Below are positions 1 through 64,000 of a stretch of 64,000 nt of DNA, in pieces. Positions within the stretch are counted from its first letter, which is position 1; every line of letters starts with the position of its first letter. The stretch is from Sphagnum magellanicum (lineage: Eukaryota > Streptophyta > Sphagnopsida > Sphagnales > Sphagnaceae): assembly GCA_021904315.1 (NCBI GenBank), contig CM038925.1:4590501-4654500 (forward strand). Reading direction: 5' to 3'. The translations under genes were made by a program, and so were the position numbers. The notes under the pieces were generated by a model, which was given only the letters and a program-made list of their open reading frames with translations, was not told where the DNA came from and did not search any database.

Positions 1-654
1 GTTTCCTTGGACATGTTGATTAGGTTTTAATCAAGGTTTAGGTTGTATTGATAGGCACAATTTGCAAATATGTCAAGATTTGATCACTAATGTGTCCCAT
101 TGCTTCTTGTTGTGGTGAGATTGGGTTGATGACTAGTAGACCACCTTGTTATATTCATAGTGTGCCTTAGTTTGTTGGCCCTATGAAATGTTTTTATGGG
201 TGCAAGTGCCCTAACCATATAGGTGCAACAACCTTGGGTTTATGTTTTGGGGGTCTGGTTAAATTGTAACAAGTTCAACATCCTTGTAGATTTAGTTTGA
301 ACCATCGCAAATGTATCATCCTTTTGTGATTAGATTTTAAGGTGGATACCCGAGTTAGGGTTTAAGGTTCATCATAGAAATGACACAAGATTCAAGGGAC
401 AAGGACACTATTACTAGTGATTTCACCAAGTGGGGTGCGGTTTAGACCACCCACACCACCTTCATCATCCTCTAAGGGAGATTCTTCAAATTTTGAAACA
501 AATTTTTTTCTAAGGTTTGTCACCCCACCACTATTGTGGGACATGGAGGAAATGTATGGAGCCACCAAAAGGCCCTGTCAATATTCAGGGGTGGTTAGCA
601 CCATTGAGTTGGATGATTTCATTTAGGAGTTTGAATTTGTGTGATATGTAGCAA

Positions 655-1673
655 ATGCATAATCCCCAGCTGTTCACACCCTTCATGGCATGGAAGGGTT
701 TGTTTCAACATTTGGAAGGGCCATTTATGAATGATTATCATGAATTCAAACGTGCCCATGAGATTCAGATTGAGGAGTGGCAATTATATTGGTCTTTCAA
801 TTATGTTTCTATCACTAAGGGAATTGTGGCCCCAAATGGTGCAACAACAATTCTTGACATTAATTTGACAAGTGGAAGTGAAAATGTTAGTGGTAGTGGA
901 GCCATTGGATGTGGTGGAACTATTGGGGGTGGTGGTGTAGGGGCATCCATTAGTACATGGGGTTCATTGCCCATATTTAACCCAGTTGTGTAATTCTTCC
1001 GTGAATTGTGGCAAAATTACCAAAGGGTAAAGATTAAAAAGCTATGGAGTTTGCAATATTTCCAATGTAAACCCCATGAAAGTTTGTAAGAAGCCTATGC
1101 ATGGATGTGTAGGTTGATCATGGTGACACAAGGTGTCATAGAAGCCCCAGCAATCCAATTTTGGTATGGGATCCTAAATAAAGAGCTTAAGTGTTGAGTG
1201 TGGGATGCCATTTTATTGCAACTTGCCCAACCCACTTTGACTAGTGTGTTTTAGTTATAAAAAAGGATTGAGATGAGCATGGTGGAGGAACGAATGGTCA
1301 CCCTTGGGTTTAACAAGGAAAACTTGAGGAATTTTCAACACCATTAAGCCATCAATCATGAGGTCAACCCACCAAGGCTGCACCACCCAAGGCCAAAGGG
1401 GCCAAATTAGATTCAAGTGGTGGTTCCACATCATATTCAATAGAACAAGGTGGAGAAGACAAATGTTTGAGATGTGGTGGGCCTCACAAGAAAAAAAATT
1501 ATCCCAATCCACCACAAGCCACAACTTCCAACCTTAATCCCAACAAAACATGTTCCCATTATCATGCATGTGGGCATGATGTCAATCATTGCTTCACGCT
1601 TGACCTAGAATTACGGCAAGGCCAATCACAAAACACTAATGCTAGTAAGGGCCAAGGTTCTAGGAAAAGCTAG
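655..1673 (+). pseudogene. gag relic of the Ty3/Gypsy element
   Basis: An open stretch at 655-993 is followed, after a stop, by a helical capsid-like segment at about 990-1300 (FFRELWQNYQRVK, then WMCRLIMVTQGV and QFWYGILNKELK). This resembles retrotransposon gag capsids in which a DNA- or coat-like core precedes zinc knuckles. Two cysteine/histidine clusters follow: CLRCGGPHKKKNYP near 1465-1505 and CSHYHACGHDVNHC near 1550-1600. The first has the C-x2-C-x4-H spacing of a knuckle, with its final Cys replaced. A gag protein would package the element RNA. Several stops and at least one frame change make it non-functional. Family assignment is from pattern memory and position upstream of the protease. 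Confidence 0.65.
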
Positions 1674-2559
1674 GAAGGGAAAAATGCAACCAACAAAGGG
1701 TTGGCCACCAAGCTAGCTCAAGGCCAACCCAACACCATGGAGGCTAGGTTTGCACAATTGGAGGCCCTAGTCACAAGCATAGCAACCCAAGTGAAATCTA
1801 TTTACATCTAGGCTAAGGAAGGTTAAGGATAGGGAAGATGGCCCATCATATGGGGCAAATGCAGATCAAAAATTCTTTTGTGGAGCTGGTTTTTCAAGAT
1901 CAATGGCATTAGATGAAACGATGCCACACATGTTAAGAGTTCACGAGTCATGGGCAACGAATGATGGAAACTGTGTTATGGTTCTAAATCTTAATGGGAT
2001 GATTTTCACAATTGCACCAATGACAAAAACTAGTGTGTAGGTGCCAAAATCACAAGGTGCTAATGAGAAATTAGATCCTTATCATGGTGAAACTTAGGGC
2101 CAAGTGTGGCTCCCACAATCATTTGTGTTAATAAACACCATTCCCAATCCCATTGGGGCATTAACTTCAAGTGGAATGTCAAGGAAAATGCCTAGTTCTT
2201 TTCTTAGGTCCAAGACACTCATAAGTTTGATGGGGGCACCCAAAGCAATGTGTCAAGCACCACTATTTTTTGTTAAGATATTAGCCATTTCAAGTATTCA
2301 ACCAGTAGCCGTGTTTCACTTGGTGGCCACATTATGTGAGAATGGTGGAACACCAAAGGTGATGGTTAGGTCGAAGGACACCTTTGTGCCTCCTACAGTT
2401 CCCCATCTAATTTTTGAAGCCAATCACATGGAACATCCAAGGTTCAACTTGAATCTTAACATGTGGCTATGGCCAAACTTCACAACCTTCCAACACGGCC
2501 AACCATTGATCGAGCTAATGTTATTCTTAGGGTTGTGGTTGTGCACATTAAGGAAATAA

Positions 2560-2800
2560 TGTTTTAGTTGAAGGGGGCATCAACATGATGATACCAACCC
2601 TTAGGGTGTCAGTGGATTCTGGTGTTCAACCATTGATGTTGGGCAAAGTTATTTTTAATGGCCTTGGATTGATCGATGCTAATCTTGACCCATGCCCATA
2701 TCACATTTTGACATCCATGGGTGGGTCAGAAAAGGCATGAAGGTTAACCAAGTAGGAAATTGTGATCCAAGTTAATCCTAATAAGCCAGCAGATTATACT
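2560..2800 (+). pseudogene. Retroviral-type aspartic protease relic
   Basis: At about 2605-2640 the frame reads VSVDSGVQPLMLGK, with the catalytic Asp-Ser-Gly (2615-2623) of retropepsins; the flap and C-terminal part follow, with LIDANLDPCPY near 2670-2700. It would cleave the Gag-Pol polyprotein. It lies between gag and the methyltransferase domain, so the methyltransferase sits downstream of protease and upstream of reverse transcriptase. Stops interrupt it at about 2738. The domain is short and degenerate; the call depends on the DSG triad and the position. Confidence 0.5.
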
Positions 2801-3340
2801 ATTATGCGGCCTTGAACAGTGGTCATGCATGTTACGTCTTATGATGTGTTGGTTGCAAGTGTGGTGTTGTACCCCCTAGGGATTACCATTGACTTTTGGG
2901 AAAAAACCACATACTACTGTCTAGGCTGGCAAATAGGAGTTAGTCATAAGGCTTCATTGCTAGTGAGATTCATTTGGGGGGTAAGCAAGGAAATCTAACA
3001 AGTCAACTATGTTGGCTAGATTTTCAAGCCTCCCACATGGACTTGAGTTATTGGAAGGTAATGTCCATGACCAGGATGCACCTCCAAATGGTGAATTAGT
3101 AATGCTAGGGCCATAGGGGATGCCAATCATTTTAATTTCTCCATTGGATCCTAGGTCACCTTATGGGGCACATTGATTAGATTTTAAGCATCATCAAGTC
3201 ATTATATTCATTAGGCTTGGCACATTCTATTATCACCAAGCCCATAGCCACTTGTGAACCTTAATAATGGGCCTCTAAGTTTAAGCCCATTGGATACCAA
3301 TGTTATTTAGTGGGATATTCCCAAGGATGGGATATGCCTA

Positions 3341-4489
3341 CTTGAGTTATTTGGAGGCATTAGTTCTAGATTAGCTGTAATTCTACAGTTGGGCATCTTA
3401 GTCCGGTGATACCATTATGTGGAGAAGGATCCACAAGCCAGACAAGCCTCCATGCGGCATGTCATGATGTTGCAACAAAAGTATCCCCACTTGTTACCAA
3501 CATCGGCCATACATGGTTATCAACATTCCTCACCAAGCATCACCTTGTTAGGAACGCCAGAATTGGGAAAGATTGGGCCAATTGATTTGCTCATTTTTGG
3601 ATGGCCATGTCAAGGTTTTTCACATATGGGTATAGGCCAAAGACTTTTCAATCCTAAGTCGGGGTTATTCTGGGAATTGATTCATGTTGTGCAACATTTG
3701 CAATAGACACTTATGCACCCATGTGCATATTTGTTAGAATATGTCCCACCATTGGGGGATTCTACGCCACTTGTTTTGGCTGGATGGCAACAAATCAAGG
3801 CTTGGATCGACAAGCTAGTGCATGTGGATGTTGCTTAAGTTGGTTCACAAGCTCATTGGTTCTTATGGATGTGGATTAACCTAGCACCACCAAAGGTGAT
3901 CCAATGAGCATATGAGCTCATCCTTAGGTCACCCACATGTTTGGTGGATGACATACTGGATCCAGGATACCATTCATGTGTGGTTCGTCATGATGATCGA
4001 CCACCTTTGGCTCTAGTCAATATGGTTGGCCTTCCATGAATAGCCCTACCAACATTCTTGAGTTTTCCACATTCTTATGCATTTAAGAATGGGGACCCAA
4101 GGATGATTTCGGACCCCTATTCATCCAAGATGGAAGAATCCAATGTAAATGAAAGGGTACGAGCCATGGAATTCCACACTAGCACCACAATTGTGAAAGG
4201 CATATTTGAAGGAGCCTATAGGTAGATTTTGGGGCAAGTTATGGATTTCAAATGCTTCACATGGATTTTTAGTTTGGTATGGGTGCGGAACAAGAAATTG
4301 GTGATGTGGGGATGCCAAGACATGATGGCACCTTTGCACATTTTGCATAGCAATCATAGGTTAACTTCGAATGTTAGGGATGGTCCATCATCCCAACCCA
4401 AAGTACATGTGACTACAAAAACATGGGACCCAGGAATTGGCCTAACAATTATAGGAGGTGAGGTGCATGAAGCACGATGGATAACATGA
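3341..4489 (+). pseudogene. Captured C5-cytosine DNA methyltransferase domain in retrotransposon pol
   Basis: One continuous frame carries the conserved C5-MTase motifs in canonical order. Motif I (SAM binding) is LELFGGI at 3341-3361. Motif II has the acidic VEKDP after 3419. Motif IV is GWPCQGFS with the catalytic Cys codon at 3608-3610. Motif VI is LLEYVPPLGD at 3731-3760, where the usual Asn of ENV has become Tyr. Motif VIII is the VGSQAHWF segment at 3839-3862. A motif IX/X-like end comprises ERVRAMEF near 4160 and LGQVMDFKCFTW at 4229-4264. The order is not rearranged, unlike plant DRM enzymes. Six in-frame stops (3407, 3704, 3836, 3905, 4037, 4223) and the ENV change make this copy inactive. 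In a live element it would methylate cytosines in DNA. It is flanked by protease and RT in the same orientation, so it is part of the polyprotein and not a host gene. Confidence 0.85.
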
Positions 4490-4599
4490 AATTTCATTGG
4501 ATGTTTGCCTTCCATTCGAAGGAATTAGGTCAATTAAGGGGACAAGAGGTTTGAATCATATTGGAAGATGAAAATCTAATTTTCAAATGACCTTACAAG

Positions 4600-5913
4600 C
4601 TAAATGAGGTGGAAAAAACCTTGGTTTAGGTTCGAACATTAGAGTTGTTAAATGTGGGTTTGGTGGAATTGTCTAAAGGTGAATATGTTTCAGCAATAAT
4701 GATGTTAGCTAAGAAGGACATTTTGGGCAATTGGACTTAACATCGCATGTGTGGGGATTACCGTTCAATGAATAAATGGACCCATTCAGACAAATATGCC
4801 ATGCCCCTATTAGAGGAAATCTTTGATGCCCTTAGATAAGACAAGGTTTTCAATACCTTGGACTTTGGGTTTGGCTACCATTAGTTGCCATTAAGGGAGG
4901 GCGATAAAGTCAAAACAACATTTTGGGGGATTGACCCCCATGGGAAGGATTATTTTTACCAATGGAAGTTTTTGCCATTTGGTCTGAAAAATGCCCCTAC
5001 ATAATTTCAAAGGGTCATGAATTGAATTTTGGCAGGTATTTATTTTACCAAATGTTACATTGATGACATCATTGTTTTTAGCTTGACCCTAGGAGATCAT
5101 ATGCACCATTTGCAGAAGGTGTTTGGAAAACTTAAGGAACATAACCTTAAGTTTCATCCGGGCAAATGCCAGTTCTTTCATACTTAGGTGGAATACTTGG
5201 GTCACATGATTTATCCAAGTGGATTGCGGGTTCAAAAGGCAAAGGTTGATGCCATTTCACAAGTTCCCCAACCAATAGATGTTAATTCGTTATGAGCTTT
5301 TATGGGCTTGTGTAATCACTACCGAAGGTTTGTGAAAGGCTTTAGTAGCATGGCCAAACCTTTAACCTAGTTGACACAGATTGACTAGGAGTTCATTTTG
5401 GATGAAGCACAAAAATAAGCCTTTTAGGAATTGAAGGTCGGGCTTTCATCAACTCCCATTTTGAAGCGACCCATTTGAGGACCCCCATTCCAATTACACA
5501 CTAATTGGAACACTGTAGGGTTGGGAGTTGTGCTTACCCAACTTGATGATGATGGTTGAAAGTTTGTGGTGGCATATGCCAATTAGTCCAACAATAAGAT
5601 GGAGGCCAAGTACAACTCATATTTGGGGGTGTGCCTTGTAATTGTTTGGGTTGTTTTGTCATTTTGATGATATTTTTATGGTAGCCCATTCATTTTGATT
5701 ACTAATCATCAACCTTTGAAATTCCTTATGGAATCAGATCAACTCACTAGAAAATTGGCCAAATGGGCATATATTTTGAAAGAGTATGACTTTGATATAA
5801 TTCATAAGCCTGGTAGGGTTAATCGAGATGCAAATGGGTTGAGTCGAAACCCAAGTTCCAATGAGGAGGATACCATAGGGCTCATTGGCATGGTGATGTG
5901 GATTTGGAAGTAG
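4600..5913 (+). pseudogene. Reverse transcriptase and RNase H relic
   Basis: RT palm motifs are visible across short frames: the fingers/palm segment at 4830-5000 (FLPFGLKNAPT near 4972-5005), the catalytic YIDD at 5056-5067 followed by IIVFS, and the thumb (EYLGHMIYPSGLRVQKAK near 5190-5245). The connection and RNase H follow: FMGLCNHYRRFVKGFS near 5300-5345, an RNase H start near 5480, and the typical end HKPGRVNRDANGLSRN at 5805-5850. This matches Ty3/Gypsy pol. Many TAG, TAA and TGA codons interrupt it, mostly at positions where Gln, Arg or Trp is expected. Confidence 0.85.
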
Positions 5914-6189
5914 TACCATGATGGCATGCCTCTCTATGTACCTTTGTACTTTATTACGGTGTTTTGGGGATGTTTTTTAGACGAGTGTGGATGATGGGGA
6001 TCCTCATGATGTGGACATGGAGTTGGAGGGCAATGGTGCCTTAGATATTCATGATGATGCACCTGTCATTGCATATTTGCAAGCAAGTGAAGTTTCGATT
6101 AGATTAACACCCAAGGAAAATGAATATGTTGTGCATAAGGCTAAGTGGTTCAAATGGGAAGGTAGTTGATAGATGGACAAATGAAGGTT

Positions 6190-7030
6190 GTGCCTTGCCC
6201 AAAACAATGTGAAAGCCTTGTGAAGCATGTTCACAAGGAATTGGATCACTTTGGGATCTAATAGACATACAGTTTGTTCCAAACATAGTAATGGTGGTAA
6301 AGGATGCAATTATAAGTTTAGTAATTTGTTTTTAGGTGTATGGTGTGTGATCAAATTTGGGCATCTTTCAATGTACCTACACCTCACCTATAGCCCTTAC
6401 CAATTATGGGGCTTGGGTACCGACGGAATTTGGATTTTTCCGGCCCATTGAGTTTGACACCTCAACATAACCAATATGTTTTAGTTATAAGAAAGCATTT
6501 TTCCAAGTGGTTTGGGTTGGTTCCATTACCAAATCATAGTAGTGAAAGGGTGACATATGCATTTTTGCATAGGGTGTTTAATAGGTTTGGGGCTCCAGCT
6601 AAAATTTTCACTAACCAAAGTACAAAATTCCGTGGAGAATTCCAAAAGTTGTGTGAGAAAACATTGATTGATCATCGCATGATTTCATGAAACCATCCTG
6701 AGGTAAATGGGTTAGCTAAGTGGATGGTGAAAATGGTGAAGCAAGGTTTGCGAAAGTATGGTCTCCACAAGGGCCATATTTGAGATTAGGACTTACAACT
6801 ACCATGGTTAACTATGGGATATAGGTTCAATCAACAAGCTTTTCTTTCATCTTTTTCACCATACTTCTTATTGTTTGGCCATGAATTTGAATTATTAGCA
6901 TTAATTTGACAAGATGCACTAGTAGTAATTAACTTTGATGATCCTGATGTGCGGATTCAAACATGTGAGCATCGAGCCATCTTGTTTTGACATGCTATGC
7001 CCATGGCTATGGAAAAATTTGGCAATTTTC
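6190..7030 (+). pseudogene. Integrase catalytic core relic
   Basis: The core is recognisable at 6400-6690: DFSGPLSLTPQHNQYVLVIR, then HFSKWFGLVPLP, then FNRFGAPAKIFTNQSTKFRGEF. The expected acidic residues are lost: the second catalytic Asp region reads VIRKHFSKW and the TDQG-type motif reads TNQS. A degraded region around 6690-6720 corresponds to the third catalytic site (NHPEVNGLAKW). The tail continues to about 7030 with an FLLFGHEFELLAL segment typical of Ty3 integrase C-termini. The catalytic losses and stops show that the enzyme is dead. Confidence 0.75.
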
Positions 7031-7111
7031 CAACATTGAGATACATTGCATTATGTCATTACATGCGGAGGTGGTTATTTGTTTCAAATTCAGAGGTTTG
7101 AAATAAAAGAT

Positions 7112-7459
7112 TATGTTTACTTGCAACAAACAACACTAACTACTTTAGATGTGACTATAGGACGTGTTATTTTACATGTGCGGAAGGGTTTACCTTATGA
7201 ATGTTGTTGTTGAAGGGCTGAGATGGTCAAACATGGAAAGACCATATGTGCAATTATGCACCATGTCGATGGCCAAATGGACGCATCTTTAGCCGTGGTT
7301 TTTGCTAGCTTACGATGTGTGTTGTGTGGGCAAACTTCAGGAGTCACCACTATGTTGATTTGTGATAAATGTTCTCAAGGTTGGCATATCGGATGTCTCA
7401 TGCCTCTAATGGAAGAAATGCCAGTTGGCAAATGGTTTTGTCCTCGATGCACCCAATAG
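7112..7459 (+). pseudogene. C-terminal pol segment ending in a PHD finger
   Basis: The frame that leaves integrase (DYVYLQQTTLTTLDV from 7109) continues, through one TGA, into a zinc finger at 7316-7456 and a terminal TAG at 7457-7459. The finger shows CVLC, then CDKCSQGWHIGC, then WFCPRC: the C4-H-C3 ligands and the Trp two residues before the last CxxC that mark a PHD finger. PHD fingers commonly bind histone H3 tails. Here it takes the place where many Ty3 integrases carry a chromodomain, so a role in choosing insertion sites is a fair inference. Because the frame is shared with the integrase tail, it is part of the element and not a neighbouring gene. Confidence 0.75.
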
Positions 7460-7696
7460 ACCTAGGTTCTTAGGGTCACATAGTAAAACTAATTTAAGGT
7501 TTTTTTCCATGGTAATTCACATTTGGCTAGGGATTCAAAGGATTACAACTAGGTGACTAATGATGGGGCTCACATTTGCACATGATCTAATGGTCCTTTT
7601 GCCTTGGAACCAAAGTGTTCATCCATAGTGGATTTCCAACAAGTAGTTCTATAATGTTATTTGGTTTAAGGGGACCTTAACCCCAAATAGAGGGTT

Positions 7697-8190
7697 GATT
7701 TAGATGTGGTGTAACATTTAGGGTATTTTTATGTTATGTGTTAAGAGTGTGGTGACAATGATGGTTATAGGTGATGACATAGGAGTGCACAATAACTATC
7801 AAATGTGTTAGTTTAACTATTTAGTTAAGTCTTAATTAATTAGGTGTAAACTAGGTTAGTTAAGCTAATTAGTTGATCTCGAACTAGTTCATGTGTAAAA
7901 GGGGTTCGAGATATTTGTCATGGGATATAATCCCATCTTGTGTGACCTCAAATCAAATTTGGTGATTTGAGATTCTAGAACATAGTTTTTGCTTTGTAGT
8001 TTTTTTTTGTTATGGAAGTGTTTTGGTTTTCTATGTTTTGGGCTTGGATTCTTGAATTGTTGCAAGTGAGTCAATCTTTTGGTTTAGATGTGGTGTACCA
8101 TTCAAGGTATTTTTATGTTGTGTGTTATGAGTGTGGTGACAACAATGATTATATGTGCCAACATAGGAATGCACGACACATATTTACAAA
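7697..8190 (+). repeat. Pair of similar ~100-bp direct repeats, 390 bp apart
   Basis: The segment at 7697-7800 and the segment at 8087-8190 share long matches, including gatgtggtgta, gtatttttatgtt, gagtgtggtgacaa and cataggagtgcac/cataggaatgcac. They may be two pieces of an LTR or of a duplicated downstream block of the retrotransposon. Stops in the first copy and an open frame in the second suggest that the sequence was once coding. Confidence 0.6.
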
Positions 8191-8386
8191 CCTATGGAGA
8201 TGTTGTTTACAATTAGAACTCTTAGAAAATTTGATTTTTGTGAGCAAAAATGGGCCAAGTGATCCTAGAGATGGATGTAAATTGCCCTCCAATTTTGCAG
8301 AGTTAATTCAAATAGATTTAGGTTTTGAAGAGGAGTTAGAAGAATTTGAAGGTTCATTTGAACAAGATGAAATAGTGAACATGTAA
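8012..8386 (+). other. Unassigned 124-codon open frame, possibly transposon-derived
   Basis: The frame has an unusual acidic C-terminus (FEEELEEFEGSFEQDEIVNM) and a Cys/His-containing middle (YFYVVCYECGDNNDYMCQ), and runs into a T-rich stretch that could be a polyadenylation region. Its middle is the second member of the direct-repeat pair that starts at 7697. I do not recognise a family. It may be a surviving exon or a second coding fragment of the same mobile element. No splice sites or promoter could be assigned. Confidence 0.25.
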
Positions 8387-8889
8387 AATGTTGATTTTTT
8401 TTTTTAGTAATTTAACTTTTTTTGTGCAATTTTGTTATTTTTTAACATTAAAAATTAATTTTTGAGATAATAAAATTTGTAATAACCAGTATGCAAAAAC
8501 TGGCTTTGAAAACCGACTTGGATCACATGTCTGAGAACTGGTGCCTTTAAACCCGGGTGAAATTATTTTTTGCAAATTTTTGAAACGCTGCCCAGGTCTT
8601 GAAAAGATGAAAATAAAATTTTAAAAAAGAACCAGGTCAGGTCTTTCAAAACAGTCTCATACCTGGACCCGACGGTTCTCATAAAAACTAGAGACCCGCC
8701 CAACATTGGTCTAGACTATCTCAGTATTAAGTTCTTGAACTTTAAGGTCTGAATAGTCAAATCTTGTAGACATTTAATTTTATAAAAAATTCGGCACAAG
8801 TAACAAATAATTTTTCAAAAATTCAGCAAAGCAAAAAAAAATTGTCCAAAGGATTTGCCCAAAGTCATTGTATTTCAAGGAAACAAAAG

Positions 8890-9370
8890 TTGAATTTTGC
8901 CATATTCAATGCAATGGCAGCTCTCCAATGGAAAGACCCTAAATGGCCCTAAACATGATTAATTACATATTTTCAAATGTAGTTGCAACTCTCCAATGGA
9001 AAGAGACCCTAAGTGACCTTAAACCACAAAGGCTTCTTAATAAGGTTGCGTACTCACAAATTCCTGTCAGTTGCACCAGCCAGTCAATACGAAGTGGCCC
9101 CAAACAACAAAGTCTTAATTGGTAGGCCACATTTTTCACAGTTTGGTGGAGTGTTGTGCGCATAAATGGTTTGTTTTTGTTGTTATAGCAATTTGGTTAG
9201 TGTATAATCTCCATTCACATCTTTGTAAATATACAAATTTGAACATGTAAAGTGCAAGTGTAAAACTGTGTGTAAGGCCATTTCATTCCATGCAGTGTTG
9301 AAGTGTTAAGTGTAATGTAAAACACACCCAAAAATAAGCCCCCCCCACCAAAACAAAAAAAAAAAACGCA
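8890..9370 (+). repeat. Upstream block A of the CVNH locus (copy 1)
   Basis: Shares sequence with 19070-20580 and in part with 23220-23330: the motif ctccaatggaaag preceded by catgattaattacatattt, the segment ggtaggccacatttttcaca at about 9120, and a stretch with acaccc before a poly-C/poly-A run at about 9330. It lies 0.65-1.1 kb before the CVNH start codon, so it is part of the duplicated 5' flank. The ctccaatggaaag motif is itself duplicated inside the block, about 70 bp apart. The rest of 8400-8890 shows only non-coding, AT-rich DNA. Confidence 0.7.
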
Positions 9371-9439
9371 CACTTACATGGATTATGCAAATTTGGCTAA
9401 ACTTGATTAAACTTGCATTGATAATGTTAAACAAAACAT

Positions 9440-9615
9440 TTGCTAATTGGGATTTTTGAGTGGGCCAAATTTGGATTGGCAAAGTCAAGAAAGTTTTTCC
9501 CAATCTGGAGTTTTTTGCCAATCCAAATTCTTGAGTGGCAAGCAAAAGGTCTTGTTGTGTTTACTATATGGATCTGGATTCTTGAGTGGCAAGCAAGAGG
9601 TCTTGTTGGTTTTAC
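9440..9615 (+). repeat. Inverted repeat followed by a 51-bp direct duplication
   Basis: A perfect 16-bp inverted repeat is at 9468-9483 and 9514-9529 (aatttggattggcaaa and its complement). It is followed by two copies of a ~51-bp unit beginning attcttgagtggcaagcaa at about 9525 and 9576. The open frames here on both strands are by-products of the repeats. The interval 9615-9960 is the presumed CVNH promoter, with a possible TATA element (ttatata) near 9690. Confidence 0.7.
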
Positions 9616-10020
9616 TAGCACGTGTGAAGGAAGATAGGCTTGGGTGCTATTTGAAGTCAAGGAGATAGGAAAGAGTTCTTCTTCATGCAGTTATATAGCA
9701 AGAATCATTTTTGAAGTGATTTTCAACTCTGTGAAAAATTATGGGATGGGAGGACTACAGTAGTTTTGCACCCTTGGGTTTTATTTCTTGGCATAATAAT
9801 AATAACAAATTGTCAATGTGTTGTTTAACTAACCTACCATCAGCAGCTCTCTCTTAATGCATCATCATTGTTGTGAGTATATGATTCCAGTTGAAGTCTA
9901 GAGTGACAATTGCAAGCTGCAGCATGGGTGGGTGAACCTCTCTCAGTTAGTCACTTGTGAGTGAGCAGCTTGGCTGAAATTTCAGTTGTTGATCAGATTA
10001 TCATCATCATCATCATCATC

Positions 10021-10602
10021 ATGGCTTGCAGGCACAAGATGCAGGCACTTCTAGCTGCTACTGTGGTTGCAGGGCTTCTCTGTATGTTGGCATTACTCAA
10101 CAGAGCTGAAGCCTCAGTGAGTCACTGCCAGCGACAAACAAAAGTTGCAGGAAATAAATTGATAGATACCCATGAGCTCCATATGAATGAATTCTTGTTT
10201 GTTGGACTGATTTGTACAGATGAGTAGCTAAATTGTAGGGGGATGTGTATATTGATTTCATGTGGCAGTATATCGAGTGTGGTGGATTCACAACATCTTG
10301 ATAATATACCCATTCTCCATCTCGGGAAGTATCCTCTCAGCCAGCTGTGCAAACAATGGCAGAGCTTACCAGTCTACAAGTGTGGATCTCAATACCATCT
10401 AGGCAACAACAACGGGAACTTGGTGGAAAACTTTGGAGAACACTACATCAAGACATGCTCTCCACAAGGATTTGAGCTCTTTGGATCATCCTTCTTCATT
10501 TTTGCTATTTGCACACAGCGGAGTGGCAACATAATTAGCACCTTCTATGACATGAACAACAATTTTTTGAACAACAACAGGATTCTGACTTGGAACTGTT
10601 AA
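10021..10602 (+). CDS. Cyanovirin-N (CVNH) domain secreted lectin-like protein, copy 1, probably broken
   Basis: Exon 1 (10021-10116) encodes a signal peptide: MACRHKMQ, then a hydrophobic core (LLAATVVAGLLCMLALL), then a cleavage-like RAEAS. A GTGAGT donor follows at 10117; a stronger-looking GTATGT is at 10082. Exon 2 starts after tgtggcag at 10268. Its first half reads SISGSILSASCANNGRAYQS, then TSVDLNTI; the second half reads NGNLVENFGEHYIKTCSPQG, then FAICTQRSGNIIST and ILTWNC before the TAA. These are the two half-repeats of CVNH (LxAxC, TSxDLN, NxNGxLxW, TC). The halves are in different frames: TAG at 10400-10402 and a one-base deletion relative to copy 2. With the 10117 donor the exon 1 to exon 2 join is also one base out of phase, whereas the 10082 donor would fit. 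The gene is therefore either inactive or read through by an error. CVNH proteins bind mannose-rich glycans; the role in plants is unknown. Confidence 0.7.
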
Positions 10603-11015
10603 TAATATTTGCTTCCTCGCTTGAATACATTGCAGGAACTCATCACTAGCTGTGGCCAGCAGGAAGGGATTAAGTTGCTCAATCCATTGATATTCAGAGT
10701 TCTTCAATGAGGAAAGGAATCTAGAGCTCAGATGGTAGTATGCTCATGCAGGTATTCATATTATAGTGACTGCAAATTATAGCTTTTGTGCAACATTCTT
10801 CCTGAAGAAATTGGAGCCTGGCCCGAGTGCACTGGACCCAAAGTGTGCAATTTAGATTTGTATGTTATGTGCAAATTAGTGAGGAGTAGGGTGGGTGCGT
10901 AGGTCAATTCTCAGTTACTAATTCTGAGCAATCTGTAGCCATGTTTTTGGAAATTTTGTATTTATGCAATTGGATTTAAGTAATAATCTTGCAGGTTTCC
11001 AGCAAAATCACAGGT
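10180..11015 (+). repeat. CVNH locus duplication unit, copy 1
   Basis: Homologous to 20970-22070. Shared blocks include gaattcttgtttgttg at about 10189, the CVNH exon, gctgtggccagcaggaag at about 10651, and a 3' flank at 10850-11005 (tgttatgtgcaaattagtgagg, ctgagcaatctgtag, then aagtaataatcttgcag). The conservation of non-coding flanks shows a segmental duplication, not retroposition. Between 10602 and 11015 no further coding exon was recognised. Confidence 0.8.
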
Positions 11016-11019
11016 TCAG

Positions 11020-11960
11020 TGGACGATATATGAAGGGACTAATATGTTCTTAACATCATAATATGTTCCACCACCATATTCATGAGTGAATTTTCAATAC
11101 CCTCTCCACCAATTTGCAACTTCAATTGAATTTGAGAAAAATGAATTTCCAAGCTATTCAACACCTTCAGATTTTGTGGCCTACAATTTTCAATATATAT
11201 TGCTCCAATTGTGTTTGTAGACATGTTCCAAAAGTATCATCACCTTGAAAAGGAACTTGCTCAAATTCAACATCAATGCCTACATTTTGTTGTTCATCCA
11301 CTCCTCCTTATACCTTGCCCTACCTAATTTGCAACTTCCAATTGGGCCATTATTGACTCTATATCCTCATCCTTTTTCCATCTAGAATTACATTATGTAG
11401 CATGTAGGAATACACAACAACATCAAGTAGAGAAAGCATGTTTTGATTGAATGCATACTAATTGTCTTTTTTCATTGAATGCTTGCTAATTGTTTGTTTT
11501 GATTGCGTGCCTACAAGTTGTATGGTGATTGTCACCTAACTAATCTCTTCACCTTGAACCACAATTTCATGAGTGACATGAGTCAATAGAAAATGTGTGC
11601 AATTTGTTATTAGATTTAATGAGAAAAAATTTCAGCTCCATAGTTTCATTATATGGAAATTCTATTACAACACACCAACTAGTAGGCCCAATTCTAGTGA
11701 TAATGATTCAAGGTGAAACAAAAGTTAAAAGTTGAATTTCTTGGGATAATAGATCTTACACTTTGAATAGTTTCTATGAGCCATTTGAGAATCACATTTG
11801 TGGGATAGGCTTTCAAGTAGTGTTCAATAGTGGTGAGGAAAGATTGGAACAAGATTGTTCATAATTTTTGAAATTACAAGATTGGAAGCTTTGTATGGGT
11901 GATAATGATAAATCCAATTCATTTTAGTCTACCGTGACTTGCAATTGTATGTATTTATAC
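11020..11960 (-). pseudogene. Degenerate minus-strand coding remnant, possibly PIF/Harbinger nuclease
   Basis: On the minus strand near 11420-11330 the sequence reads YSYMLHNVILDGKKDEDIE, similar to the end of DDE_Tnp_4 (PIF/Harbinger) nucleases, where a short LHN motif closes the catalytic core. An open stretch at 11224-11039 lies downstream. Upstream parts (11430-11960) are too decayed to read. No terminal inverted repeats or target duplications were found. The assignment rests on one motif and is weak. Confidence 0.25.
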
Positions 11961-12043
11961 ATGTAATTGCTTCAATGCAACCTAGATTTAGGAATGTTGG
12001 CAAATAGTGGGTAAAATGTGAGAACTTGAATGCAAGGTAGTAG

Positions 12044-13010
12044 TTGGTCCCATCATCGAGCATGCTAGTGACAAGGATAGTTGAATGCAACAACTCATGT
12101 TGTAGGCTTACATGGGTAGAGATGAACAAAGTTGTCATTCTATTGCATGGGACATATGGAAATTATTTTTTTGTCCTCAATGAACATAGAGAACCTTCAA
12201 GCCTCCATGGCAAAAATTATGTCCACAATGGCAAAAAGATCATTAACCCATTAGATAGCCATGTTAGGCTCTTACAACTTGGTGTAAATATTTGTTGTTT
12301 GGAGCACCTTGGACTTATGTAAAATTTCAAGTTTGATGAACATGGTCTAAAATTGGAAGACATTCAATGCACGAATAGACAAAATTGGGCTAGTGTTCAG
12401 CAAATGTACCAACAAAAAGTACACAATTATCTACAAGTTATGTGTGAGAAAGAAATGCACCAAAATCTTACATTGTGCACAAAGACATACTTGTTAATAT
12501 GTGCTAATTACATTGACATTTTCTTTATTACCTACCTTGGACCTTTGCAACAAAATTGTATTAACTACAAAGGTGATTTTTTTCCTTCACTTGTGAAGGT
12601 TATATATCAAGTATGGGAATCATTTTCTTGGTGGAACACAAATAACTTATCACTAATAGAGTCTTCCACTAATAACTAATGCTTCATAGATGTGACAATG
12701 TCTTGTCATTTTGTCATTCTACTAATTGTCATTTTTCATGAAAAGTACATACATTTGAGTGTATATTTCATCTAATGGGTTCATATTCTTTTGAACTATT
12801 CTTTTTAAAGGTGGGAGGCATGGTTGGCATGGAGAAAGCCTTTGATTTCTAAGAGCTTGTCAATTGTGCAAATTCATTTAACCATCTTTTGGCCATTGAG
12901 AATGGTAAAAATGAGATGGTTTTTGGGCATGCACATAACAAAATGTGCAATATCTAGGCAAAGTTGCACCCTTTGTAAGAGGGGGAATCCAATCCTAATC
13001 TAAGGGACTA
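12044..13010 (+). pseudogene. Decayed transposon-like coding remnant of unknown family
   Basis: Three stretches in register describe one protein: 12044-12322 (HGKNYVHNGKKIINPLDSHV, then LGVNICCLEHLGLM), 12320-12679 (FDEHGLKLEDIQCTNRQNWA, then TKTYLLICANYIDIF), and 12810-12975 (GMVGMEKAFDF, then NSFNHLLAIENGKNEMVFGH). It reads as a conserved protein with a few stops. The style (a K-I-I-N-P-L-D motif, then D-x-x-x-x-R-Q-N) recalls transposase-associated proteins that accompany domesticated or autonomous DNA elements in algae, animals and seedless plants, but I cannot name the family. The flanks carry no recognisable terminal repeats. Confidence 0.4.
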
Positions 13011-14200
13011 CATCTTTGTCCAAAAATGTTTGCAAGGTGAAAAAAAAAATCAAGTAGACTACTTTTGAAAGTAATGATTTTCACATCTAAACATATAAAT
13101 AATTCAAGAATTCCTCCTATCATAATGCAAAACTATGAAACCTTAATTGACATCATAAGAATGTAAATTCCATAAAAATGAAAAGCAATTGCATCATAAA
13201 AGCTTGTAAATAATGCATTTGAAAATTAAAAAATTGAATGTCTTAAACTTGTTTCATTTCCAAAAGTCAAATATAACATTTTAAAATCACATGTTTTCAC
13301 AAAATCTATGGTATACTTTAAGGCTTCCATTTTTTTTTTTTTTGTTTGGACTTTTTTTTAATCTACTTACACCTACTTTTATGAAATAGGTGCAAGTAGA
13401 TTAAGTTAATTGACAACAACAATAATGGTGATCTTAAATTGTTTCTTAAAATCAAGAGGGGATTTTAAATTCAAATATGATGTTACCAATACCAAATGGA
13501 TAGATGTAGATTTCATCAATAGTTCAATCACTATGACTTTTGATAGATCTCAACATGTTTATATCTTGAATGTTGCTAAAGTTGAAGCTTTAAATGAATT
13601 TGTTTCAAATAATTCATAAAGTGTATAACCTTCTAGAAAAATATTTTTATTTCTATGTTAATATATAATGCCAAATATTTTATGATTATCATCAATTTTT
13701 AAAAAATAACCTACCAAATAATTTTTCATATTACAAAATTAAGTAATTATAGGGTCAATGAATTTTTTTAATAACCATACAAAAGTACATGTTTACACAT
13801 GGAGTGACCTCCTCATTACCCTAAATTAAATTTACTACATATATACATGCATAGATTGGTTCTGTCTACTTTGAAAAAATAAATCCACATCCACATATGC
13901 ACAAGGGGGGGTCACTATTTTTTGTATTAGAATACTATGTGAATAAAACTATAGGGTGTCATATATTAATTGTTGGGTAAAAATTATGATTCAATTAGTT
14001 CTATAATAATATTTTTTTATTCTCAAATTTTAAATATAACTAATATAGGCATTAATAATAGGGATTAGAAAAAAATAGAAAAAATATAGCATATTTACAA
14101 GATATTTATAATAAATATTAGTTGCTATAACTAATTAGTATAATTGTATATTTACTATTATAATTAGTAATATAGTTGTCAAATATTAATTAGTTGACAA
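13010..14200. other. AT-rich non-coding DNA with one short hairpin
   Basis: Nothing coding was recognised. A 16-bp inverted repeat (15 of 16 pairs) at 13360-13375 and 13387-13402 would form a stem with an 11-base loop (aatctacttacaccta / taggtgcaagtagatt). The 69-codon open frame at 13410-13619 has no recognisable similarity. Confidence 0.6.
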
Positions 14201-14960
14201 TATCTCCTACACCTTATGTTAAAAAATTTACAAAATCACCTCCATTAAATCTTATTCCTTGAGGGCTTTCCAACAACACCAATAACACACCCCACCATTT
14301 TGAACCCGAGTTTGAAATCCAATTTTCATTTTCATTAAAATTTGAGTTTTCATCACATGTTATTGAATTTCTAATGACAAAAAAACCCAAAATCCAATAT
14401 TTCTTGCACTTTAAGTCCAAATAACCTTCATTAATTTACCTATTCACTGAGGGTTTTCCAAAAACACCACCAACTTTTTAAATTTCTGAAATTCAATTTT
14501 CATGTGTTGTTGAATTTCCAATAACAAAAACTACTCAAAATTCAAATATCTCCCACACCTTATGTCAAAAAATCAACAAACCAACCTCATTAAATTCTAT
14601 TCATTGAAGGCTTTCCAACAACACCAAGAGAGTTCCACAACTTGTTTAGCCCACTTAGTCTAAATTCCATTTTCCGTTTTCATTAAAATGCGGTTTTCAT
14701 TTGTCACTAAATTTCTATTAACAAAAATAATTCAAAATTCAATATCACTTGCACTTTAGGTCATAAAATTATGGAATCACCTCCATTAACTCCTATTCAT
14801 TGAAGTCTTTCCAACAATATTAAAAGTGCACACCAATTGTTTTGAAATTTTTAGATTTTATTTTCTTGAATTTTAATCTCAATGATAAAATTGTTTTAAT
14901 ATTCATAACTTATGCACCATGTAGGTCAAAAAATTTGGTGCACACTTAGTAGTCAAGAGG
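14200..14960. repeat. Degenerate long-period tandem repeat, about five units
   Basis: Similar blocks start near 14205, 14400, 14547, 14746 and 14911, spaced 147-199 bp apart. Each contains a cacctt/cactttaagtc-type start, a cctccattaa... segment, a ggctttccaacaacacc segment and a ttcattttcattaaaa segment. The units are diverged, so this is an old array and not a recent expansion. No open frame runs through it. The stretch 14960-15640 that follows is AT-rich and shows nothing. Confidence 0.6.
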
Positions 14961-15639
14961 TTTCTAACAGTACTAAAAGCATGGTGGGAGGTGTTATGCT
15001 TTGAGAGATATCAATGTGATAAAACAAATAAATTACTTTATTTAATAGTAAGATGGTTATAAAAAGAAATTAAAAACATGATAAATTTTTTAAATTTTCA
15101 TTTTGTCTAGTAATTCAAATTTTAAAATAAGCATACAACACATTTTTCAATTTTAATATTTACACATCATCAAAAACTAACATTGTATAGTTAAAATATT
15201 GCATCAATATGTGGATGACTAAATTCAATCACATTACTTAAATTGGACAACTTGTGTTTACATCATGTAAGCATCATGTTTGCCATGTGTATAGTTCAAC
15301 ATCCAATTTGATTAGATAACTTGTTATTTTTGTCAAAATGAAAATAATTATTTTTTATGTTAGTCAAATTGAATAGAATTAATCATTTAAAAGTACTAAC
15401 CTCACACCACTGAAATTTGTCTCTCATGACTACATGATTATGTAGTCAAATAAGACACATCACATAGGACATTTAATTATGTAGTCACAAACATGGATAT
15501 GAGTATGAGTTTTTTAACTATTAGAAATGAAGGATGTCAAGATTAAACAATTTTGGTCATTGGATCAAATGGGATATGGAACAAAAAAAATTCAACTCAT
15601 GTTGTTAGCAATTTCAAATGTCACATGTTTACCCTAGCT

Positions 15640-16110
15640 TAAGGCTATGTACCATATGTGGCATTTAGGCTAGGCTTAGGACTAGGTAGCTTACATGACA
15701 CCTAGCCTAGGTGGCTTAAGTATCCTAACATAGGTTGCAAGTACAAGGACTTGAACTCCTCATTTCCATGACAAGAAGTCATGTCCTTAACTAATGAACC
15801 ACACCTTCATAAGGTGTGGTCTATTGTGAACATATAGTATATAAATGTTTTGAAAACTTTTGCAAGTCTACTTACATAGGTAGGTGGAAGGGTAAGAAAT
15901 ATGTAAGTAGGTAAGAAACTAGGAAATTCATAGGTACCTAAGGTAGCCTATGTAACCTATGTAGATAGGTAGCCTAGCCTAAATATATAGGTGACCTAGG
16001 TTAGCCTAGGTAATAGCCTATGGACATAGGTAGCTTAGGCTAGGTAGGTAGGTAGCTTAGATTAGATATGTAGCCTAGCCTACCTAGCCTAGTTTGCTAG
16101 GTATATATAG
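15640..16110. repeat. CCTAGG/TAGGTAGC-rich low-complexity tract with hairpins
   Basis: The tract is built from permutations of taggtagcctaggcta on both strands and can fold extensively on itself. A perfect 10-bp palindromic stem, accacacctt / aaggtgtggt with a 3-base loop, is at 15798-15820. A tRNA-like relic is embedded at 15735-15808. Confidence 0.7.
15735..15808 (-). repeat. tRNA-derived (SINE-head-like) relic
   Basis: On the minus strand the sequence has an A-box-like tggttcattagttaagg (15801-15785), an anticodon arm with a 5-bp stem (catga/tcatg) around a seven-base loop cttcttg, and a B-box-like gagttcaagtcc with a five-pair T stem (15758-15746). The acceptor stem does not close and the spacing is loose, so it is not a functional tRNA gene. 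It fits the head of a tRNA-derived SINE or a tRNA pseudogene. Confidence 0.4.
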
Positions 16111-17650
16111 ATTAACATATAATCATGTAGTCATGTAGTTGCATACTCATGTAATAATGTAGTCACAACAATGACTAAAGGGATTATAACTAAGGGCGTA
16201 TGACTACATGACTAGAACTAAGACATAATCAATAAATGTCCTAATGATAAAAGACACATTTCAACATTGTGCCTTGACTTTATAACCATCTTGGTTATGA
16301 TGTTACTAGCGTAAAATCCATATTTTTGTTGTCGTGTGGTATTTTTTTCCTATGTCATAGGCTTCAACTACATTAAACATTGCACAAATTCTTTGTTAAC
16401 ATGAGAATCAATCAAGCAATGGTCATCATACACCATCATCAAGAAATGGGAGTACTAGGTGCTACATCTCAGCTTAACCCAATCACTAAGCTCCCTATTC
16501 CTTAAGAGTTCATAGACAAAGGAAATCTAAAATTAATGAAGAATCAAAACATTGTGATTGTTTTGAAAAAAAATCATACATCTTTTGAAGATGTAATGTG
16601 GAATTAAACCACCTCATGGCCATGCATGATCAAATTTTGCACTTGCAAAACCAACTACAATAATTGCATGGGGGAGAAGAATGAACTTCAACCGACACAT
16701 TTCAACCATAAGAATTGCAACAAATTCCAAGTTGGAAATGTAGCAAATGATTCAAAACAATTGAAAACTCAATAGACTCAAGGTACCTAAAGACTAGCAA
16801 AGCAAAATCAACTTGAAGGATATAGAAGAACACAATGAGAAAGTTGAAAGCACACAATCACACATACACAATGATGATGAAGTTTTTGGTCATGAAACTT
16901 GAGTGATGATGCATAATAGATAAAAACTAAGGACAATAGGTAGGGCTTATGATTTTGAGGTCACCATGAAAAACGGTATTTAATCTAGTTATTATAAGTT
17001 ACTTAACCTAATTAAGTGTGATATGTGTGAAGAAGGATAGTGAATGATTGATTTATTAAATTTTTGAAATGAATTAATGATGTGTCAAGTAAATTAGTGA
17101 GTTGCCTAATTTTCTCTCTAATTATCATTTTGGGTCGTTTTTGGTAGATTATTAGCAAGTCTGAATTAACCCTTACAAGTTTCTTTACTCCTATAATCAT
17201 GCTTTTAATATTAACCTCTCAAGTTCTCCTATTCACAAATCTGCCATTTTGTGCAAAGATCCATACATAAAATTCTCCAAGTCACATTGAACAAGTGGTC
17301 TTCATTAATCATTCCTTCAATCTAGATATATAGTTGTTCTTTCAAAGCTCCGTGGGTGATTACACTTCCAATTGCTTGGACCATGTTTTGAAACTAGTTG
17401 ATTTTTTCTTACTAAAGATATCTAGTGGCACTACACACAAACAATGTAAAAAAGTGTCACACTTTTGTGCATAAATTAGTTAGAAATGCAATTGAGTAAG
17501 AGATCCTTGAAAATGATCAGAACATTAGGTTCATATCCACAAACTTATGAATTATATGATGTTTGCATGTGGAATACAAATAATGGGTCTTTGAAAAATA
17601 GCATGTAAAGGTTTGAATGTATTAATGAGAATTATTTCATTTTATATAAT
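16110..17650. other. AT-rich intergenic DNA, no gene recognised
   Basis: Only short frames occur. A fragment near 16400-16800 could be old coding sequence (short Cys/His-containing pieces on the plus strand), but nothing was recognisable. Confidence 0.5.
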
Positions 17651-17783
17651 TTCTTAATAATACAATAGATTTTTGTGATTGCATGAAATCAACTTTTTTT
17701 TCACAAATCAAAATCTATTGCCAAATAATAATAATGAAAAAATAGTTGATTTCATGCAATCACAAAATACAATTGCTTAAGAA
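17651..17783. repeat. 133-bp MITE-like hairpin
   Basis: A perfect 24-bp inverted repeat (17671-17694 and 17744-17767, ttttgtgattgcatgaaatc plus aact) is extended outward by ttcttaa/ttaagaa at 17651-17657 and 17777-17783, and inward by caatagatttt/aaaatctattg. The whole could fold as one long hairpin. The size and symmetry fit a miniature inverted-repeat element. No target duplication was identified. Confidence 0.6.
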
Positions 17784-17789
17784 TAGGTT

Positions 17790-19060
17790 GAGACCATTGC
17801 TATAATAATTTTGAAAACATTTCAATTATGGATAGCCTATATGAATAATCACCAAAAAATCTCCAAGAACTAATAGGTGGTAGTAGTGGATGAAATTGAA
17901 GCTAATAGGTTTGTGTAGAAATTGAAGCTTTGGATAAAATGATAAGAGTCCTATAACTAGTACTCATGTTAGTTCCACAAAATTTGTGAATTTCACTTAA
18001 TGTTGTCTTTCACTAGACCTTTTATTGGATTTTAAATATTTTGTATGTTAGTAATCAATGTTTACTACAAAGTGCAATGATATTATTTTCAATTTTTTGA
18101 TGTTGTGTCATTGGGTTTGCATCCCAAGAGACACTTAGCATTAAATTGTGAACTTGTTTAAATAGTAAAAAAAAAACTAGTTAAAAAAAAAAAAAAAAAA
18201 AGCTACCAAAGTAAAATGAGGGTTCAAATGTGATGATTTTTATTTATTTTAATTTCAAAATCTGGCAATTTGTTTCAGAAAAAATGGGAATATTTTGACA
18301 TAATATATATATTTTTAATTTAATTTATTTCATTTTGCTGAAATAATTTTGCACAAAGAAAGAAGATGTTAATTAATGCAGTGTCTAACTGCTTATGATT
18401 TGAGGAAAACATATTAAAATCTCAATCAACTGAATTTTCAGCCTAACCCCACCTTACCAATAATTTTTTTGTGGAACTTAATCTGATTGGAAATCAGTAG
18501 GCCACACAGCCGTTTTTTTTTGCTGGCTATGTATAGCCAAAAAAGATATATTAAAATTTGAAAATGCTGAAATCAAGTGCTTTTAAGGATTTTCAATAGC
18601 CAGAATTTGACCAAATTTTATTACAAAAATCATCAGATTTCTAACTTGGTTCATGTATGTAGCGCAAAAATATAGAAGGATGTTTAAGTTTTTTTTTTTT
18701 CATATTTAACATATAAGGTGAGGTTTGAAAAAAAATAAAATTACTTTTCTCTCTGACAAGTAGCAAAGTTTGGCAAAGTCCTCTAGTGGATGATTCTTGA
18801 TGACCTACCTCAAAAAATTGGAAACTTTTTTTAATTAATTTTAAAATAACAATAATAAAAAAATTAATAATATAAATTTATTAAATAAAAAATATAAATA
18901 AAATAAAATAACCACCTTGGTCATGATGGTACAAAAATGTATCAGCATTGATTGCTAGTCACCTACCTTACAAAATTAAAAATAAATAAATAAACTGGAA
19001 GAATTGTGAGTGGGACTCAGGCTCAACATACTGTGTGACATTTGTCCTTTTTTTCATGTG
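17790..19060. other. AT-rich intergenic DNA with poly-A/T runs
   Basis: No open frame of note. Poly-A at 18170-18200 and several T runs. Around 18520-18560 the words ggctatgtatagcc and gatagcc-like pieces resemble the dispersed repeat family seen near 20600, 31350 and 36930. Confidence 0.5.
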
Positions 19061-19069
19061 AACATGTGT

Positions 19070-20580
19070 TCCCAGAGTTCCTAACATGATTAATCACGTA
19101 TTTTCAACACACTTGCAGCTCTCAAATGGAAAGCGACTGACTATCCACATAAGGAGAAACAAGGCCTTCCATCAGTGGCTTCCCATTAGGTTGTTGTGAT
19201 CACAACACATTGTGTATATCTATCTCTGAAAGAAGTAGCCCAATGGAAATAATAGTGGTGTGGCCCGAAGCCACATAGTCTTTAATAATGGTGTATGGAC
19301 AATGGTGTATGGACAAATTCCTTCAATTGATTTCTTTATGTCACATAAAATATACTTTGAAATTTGATACAAAATCCCAAGCCACAAAGTTTTCATTGGT
19401 AGGTCACATTTTTCACAGTTGGTGGAGCATTGTGGGTGTGTACCTTACCCTAAGGTCAGTTTTGTCATTAAATTGTCCTCAAAATAATGAAATGAAATTT
19501 TATGAAAAATATGAAGTTGAGATGTTGAAAATCATCATAATTATCATAGGCTACACTCTGAATAATTTCACTACTCATATCATAATATTATAGTAGATGA
19601 TGAAAAAATTGTATAATTTCAAATAATTTTTTTGTGTGAAGGAAAACGAATTTAATTATTTTTATAGAGTGTTTGACTTCTGAAATGAAGTTTCAAATTT
19701 TATTAATTAATTATTTGACAAACATGTGTTGAATCAGTTCATGCATTATAGTATATCTTTGGACATGTATAGTAACCCCTATATAATCACCCCCATTTTA
19801 GTCACATTCTTGTTTGTCTTACACAATTTTTGGTAACCATTCATTTTAGTAAGAAACACCAGTTTTTAGAATCATTATCACAATTGTTAATAGCACAAAA
19901 TATTTGCAAAGCTTTTTTTTTTAATGTGACTATGATAAGGAAAAATTTAAAATAAATATTAGAGTTTTGTAAATTGTAATTTGGCAATGTTAGTGTTGCT
20001 TTGTGTTCAAGTTGTGCAAACTAACAACAATGAATCTAGTTGAAGAGGAAAAAAGAAACGATGTTTTAATGTAAACAAAGAAAAGATATGCAAACTTGCG
20101 AAGAAAGCAGAAAATTTTAATTGAAAAAAAATAATTGACAAGATACACAAGCTAATACTTAAGGAGCTCAAACTCAATGTAAATCATCAAATGAGGAAAA
20201 AAAAGAAGAAGAAGCAGAAATCACAACTTTCTTCAAGTCTAATAATGCATAATAAAACTTAGAATAACTCATGTAGAAACTTTAATCAATTGACACCTTT
20301 ATTCTAGCATAAAAAGGTTGTTTTGTAAAAAACATTTGCCTATAGTCACAATCTTGTAATGGTTTATATGTATGTGACTATACACATTTAAATCACAATT
20401 CGTTAGTGTCACAAAAAAAAGTGGTCACCAAAGGCATGATTATAAAGGGGGGTTATTGTAAATGCAAGTGTAAAATTGTGTAAAATCATTTCATTTCATG
20501 TAAAAAAATCTTAAATGTCCGTGACAAAACACCCCCAAAAATACACACAACACACACACACACTCTTACTAGTGGTTTTT
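19070..20580 (+). repeat. Upstream block of CVNH copy 2
   Basis: Homologous to 8890-9370. Shared pieces: ctaacatgattaatcacgta at 19081, a ggtaggtcacatttttcaca segment near 19400, and the aagtgtaaaattgtgtaaaa to acacccccaaaaata segment at 20465-20550. In this copy the pieces are further apart because about 1 kb of AT-rich DNA has been inserted or lost. The block also holds one unit of the motif (caaggcc...tggcttcccattagg, 19170-19195) that is expanded to seven units at 23299. Confidence 0.7.
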
Positions 20581-20582
20581 TT

Positions 20583-20675
20583 CCCCAATTTTGTGATGTT
20601 GCCACATTGGTGGTCCAACATGATGAGATTTAGCCATATTTGGCTATAGACCAGTTATGAAAGCAGAAATTTATT
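20583..20675 (+). repeat. Dispersed repeat family member (plus orientation)
   Basis: The 90-bp stretch with gtgatgttgccacatt and agccatatttggctatagac is closely matched by the reverse complement of 31308-31400, and weakly by 37390-37470 in minus orientation. The two best copies lie on opposite strands about 10.7 kb apart. The central agccatatttggct is nearly palindromic. This is probably a short non-autonomous element. Confidence 0.6.
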
Positions 20676-21148
20676 AAAATCCTCTTATATATATCCTGAC
20701 TACTTCTTGCTTGAACAATGTGTAGAAGAAACATGGCCAGTTTTGAGATTTTTTTTCCCCATTTTTGTCGATTTTTTCTTAAAGGGAATATATTTCACAG
20801 GATATCATTTTTTGGAGGAAAAAAACTCACCAAAAAACATTTAAAAAATGTACACAGTTTATGCAAAAACATGGCTTTGTTTATGCAAAACTTGGTCATA
20901 CTTTTAGGTTGCAGAAAATTCATACATGCATACATACATACATACATACAAACAAACATACCCATGAGCACCATGATAATGAATTCTTGTTTGTTGCACT
21001 GATTTGTACACATATGACTAGGTGGGAATTCAGAACCCGAAACCCTAAAAACCCATCTCCATAACATTTGCTTGTTATTGGACTGATTTGTACAGATGAC
21101 TAGCTAGCTAATTTGTGGATGTGTTGTATGATGTTGGTAGAATGGCCA

Positions 21149-21438
21149 GTGTGGTGGATTCACAGCATCTTGCCAATATCCATTCTCAATCTCAGGAAGT
21201 GATAGAGATCACAAGTGTAGATCTCAATCTCCATCTAATGAACCAAAATGGGAACTTGGTGGCTTAGGGAAATGACTACATTGTGACCTGCACACCACAA
21301 GGATTTGCCTGCTTTGGATCATCCTTCTTCATTTTTGCTGATTGTTAGCAGGGGGATGGCAACATTATTAGCACATCCTACGATGTCAATAAAAATGTCC
21401 AGAACAACAATGGGTTTCTGGCCTGGAACAATTGTTAA
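21149..21438 (+). pseudogene. CVNH pseudogene, copy 2
   Basis: The second copy reads SVDLNLHLMNQNGNLVA, then GNDYIVTCTPQGFACFGSSF, then GDGNIISTSYDVNKNVQ and GFLAWNNC before TAA at 21436. It is the same domain as copy 1, with an alignable second half. Two in-frame TAG codons (21265-21267, where copy 1 is open, and 21346-21348) and a roughly 34-bp deletion in the first half-domain (removing the LSASC segment) make it dead. No signal-peptide exon was found upstream. The lack of the copy-1 frameshift shows that the two loci decayed independently. Confidence 0.85.
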
Positions 21439-21439
21439 C

Positions 21440-22075
21440 AATGGAGGAGCTGGAATCAACAGATTTTTCACAAGTTTCTGCTTTCAGCTCAATGGCAAGC
21501 ACTTAATACTATACATCCCAGGATGGAGTATGAATTGGCAACCAGTCTTAATCTTTGTGTAGTTTGGCTACATACTGCAGTCAAGAATAGAAATGTGATG
21601 AACCTGACCCAAAACTGCTCGTTTTTTGACAAATTTCTTTTCTTCAACAAACATGAATCTTGCGACAGAATACTCCCTTTTTTCAAAAAGAAATTCTCAC
21701 CCAACCCAAAAAAAAGGGAAAAAAAGCCACTGGCTAGAATATGCTGCACTCACAGCTAGTGGCTGGCCAGCAGGAAGAGTTTTTGCTCAATAGTCAATGA
21801 GGATTAGAAAATTGATAAGGATTATTTCTCTAAGGCAATAAAGCATTGGGGGTCTTTACCTTGAGGCAGATCTCTCACAATGGTCCTTCATTCTGCCTGC
21901 AGTTTACAATCTAGATTATTGTTGTATGTTATGTGCAAATTAGTGAGGAGCTGGTTGGGTGATTGGGTCAATTCTCAGATACTAATTCTGAGCAATCTGT
22001 AGCAATGTTTTTGAAAATCTCAGATTTATGCAATTGGATTTAAGTAATAATCTTGCAGATTTCCAGCAGGAGCCC
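21440..22075 (+). repeat. 3' flank of CVNH copy 2 with an insertion
   Basis: 21740-21790 (gtggctggccagcaggaag) and 21920-22060 (tgttatgtgcaaattagtgagg to aagtaataatcttgcag) match the copy-1 flank at 10650-10670 and 10860-11000. Between 21440 and 21740 is about 300 bp absent from copy 1, so it was inserted here or deleted there. The stretch 22080-22980 is intergenic, with a (CT)n microsatellite at 22542-22562; no coding exon is supported. Confidence 0.75.
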
Positions 22076-22979
22076 AGGGAGGGTGTGAAATGAAAAGACC
22101 CATGTCATGATGTGTGATGCAGCAGCTACAGAAGAGGCTCCAGCTTGTACAGTTCTTTTTTATCACCATTGAAGCTTGAGGTGGAAGATCATATGGCTGG
22201 GCAGCTATCATCAAATGTGACAGTTGAAACAATGTAGACTCAGCTTGGTAAATGTGAAGATTGAAGAAACAGTGCAGAGAGAGCTCATGTTTCTGAACAA
22301 CAGAAGACACTCAAGAGCAAAATTCTGCAACAAAAATGGATCATACCATTCTTGAAACCTCCTGCCTTGTGATCTGCACAAGTGAAGCAAGAGCTAGTGT
22401 GTAAAATTAGAATCAAATTAGCCTTTTGCATGATCAACTAATCCTCTTTTTCACCACCTTTAGATGAATTGGAAATAGGAACTTCCTCCTCTAGTGGTCC
22501 TGCCATTAAACTCCCGTGGAAATCAACACCAACTGTTTTGGTTTCTCTCTCTCTCTCTCTCTCAGAGAGTCCCCCAGCCATGATTTTCAACATGGAGCAG
22601 CAAAAGTAACACCAAGTTCTAGGTTAGTAGAACGAATTTATCATCAACACTTCACCTTTTAGCAGACATCAGCTTGAGCTAATCTGTATGTATAATAAAC
22701 TCTCATGAATGCAATCCCATCATATTGTATTTGGGTTTGTGATTTTTGGTTGAATGTCTGCTGCTCCCACCTGCTGCATCAGTGTTGCATTTTGATCATG
22801 ATATTTGAAATCGATTTGAAACATGCAGTGTGTGTGTGCAATATTGTGTGAGCAAGAGCAGCATCTGTGCCAGGGATACCCAGTTTCAGTTCCTTTCCAA
22901 CCAATTCCTCTGACCAGCTGAGGACATCATCAAGAATCGAGTACAGTTGCATTAGTGCCAATGCTTGAGGTTCATTACC

Positions 22980-23298
22980 CTTCTTGCTGCAAGACGTGTG
23001 GATCTATCTCTGTGTTGCATGCTTTGCTGCTAACTGGCTCACATCTTTCCATTAGGTTGCTGTGATCACAACCGCTTTCCATTATGTTTTTTCAACTAAC
23101 TGTGCTCACAATCATCTCACAGCTCTACCGGTCAAGCATTGACCAAGTGCAGTAGTAGCTGTGAGTCAAGGTGTGACTCATCATACAGTGACATCTATCC
23201 ACTTTTTCAGAAGAACATATGTTCCTAGAGCTCCTAACATGATTAGTTACATATTGTGACACACACTTGTAGCTCTCCAATGGAAAGTAACTATCCAT
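22980..23298 (+). repeat. Partial third copy of the CVNH upstream block
   Basis: ccattaggttgctgtgatcacaacc at about 23050 matches 19187-19215, and cctaacatgattagttacat at about 23235, followed by ctctccaatggaaag, matches 19081 and 8955. No CVNH exon follows; the pyrophosphatase 3' end lies 1.7 kb further on. It is a relic of a further duplication or of the right-hand end of the array. Confidence 0.7.
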
Positions 23299-23667
23299 CA
23301 GCATGAAACAAAGGCCTTATGTCAATGGCTTTCCATTAACAACACTGTGTGTCAGCATGAAACAAAGGCCCTATGTCAATGGCTTTCCATTAACAACACT
23401 GTATGTCAGCATGAAACAAAGGCCTATGTCAATGGCTTTCCATTAACAACACTGTGTCAGCATGGAACAAAGGCCCTATGTCAATGGCTTTCCATTAACA
23501 ACACTGTATCAGCATGAAACAAAGGCCCTATGTCAATGGCTTTCCATTAACAACACTGTATGTCAGCATGAAACAAAGGCCCTATGTCAATAGATTTCCA
23601 TTAACAACACTGTGTCAGCATGGAACAAAGGCCCTATGTCAATGGCTTTCCATTAACAACACTATGC
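23299..23667. repeat. Seven-unit minisatellite, 51-54 bp period
   Basis: Units start at 23299, 23353, 23407, 23458, 23510, 23564 and 23616, each beginning cagcatg(a/g)aacaaaggcc and containing ggctttccattaacaacac. The single ancestral unit can be seen in copy 2 near 19170. Units are nearly identical, so the expansion is recent. Open frames here are by-products. Confidence 0.95.
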
Positions 23668-24226
23668 GTTACCGTCATGAAAGCAGCATAATGGAAAGAG
23701 ACCTTAGTTACCCAGGCCTCAATACTCTCCCCAATCCCTCTATCTTTTGACTTCAAGACTGTTGTCTCTTATCTTCATGTATCATATGTTTAATTCTGTT
23801 TTATAAGCTTTTTTTTGGTTGTCTTTTTCTTCTCAAAACCAGTAAATATTATGGCAGAGAATAAATTCTGCAGCTGGATTACCATTCTGGCACTATATGA
23901 GCTGGAGTTGACATGGGATTTGCGGGTATGTAGTTCTCAGGATGCCTCCAAAACATTGGGTGCATAAAAAACAAAAATCGAAAAAAAAATGGCAAAAGTT
24001 ACCCAACCTACTAAATCTTTTACATAGAAATAGAAATAAAAAACTATTTTATCCACAGAAGAATTGATACCCAATGGATTATTAGAACCATATTGATGCA
24101 ATGCAGCAAGATGAAGAATAGCAATGCCAAGCTATCATGAAAGGGAGTAAGTAATGAGGGCTAAAAAAAACGATTTAAGGTGGCATTGTCTCCAGAGAAA
24201 CCACCCCAAAGCCAAGTTACTATAGC

Positions 24227-24312
24227 GTCTCCTACTACAAGTATTGCACTAGCTAAGCTTGTAATGACTGTCTCCTACTACAAGTATTGCACTAGCTAAG
24301 CTTGTAATGACT
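24227..24312. repeat. Perfect 43-bp tandem duplication
   Basis: Two identical 43-bp units beginning gtctcctactacaagtattg abut at 24227-24269 and 24270-24312. A perfect copy implies a young slippage or unequal-exchange event. The surrounding 23670-24600 is non-coding. Confidence 0.95.
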
Positions 24313-25006
24313 GTAGCTCCCCAAAAACTCATTTGCCTTAATTTCCCCTATGTCTTTTCTACGTTTTAACTTTTAAGGTTGATGATCTCAAACTTCTGCT
24401 TTCGCACCATAGTTGCCTGATGTTTGTTGACAGTCATGTGATGATGCAGTAGGCCTTCAAGTTTCTTCATAAACACATTCTTGCAGATTATCAGAGACAA
24501 AAAGTATGTAATATGAAGGGATCACATAAAATTGATGTCAGTCGTGTAATGATGCGATAGGATTATTAGCAGGTATAGACCTTCACATGGACTACAAGCC
24601 TTTAATCAACTCCGCAAAATAACTTCATTCTTGGCGCAGTCAGATTGCCTGCCTTCAAACTTGACTGGAACATGTACACATGACACCCATAACTCCAAAT
24701 GCACATTTTCTCTCCTTTTATTCTGATAACGAGGTGGACACTTTGTGCAATATCCAGTGGGGAACCAAAAAAAGCTTGAATATTCTTTGGCCCACTGGAC
24801 ATACAATCTGCTTTCAGCTTTAGCTTAAGGAAGTAGAAACTGCAACACATAAGACACATGAGGGGGCAGGGGCAGCAGAAGAAAAAACTTGTGAAAGATG
24901 AACCAATACCTGCTAAGTCTTGCAGGAACCCATCAAGTAGCTTGTAGGAATTAAAAGAAACACAAATGACTTGTATCAAACTCCCTCAAAAAGATTTGTT
25001 GTATTT

Positions 25007-28000
25007 TTACTGCCTCAACGTCTCCACAATGTAAGAGGCATAGACATCCCTGAAACAAGAAGGACAAGATCAGTAAATGAAACAATTCATATGCCACCTT
25101 GAAACGATGCGTAGTTTCAATGGAGCAAGAAGAGCGAGGAATAGTAATGGAGATCAGAAAGCACAACAAACTATCTGGGATTTCAGTCACGTAGTAATAA
25201 TCCTTCTTCCCTTCCAAGCTTCCCAGATTTCATCTCAATAACCCTTCCAAATGTCACAAGAATATGTATCCCAGCAGATCCACACCAAATACTTGACCAA
25301 CTCCAAATACATGTAGCAAGACAGGACAAATTTCTCTGCCTCATACCATTCCACTGCTGCTTCCCCCCATGGTCATCTCACAGGACTGTCATACTCATAT
25401 TGACTCACACCTCAATATTTGGAAGGAAAATGGCCAATTCAGACTCAGAGCTCCAACTTGGCATCTGGGACAGAAATAGCCATTTCCATCTTGTGCATCT
25501 CTTCAAGGTGTGCCTATTTAATGATGAAAATACAACTTGTCAATAGCACTAAGTAGGAGGAAGGAAAAATGCCACTTCAGTCTAAGAGCTCCCACCTCAA
25601 CATCTCCAGGGAAAATGGGGCTTTGCCATTTTAGGGATCTCTTCAAGTAATAATCGGCAACAGGAAGCATGACTTTGTCAAAAGCACTTATTACGGTACT
25701 ACAAACAGAAGTTCCCAATCTTCTTGCACAAATTGAACATAATACCATTTGCCAAGAGCTGGTGGAGTAGTTTGAATGCTTCCTAACAGGGCAAGACAAT
25801 CCCAAAGGTTTCCACCACAAACCAATGAGCTCAGTGACAATGCTATCACCCCCTCTTGCCATATATTCTTAAATTGCACAAAACAGGCAGACTGGTTGTA
25901 CCTTTTAGAAAATTAATCCAGTTCACCAAGGCTGTTCTGAATGGTAGGAACAGAACTTTCATCCGCATCCTTCCATTGCTTAGAGAACTGCTCACTGTTA
26001 GAGTTGGATGCACAGTCAAGGGACCATAGTGTGACTCAATAGTCTTCACAATTTCCTCCTTTGAGGAGGATACCATCCCTTGCTATACTTTAGAGCATCT
26101 ACTTCCTGGCCATTTGTCAGCTTGTATACATGCTGCACAGCCCTCTTTATAATAACCACAATTGTGGTTCAAGTTTAAATCTTGCTACTGTTTCTCATCA
26201 AACCATTTCCAAATTTACTAACCTCCTCCCTCAATTAAGAACATGTCCTCTAAAGATCCGTATCTCATCCCCTTTTGGAAAATTACTCATATTATCTTAC
26301 AGCATTAGAGATTCTGAAGTTGATTACATGAATCCACCATCTCACCACCCATCCACAGATCATATTTGCCTCCCAATAATCCTTTTAGCTACAGTTTTAT
26401 CTTGGGTTTAATATCTTCAAACCCTTTTTTGACCATTGCACAAAGCTCACTCCCATAAGCAAATAGACATGAGCAACATACAAGTCTTTCAGATTCCTCC
26501 TCCCCTGAATTTCTACCATATTCTGTACAAAATCTGTTCCCAAGGCTCGCAGACAAGTACCAGATCCACCAGTTTGCAAACTTAACAATCATAACAAGCA
26601 GTTTGCACATGTATTCAGAACTGCCCAGGTCTCTAACACAACACAACTATAAATGGACTTGGTCCCAAGCCTCACCTCAAATACTTCTGTGGGTTAGACA
26701 AGAGAGTCAAAGTGATCGTGATTGTTGCAATGGGCAATGCAGAACAAATATGGTCCTAGTAGCATCAAGTCAGTGGAAAAGGTTAATGACTTACATGGAG
26801 TGGTCAATGGCTTTAACAGCACTTTCAGCACCAAGAAAATCATCGACAGCAACCTCCTTGTTCTCATTCTTCTTGTCTGCATGAAGTGTAAAGGAGCCAG
26901 ACCTTGACAAAGTATGCAGATACATGTTTGGCAGTCATCTGCAATTTTCAAAAGTTTTCAGCATCAACTGTGCATATACAGGTTCTTTAATGCAGAGTCA
27001 ACTAACCATGACTGGAGCTTACACCAATCAAACAAAGGACAAAGCTTAGAGAAAGAGAAGACTTGAAAAGAGCATGTGCAAGGAATCATATGTACAGAGT
27101 AGCATTGTGCCATCCACAGACCGCTAATGTTGATGTTTCTATACAAGTATCCATGAGTGAAAAGTTTCAAACAGGGAACTAGGATACAGTCCTCAAAGAA
27201 TCGACGAATTTCTGCAAGTCGGTGAGGTGGAAGCTCCTTAATGTCCTTGTAATGGCGGTACTCAGGATCATCCGCACAAACAGCAATGATTTTGTCATCT
27301 TTTTCACCCTGTCAATCAGTCCAAAACCAAGAGACTGCATGTGAGCTCAACAATTATCCTCAATACTGAGCTATACTGAGGATCGTACAGAGAACTTCTG
27401 TTATCTCCAAGAGTTCAGTTTACAGGAAGTCTGGCAAATTGTGTCCGAAAGCTGGCCAAGAACAAAGATGGACAAGAAACAGCATTGACCCAAATAACCT
27501 CATTTCAAATAGAAAACATTTAACAAAAGATCCATGGAAGTCTATCAGCTCCTGACCTGATCAATCATAGGCATCAGTCCAATTGCTCTTGCACGAAGAA
27601 AACATCCAGGAAGAACTGGTTCCTGTTTTCATAAAAATCAGTGGTTGACAATGAATCAGTCCGGTAACAACAGATGGCAAGTAGTGAAGGCATGTCTATG
27701 AGACTACAGAGAAAATTAACAACAATATTTGATGGTAACCATTCTGTTAGTTCCAACAAAACTAAATTCTCCACGACAAGAATGAGTGTGGCCACAACTC
27801 CATGATGTCACTAACAAAGTGTCAGACCATCAACTTCATTACAAATAACAGTGACTAGCTGCAATGAGTCCCTGGTGTTCATCAACTGCTGACAGTGAGT
27901 GTACATATGCATACAGTGATCTGCCCAAAATTTCGGGCAAGCCATCACAGAAAGATCTGTATCCTGAGTTTCTATCACATTTCCAGAAGAAAAGGAAAGA

Positions 28001-29170
28001 CTTAGTCATGATGCTGGCTGGCAGTCGAGACAGCAAAGGCAGCCCACTAGTTCTTCCAATTTAATTTCTGATAGTCTCAAACAGTCAATGCACAGCTCTG
28101 AAGTTCAGCATATGTCCATCACAGTAAGGGAAAAATGACAAATAGAGTGGCAGGGCAATGTGTAACCTGCATGATGACAAGGACATCAAGGGGATCACTG
28201 TCCTCACATAGAGTTCGTGGAATGAAGCCATAGTTGTGTGGGTAGACAACTGAGGAGTATAAAACACGGTTGACCTGAAAATGCAAGCTCAATCATGTGA
28301 CTCCAACAAGTCAATAAACTCCAAGAGCAAATTTCACAAATGCAGATCAACAGAGAATTGGGCAGGAAAAACTCTAGATTAACAAATTACCTTAATAAGT
28401 CCACTCTTCTTGTCAAGTTCATACTTCACTTTGCTCCCCTTCCCAATCTCTATCACCTGACAGTGCAATGGCAAGATATGATTGTAAGATGCTGCATTAT
28501 GAGATCCTTCCACCCCACCACACTTTTTAGGACTGCAAATCATGTCAAACTATAACTCCTAAGTACATTGAAAACAAGAGTAAAAGATTTTGCAAAAAAA
28601 AGGATGTGCATTGAGTTCTAACACAGTTGAAAACTGCTGGTGCATCTGGTCCTGCACCACATGCAAACCAGAAAGCAGTTCAGTTGAGGATAGATATTGG
28701 CCACATATCTTAGTGTGAAAGATTTTTTTAAAAAGGACCTGCTCCATGTCCTCTGTGAGCAGATTGCAAAAGAGATAGGCAGGATGAGTCTATTACTCAT
28801 GAAAAAAACCTAAAACCTCCATACAACTCTTGCATCATCTTGCTCTAATTTTGCATAATTATACTACGTCTGCTGAACTGGAAAAGCATGTAAACCTTGC
28901 AAAATGTCCGCAATAGAGTAGGCCTACTATGGAAAATATAGCAGCTGCTGAATTAGGGAGTATTCTTACCAATCTCAAGATCATGCCATGGATGTGCTGC
29001 AACTGAGTGACGATCCATTTGTTGCAAGGTGCTCCCTGCAAAGTAGGTGGCTACTTTGTGGTGTCTTGTTCACTGTAGCTGTTTTGGCACAGACCCATCA
29101 GTAGTCATTAGAAGAGATTGGTCAGGTCACAATTCCCAGGGTGGTTCTATGTAGCACTTTCCATCTTCAT
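25007..29170 (-). CDS. PPA: Soluble inorganic pyrophosphatase (family I)
   Basis: Hydrolyses pyrophosphate to two phosphates in the cytosol, driving biosynthesis forward. Nine coding exons on the minus strand, all in phase: 29170-29158, 29035-28970, 28651-28623, 28456-28391, 28274-28167, 27622-27557, 27308-27188, 26876-26795, 25049-25007; total 197 residues against 212-216 in Arabidopsis PPA1/PPA4. Visible motifs: [52 protein letters not shown]; the signature SDPLDVLV with its metal-binding Asp residues; [52 protein letters not shown]; and the end [11 protein letters not shown]. All donors are GT and all acceptors AG. The first coding exon, with four codons and a GTGCTA donor, is the least certain; the ATG at 29018 inside the second exon is an alternative start. 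Introns hold unassigned frames. Confidence 0.93.
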
Positions 29171-30271
29171 AGCACAAGGAAATAGAGCAGCAGCTTCAAT
29201 TGAATCCTAGCAAAAGAAAAGCTTCCGCCTTTTCTTGGTAACTGAGACTCCAAAACCACCATTGATGATATGCCTATCTTCTTCGTCAACCATCACCTGT
29301 TCGTTTCCTTAATTACAAACAAATCTTGCAAGATTCTATATGCTATTTTTGCTGCACAATTGGATTCTTCCAGCATAATCTCACTTTGTGTGGCAAGACT
29401 GAAGCCTAGCTGAGTAAAGATGTTTTCTCTCCTCTCTCGGCATACATGACATTGCTAGGAAGAGTGTCCATTGGCGAAAATTACGACCGAGGGTTCACCG
29501 TGTTGCAACCAGAGCCGTTTGCTCTCTATACAACGACAGCACAATAATGTAGCCGAGAAGGATCCCGGGACGGTTCAATCAAATACCCCTTGTTCTCACA
29601 GTCGGAGCATAAAGATTAACTAAAAAACAAGCGAAGGAAGAGAAGATCAAATCCTCGGCAGGCGGGGGATCGAGAAGTGATCATAGAAACGAAGATTTGC
29701 GAAAGCAAGATCAGCTCGATCATCCGCGGAACGAGTCTATTACAATGGAAACAATAATGCGCCTCCTGTAGATTAGCAAATAACAAAACCTCGCCGTAGT
29801 GCAGCCAAAGTGGCTTATCGTTCTTGAGAGAGTTGAAAGAGAAATACAGAGAGACAGAGACAGAGAGATCCACAATCAAGAATCGTGAGTTTCTTCGCAG
29901 TCCAAAACATCCACACAAGGAGAGTTCAAATTGATTAGAAAAAACAATGCATTCTCCAACTTCCAAAGTAAAACACACATAACAGAACAGACACGAGTGC
30001 AGCAGAAGAAACCTCCGCATGGAATACAGCGATACAATAAAAAGCGCAGAAGAGAAGAGATTGACAAGACTAACAGAAGAAGAATTATTATTGTGGAGCA
30101 GCAGCCGATACGTAAAATTTTGAACTCCACAGGGGCAAGGAAAAAAAAAACAAAACAAAAACAAAAAACAAAAAGAGCATCGAAATTAGAAGCAAAAGCA
30201 GAAGAAAACGCGATAAATAAAATCGTACAAAAAGAAAACTGAGGAACAAAACAGATCGTTAAGATCCTTAC

Positions 30272-30480
30272 CTGATGAGGATGATGTTGGCGTCGCTGAG
30301 AAGACCGGCGGTAGTTGAGAAAACGCGAGAGAAAAGGGAAACAAAGGCGAGGAGGAGGAGGAGGAGGAGACGGGAGGGAAGTCCTTCGACACGCGCGCCC
30401 GAGCGTGACTGTGCGAGACGACCGCGCAGTCGACCGCGGTTACTTTCTCGTGGTCCAAACATGTGAAGATTATAAAGGGT
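30272..30480 (-). promoter_or_regulatory. PPA first (5' UTR) exon and promoter, CpG-rich
   Basis: A GC- and CpG-rich block with a canonical donor CAG/GTAAGG reading leftward at 30272 looks like the non-coding first exon; a TATA-like tttataat lies on the minus strand at 30476-30469. A second non-coding exon may be at 29206-29171, joining to the ATG. Transcription would start around 30440. The link to the PPA coding exons is inferred from position and splice signals. Confidence 0.5.
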
Positions 30481-30499
30481 GATTCTGCGGCATATTCAA

Positions 30500-33440
30500 C
30501 CATGGGTATATTCTATCTCATATTCCTCCTCTAAGATCCCACCACACAAAATATACTCTTTAGAATTCGACGTTCCAGATCCAGTCAAATTGGGGAGGGT
30601 GGGGGGGATTTTCTTTTTTCTTTTTTCTTTTTTTATTTCCCTGATTTGGGCTTTTTTTTTTTTTTTCGGGTTGGTTTAAAATAAAATAAAGGAATTTCTT
30701 TGCATGTATGTATACATACACGCACCAACAAATAAAAGAATTTTTATTTAAAATTCGCTAAAAATTGGCTGCAATTGCCTAAAATATGAAAGGGTGCTTG
30801 AAATATTAAACTTTTATATTTTTTAATATCGCCAATTTTTGTCTAAATATAATTGTGTATGATTGCCACTTGAGCAACAAATATGGGGCAAAACAAATTT
30901 AATTAATTAATTAAATTTAAATTTAAAAAATAAAAAAATCAGACTGACCCATCCCTTTTTTATATTTTTTTGAAAAGAGAGAAAAAAAAAACTTGGTGTT
31001 ATTTCAACATGAAAACATTAATTAATTAATTTATAATATTTATTTGGAGTTTAACTAGGAGGTACACCATACAATGTTTCCCTACCCAAATGCTGAATAA
31101 TTAAATAATAAAAATAAACTCGTTTATCATTTTTGTGGTTATTCTCCAACAACAGTTTTTTTTTAGGTGGTATATGTTTTTTTTTTCAAACAAATATTTT
31201 GTCGAATATTCTTTGTCAAAAAAATTGGCGAAAAACCAATAAAAAAAAGTGCCATGTTTCTACAAATTGTTCAAGCATGTAGGTAAGGTTCAAAAGAATT
31301 TCAATAAATTTTTACTTTTGTAGCTGGTCTATAGCCAAATATGGCTAAATCTCCTTATGGAGGAGGATCACAAATGTGGCAACATCACAAAATTGAAATA
31401 AATAAATAAAGAAATAAATAAAAACTCTCCAATGCAATTTGCTATTATCAATAACTTAAATAAATGTTGTGTGCAATTGTGTGTCCAAGTGGTCATTTGT
31501 TGGGGATAATTAATTTTGGCTAAAAACTTATAAAAGATGTAGTGTTATAATCTTTTTCATCTTTTTCTAGTTTTCAAATCACAATTTGTCTCTTTTGTCA
31601 AAATTTTTTTTTTTCAATATGTCATGAGTAATGTTTTGCTCAAATTTTGGTTTCGTGTGGAAAAAAAATCTTTTAAAAAAAATTAAAATTGAAATATTTT
31701 TCTAGTTAATGGGCATCGGGATATCACAACTTAAATTATGATATTAGAGGAACATACATGTTCATTGTTGTCCAAAAATGTGGTGGGGTTACAAATGCTT
31801 ACTTTAAACTTGGATTTTTCGAATCTATATACAAAACATGAAAAATGATTCTTATCAAGTAGGAGATAAAAAATTATAAGATTTATCATAATATAATATC
31901 ATCATGCACGGACCTTTTGTGAGCTTTAAAGCATGTACTTTCCACACAAAAAAAATTGATTTTTGTATTTATTGTCGTGTCATATTGTGATTGAATTATC
32001 TTCGTGGAATCAACTTAAGATGACATTTTGTTTCAAATCATGTCTAGTTTCAATAAATTTTTAACATTATTTTTTTATTTTTAATAATTAAAAATTTAAT
32101 TATGGAAAAAAATAATTGAATGTTTGGGTGGAAAAAAATTAACATTTCAATAATTATGAATCACAATTGAACACAAATAATGTTCCATGTAATCAAGTGG
32201 AAAACATTGTTTTGGAATGGAAAAAAAAATTTATGAATGTTTTGGGTGGTGAAAGAAAACATTCCATTGATCAAGCAAATATAAAAACAAGTGATGTTTT
32301 CATGTTAATTTTAGTTTTCCACACAACAACTTTGAAACTCTTCCAAACTACAAACACAACCTCATGTTTTATCATTACAACAAAGTTTACACCCATATAC
32401 ACAAAATGTAACTACTTGGAAGAGCTTTTAAATTTGTAATGTGTCCTTTCAGTTCATACTTGTGCTAATTAATCTTTGGGTTTTGAATTTAAGTTTCAAT
32501 AATTTTATTTTTTATCACTCACCCAAAAAAAAATATTCATAAAAGATTTAGTTGGCATAATATGAGGAGGCAAGAGGGTTTACACCTTAAGATTAGGGCT
32601 TAGCCAATTTGGTTCAAAGCCAATTTTACGGAGTACAATATATTTAGGGTTTATTAAATTTAGGACTTCCTTCTCTTAGGCTATAAGCCTCGAAATTGAG
32701 GCACAAAGTAAGGGGGATGTAGTAAAATTCATTACTTAACCCAATTTCCAAGAGATACCCACTCATGGCATTGTATTGCTATGACATGCATATGCATCAA
32801 TTTAGTTAGAAAGCTCTAAAAAGGCGATCAATTGGTAATGGGTGGCAGTAACAAGTCTTCAAGTAGAGTGGAATGGCGAGTTTGTCTTTTTACCTATAAA
32901 AGAATATTGGGTCTTTCTCAAGTTTTTCTCTTCTCAATAAATGAAAAATTGGGTCTTTCTCTTCAGCAGGCATCCTTCTCTTCTCATATACAAAGCTAAT
33001 ATACATACATAGCCCGTCAGCTTGTTTAAAGTTCCATAGCCAAATGCAAAGAGAGCACTATGATGTTTTTTTGGTGTCGCAGTTAATTGCTGCCTGGAGA
33101 GAGCGGGCGAGAAGGGTGTGCACTCTGGAATTAGGTGAGCCATGATTTGAGCAAGACTTTTTTTTGCATCAGTCTGGAATTAGGGTTTCCTCCGGCTGAG
33201 CAATGATCTGAGCAAGCTTTTGCTTCGTGGCCTTGACTCTTTTGTGGATCCGCTGCTCTCTGGAAGCATAGTTGATGATCGAGATAATGGACCCACCTGC
33301 AAACACAAGAAGAATAGCAGAAGAAAACTTATTCAGAATTCAACATGCACAAGACATGCTGAAAACTTGGTAATTTGCAGAGTGAGGTACAAGGCTTACT
33401 ATTATACAACTTCTCATGTGACACAATGTCTGATCCAAGT
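30500..33440. other. AT-rich intergenic DNA with poly-purine/pyrimidine runs
   Basis: No gene recognised. It holds a minus-oriented copy of the dispersed 90-bp repeat at 31308-31400 and long A/T runs. The segment 33180-33440 probably belongs to the ABIL 3' UTR or terminal region. A short frame at 32167-32439 is not supported by any similarity I can see. Confidence 0.5.
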
Positions 33441-33443
33441 ACA

Positions 33444-33526
33444 GTGATTAGTGATAGGATCTTCATAATTAGTATAAGCATTGAATGTGATTAGTGATAA
33501 GATCTTCATAATTAGTATAAGCACAG
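33444..33526. repeat. 43-bp tandem duplication, two near-perfect units
   Basis: Units at 33444 and 33487, each starting gtgattagtgata and containing tcttcataattagtataagc, lie just downstream of the ABIL stop codon, in its presumed 3' UTR. Confidence 0.85.
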
Positions 33527-33540
33527 CATGCTCGTAGCAT

Positions 33541-35174
33541 CTATTTGACTGCTTTCATAGCAGAGTACATAGACATCACTGTAGAAGCATCATGACACCA
33601 TGATAAAACAGCAGCTAAAAGAGAAGCAGATCTGGAGGAGAGAGGACTTGCCTTGCTCTGAGCAGTAGGGGCAGTTTTGACAGGAGTAAATGAACCAGAT
33701 CTTGTAGCACTCACTTTGGCTGAATCAGGGTACTTGGAGGATGATAAACCGCCACTGCCAGCCTCCATTGTTTTTGGCATCGATTTGGCATTATCTTACA
33801 AGGATCATGTAATCAAAATGTCAGCTGCAAAATTAGACATTACAATGACAAATGGGTTGTACATCCTGTGCACTGTAGAGCAAAAATTGCATACCTAGTA
33901 AGATTTCAAGAAACTAGGGCAGTGTGGTGTTGAAACTGTAAGAGTACAGGGTGAGATCAGGTCTTACAAAGAGAGGAGGTGAGGAAGGAGCCTTTTGGAA
34001 GTGACGTTTCCAGAACTTTGGCTCCTGATGCAGGAGGAGGCGTACGTTGACCTGCCGCCACCACACTGGCAAGCAAATCCAGCTTTTCATTGCATTAGTG
34101 AAAAAGCAAACACTCACACAAAAACAAAACAAAACATAACAAACAAAGCACATCATGACTGTTAAGAACTAAACCTCTTCTTTCTCACAAAAAAAAGAAC
34201 CCTAAAAAACAAAAGCCTCAAAACAAGTCCTGAGGATTAAATGCAGCAGCAGCTGGAAATTGAGGAATTCCAACCCGATAGCCGGTTGCTGACCATTGCT
34301 GGCTGTGTTGTTTGCTACAGTTGGAGCATCAGAAGCAAAATGCCATGCTGATGGATTAGACTCACTTGAACCTGAGCAAAGCAAGCAAAACAAGATTTAG
34401 GGTTTGGTGCTTGCTTTGATTTGGAAGAAAATCCCCATTCTCTCTGCCCCACCCCCCTCCCAAAGAATTAGGATTGGGTGCTCTGTGATTTGGAAGAAAA
34501 ACTCAATTTTCTCTGAATGGCCCCCTCTACATTTTCTGAATGTTTCATGGAAATGTGTTTTCTAGGGTTGAGTTTTGGAAAGAAGTAAAGTGTTTGCAGG
34601 AAAAAAGAGAACCTTACCAGCAATATCTGAGGATAGAGAGGGATCCTTGGAGAGTGGTGGTGGCGGCGGAGCCACCAGTTGTGGCTCTGCTGTTGTATTT
34701 GACTCTTTGGTTTGCCGTGATGACCGTGACTTGGACCGCACTTGGCTTGAATCAAATCTCTCTCGCAATATTGTAGTAGTATTCTCTTCTTCCACAAGCG
34801 GATATGGCTCTGATGAAAACATACACAGAGAGTTTCTCAGACACACAGCTTTCTCTTCACAAAAAATCAACTGTGATGTGCAAACGTTGAAGTGTTTATC
34901 AGACTCCCAGTTTCTCTTCAGAAAAAAAATCAAATTGTGATGATGCTCAAACATTGAAGCCTATTTCTGTAACCCTAAATGTATTGAAAGCAATAAAGCT
35001 TCAAAAATCCCAGCCCTCCTTCCAGGCTCTGAAAAATATCACGTGGCAATAAATGCAATTGCAAATTTCAATTGATTTGCATTTGTGGCAGCACAGAATC
35101 AAGGGGGGATTCTCAGTGATCAGAAAACCTAATTGCAATTTGGCAACAAGGAATCCAAGGTTCTCAGAAACCCT

Positions 35175-35208
<34 letters not shown>

Positions 35209-36527
35209 CATCAGAATCTGCATCAGGTGGAGAGGAGAAAGAAGAAAATATGGGTATATAGCATTTTTTACCTGGAAGAACGTAGTGCTTGTGATGGACT
35301 TGCATGGGTTTGGCCAATGATTGCTGCTTGAGTCCCTCTCTATCTGAATGCTCCTGACAAGATCGCATCCTCTACAATTTACACAAACCCTAAGGAGCAT
35401 CAGTCCGATCAATTCACAAGCATTTTTTTCCAGCTCAGGCATAGAGAAATACTAACAACTTCCAGGGAGCTCCCTGCAACTGACTTCTCGGTAAACAGGT
35501 TGAAGTTCTTGAACAATGCAAATGATAACTAACTAAACTATGGCAATGTGGACATCTTTTATTTTTCCTAAAGCAAAAATGTGGGTTGTGAGCTTGAATC
35601 ATGATCATCATGATCATTATTAATAACCTGTGCGAGGGATGCTGCTCGGAGTTCAGTTGTGGAGATCTCACTGGTTTGATGACTTAGCAGATCATTAAAC
35701 TTGTATGCCACAGTTCCCAAGTGATCTACTGCATTCACTAGTGCCTTCACAGAATACTCCTTCAGGTTGTCAAGAACCCTAATATCACCCACCCAAGAGA
35801 ACAACAATAAACAACCCATCTCAGATCAAACTAGAAACAGCACCCCAAGCAAGCAACCCTAATATAACCCAAAAAGACAAAAACAAAACAACCCAAACAA
35901 GCAACCCTAATATAACCCACAAAGACAAAAAGAAAAACAACCCAAGCAAGAAACCCTAATATAAACCCACAAAGAGGGGGAAAAAAAAAACCCAAGCAAG
36001 AAACCTTAAAACCCATAAAGAGGAAACAAACAAATAAACCCAGAGAGAGAGACACAGAGACACAGAGAGAAAACTTGGGATAGTAGTACATTGCATACTT
36101 ACACTTGTTTCTGATCGCTGAACAAGTAAGAAGATTCGCAATACTCTGCAGCAGAGTAGAGCTGCGGACGCAAGCTCTTCAGCTCCTTGAGTGCTTGTGC
36201 GAAATGCCGACTCCTCTCTATTTCCTCCTCGTCCTCATCCTCATCCTCGTTATACGACTGCATCAACGGCCCATTACTAGCCTGATCCATACAGCTCTGC
36301 TGCTGGTGCTGCTGGTGCTGCTGGTGCTGCGAATGTCCTGCAACAACTTCTTGTTCTTTTTGTTCCTGTAATTCACCTTCTTCGTCTTCAGGCGAGTCTT
36401 CCGCTGCTGCTGCTGCTGCTGTTGTTTCAGCTGGAGACTTCAAGTCCATCATCGACTCCATCTCTCCTGCAGTAGCTCCTTTGCTGCTGGTTCTAGTGCT
36501 AGAATCCTCTACTAGAATTTCTTCCAT
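33541..36527 (-). CDS. ABIL: ABIL protein, ABI subunit of the SCAR/WAVE actin-regulating complex
   Basis: Seven exons, all in phase: 36527-36103, 35778-35628, 35371-35272, 34809-34618, 34371-34275, 34065-33968, 33794-33541 (stop at 33541-33543); 438 residues from the ATG at 36527. The conserved ABI homology region spans exons 1-3: RSRHFAQALKELKSLRPQLY and SAAEYCESSYLFSDQKQ, then VLDNLKEYSVKALVNAVDHL, then HHKHYVLP. The C-terminal part is Ser/Pro-rich, with PPPPPLSKDP and an SRSASLLAAVL segment like the Arabidopsis C-terminus. ABIL proteins activate Arp2/3-driven actin assembly at the cell cortex. The first ~110 residues (acidic, Ala- and Gln-rich, HQQHQQHQQQ) exceed the short leader of Arabidopsis ABIL1; inner ATGs near 36460 and 36261 are alternative starts. 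The exon 5 donor (GTTGGA) is weak, so the C-terminal half is less certain. Confidence 0.88.
35177..35206. repeat. (GA)n microsatellite in ABIL intron 3
   Basis: About 15 GA dinucleotides lie in the intron between exons 3 and 4. Length is likely variable between individuals. Confidence 0.95.
35845..36020. repeat. Minisatellite in ABIL intron 1
   Basis: Four units start near 35845, 35892, 35941 and 35991 (47-50 bp), each with cccaagcaagaaaccctaat-type start and an aaag purine tail. The intron sequence between exon 1 and exon 2 is largely made of this array. Confidence 0.85.
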
Positions 36528-36603
36528 CTCCTCTTTTGCCTCCAGCTCTTGATCCCAAGTTCTGTACCCACCACCACCACCAGCAGTGGAGCACACTGTG
36601 GAC

Positions 36604-36678
36604 GACGCAGACTGCGCAGTGTACCGCGGACGCAAACTGCGCAGTGTACCGCGGACGCAGACTGCGCAGTGCACGCCG
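36604..36678. repeat. CpG-rich 25-bp tandem repeat in the ABIL 5' leader
   Basis: Three units start at 36604, 36629 and 36654, each containing gactgcgcagtgtaccgc or a close variant and a tgcgca palindrome. The array lies immediately upstream of the proposed ATG and at the promoter side of the gene; a TATA-like stretch is at about 36715. The open frame that runs through it would add VRGTLRSLRPRYTAQ-type repeats to the protein, which I judge unlikely. Confidence 0.9.
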
Positions 36679-36719
36679 GACTTCGAACAGAGTGCGGACT
36701 CGCAGTTTTCTTTTAATAA

Positions 36720-39700
36720 ATATTTTTAAATTAATTTCTTTATTTTTTTAATTAATTTATTTCACCTGAATAATATGATTTCGACGTAGATTAGATTTTT
36801 CATGGGAAAAAAAAAAATGGCTCAAATTCGTCAGATTTCTAAGGGAAAAAAAATTCCAAATCGCCAGATTTTTATGATACTTCCCGTAACTAGCCAGAAT
36901 GTATTTTTTTTTCTATTTTCATATCTGAGTGTATAGCCAAAATTGGCTAAATTTGTCTTGTGATGATTGCATTGTCAGTTTTTTTGCACTTTTTCACTTT
37001 TTACTTTCTTCTTACTTGAAAAGGACGCTTTTAACAACGGTAAAAAAAAAAAGAGCCGCCATCATCAAACAGCCAAAGTAAAAGTAAAAGCAAAAAATTG
37101 TCACCAATAGTATTGATAGTAAAAATTGATCATGGTTTTTTTTTTTTCACTTCTCTCTTTTATTTTATTTTTATAAATTCTTTTGTTTTGGGTGCGACAT
37201 TTCGCCAAAATGCGGAAAAATAATAATTTAATGGAATATTCTGTCATAATATTATTCTTTTTTCCGCAAAAAAATCGCTATATTTCGGAAAAAAATTGAA
37301 TTTTTTTTTTTTTGCCACCACATTTGGACTCTGATTTTAGTTTGGTAGTATTTTTTTAATTATTATTTTTAATTATTTAGACCCATTCTAAAAACCTGGC
37401 AACATATATAATAATTGCTAAACCCCTCTTGGGATGCTAGCCAATGGCATAACATCACTAAATTGCAAAAATAAATAATAATAATAAATAAATAAAATAA
37501 AAGCAAAAAAGAGAGGAAAAAAAAAATCACTAGTAGTGGAGAATTTGGTGCCTATTTTTAAAACTTTTACTATGGTTTTTTAAATTCATGTAGTAGTAAA
37601 GGAGTCCTTCCTTCTCAAGGTAGGGTTTAGGGCTTAGGTAAAAAGTGAACAAAAGACCCTTTTAGAAAGGGCCCAAAAAAAAAAAAAAAAAAAACATTTG
37701 TGTTGTTGCCCGGCCCATTTCTTCCAAAGGGTCTTGGAAAACCCTAATTGATCGAGACCTAATCATCAATCAAGATTAGGTTAGGCCTTAGGTTTCAAAT
37801 GCAAGAAAGGGATGAAAAAACACATCCAACAAGCAATTATTGGAGAGAAAAAAAAATTTACACTTTAGGAATGTTTTTTTAACAAATGGATGTCATAGAA
37901 TTCAACATGAAAACCTCACTAAATTTGCTTACTTCTAGAGAGATAGATAATGGGCACCTTATTATACTTAAAAAAAGGTTTACACATTTGAAGTGCCTTT
38001 TTTAAGGACATCTCCACCAATGCTCAGTATGTGACTCTTTGATAGTACTCATCATCACTGAATGAAACCCAGTGGAATCCAATGGAAGTCTGCTGGAAGC
38101 CCTCCCTGGAGAAGCTTTGGAAGAGTCTAATAACCACAGTCAAATCGTATTTATTGGCTGCTCTCTGTTATTTCTGATTGGCTAGATGGTTTGATTGGTC
38201 TAGGTGGGTTGCTATTACTAGTCTCTCACGCACTTGCAGTCCCAGTTTCAGTTTTATGGGTGGGGTTGGAAAAACAGTCTATCCATGAAGGACCGTAGTT
38301 TGTTTTGTTTTGTAGGTATGAGATCCACCGAACTGGGATGCTTCAGATCACGATTACGTTGTGCAATCCATTACACTAAACCCTAAACCATACCCTAAAC
38401 CCTACACCATACCCTAAACCCTAAACCAAAAATTATTTCAATTTGAACTCCCATACCCTTATGCACTGACACCCACAACACAAAGTTTGTAAAGGGGGTG
38501 TGTGTATACCGTCATCCCATGCACACATTTGCTCAATAATTGACTTGGTCACGAATAAGTTGAGCCACTCAATAAGTGACCTATATAGTAGCACGGAGGC
38601 TCATGGAGCCCCATGATACATAAAAGACAAACTAGTTTCAAAGTGTCGGAACTTTGGTGGGGGATCATGAATCTTTTCCTATATCTATCTTTAAGTCTAA
38701 ATTCATATTTAGATGGGACCTTTTGGGAGGGGGGAGAGGGGGGGATGTGAACTCCCTTTAAAATTAAAAACCCTAAAAACCCTTGGTTTTTAAACCCTTG
38801 TCAACTACCCATAATCATCACTATCATGTTTTAACTTTAGTAATATCGTTGTGGGTTGTGTTTATACCAATGTTGAGTGTGTTAAGTGTCAATAATAGCC
38901 CTTGGTGTTTCAATTTGGCGTAATTTAACTTCGTCAAATGTGAACATAAAACACATTGAGAAAGAGGCTAATAGAGGTGCAAGGAACTCAATGTATGGAT
39001 TTGGGTTTGTTATCGATTATGGATTCGGTTCTAACTAGAGTAGCAAGCAGGTTAACCTCTCGTGCTGGTTAACCCTTGAACAATCAATCGCAGTGTGTGA
39101 ACATCATCAAGACTATTCACACTAACCGGCATACATACTACTTGAGTTCGGTTACTACTGGACATAAATCATCCATCCCTTTGTGAGAATTGATGCCTTC
39201 TTTTCATCCACACAAGGAGGAGCAATGAATGATTCCATGAAATCCTCATCCAAATCATTCAAGGATTAGGGTATCATTGCCATCAATGAGAGCCCATGAG
39301 GTTGCTTGCCATTTGGTGGTTCATACAGTTCTAAAATTCACAAAATTGCTCCCACAAAAAATCTACTACCTACATAGTCGAAGTGGGCACCATATTCGGG
39401 TTCAAAGAATTTGAGAACCGTGGTTGTATTTCAGAACCGAGTGTTTTGGGCTTTTGATAACCACGGTTGTGTGCCACAACAAGGGCATTTGATTTCATTT
39501 TTTGAGAACCATGGTTATATCAACCCTAACAAGGACTGCCCTTGGTACTCACCAAGGGTTTGGTGCCGTTTCTAAAATGGGTTTAGGGTTTAGGGCAAAC
39601 CCTAAAACCCTACTTATTGTTGGTGTGCCATGTCAACAAACTTTCTCAAAACCGTGAAAACCATGACTATAGTGAAGTTTCAAGCATTTCTATACACAAA

Positions 39701-40110
39701 AAAGACTCAACAAAACACACACACACACAAAAGTCCTTACTAATTTGTGACACATGACTTATAAGAGCCAAACATTCTTTATCTTTATTTTCTTTTACAA
39801 GATGGGTATGAATTATTCAATTGGACGGTAATTTGGAAAATCCCCAATCCACATCCCTATAGTCTAACTATGATATTTGGGGTAATGATGGAATTATCAA
39901 TGAGATTAACAATTATTAAAAAAAACACACCACTATTAAAGAGAAAGAGCACTCACCCTAATTAAAATGTGTGCCACTCCCTCACCCAAAACCCTAAACC
40001 CACCCACCCACTCAACAACTAGACCCATGGCTCTAGGGTTTAGGATGTTTAGGGTTTAGGGTTTAGGATGTTTAGGGTTTTGACGCCATGCTTGCTCCAT
40101 TAATTCTTTT
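36720..40110. other. AT-rich intergenic DNA with interstitial telomere-type repeats
   Basis: Degenerate TTTAGGG/CCCTAAA tracts are at 38376-38430, 39580-39615 and 40028-40079. A weak member of the dispersed repeat family is at 37390-37470. Near 39395, 39460 and 39510 the words gagaaccgtggtt, ataaccacggtt and gagaaccatggtt recur. No gene recognised. Confidence 0.7.
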
Positions 40111-40116
40111 TTGTTT

Positions 40117-43100
40117 TCACTTCTGTCTCCTTCTATGGCTGAAGAGAAGACATAATAGAGCAACTAAGCGGGCAACAATACCGTATAAGAAAAGAACGAG
40201 TATGCATTTGCCCCAATCGTTTACACTATAACCCTGATTCGCAAGAACGCCACAACGTGTAATTAACCACACCCCTTTGTACCTGTGTAACCCACCACCC
40301 ACATGGAACCACACCCACATTGTATAACTGGGTTTAGGGTTTAGGGTTGTACTATAACTTGGTTGGAAGGGCGGAAATCTCCCCTGTATGAACAAATTAC
40401 AAAATGCAAGCTGGTTCTAGGGTTTAGGGAAAAACCCTAATTTCAGGGGGGCTGGGGGGAGGGGGGTTGAAATCCAGTGGGAAAGAGCAGGGATGATGAT
40501 GGAACTCACATTTTTGCATTGGCAATAACATAGGCTTCGAGTGCATATCGAGCATAGCTCAAATACGAGAGTTGTAACAAAAACCCAGTGTGCTTTGAAG
40601 TCACGATTAGGGTTGCTAATATAGGCAAAAACACCGACCACTGCACCAACACCAATTTTCTCAATTTTCTGATTTTTCATGTCAATATTTTAGCTAACGT
40701 CAAAAAATTGCAAGAATTCCAATGAGAAACAAAAATGCACACACACACACAACAAAAGTATTTCACCCATATGTCTTGGAATCCTTTCCTTTCTAGAAGA
40801 GAAAGAAGAGAAAGAGAGAGAGAGAGAGAGAGAAAACTTACCAATTGAGCGGGTACTGGTTCAAAGAGAATTGCAATGATGTAGGAGATCCCGGTCACGC
40901 AGTAAACCAGCACTAGTGTTACAATATAGTTGTCAAGGAACGTGGAACGGGGAGTGCTGAGAAAGTAGAACATTGAAAGATATATGAGAGGCTTAAGGCC
41001 AACATTGAAGAGGTCCACCACATCCTTAGCAAGAAAGAATGCAGTCCAGTTGATTCCTGATGCACTCTCTCGCCAGAACTGGAGCTTGTCTACTGAGAAG
41101 GTCCTCAATGCAGCTATCATGCTTAACAATGCTGTCATAACACCACAACCCATTGTCAAATTTGAAGAGCAAGTCTATTACACCTCCCATTTTGAGACAA
41201 AAAAATGAGAAGATTCATTAATTAAGAAGAGCTCGAGGTTCTCACTTTATCACTCAGAGATTATTTTGTTTCTTGAGATGTTTTGCAAATCTTTTCCATC
41301 ATTAAACTCTTTTTCTTTCCCCTCACCTATTGCAGTGATCGTGAAGATGTAGCCTTGAGAACCCAAGTTGGCGTCTTTCATATTTGAGAGAAAGCCCAAG
41401 CATGCACCCGCGATCAGCAGGATAATATAATCTTGGACATGAACTCTCACCTCCCTGAACCGCTGCTTTGCCACTCTGATCCAATGTCAAAAACCCACAG
41501 CCATTTTGTATTTTCCCCCATGCAAAAACTCAATCAGAAAAAATCAGAAAAATCTGTACCTAAATTATCAGAAAAATTACTACCCCACCAATCAGAAAAA
41601 TCAGTAACCCAAACACAAGAAGAAAGTGTACATGCCAAAGGGAGAATTTTCAAATTAGATTCTAATATGTTTAATCCCTTGAACCCTTTGCAACATGAAA
41701 ATCAGGAGAAGAAGGTTTAAATAAATAAATAGCTTTACCTGATGAAAACAATCTGAAACTGCAGAAGAAATCCTGGCGTTTCACGACCAGCTTTATCCTC
41801 CACCTTGGAAAATGTACTTGTGATGCCATCCCAAATTACAACAAAGTGATGGCATAAATCTGTCCACACTACCTGTGCAAAGCTTGTTGCCAGTTTGGAA
41901 GACTCCAACAGTATGTGATTTTTAGCATTATTGCTTTTCATCTCTTGGTGGTCATCATCATCTTCACATGTTGCAGAACTAATATCCATAGCTCTCATCA
42001 CCAGCAACTCAGAAGGGACATTGTATCCCTTGTGCATCATCCAGAGGACCGGTAATGCGTTGGGATCAAAATTGGATGCATTTTCTGGTTGGTCAACAAT
42101 GCCTTCCAATGCATCCATGTAATGATCTGGGGGGTTAATCCGATCAGGTACCACTAAACCAAGGCCTGCGAAATATGCCTCCACGTCATTCACTGGTCCC
42201 AAGTAAACTGTATATCCACCCTTGGCCAAAAACATAACATCATCAAACATTCTGAAGAGTCCATAACTGCAACAAAACACAACACAGAATTGTGCGAGTG
42301 GATCAAAATTTTCATCATCACAACACAGAATCCCAGAAGTGGGTAAATTTCATCACCATGTTAAATAAAAGTTCAGAGTCATCAAATTGCATACAAAAGA
42401 TCTGAAGAAATTTTCCTCAAGCTCAAAACATTACCTGGGTTGATGAACAACAAGGACGACATTGACACCCACCAAAGCCTCACGCCGCAAGGCTTGCAGG
42501 ACAAGACGTGAGGAGGTACTATCTAGGCCTGACGTGGGTTCATCCAGAATCAGAAGAGACGGCTCCATCACCATCTCCAATCCCACATTCACTCTCTTTC
42601 GCTGTCCTCCTGAGATCCCTCGATTCTCCACTGTACCCACTACTGAATCCCGTATGTACCCAAGTCCTAATGCTTGAATGATCCTCTCCACCACCAACAC
42701 CCTTTCGTACTTTTGCATCTTCACTGGTAGTCTGAAAATCACAAATCACAAATTCAAGTTGCTGCAGATTGAGCAACAGTCTCCTGTAGTGAACCCTAAA
42801 TCCCAAACCCTAAACCCTAAACTCCATTTCAGCTACAGGATTTTCACAAAACTAGAGGGTGCAAGAGACAAACACAGAGAGAGAAGCACAGAAGTGGACC
42901 TGTAACTGGCACTGAACCAAAGGTTTTCTTCCACAGTCAAGCTACCATGGACAACATCATCTTGAGGTACAAATCCGATGATGCGCTTGTAGCAATGAAT
43001 GGATCCAGGATGTCCATTGATGAGCACCTGCCCCGTGGTATGACTAAAAGATGCAGACTTGCCAGCTAAGGCATTCAAGAACATGGTCTTCCCGGCACCG

Positions 43101-46100
43101 CTTGGACCCATGACTGCTGTGATGCATCCAGGAGCCAATTTCCCCGTCACATTGCTCAAGATCTTCTTACCACTCCCCTTGAGTACTAAGGAAAGGTCGA
43201 TGAAGCTTAAGCTGATTTTGAACCGTTTCTTTTCAACCACCACCATAGCATCATCATCATAGTACTGCTGCTCGCTAGATGTTGCTGCTGTTGTTTTAGG
43301 TGGTAGCAATGATGGTTCCAAATCTTTAACACTTGGAGATTGTCCCTTCAGTCCAAATGCCCTCTCTTTCTCTATCTGCCCATATGCATATGCAAACATC
43401 TGGCTATGTGATCCTTTGCGTGGAATTGGGAGCAGCTGATGAGGAGGAGGATGATGGTGATGGTGATGATGTGGGCAGTTTGTTGTCAATGGTGTGCTTG
43501 TCTCTCCGGGAGAGGGAGATATTGTTGTTGGCTGTAGTGGTGACGGTCCATAGGAATCTGATGCATCACCTCGCTCTCCTGAAGAATGTTGTTTGCTTAA
43601 TGAAGAAGCTCGTTGAGGGAGAAGGATGATGGGATTATGAGTTGATGAACTGGATGAAAAAGGAGAAGAAGACAAAACTCCTCCATGACAAGGTATCTCG
43701 AGCTTTGTTGTTCCTGTGGGTGCAGTAGCATGCTCCTGAATGGTTTCAGTGACAATGACACCAGAATGATGTGCCAGTTGTGGAGAACTGAAGCTCAAAT
43801 CAGATAGACGAGCAGGAGAGTGATTCTGCAAACATGAAAGCAAGACAACACACATGAGGATTTGCACTGGTTTGACTTTTGAATCTCTGATCCAGGATGC
43901 CCAAATTGACCTTTCCTTGGCAAAATGCTCACAAGGCAGCACTGCAATTCTTAGAGCTTGGTTTCTGGAAACACAAAATGTGCTGAGGGAGGAGGAGGAG
44001 GAACAACTCTCTTTCCTTCGGCAAACTGTAAGAGGACCTGATCAAGTAAGTGTTTCTAACTCTTCAACAAACCTCTGAATCTTCCTCAGTCATTTGTTGT
44101 TGTGTGTTTGAAGAATCCAATTTCCTAGAAATGCTTCGGCTGACCTTTCGGCTCAGTCTCGATGCTTGCAATTTGGCACTTCCTCTTGCTTTTCTCCATC
44201 GTTCAAGCATTGACACTCTCTCTTTTGCTTGTTTTGCTGCCACTTCGCGTGCTGCTGACTTCTGCCTCTTTCTTATATCCATCAGCCAATCTGAGCATGT
44301 GTATACCACTAGCAGCAGCACACTCAGGATTGCCTAGACCCAAGTCCCCAATGCACCATCCCCCCAGTGTTTCCAGCCATTTTAGGTGCCATTGATACAC
44401 ACACAAGCTCCCCATGGAACAATGAGTGATGGGAACATGAGAGATGGGTTTAGGGTTTTGGGTTTAGAGAGACAGGAAACATGGAGAGCCCATTTGGGTG
44501 CTTATGAACATACAAGGATGAGGCTGCCGACACCCTGAAGATTCTGACTTTTGAGATTTTGGCTCTTGCAAGAAGTAAGTTGTGAACAGCCTGTGCACAG
44601 CAAAAAAACCAGCATTTTTTTTCTCTCATCAAGTCTGTCATATGAACACTGATGATGATGACACCCTAAAAAACACATTCCAATTCTCCCATGACACAAA
44701 TCCAAGAGTCACTGAAAGTGGTGCAGGGACAAATAACCCCTACTTTCTTCAACTGTGGAACCCAGCCGACAGAAGTGTCTGCAAACACAGCCATGCAACC
44801 ACCAACAATCAGAGACCAGATATCAGAAGCAGCTAGCTACTAAGATGTCACATGTATTGAAATGATGATCAACTGGGACTTACCACTTTTTTTAGTCATT
44901 TGTGCAAACTGTGATAATGGCATTGAAACAAAATCATCTCTAAAAAAATTATAAGGTTTGGTGTAATTCTGACACCCATCTGAGTTGGTTCCTGGAAACC
45001 CTGGACAGAAATGCTAGGCACCACAATTTACAACTTAAGGAACAAAAAAAAAAAAAAAAAAAAAAGCTTAAATTTTTTTATGGTTGAGGAAGAAAAAAAG
45101 AGGGTATAATTTTATGATGAAGAAGGGGAAAAAAAACCTTACTCTGTGCTGCAATTCCTGGCTTCAACTGGTGTTGGGCAGTATTGACCAGCTGGACAAA
45201 AGATGTTAATTGTAGAGCTCACATCTGCCCATTTATCAGCTCCTCCACATGAGTCATTGGCTTGTGTAATTTGATAGCCGTATCTACATAAACCCATAAA
45301 ACCCTAAGTTATAAACCCACCAGGCCTCCATGGTCACAACATCCCATCATCCTTAGACACACACATTCATGGCAAAACCATTGCAAGAACTTGACTCATG
45401 GTGAAGAAGAAGAAGAAGAAGATTAGAGTCGTGGTCTCACTTTGTGTTTCAACCTTCAACAGAGGTGCCATTGAAAGTGGAAAAATGCATCACTTAAGAT
45501 GTGGCAATTATGGTCCATAGGGAAGAGGGTGATGGTTTGCAAAAACAACTTACGGATCACAGTCTCCAGTACTGTTGTTCAATGTTGCTAAAGGACAGTA
45601 AGCACCGAGTGGACATGCTTTTCAATCCAAGAAACCCACACAGAAGAACACCACAATATCACAGTTTCTCACAATGTCAGCAACATTGGTTGGCACCAGA
45701 GAGACAGAGACAGAGACAGAGACAGAGGGAAAGTGAGGGGGGAGGATGGGGGGGTTGGGGTTTAGGCATCAGAGACACAGGACACAGAGATGGGGATTTA
45801 TTATTCTTACGAATCATGCAAGCAAGAGCTTGTGGACAAAAGAATCCAGCACAACATGGTTGTGGATCATTGTTGTTCCTGAGAGGAATGACATCATCAT
45901 TGCTCCTTTGTGAATTGTTTGCTGCTTGAATACCAATTGCACGAGGAGCAGCCCAACCTGGTTCGCATACTAGTGACCAATTGCTGGAATTGCAATTCAC
46001 ATTGGGAGGAGTAGTGTCAACTGTTGCCAGATTTTTGAAGTAGAGCTTCAACTCTTCTGTTCCACACAACAAGTTGGAAGCACTCCCACCTGCAGCACCA

Positions 46101-46881
46101 CCACCACCGCACACACACAAACAAGAAAATTCATTCTCGAGCATGAGCACCAGCATGACAATGACAACAATTCTCATGCTGCCTCAGAACTGTTGATTGA
46201 TTGCTCGATCACAAGAAGCTTACCAAGTGCATTGTCGCAATCTGACAAGTAGGCGGAATTCTGCTTGAAGCCAAAGATTTCATCTCTCTCACTTTCCCTA
46301 GAGCAAGAAACAGCATGACCCAATATGTACATACATGATGTTAGTGAGGAAGAACCTTGCAGAGAAGAAAGAGCATGACCCAAGATGTGCAAACATCATG
46401 TCAGTGAGGAAGAAGAAACTTGCGGAGAAGAAAGAGCATGATCCAAGATGCAGAAAACATCATGTCAGTAAGGAAGAAGTAGTTTGGGTGGGGCATCTTC
46501 TCCTTACTCGTCACTCACTCTATCTTACCGCTTTGTGATGCAGAAGCTGAACTGTTGTAACAGCACTGCGGTGAGGTTCATCGTCAATGCATTCAGTTCG
46601 TCGTAGAGCTGATCCTCCAGGTCTCCTCCTTCTCCTCCGGCTCCTGTTGTTGTTGATGCTGCTGCTGCTGCAGCTCCTGAGCAACAAAAGAAGAGGAAAA
46701 CCCACAAGAGGAGCAGGACTCGAGCTACCACCAGCAACAGACAACGATGACGACGAACCCATGATGATCCTCCTAAACTCATCAGCTCAGAATTCCCATT
46801 AGCTGCAGAACTCCCATGAACGAATTCATAAATGTCGAGACAACTGCACCCAGGCTGCTGCTGCTCCTTCTCCTTCCTCAT
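40117..46881 (-). CDS. ABCG24/28-type half-size ABC transporter with cysteine-rich ectodomain
   Basis: Fifteen in-phase exons: 46881-46529, 46297-46224, 46089-45811, 45617-45554, 45283-45143, 44778-44744, 44590-44514, 44333-44073, 43825-42900, 42731-42435, 42266-41739, 41475-41327, 41131-40842, 40640-40510, 40282-40117; 1256 residues (1223 if the ATG at 46782 is used) against 1109 in Arabidopsis ABCG24/28. Order: signal/membrane segment about 45-68; ectodomain with [40 protein letters not shown] and [11 protein letters not shown]; membrane segment [16 protein letters not shown]; cytosolic linker; Walker A GPSGAGKT (about 667); signature ISGGQRKR (about 776); Walker [14 protein letters not shown]-loop VVHQPS; then a six-helix membrane domain with ITRCGVLAN at the end. 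Uses ATP to move an unknown substrate across a membrane. The Arabidopsis relatives act at the plasma membrane or secretory vesicles. A His/Pro-rich linker is unusual. Confidence 0.93.
40806..40833. repeat. (GA)n microsatellite in an ABCG intron
   Basis: A GA run lies directly beside the 5' splice site (reading leftward) of the exon ending at 40842. Confidence 0.9.
42797..42826. repeat. Interstitial telomere-type tract in ABCG intron
   Basis: Three to four degenerate ccctaaa units lie in the intron between the exons at 42731 and 42900. Similar short tracts are at 40328-40350, 40415-40445 and 44447-44467. Confidence 0.8.
46312..46497. repeat. Three-unit minisatellite in ABCG intron 1
   Basis: Units near 46312, 46372 and 46435 (60-63 bp) begin agcatgaccca-type and contain gtcagtgaggaagaa. 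The array starts about 15 bases upstream of the exon 2 acceptor (46298). Confidence 0.85.
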
Positions 46882-46889
46882 GTTGAATC

Positions 46890-47391
46890 ATATTCTTCTT
46901 TTGATCCCGAAGCTCCTCCTCCTCCTCCAAGCCTCTTTCCCACATTCAGTTGCTGCTGCTGCTGGATGTCCATAGCAGCTAGCTACTGTAGCAACAAAGT
47001 TGACAGGAGTAGTGCACACAGATAGACAGTATGTAGTAGCCACCACAAGAGAGACAATGCACTTTTGCCAACTACCAACAACAACAGCAACAGCAACAGG
47101 AGTGAATAGTGATGGTGGGCCTGCTGCTGCTGCCACAACTGATACACGACAGGAGTGAAGAGTGCAATTGCATGTGCACGCAAAAAAAGCTGTTGAAACA
47201 CGAAGCTCTTCTTTTCCATATCGTTTTCTGAACACAACACACACACTCTCTCTGTCTGGTCCCACAACACTCTCTCTCTCTCTCTCTGGACCCACCCACA
47301 AGAGTAATGCATGATTCCAAAGAGCACCATCTCTCTCTCTCTCTCCCTCTCTGGACCCACCCACAACAGTAACCCATGAGTTCAGAGAGCA

Positions 47392-47442
<51 letters not shown>

Positions 47443-47520
47443 TCTTTCTCTCTGGGCCCCACCCACAACAGTAATCCACGAGTCCAGAGAGAGAGAGAGA
47501 GAGATGAGACCAAGCAAGCA
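46890..47520. promoter_or_regulatory. ABCG 5' leader with CT/GA-rich minisatellite
   Basis: From 47245 to 47500, (CT)n runs alternate with three copies of a ~60-70-bp unit containing ggacccacccacaa(c/g)agtaa, the last as gggccccacccacaacagtaa. The strand of the ABCG gene reads this as (GA)n, common in plant 5' leaders and GAGA-factor-type promoters. The Glu/Arg-rich frames here are by-products of the repeat. Regulation is inferred only from position. Confidence 0.6.
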
Positions 47521-47930
47521 AGTTGTTTATTTGTTGTTGGGGCTTTAGTGTACAGCTCTGACATTGAAGTTACTGCTGTTGCTGCTGCTGCTGCTGCCGA
47601 TGATTCTTTGACAACTTCTTCATCAGTTCTATAGCTTCATCGGCCACAGAGTTGGGGGAAGTCGTCGGGAGAGGGGAGATCTTTCAACCTGAATTCCGGC
47701 AAGTCTGGTGTTTTTGTTCTTTTGGGTATGCAATTCATCATCATCATCAGCACCATAATCATCAATCATATCTCATCTGATTTTTTTCGATCCATTTCTT
47801 CTTCTTCTTCATCATCTTCTTCTTCGGCAAAGTTCCAGATTTCTCTTCGATCAATCCCAAAATGTTATTTCTGGATCTAAATCTGTCTCTCTAATGCTAG
47901 GAACGAATTTTTCTTGTGTTTGTTTCATGA
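47520..47930. other. Untranslated leader or divergent promoter region
   Basis: Contains (GCT)n near 47577, (TCA)n near 47740 and a CTT-rich stretch at 47795-47825, all typical of plant 5' leaders, with little coding capacity. It could be the distal 5' UTR of the ABCG gene (minus) or the start of a plus-strand transcript; neither is decided by the sequence. Confidence 0.4.
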
Positions 47931-47939
47931 GGTTTGTTG

Positions 47940-48300
47940 CTAGGTTTTAGGGTTTAAGGTAAGTTGGAAGTTTTAGGGTTTAGTGCTTAAGGTTAGTTGA
48001 TGGGTTTAAGGGTTTAGGGTGTAAGGTTAATTATTAGGTTTTAGGGTTTTACAATTAATGGGTAGTTGATAAGCTGTAGGGTTTAAGCTTAGGGTTTAAA
48101 GTTAGTTAGTAGATTTTAAGGTTTAAAAGGTTACTTGGAAGGTTTCGCGGTTTAAAGTTAGTTGATAAGGTCTAGGGTTTTAGGTCTAAGGTTAGCTGGT
48201 AGGCTTTAAGGTTACCAGGGTACCACCTTGAAATGTTTTTAATAGTTAGTTAAAAGTGTTTAGGTTAGTTACAAGGGTAAGGGTTTAGGGTTGAAGGTTT
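47940..48300. repeat. Long degenerate interstitial telomere-type array
   Basis: Some 350 bp made mostly of variants of ggtttagggtttaagg and ggttagttgataggt on the plus strand. TTTAGGG is the usual plant telomere unit. The array is highly degraded, so it is old. Confidence 0.8.
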
Positions 48301-51300
48301 TCAATTTCAAATTTAAATTATTATTAGGGTGTTATGGACTAGGTATTTGTTGGCTTTGTGTTGACACATTAAAGGAACATAAGTGAACAAGCATAGAGCT
48401 TGGAGACAAGAGTTTAATGGATAAAATTTTGATTATTGATTAAATTGATTAACCTATCATAAGCATGCCAAGGGAATAATTAATTAATTAATTAATTAAA
48501 GCTAACATAAGAAAGATTAATGTTTACTTGACTTTTTTTTCTTTTTTTTCTTGTATAGGATGAATTGTTGAAGGGTGAAAGAAAATTGGGTGGGAAGGCT
48601 TTTATTAATCACCTATTCATTCATTTATTCATTTAAACTTGGAAGGTTAGGGAGATGAGGTGAGAACCTTCCATCAATTATTTATTCATTTTTCTTCTTT
48701 TTTTTTTTCTTTTTTTTTCTTTTTTTAGGGTGTTGGGGTTTTCTTTTTTTTGTTTTCATTGTTTTTTTTCAATTTGATACAAAATTTTACAACTATGGAG
48801 ATAAAAAACATGAGGAAATGTGGTCATAGATCTACTTGATGAAAAAACAAAAGGAGGTATCGATGATACAATGAATGCTTCTCAAAAAAAAAAACTAAAT
48901 TTTATTTTTTGGGATTTCAATTTTTTTAATTTTTGTTTTTATCTTCATCAATTTTGTTTAGCATTTTAAGTCCAAAAAATTAAAGATTTCATTTTTTTTT
49001 GAAAACAACTATTGTATTTTATTTTATTTTTTTTTTCATCAAATTCATTTACACCCAAAAATTTTCACCCTTGTTTTCATTAATTGCAAAAACTTACACC
49101 AAATGAAAAATATGTTAAACAAGAAAGGAAAATAATAGGTTGAAAAGTTTTGAGAAAATAACAAGTTGTAACATTATTTGGTAAGAGGTATAATGTACTA
49201 AAAATTAAAAATGTTGCATCAATCAGATTTTAAATAAAAATTATTAGTGTGACACCTTAACAAATTTCATTAAACAAAACACTCAACATAGGGGGGGGAA
49301 ATATAATAAAGAAAAAAGATCCATGTTTAAGCAAAAAAAATAAAAATGTAGAATGGGTTACAAAAAAACATCAAAACAAATCATGTTCCATTAATCATAG
49401 TAACCATATTTTTTAAAAAGGATGAGAAACATAAAAAAATAGTAAGTTTTTAAAAACTTTCACTTATAACAAGCACGCAATTCAAAATAAAAATGATTTA
49501 AAGTTTTTTACAATTAATTAATGTCTTCTCTTAAAAAGCACACAAAAAATAATTTAAAAAGGAGTACTAATGTTTTTGTTAACCACACCATGTTAACACA
49601 AATGAAAAAACTTCGTTTATTTGTTAGTGCAATATTTATATATTCAATCTCAATTATAATAAAGTTTTTTCTTTACTTAAATCATTATTGTCATCGTCAT
49701 TTAATAAGATCAAACATCCTATGAAACTAAATTTGTTCAAATGAGATTGGCAATGACAACATTAATCAAGCTACGAATGTCATCAATTGATAACATGCTG
49801 TCAACTCATTAATGAAATATTGAAATGATAATAATAAAAGGACATGAATTTGTTCATGTGAAAAATGAAACCCCATATTTTTCATAATGGAAGTAAAGCA
49901 CCCCAAACAACATTATGAAATACAATTCATTTTCATTATGAAAACAATGAAAAAAATGAATCCATGTTCGATTTAAAGGTTAATTACAAATGCATTGAAT
50001 CAACATGAAAATTAAAAGATGAAGAGGCCCAACTTCATGTATAACATAGGAAAAAAAATTTGAAACCAAATGAAAAAATCGAATGATTGAAAAAATAAAA
50101 AGTCGAGCATTTGCCTTTCATCATGCACAAGGCTTTCAACGTGTGCAATATGAAAAAAATTCATGTTTGAAAAAAATGTTGAAAAAATAATGAGTGTAAT
50201 ATATTTAAAATGTTTTATGTTAAAGTTGATGCACTCCCCTTTTTCTAAATTATGTAAAAAAGGGAATATATGTCACCATATTTGAAAGGGGGGGGGGGTT
50301 CAAGCCCCACCCTTAAATGGGCTTAAAAAGTTAATATATAAAAATTATTAATGTTTATTTATTACAATAAAAATAATCAACTATTCGATAAAAATATAAT
50401 GATTATTGTAAATGCAACAAGTGACTAACTCCCAAAATAGGTCATTAATGCAATGAATTATGTGTAAATGATGTCAATCCCTCACGATAAACAAGGAAAC
50501 GTTTGATAATCCATTAAAGAGGCCTATGGTTAATTCAAATAACATGGGTTCAACATATGCCCAAAAATTTGCATGAAGATTACATAAATTAAAAAAATTG
50601 TCATTTGAAACCCTTCCATGAATTTTAATGTGAACGCTATAAGTACAAATATCTTAAATCGTGAAAAAAATCTACATTATTTAAATATAACCTTAGTTGC
50701 ATGATGCATGAAAATGGTCAAAAAGGCTTCCATTTTTCTTATCCTTATGGAATTTCATGAGAGTATTTTTTTTATAATACCCACCCAAGGGTCATACAAG
50801 GTTATTTTTATATTTCTTACTAAATTTTTAATCTATTTGTCTTTCATTAATGCGCATTAAAAACCTTAATTCCATGAAATCAAGGTGTGTGTTACCTTAA
50901 GCATAATCATTCCAACCATTATAATTTTATTTTTATGTTTTTCTTACATCACACTTATTCTATGCCTTAGTAATATAATGTTATAATTGATTATTTCTTA
51001 CTTGTTTTTTGTATTAAAATTGTCTCAAAGAATGAATTCCATTTATTATTCAAATGTTTTTACATTACTTATAAACTTTGAAAAAAAAATTAATTATGAT
51101 CTTTTACAATATCATTTACTATTGTTATTCAAAATACAAAAAAAAATTTCAATGTTAATGATTTGGATTGTAATGTTTGTAATGTAACTTTTGAAAATAA
51201 AGTCCATAATTGATATGTCACCTTGATCGAATAACGTAAAAATTCATAAATGATCTAAATTATGTTTACATTTATTATGAAGTATTTAACAAATGAATTT

Positions 51301-51900
51301 GATTATGATTACCTTCCAAATTAAAACCCCACACCTCAAATACATTAATAATTATTCTAAAAAATATTATATGTCAAAAATAATAATCTCAAAATTGAAG
51401 TTAAATCACATAAAAGGTTTGAAAAGTGAACATGTCAATTTTTAAAAAAAGAATCTATCATCATTATGTTTTCCATTATCGCATTTGCATTTCCCTTAAT
51501 TTCCATGTTTTTTCATTTTAATTTTTTCAAGGAATTTAAATTTAAGTTGTTATAATCCAAAATTTTCAATGTTATTATTGTTATTATTATTACATTAATA
51601 AAAGGGTAATTATGAAAAATATTCATGATCATCAATGGTAAAAACGATTAAAATGTCCTTTTTTATATTTAATTCAAAATTAAGTACCATTAATTAATAA
51701 AAAGCCAAAAATGTTAATCAATGTGTTATAATGTTAATGAAAAATATGACAACAATATGTGAAAATAATTTTCAAAATGGTTTTCAAAATGTTTGATGAA
51801 CATGTGAAAACATAATTATTTCAATTACACATCAAATTGATAACACCATTACAAAAATAGGGTGCAATTCACTAACTCAAATCATTGTGGGACCTTAAAA
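48300..51900. other. Very AT-rich DNA, no gene recognised
   Basis: Holds a (TTAA)n run at 48477-48500, several poly-T stretches (48530-48720, 49020) and a G run at 50288. Open frames up to 68 codons are consistent with chance in AT-rich sequence. Confidence 0.6.
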
Positions 51901-53700
51901 GTGAACTAAGTTGACATAATTCACTATTATAATGTATTATAGTAAATAAATTTATTTTTATGTTCTTTGAATACTCTATATATGTTACTTTATGACATAC
52001 CCTACATTATTTTACGTCAATTTAATTATCCTAACTTATACCTTATGTTATTATAAGTTATTATAGGATATTATACCCTAAATTATTATACATTATTGTA
52101 CCTTAAGGTATCCTAGCTAGTTTATTATAGGTTATTTAAAATAAAATTATTCAATTAACCTAAGGTTGTGCTTTAAATTATTTTATTTTAAATTAATATA
52201 TATTATTTGAAGTTATACTTTAGATTATTCAATGTCATTCTACTTTACGTTATAAGTTATTTTATGTTAAATATAATAATTTAAATTATATTATAATAAC
52301 CAAAGGTAAAATAATTTTAAATAACTAGTAATAGTTTATGAAATATAATGTAAAATAGCCTATAATAAAATAACTACCAATAATCTATGATAATATAGCC
52401 TATAATTATCCAACAATAATTTATAATAAATTAGTCACCAATAATCATAATATAGTATAGAATAACCAACAATAACTTATATTACAATAGCCAACAATAG
52501 TCGTAATATAATTTTAAATAAATAACCACTAATATAATGACCATTAAAAAACACCAATATCCACCAATAACCTATGATAATTTAGGCTAAAATATCCATC
52601 AATAGCCATTAATATCTTATGATCATTTAGCCTAAAATAATCACTAATAGCCATCAATAGAATAGATATTAATTATCACTAATAGAATAGTCACTAATGA
52701 CATCAATAAAATAACCATTAATAACCACTAATAAAATAGTTACCAATATTCATTAATAAAATAGTCACCAATAACCATCAGTAACCATCAATAAAATAAC
52801 CATTAATAACCTCGAATAGAATAGTTACCAATATTCATTAATAGAATAGCCACTAATAACCATCAATAAAATAACCATTAATAACCTCGAATAGAATAGT
52901 TACCAATATTCATTAATAGAATAGCCACTAATAACCATCAATAAAATAACCATTAATAACCTCGAATAGAATAGTTACCAATATTCATTAATAGAATAGC
53001 CACTAATAACCATCAATAAAATAACCATTAATAACCTCGAATAGAATAGTTACCAATATTCATTAATAGAATAGCCACTAATAACCATCAATAAAATAAC
53101 CATTAATAACCTCGAATAGAATAGTTACCAATATTCATTAATAGAATAGCCACTAATAACCATCAATAAAATAATCATTAATAACCACCAATAAAATAGT
53201 AACCAATATCCGTTAATAGACATCCATTAATAACCACCAAAGCCACTAATAGAATAGCCATTAATATCCATATATTAAAATTGTTTAGTATTATCAAAAA
53301 TAATCTAAAATGAAATAATCTAAAATGAAATAATCTACAATAGACAAAAGTAATTTAAATTAAAATAACTTAAAATAGTCAAAAGTAGTCAACAATTGTC
53401 TAACATAATAAAAATAACTTAAAATGAAATAACTTAAAATAATTTATAATAGATATTAGTAGCTTAAAGTGAAATAATTACAATAGCCAAAAATAATATA
53501 AAATAACCAAAAATAAATTACAATAGCAAAAAAAACCTAAAGTGAAATAGGGTAAAATATTCCAAAGTAACTTAAAATAATCAAAAGTTGCATACATTGA
53601 AATAACTAAAAATATCCAAAAATAATTATGAATAACCATAAATAACCATAAATAATGTAAGGTGAAAAAAATTAGATTAATGAAAAGTATCCTTATAATA
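51900..53700. repeat. Low-complexity AATAACC-type satellite region with a 75-bp higher-order array
   Basis: The whole interval consists of variants of short words such as aataaccatcaataaaat, aatagccactaat and, later, aaaataacttaaaat. From 52811 to 53185 it contains five 75-bp units in exact register (starts 52811, 52886, 52961, 53036, 53111, marked by ctcgaatagaatag), with only one difference seen, in the last unit. Thus a recent higher-order amplification sits inside an older short-word satellite. Confidence 0.92.
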
Positions 53701-56700
53701 GTTGAAAGTAACTTATCATAAGTAGTATTATTATATTAACAAAAAATTTATTTGTTTATTAAACATTTTATATTTCAAAAAAATGGTCACTGAAATGTTA
53801 TTGAATGATGATATTCAAAAAAAATTATTCAAATGATTTTACACGTTCAAAAAAATAAATGTAATTATGTACATTATTGAAATTTTTTTGAAAAAGAACT
53901 CGAATCATTTCATGTGCATAAAACCTCAATAAGATATGAATTTTCAAAGTTTATGTTTTTATAATGTTTTAAATTAAATATTTGATAAATAAAACATAAT
54001 GTAACATATTATCACAATGAATGCGGTGGCTTGATGGTCCGAATGTTTGCCCCATTCTAAAAATCAAAGAATCAAACCTTATAAGTGGTGTGTTTGTGTG
54101 TTTTCAATAGTGATAAGTTAACCAAATATTCTCCTATTTAATTCCCTATAGTAGGTAGGTTGATTACATGATTTATGTATTTAGGTTTAAGTTTTTAACT
54201 TAGTTTAGGTAGTAACACATGTTAATAACTCATAGGCTGAAAATCATGAAATTATCATTAAGATTATATATTAAATAATTTAAATTTAATTGATTTCCAT
54301 GTTACCTAATTAATTAATTAGCATCTGATTAGTTTGATAAATTTATATTTGACTTTAAAATAATTTTATTTTACTAGGTACTATTGAACCAATTCACTAT
54401 CCATAATAACTGGTCCTTATTCACTATAGGGTTAACGGGCTTCATCATGATAAAAATGTTCAAATTAATTCAAAATTTAGTGAAACTTAAAATGAACTAA
54501 GACACATTTTGATGTAATGTAAATAACCAACCTCTTATGATAAATGTATTAATTTAATTATTTATTTATTTCATATAAATTATATATTTGATTGTACCAT
54601 TTAATTAATTAATCAATTTGAAATATAATTTATATTCAATTTAATTACTTTTCATTTTTGAAAATTATATGCAAAATGTTATGTGTCAAATATTATTGTT
54701 GTGGTTAAAAACAACACTACACCTTGTAATGTGTGTTAAGTGAAAACAATCGTAAAAAATGTTGGTTATTTATGAACTTCAATTTCGACAATAAATTATT
54801 TTGTCATTTTTACCATGGAAACAAATGGTTGGAAGCCATGGTGAGTATGTTGGAAGTTGATCTCTTCATTTAACCACATACAAAAACATGTTTAACTTTT
54901 AATCAAAATTAAATTACAAAATAAATTTCAGACTTATATTAATCAACTTACAAGTTTTGAAATATATATTAAACAAATGATTTTTTCAATCTTAGTCATC
55001 TTTTATTTCAATTACTAATTTTTTGAATCAAAATGTATAAATTTTTTTATTGTGAATTTCAATGTATTTTCATTAAATTATCATAGTGATATAAAACCTA
55101 TTAATACAACAAAAGCTTAATTTCAAACCTTAGCTAAATATTAATTTATTTGGAATTCCAATATTTAAATGTGATCATAGTTTTATGAAAAAAAAATTAA
55201 AACTTTAGATAATTAAATTGACATGTTTTTGGAATTTACTTAATTAAATATAAAATTTTATGGAATCTAAACCCTAAGTTTTAATTATTTAAAAGAATTA
55301 TAAAGTTCTACATGTAAACAATGCATTTACATTTTGGATTTACAATATGTAATTTTTAGAATATTAATAATGTAATATCCATAATATTTTGTAGAAATAT
55401 TTGCAAATCATAAGATTTATCAAATCTTTAAATATCGTTTTCTCAAAACATTAGTCTCAAATCATAATCGTTGCCTCAAGATAACCCCATGGTTAGCCCA
55501 AAAATGTTTTGCAGGGCCACATGAACTGTCACCTTGGGACAAATTGACACCCCCTCTCCTCGCCCCTCAAGAACCTATTTTTAGTTCATCATTAACGTTA
55601 CTTGCTTTCAACCACGTTCCCTCGATCAGAAGGTCCAATCCCATCAAACGAGCTGGGGAATAAAACTCAAACTTGCCATTGTTTAGCTTCCCATGCCACC
55701 ATGGTGGTCCGGGCACAAGGCTCGCCTTGAACAAGATGAATTCACCCAAAGTGGCATGTTACGAGACATTAGCTACAAACCTTTTATTAACTTTGACCTT
55801 CAAGGTAGGAATGCTATGAGAGACCCAAAAAAGAGCCAATGTTTCATATCCCTACATTGTCGGGTGATGTGAAGTCCATTATATTCCAAATCAATTAAAC
55901 TGTTCGTGAGTAAAAGAAAGTTAAGGACAAAGTTTTATTTTACCACTCTATGATATCAAAAATTTGGCAACTTTTTTTTAAAATAAAATTACATCAAGTA
56001 TGTAACATACCAGGATTTTTATTTTATGGAACAAAATTGAGGTGCTATTGGGAACATGTTGGGGAATGTATTTGAGAATGCATCGCTCAAACCACTTCTT
56101 TTTTGCATTAATGACAAACATCAGGTCTAGTACATTCACCTGCCCAAATGATACACATGGATCATCACACATTAACGGCCCCATCAGGTCTGAACATCAA
56201 TACATTGAAAAAATATCCCAAAATATTATAATAAAAGGTTTATGGGGCGATTTTATAATTTTCTTGATAACATAATATTTACAACTATCAATATATGTTT
56301 GGAATAAATATTTAATAGAATTATGTTTAGGTTTGGAATAGATACCAAATGGACCTTTTAAATATGCTTATAATAATCAACATTTTGAACCAATTAAATA
56401 TGCATATGATGTTAGAAATTTTCAATTCCAATTTGAAATTTAAAAAATTTAATCATTTATAAATTTAGACGATTGTTCGACAATTTCAAAACCAATGAAA
56501 AAAAAAATGCAAACATTTGCCCAAGAAATACATTTTCATTGGAATGATTATTTAGATTTTATTTTGAATACATGTTGATTACATTGTTAAATTATTTAAT
56601 TCATCATGTAATATAAATGTTATTAGAAATCAAATGCATAATCATATTTAGTACATGTGAAAAAAATTAAAATTATGTTAATTTTGTAAATAAATAAATT

Positions 56701-56720
56701 GCAAATCAATGACCAATAAC
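53700..56720. other. AT-rich intergenic DNA with weak transposon-like frames
   Basis: A minus-strand frame at 55749-55567 (GPPWWHGKLNNGKFEFYSPA, ending DELKIGS) and another at 56184-55978 look like decayed coding sequence with higher GC than the surroundings, but I recognise no family. A tRNA-like tggcttgatggtc / gaatcaaacc pair is at 54018-54080, with poor spacing. Confidence 0.35.
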
Positions 56721-56729
56721 GTCTTAATA

Positions 56730-57230
56730 ATTGGAAAACTTTCAATAGTTGAAAAAAATGTTTCAATTTAGTTAAAGAACTATTGTTAGTTAAAAATATT
56801 TCAATAAATGAAAAAATGACGAATTATATTTGAATATGTTCTAATGGTTGAAAAAATAGCAATAGCTAAATTTTTTTCCAATGGTTGAAAATATATAAAT
56901 AGCTGAAAATTTTCCATTGATTAAAAAAGTATCAGTAGTTAAAAACGTTCCAATAACTGAAAAAATACCAATAAATGAAAAAAATTGCAACAGTTGAAAA
57001 AATATTAAGATATGAAAATGTTCCAATGATTGAAAAAACACCAATAACTTAAAATGTTGTAATGGTTGAAAAAAAAAATCAATAGTTGAAAATGTTTGAA
57101 TAATGGTTAAATAAATACCTATAGTTAGAAATGTTTCAATGGTTGAATAAATGCCAATAGCTAAAAATGTTTCCATGGTTTAAAAAATACCAATAGTTGA
57201 AAATGTTTAAACAATTGAAAAATTATCACC
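56730..57230. repeat. Degenerate minisatellite, ~36-38-bp period
   Basis: Repeats of a unit like caatagttgaaaatgtttcaatggttgaaaaaatac run for 500 bp. On the minus strand this yields a 111-codon frame of repeating ETFLTIGIYSTI-type blocks, which is a by-product. The array abuts the left side of the Helitron remains. Confidence 0.75.
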
Positions 57231-57587
57231 AAAAAATATATTTACTTTCAATTGGACATTTTATGATGACATTATTTTGAACATTATATGAATCCATCCC
57301 AACTTAATTTACTTTGCAAAAATTATTATTTTATTGAACAAATTTTTGCACATCAAAAAAACAAAATCACAAATTGTTTCTCATGTAAAATATTCACATA
57401 GTAAAAACCCACAAGTTTGTACAAAAATAAAAATTAAATCGCCACACAATGAATTCAATTTAAAAATATCAAACAAATAAATGATATTAAACATTATATT
57501 AATTTTTTTAAAACACATATGAATCAATAGATGTTAATACATATGATGAACAAATTCAAAATGTTCCAATAAAACCATGTTTTTGTT

Positions 57588-58316
57588 GTGAAAGATTACT
57601 TTTATTCAAACACCTTAAAACTGTTATATATAAATAAATTAGTAAACAAAATTTACACATATAACTTTTTTCAAATGATAAACAATAAAATAAAACCATG
57701 TATATGTTTAATTTATTTAAATAACATTAAGATTTCCAAAATACCCTTATGTCAAGTTTCAAATGATATATCAAAAACTGAAATTATATCATATGTAACA
57801 AAATTAACACATTTTAAAAAATGTTTATTCACAATTAATTTTTATTCAAATATATAAACTTCATGGTAATATAAATTTATGATCAATATAAATTGAAGAT
57901 AATGTTATTAATGTCCCAACAAAAATCAAACACAATTAATGTTACCATGTTTGCCATATGATGAAACAACAATAAGTGTATTTTTAAAACATCAATTTGA
58001 ATGCAAATCATTTTACATGTCTAAAAATGTTTGTGTTAATTTAATCATGTTGACATTAAAATATTTAATTTCAACAATATTATATACAAATTTAAATGTT
58101 ACCATACACTTCAAATGGACCAATTTGTTTCTTATGCATACAACTTTGTACATTCAAATAGATGGCAAATATATGTCATTGTTTGATAACTCTAATTCAA
58201 AAAATGAAAAACACATAGATTGTGCACCAATAGACTCCATGATACATAACTTTTTTAATGTTTTCAAAATTAATGATTATGAAAATGAAATAGTATATTT
58301 GACTGTCCCAAAATAA
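57588..58316 (+). pseudogene. Helitron N-terminal region remnant
   Basis: Frames at 57588-57857 (IKPCICLIYLNNIKISKIPL) and 57939-58316 (LNVTIHFKWTNLFL, then IDSMIHNFFNV and ENEIVYLTVPK) match the N-terminal region that precedes the Rep domain in Helitron proteins of this group, with a WTNLF segment and a later IAP/VAP-type end. Function of this part is unknown. Confidence 0.55.
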
Positions 58317-58639
58317 AACTTTCATCCTTTATGTTTGTTTAAATATTAATATTCAAAATAATTAAATTTTTCAACATTATTTTATGATGATTCATGATGT
58401 TTAATTATCTCTTTAAAAAACTCATATCAACAAATAACCCAATGGGAATTGCTTGACAAATCTAAAAATTTCTCAACTAATATCATTAACCTTTTTTTTA
58501 AATTGTTAAAGTTTATATCCAAAAAATTATAGGCTCTAAATTGGTATGTATACACAAAGAAAAATTATGTGGTAAATTTTTTTAAAAATTGAAGTATGAA
58601 ATAAACTAAATTTAAATAAGATTTTCAAATCATATTTAG

Positions 58640-59760
58640 GGTATCACAATTTAGAAAACTTATCACCAAATTGTTTAAAAGGATTACAAAAGAATTTATT
58701 TACTATGATAAAACAACTTGGACTTTCAACATTTTTTGTAATTTTTACATTTACCAAAAGATTATGAAAACTTTTCATAAAAGCCCTATATACCTTAGAT
58801 GTTAAAAACTAAACCTTTCAAACAAAATATAATGCTTCAAGTGATTCATATAACAAAATTTATGCACATTAATTTTATAACATATGCAAGATATTATAAT
58901 CATAAATTTTTTTATTTTTGCACATTATTCAACAAAGACCCATCTCTCTTTGGACAAGTTTACAATTTTTTTTTTGGTCACAAAACTTCAAAATTGTGAT
59001 AGTGAACATGACCATGGCCTTAAAGATGTACCCATATATGGAATAAATAAAAATGAAAAAATTGAAATATTTGTGGATAAATATATTTCGTATGATGTTT
59101 TATTATTATCAATTACATTACAAAATGCATAACAACATCAACATATTTGAAGATGTAAGAAAAAAATTGTGTTATTTATAGATTTTACTATCCATGACTT
59201 CCCATGAATATAACAAAAATATTACATCCACTTGAATAAATAAAAACTTTACCTTTTAGAAAAAAAATATTTATAATTTTTTAATTCAAAAAAACTTCAA
59301 AACAAATGAAAACATTACATTTTCAAGATTTTAAAAACTTTTATATATTGACAAAGATATAGACATATTTAGCTCAAGGAGCACATTAATGAAGCCACAC
59401 ATTTTCTTTAAATGAACACCATTAAATATTTAAACTAATGAATTTAACATAAATGAAGTTTTTTTATGGTTTGCAGATTTAAATATATCTAATTTAATTT
59501 AAATCCTTATGCAATTGTATCATATTACACATCATACATGACTAAAATTGACAAATTTGTAACATCAAAATTGCATTCTATAATTCAAAAATGTATTTTA
59601 GATAAAGATGATACCGACATTAGGATCCAAAAATTAGGCAATGTTTTTATCAATGTTCAAGAAATGTTTGCCCAACTAACTACTTTTTTAATTTTTTTAA
59701 TTTTTTTATATCATTCATCATACAAATAAATCAATACTTCTCCATATCAAAAATGCGTTT
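58640..59760 (+). pseudogene. Helitron Rep (HUH nuclease) domain remnant
   Basis: Reads NLDFQHFL near 58720, YARYYNHKFFYFCTLFNKDP and SLFGQVYNFFF at 58885-58975, SEHDHGLKDVPIYGINKNEK with the two-histidine HUH motif (HDH at 59007-59015), VDKYISYDV near 59070, and the catalytic-tyrosine segment NPYAIVSYYTSYMTK at 59502-59546. The enzyme would nick DNA for rolling-circle transposition. Broken by several stops and a shift. Confidence 0.8.
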
Positions 59761-60499
59761 TGGGTATTAAAACCAAAATCCTCACTAAATCTATTAGATA
59801 CTAATTGTATTGACATAATGTGTTTATCAATTATTTTAAAATATTTAAAATAAAAAAATCTTTTGAATTTTGATCATTAGCAAAAAAAATTCCTATTACA
59901 ACATTAAAAAATAGCAAACTATTAAAATGTTGCAAATTAAATATCATCAAGTTTGTGAATTATAATAGAAATAAAAAAATTGAAAATTGATCAAAAGACC
60001 AATTTTAAAAATATTCACCATTCAAAAAATTCAAAGGATTCACAATTAAGTGCAAATGTTACATGGCATGATGCTTATTCTCCAGTAGAAACAAAAAAAT
60101 ATTCAAAAAAAAATCCAAATTGAATTATAAGATGCAACATATACATAAATGAAGAGGATGGTGTTATCAATTTAGAATCAAAATCTTCATATCCACAAAA
60201 CATATAAAATAATGATATTGATGATTAGATTGGTGACATGCATCCTTCAATTCCCATTGCAAACACATTAAATATTGAAAAATATGTTTTAAAAATGATT
60301 TCATCATTCAATCACAATATAATACATTAAATATAAAACACACAATTTTGAAAATAATGGTTTCACAACATCATCAAATTATAATTATGGATGATTTCAA
60401 ATATTAGATTTTTCTTATACAGCTAAATGAAGAAGAAAAAGAAATAAATTTTGAGAATGTCATATAGAGGGAAAAAATGTATTTTAATATTCCAAAACT

Positions 60500-61860
60500 T
60501 TTTTTTTTTTGACAAAAGGTGTTAGGATTGGTAAAATTTTTATTTCAAGATTAGTAGTTCAAAGACTATTACAATTATATAATAAATACCTATAATTAGA
60601 TTTAACCAAAAAGAATAAAATTCATGGCATCTACAAATAAAACCACATTTAATATTAAATGGTCAAACAATGATTTAACTTTAAACATACTTGTCCAACA
60701 AACATTATCTAACATGTTGAATCTATCATTAGATTCTTCAAATAAATTCACATGTCAATACAAGCAATTACAATTAATGGTTATAGATTAAATTTTTTTG
60801 TAAGTGTTACAATTCCTAATGTTATAGATCAATGATTAAAAAATAATAACACATATTGAAACCAAAAAATTAATGGTTTAAATGTTGTCATGTTAGGTGA
60901 CTTTTACCAAACACCTTTTATAAAAAACTGTTACATTCTTAAATCTTTTAATGACAATATTAATGCATTAGCATCAAACTTATGGAAAAACAATGTTAAA
61001 TGTTATGAATTGACTATAATTATGTGACAAATTGACACACAATTTATAAAACTTAAAATAAATTCCGTACATGCATGCAAACTTTAAGAGGCATTCAATA
61101 TCACAATTGTAATTGTTGTTGACAAATACTAAATGCATTAAATATATCATGTTTATTTTATACAAATATCTTAATGTAAATAATAATAAAATTGTATTTA
61201 ATAAAACAACTACCACAACATTCAATTTTGAGGCTATAGACATCGACCACCATTCATGCCTAGCATCATAAACTTTTGAATGACCCAAACAAAATTGTAT
61301 ATTTGCATATTACAATTCATATCAAACAAATTATGTCAATTAAATTATGTGTTGGAAATTATGCAACATATGATGGCCTTGCAAATGGAGCTAATGGTAT
61401 AGTCAATACATAAACATCATATCATAATAAACCACAATTTGGATTTTTTTTCAAATTTAAAAATAGGAACATTAATTAGAGAAAAAATTATTCACATGTA
61501 AACAAATGATATTCAATTAAATTGGACACCAATTGAACCAATTATCAAAGACATAAGAATCACCTAAAATCAATTTCATATTATAATAATAATTCAATTT
61601 CCAATTCACTTAATAATAGCAAAAACAATTCATTGATCATAAGGATTATCATTAAACAATTAGCTTTTGATCCTACTAATCTTTAAAAACTTGGACTATC
61701 ATACACGGCTTTTTCTTGCATTCAAACAAAAGAAGGATTATATTTATCAACTTCATTTCAACATCAAAACTTGTTTTGATCAACACATAGTTAAGAAATG
61801 AAACAATTAAAAACATTTGCACATTGGATGCCTTTTGTTTTTTGATTGAAAAACATTTAT
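60500..61860 (+). pseudogene. PIF1-family helicase domain remnant
   Basis: A decayed Walker A (KGVRIGKIF, expected GGAGVGKTF) lies near 60525. Next come FNIKWSNNDLTLNILVQQTL and LQLMVID at about 60650-60790, then VVMLGDFYQTP at 60884-60916, and WKNNVKCYELTIIM near 60980-61020. Further on are KLCVGNYATYDGLANGANG near 61345-61400, NWTPIEPIIKDIRI near 61520-61565, and FDPTNL-LGLSYTAFS near 61670-61720. Order and spacing match PIF1 helicases of Helitrons. The strand-separating activity is lost. Confidence 0.85.
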
Positions 61861-62189
61861 CATTCACATGATATTATACAAGCCTTCAATACAATTTTTT
61901 TATGACATCATGATCAAGATATAAATTGTGATCACAACCTACAAGTATCACACATTTTATGTATTTTGAAAAAAAAATACAATCGTCAAATGACATATAA
62001 AAATTCATATATACATCAAAATATTCTTATATCTCAATTTATGGTGGCCATGGTTTGATAATAATGTACAACATGCAAATGCTCTTACATTCTTGTAACA
62101 CAACAACATATAATGGATCTAATTACATCTAACATAAAAAACTCAAAGAACAATTCGTATCATATGTATTAATAAAAGTCATTTTTATT

Positions 62190-62530
62190 TGATTTCTATG
62201 TTCTTCTACACATTAGAAGCCTTGGTTTTAAAATCCCCAAATGGTTGCCCACTCATTATCTGAAGAGATTTTAATAATGACATATTAAATGATAGTAATC
62301 ATAAGAACAATAAACAACAATTAATAGATTTTTTGAATAGATTCAAATTAAAATCTCAATTCAAAAATAACACAACAAATGTTGAATCACAATTGGACCA
62401 CAAATGGACACATACACTCGAAAATGAATGCAAATCAAATGTATCAAAAGCATATTAGCCAAATTTTCACAAACCAATTTATATAACATTCAAACTCTCA
62501 AACACACTTCCAATCTATAGTAATAGACCA
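62190..62530 (+). pseudogene. Endonuclease (EEP superfamily) domain remnant of the Helitron
   Basis: Reads CPLII, then RDFNNDILNDSNHKNNKQQL, then IDFLNRFKLKSQF, then SQLDHKW at 62387-62407, then ECKSNVSKAY and NFHKPIYITFKLSNTLP. Corresponding parts of apurinic-type endonucleases have GDFN, QLDHI/VW and SDHKPI motifs; here the first residues and the DH pair are altered. This C-terminal domain follows the helicase directly. Confidence 0.7.
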
Positions 62531-62549
62531 ATATCATCTCCATTCATCT

Positions 62550-63690
62550 AACGCTAACTTAAAAATCAAATATGCTTTATAAAAAACAAAACATGTTGTG
62601 GCAAAGTTGATTGCTACCTTTAGTTTGGCTACTTATTACATTGTTATAACTTATAACATGCCATCTATCTAGTTGAGGTGTGCAAGGTTAATTGGCAAAG
62701 ATTAAGGACCACTTTGGAATTGTTACTTGTCCGAATGGTGCATTGCGATTATCATCTTCAAGTGGTGATTATGGTTATTCACAAATCTCCATTCTCTTCA
62801 TATCATGTTCTTTGCTATTGTACATGTTTTTATCACCTTTAATTGGTAGTTTCTAGTTATAGCAAATATCACAATTGGGAAAGACCGCTTTAACACAACA
62901 AGTAATTTTGAAGATAATGAATGGATCTCTCTATAGATTTATTTAGTAAATGAATATAGATCCCCCAATCGTGGTGAAACAAAGCGCACAAGTAATGTGC
63001 AAGAAACCCAGTCTGTAAATGTAGCTATTGCACATTGAGCGTTTTACTTCACTCATGATAACTAGGAAAACAAATTCAGATCACCAAATCCAACAACCCC
63101 ATAGGCCTGGAAAAAAAAGTCTTCAGGCCTACTACACACAACCCTATTCTGATGAACATTGAAAATAATAGTCCCTTTCTCTACCATTTCCATTGGTCCT
63201 CTCAGATTCTCACAAACCTACCAAACCCTTTTTCCTTCGCCATAACATTTTTTCTGCATACCTCCACACACACAAGCCTATTCAACACCATCTGTATATT
63301 AGTACACTAATACTATAACCCTTGTCCCCATACAGACAGGGTTAAAAACTACATGGATCATTATGCCAGCTTAGTGTTTCATCATGGAGTAGTTCACCAT
63401 GAAACTCTAGAAAACGAATTGCATTGCCTAGGGCTGAATGTGGCTAACTACTATGGTGGTTATCAAGATTTCAAACCTGTGCTGGAAACCCTCTTGCTTC
63501 CCCCCTCACACTACCTACGTAAGTGGGTAAGTTGATCAGAGAATGTAATAAGTGCAAAAAGAAATCGGGGGACTAAAACCAAAGAAAACACCCTATCAAG
63601 AAAAAAGTTCAACCCATGGTTTTCAAAAGAATGAATCTGCAAAGCAAAGAAAAATGATACACAAAGACAAAAATAAAAACCCCTTTTTTT
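62550..63690. other. Intergenic region between the Helitron and the glycine-rich gene
   Basis: No gene recognised. A 60-codon plus-strand frame at 63353-63535 has a reasonable codon texture and ends beside a possible donor (gtaagt near 63519), but no similarity is visible. Part may be the 3' UTR of the minus-strand glycine-rich gene. Confidence 0.4.
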
Positions 63691-63694
63691 TGGG

Positions 63695-63962
63695 TCAAAT
63701 CTCAATGATCACGAGCTTTTGCAGTGGTGACTGCTTGGGTGGTCTGTCCAAACGGTAACCTGCTCCAGAGCCAAAACCAAACCCAACGCCAATTCCACAC
63801 CCGGCTCCAACACCAAATACAACACTGATTTTGTTCCAAGGTGTTGCCCCTATACCAGCTCCACCTGCACAAAAAAACCACAAGACAGGGCACCTGTTGT
63901 CACAGAAATTCTGAGAACAAGAATAGATCACCTCTTACAATGCCACTACCAGCCATCATCAT
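63695..63962 (-). CDS. Small glycine-rich membrane-type protein, TGD5-like (tentative)
   Basis: Two exons in phase: 63962-63932 (three consecutive ATGs, MMMAGSGIVR) and 63864-63695, giving 66 residues. The core GAGIGATPWNKISVV, then FGVGAGCGIGVGFGFGSGAG, then the basic end YRLDRPPKQSPLQKLVIIEI, has small-residue GxGxG helices as in glycine-rich envelope proteins such as Arabidopsis TGD5 (lipid transfer at the chloroplast envelope). The match is in style only, so other glycine-rich membrane proteins such as MIC10-type subunits remain possible. The donor is AGAG/GTGATC and the acceptor is TGTGCAG. The promoter lies beyond 63962, mostly outside the window. Confidence 0.6.
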
Positions 63963-64000
63963 ACAGCACAATGACTATGTTACAAAAGAACTATATCTAT

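What the first reader, a model, noticed from the sequence alone, without database searches (positions are those of the whole stretch)
3341..4489. DNA methyltransferase embedded in a Ty3/Gypsy retrotransposon
Motifs I, II, IV (PCQGFS), VI, VIII and a IX/X-like end lie in one frame between the protease and reverse transcriptase. Such captures have been reported in dinoflagellate and charophyte-type algal retroelements. I know of no well-described example in a fern-like plant. An element that writes methylation onto DNA could control its own silencing, its target choice or the maintenance of its marks.
Basis: partly seen in the sequence, partly recalled or inferred. Interest (0 to 1): 0.88.

Follow-up and report, generated by a model that had tools for sequence, protein, structure and literature searches.

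The report
Moss retrotransposon lineage carrying DNA methyltransferase
A dead jumping element in a peat-moss genome carries the remains of a DNA-methylating enzyme, and its better-preserved relatives show that the enzyme is a standing part of a family of plant and algal retrotransposons that also carries a histone-reading finger.

Summary
Window 3281-4300 encodes a C5 cytosine methyltransferase (MTase) between protease and reverse transcriptase (RT) of a Ty3/Gypsy element. This copy is dead: 7 in-frame stops, damaged motifs VI and VIII, LTRs 84% identical.

It is no lone nested fragment. In the same genome (Sphagnum magellanicum by an exact contig-length match: a moss, not a fern) 112 of 117 scored RT hits of this lineage have the MTase upstream. 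One fetched copy reads gag to PHD finger without a stop (2379 aa). Pooled pN/pS of the MTase in family A is 0.21 (RT 0.30, integrase 0.23).

Relatives occur in Marchantia, Calypogeia, Closterium, Monoraphidium and unnamed environmental sequences. In the RT tree, MTase-bearing rows form one clade (100/100). The MTase precedes RT in 7 proteins and follows it in 20, matching two RT subclades.

DNMT-carrying Gypsy elements are known from Klebsormidium (2018). The bryophyte range, PHD partner and two placements were not seen in the papers searched. Activity is untested.

The parts
528..1305 (+). gag-like region (decayed)
   Evidence: tblastn with L022 gag frame, 37-61% identity, E 2.4e-46
2606..2974 (+). 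aspartic protease region (decayed)
   Evidence: tblastn with L022, 41% identity, E 4e-23; relative L009 matches PF13975 at its cut-off
3281..4300 (+). C5 cytosine methyltransferase domain, DNMT3-like, with 7 in-frame stops
   Evidence: PF00145 at 3569-3754; tblastn E 2.6e-93; stops; motifs
4504..5409 (+). reverse transcriptase (decayed)
   Evidence: tblastn with L022, 57% identity, E 2.6e-114
5413..5880 (+). RNase H (decayed)
   Evidence: tblastn with L022, 60% identity, E 3e-56
6154..7278 (+). integrase (decayed)
   Evidence: tblastn with L022, 49% identity, E 1.5e-103
7298..7456 (+). PHD finger after integrase, still open, zinc ligands present
   Evidence: phmmer against solved structures: CHD4 E 1.3e-13, ATXR5 PHD E 1.5e-13; translation
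7804..8080 (+). 3' LTR, 277 bp; its 5' partner lies outside the window at C19:4587574-4587841
   Evidence: 84% identity between the pair; the same LTR flanks other MTase copies

Best explanation
The window holds a dead copy of an LTR retrotransposon from a Ty3/Gypsy lineage that carries a DNMT3-like cytosine methyltransferase and a PHD finger as standing parts of its polyprotein. Shown: gene order, LTRs, near-universal presence of the MTase among the scored RT hits of the lineage, low pN/pS, DNMT3-like predicted fold, and one RT clade holding bryophyte and green-algal members. Inferred: intact copies make the MTase within one Gag-Pol chain, so it enters the particle with RT and methylates the new cDNA de novo, probably at CG, before or at integration. 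Inferred: the PHD finger on integrase reads histone H3 tails and biases integration to certain chromatin. Together they would let a new copy arrive already marked like silent host DNA, which lowers damage to the host and recognition as foreign DNA. The window copy itself no longer does any of this.
Against: No activity, expression or methylation data here. Family A, the family with the longest open frames, reads ECQ in motif IV where active enzymes usually read PC (28 of 32 copies). Family B' copies are not strongly CpG-depleted (CpG o/e 0.62-0.76), which gives no support to heavy CG methylation and decay in that group. Five of 117 RT hits showed no MTase in the stretch examined. The SymbioLINE DNMT tested in the same paper did not methylate DNA.
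Confidence: 0.55

Rival explanations
1. The MTase domain is kept for a role other than DNA methylation: folding or assembly of the long polyprotein, nucleic-acid binding in the particle, or RNA methylation.
For: ECQ instead of PCQ in motif IV in family A and in 16 of 92 searched relatives; one DNMT-bearing LINE did not methylate DNA when tested (PMC5890265, section 11).
Against: Cys, ENx and RxR of motifs IV, VI and VIII are largely kept together; the fold is that of DNA methylases.
Confidence: 0.25
2. Several elements took up the same kind of MTase independently: one capture before RT and one between RNase H and integrase.
For: Two different positions in the polyprotein: 7 proteins MTase before RT, 20 after.
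Against: All MTase-bearing RT rows form one clade at 100/100, and element MTases form one clade in both trees; the PHD finger is shared by both arrangements.
Confidence: 0.2
3. A host gene fragment nested in one element copy.
For: None found.
Against: The same arrangement in 112 of 117 scored RT hits; the host enzymes met, L002 and L025, are DRMs with permuted motif order.
Confidence: 0.01
4. The MTase came from a phage or bacterial C5 methylase rather than from a eukaryotic DNMT3.
For: phrog_116 covers the whole domain, E 5.9e-24; phage enzymes reach E 6e-18 at 29% identity; holding elements with phages is not rejected, p-AU 0.23.
Against: DNMT3 chains lead by sequence among solved structures and by fold; the element profile scores partial DNMT3A above 3 bacterial-type rows and above all 109 re-ordered DRMs.
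Confidence: 0.3

Closest known systems
KnitGypsy-Dnmt3 of the charophyte Klebsormidium nitens (de Mendoza et al. 2018, PMC5890265)
   Same: A Dnmt3-related MTase inside the Pol polyprotein of an LTR Gypsy element; purifying selection reported (section 9 read).
   Different: Its sequence is not held here, so kinship is untested; the paper's held main text contains no PHD and no moss; it describes the repeat structure as that of a DIRS element (figure legend), whereas LTR pairs were found here.
SymbioDIRS-Dnmt3 and SymbioLINE-Dnmt of Symbiodinium (same paper)
   Same: A retrotransposon that encodes a DNMT; the DIRS type methylates CG de novo.
   Different: Different retrotransposon classes, in dinoflagellates.
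Animal DNMT3A/DNMT3B catalytic domain
   Different: 22-26% identity in the structural alignments, other motif IV surroundings (PCQ or ECQ against SPCN), and the PHD finger lies at the far end of the polyprotein, not beside the MTase.
Chromodomain Gypsy elements (chromoviruses; recalled, and named in PMC9033089 and PMC6338049 passages)
   Same: A chromatin-reading module after integrase.
   Different: Here a PHD finger, plus an MTase.

Membership tests
Ty3/Gypsy LTR retrotransposons | RT/RNase H most similar to Ty3 | tested here: met
   Family A RT against solved structures: Ty3 Gag-Pol E 6.5e-69, best row
Ty3/Gypsy LTR retrotransposons | Order protease - RT - RNase H - integrase | tested here: met
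Ty3/Gypsy LTR retrotransposons | Paired long terminal repeats | tested here: met
   Window copy, L012 and L022
Ty3/Gypsy LTR retrotransposons | Target-site duplication | tested here: inconclusive
   Flanks of two copies read by eye; none clear, LTR ends not fixed to the base
DNMT3 family | Unpermuted motif order with catalytic Cys | tested here: met
   for relatives; the window copy is decayed
DNMT3 family | DNMT3 catalytic-domain fold closest | tested here: met
   on the family B model
DNMT3 family | Branches inside DNMT3 in a tree | tested here: inconclusive
   One partial DNMT3A row only; joining it is neither supported nor rejected, p-AU 0.33
DRM (host plant methylases) | Permuted order, motifs VI-X before I-V | tested here: not met
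   Element order is I to X; host DRMs are permuted
MET1 and CMT | Branches with host MET1/CMT | not tested
KnitGypsy-Dnmt3 | Same RT and MTase clade | not testable with these tools
   No named Klebsormidium hit or among the 120 rows shown of 654; paper supplements could not be read
PHD finger | C4HC3 zinc ligands and Pfam match | tested here: met
   PF00628 E 5.4e-11 (family A) and 1.2e-8 (family B); ligands seen

The most novel reading that the evidence does not exclude
A single early event put a DNMT3-like writer, and with it or separately a PHD reader, into one Gypsy lineage from which the bryophyte, charophyte and chlorophyte members descend, perhaps the Klebsormidium element too. The lineage uses the pair as a self-contained chromatin module: it methylates its own cDNA and steers its own integration.
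Probability: 0.3. Interest if true: 0.87.

Novelty: new variant of a known kind. Interest (0 to 1): 0.72.

Why it matters
DNA methylation normally silences retrotransposons, so an element that carries its own methylase asks what methylation does for the parasite. Earlier print presents the Klebsormidium case as an independent acquisition (PMC5890265), and an opinion paper says such transposons are not present in land plants such as tracheophytes (PMC6338049, passages). Here they are numerous in a moss, with long open frames, and relatives occur in Marchantia, a model plant. Retrotransposon-encoded methylation could then be studied in land plants that can be grown and manipulated. The PHD finger adds a second chromatin link whose histone target can be measured.

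Tried and rejected
Nested host fragment: rejected by the copy survey. DRM origin: not supported by motif order or tree. Klebsormidium kinship: could not be tested. Target-site duplications: read by eye, none clear. CpG and CHG depletion: the nine old W stretches measured and the window copy are low in both (window copy CpG o/e 0.21, CHG 0.26), family B' is not low in CpG (0.62-0.76), family B is low in CpG but not CHG; no Gypsy element without MTase was measured, so nothing is claimed about self-methylation. Pfam named no family for the extra tail of P0081 and P0083. The viral-contig scan gave 18 partial matches at 28-46% identity, not followed. Five of the 34 RT hits without a listed MTase showed none in the 1151 bp examined (L049, L052, L062, L063, L073); the stretches were not extended, so loss and insertion are not told apart.

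Rows dropped or chosen: in the pN/pS count, copies with gaps or under 90% cover were left out (14 copies given; 12, 13, 11, 14 and 13 used). Trees used chosen rows: 70, 30, 29, 35. In one search, with Ty3 as sole outside row, the partial row P0045 fell outside both placement groups; it fell in the pre-RT group. The 8 control RT rows (L083-L090) are 7 close kin and one other; L088 is partial. That their elements lack the MTase is presumed: none is in the fetched stretches, which hold little upstream of RT, and no hit listed lies beside them, but those lists are capped.

Full report
What is there. The window copy is a decayed LTR retrotransposon on the + strand. tblastn with relatives from the same genome places gag-like sequence at 528-1305, protease 2606-2974, MTase 3281-4300, RT 4504-5409, RNase H 5413-5880 and integrase 6154-7278; a PHD finger lies at 7298-7456. 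The MTase frame holds 7 stops, and motifs VI and VIII are damaged. The 3' LTR is 7804-8080; the 5' LTR lies about 2.7 kb upstream of the window at C19:4587574-4587841. The pair differs by K2P 0.15, against 0.010 for a family A copy (L012) and 0.014 for a family B copy (L022). The same LTR lies on both sides of the MTase hits C1:13791764 and C2:29317197, which fall in the window's own clade, and of C3:12545335, which was not placed in a tree.

Host. The genome is 439 Mb. Contig C17 is 19,854,503 bp, the contig length given for Sphagnum magellanicum protein CY35_17G070500 (P0098), and the C17 hit L002 encodes the same stretch as that protein. So this is a peat moss.

Copies. PF00145 gives 124 matches, host exons included. 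A search with the family B MTase gives 117 matches: four at 94-100% identity, 19 at 59-65% (called B'), and 94 at 36-52%, the window among them at 46%. The tool scores only the best candidates, so these are lower bounds. Of 117 scored RT hits, 83 have a listed MTase within 4 kb upstream on the same strand, and 29 of the other 34 show one by tblastn in the 1151 bp examined: 112 of 117. One family A copy has a single frame of 2379 aa from gag to the PHD finger (L009).

Selection. Among 14 fetched family A copies the pooled pN/pS is 0.21 for the MTase (12 copies usable), 0.30 for RT (13), 0.23 for integrase (11), 0.15 for PHD (14) and 0.33 for protease (13). The MTase has been kept about as strictly as the replication enzymes.

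A variant active site. Family A reads ECQ in 28 of 32 copies, and 16 of 92 searched relatives read ECQ. Family B (4 of 4 copies) and the four named bryophyte rows read PCQ. The catalytic Cys is present in 82 of the 83 relatives that cover it. What Glu for Pro does to activity is unknown.

Relatives and descent. Two protein searches gave 77 and 18 hits. Among proteins that hold both domains, 7 have the MTase before RT (Marchantia, Closterium and P0045) and 20 after it (two Monoraphidium proteins and environmental ones); the Sphagnum families have it before RT. The RT tree, with Ty3 and 8 other Sphagnum Gypsy RTs as outside rows, puts all 20 MTase-bearing rows in one clade (100/100), and the two placements match its two subclades, 94/88 and 100/99. 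With Ty3 alone the partial row P0045 falls outside both. Element MTases are one clade with support 99 and 98/97. In one search the 38-row group of the pre-RT type has support 97, with other outside rows, the post-RT group nests inside the pre-RT group, so the root within the MTases is not firm. One capture and one later move is the simplest reading. Horizontal transfer between algae and bryophytes is not excluded, so the age of the event is not fixed.

PHD finger. It follows integrase in Sphagnum families A and B, in the window copy, in a Marchantia protein (P0061) and in 16 of the 20 proteins of the other arrangement; the algal proteins carry a further tail after it. The nearest solved fingers are CHD4 and plant ATXR5 for the window copy and KMT2D/KMT2C for family A. 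From memory, ATXR5-type fingers read H3 unmethylated at K4. Two searches for a PHD finger with Gypsy integrase listed 1 and 6 papers; passages of four of them (PMC7602945, PMC4120745, PMC3286476, PMC12325175) did not describe one on a Gypsy integrase; the other two were seen as listings only. The plant LTR-retrotransposon survey PMC6317226 holds neither 'methyltransferase' nor 'PHD' in its main text.

Mechanism. Shown: the MTase lies in the same long frame as RT and integrase. Inferred: it is packaged with them and methylates cDNA, as suggested for SymbioDIRS-Dnmt3, whose DNMT methylates CG de novo (PMC5890265, sections 9 and 11 read). Inferred: the PHD finger guides integrase, as chromodomains are thought to do. 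I give this whole account 0.55.

Novelty. DNMT in a Gypsy element is known from Klebsormidium. [quoted passage not shown] A 2025 survey mentions DNMT3 members in LTR (there called Copia) and DIRS elements of streptophytes and dinoflagellates (PMC12344493, passages). The listings of seven searches and the passages I opened showed no report of a bryophyte lineage; I did not open all listed papers, supplements were not readable, and most subscription papers are not held.

Noticed in passing
P0072, P0080, P0081, P0083-P0085, P0087, P0088, P0091, P0094: C-terminal tail after the PHD finger: Environmental (algal-type) polyproteins end in a further domain with LDPWAGTG-, NDL- and TSPWF-like motifs that looks like a second class I methyltransferase; Pfam did not name it in P0081 or P0083.
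   Followed up: partly
P0083, P0088, P0092: Weak extra domains: G-patch in P0083 and P0088 (precomputed Pfam), Tudor PF21743 in P0092 (E 3.8e-5, below cut-off).
   Followed up: no
window 7695-7799 and 8079-8183: A 105-bp direct repeat (83% identical) sits on either side of the 3' LTR, as if part of the internal 3' end were repeated after it.
   Followed up: no
Sphagnum family A copies and algal relatives: Motif IV reads ECQ rather than PCQ although the domain is under purifying selection.
   Followed up: partly
P0017: A contig labelled Candidatus Obscuribacterales carries an MTase that falls inside the retroelement clade: probably a mis-binned eukaryotic fragment.
   Followed up: no
window 9961-10227, + strand: An 88-aa open stretch with a signal-peptide-like start, possibly a first exon of a small secreted protein.
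   Followed up: no
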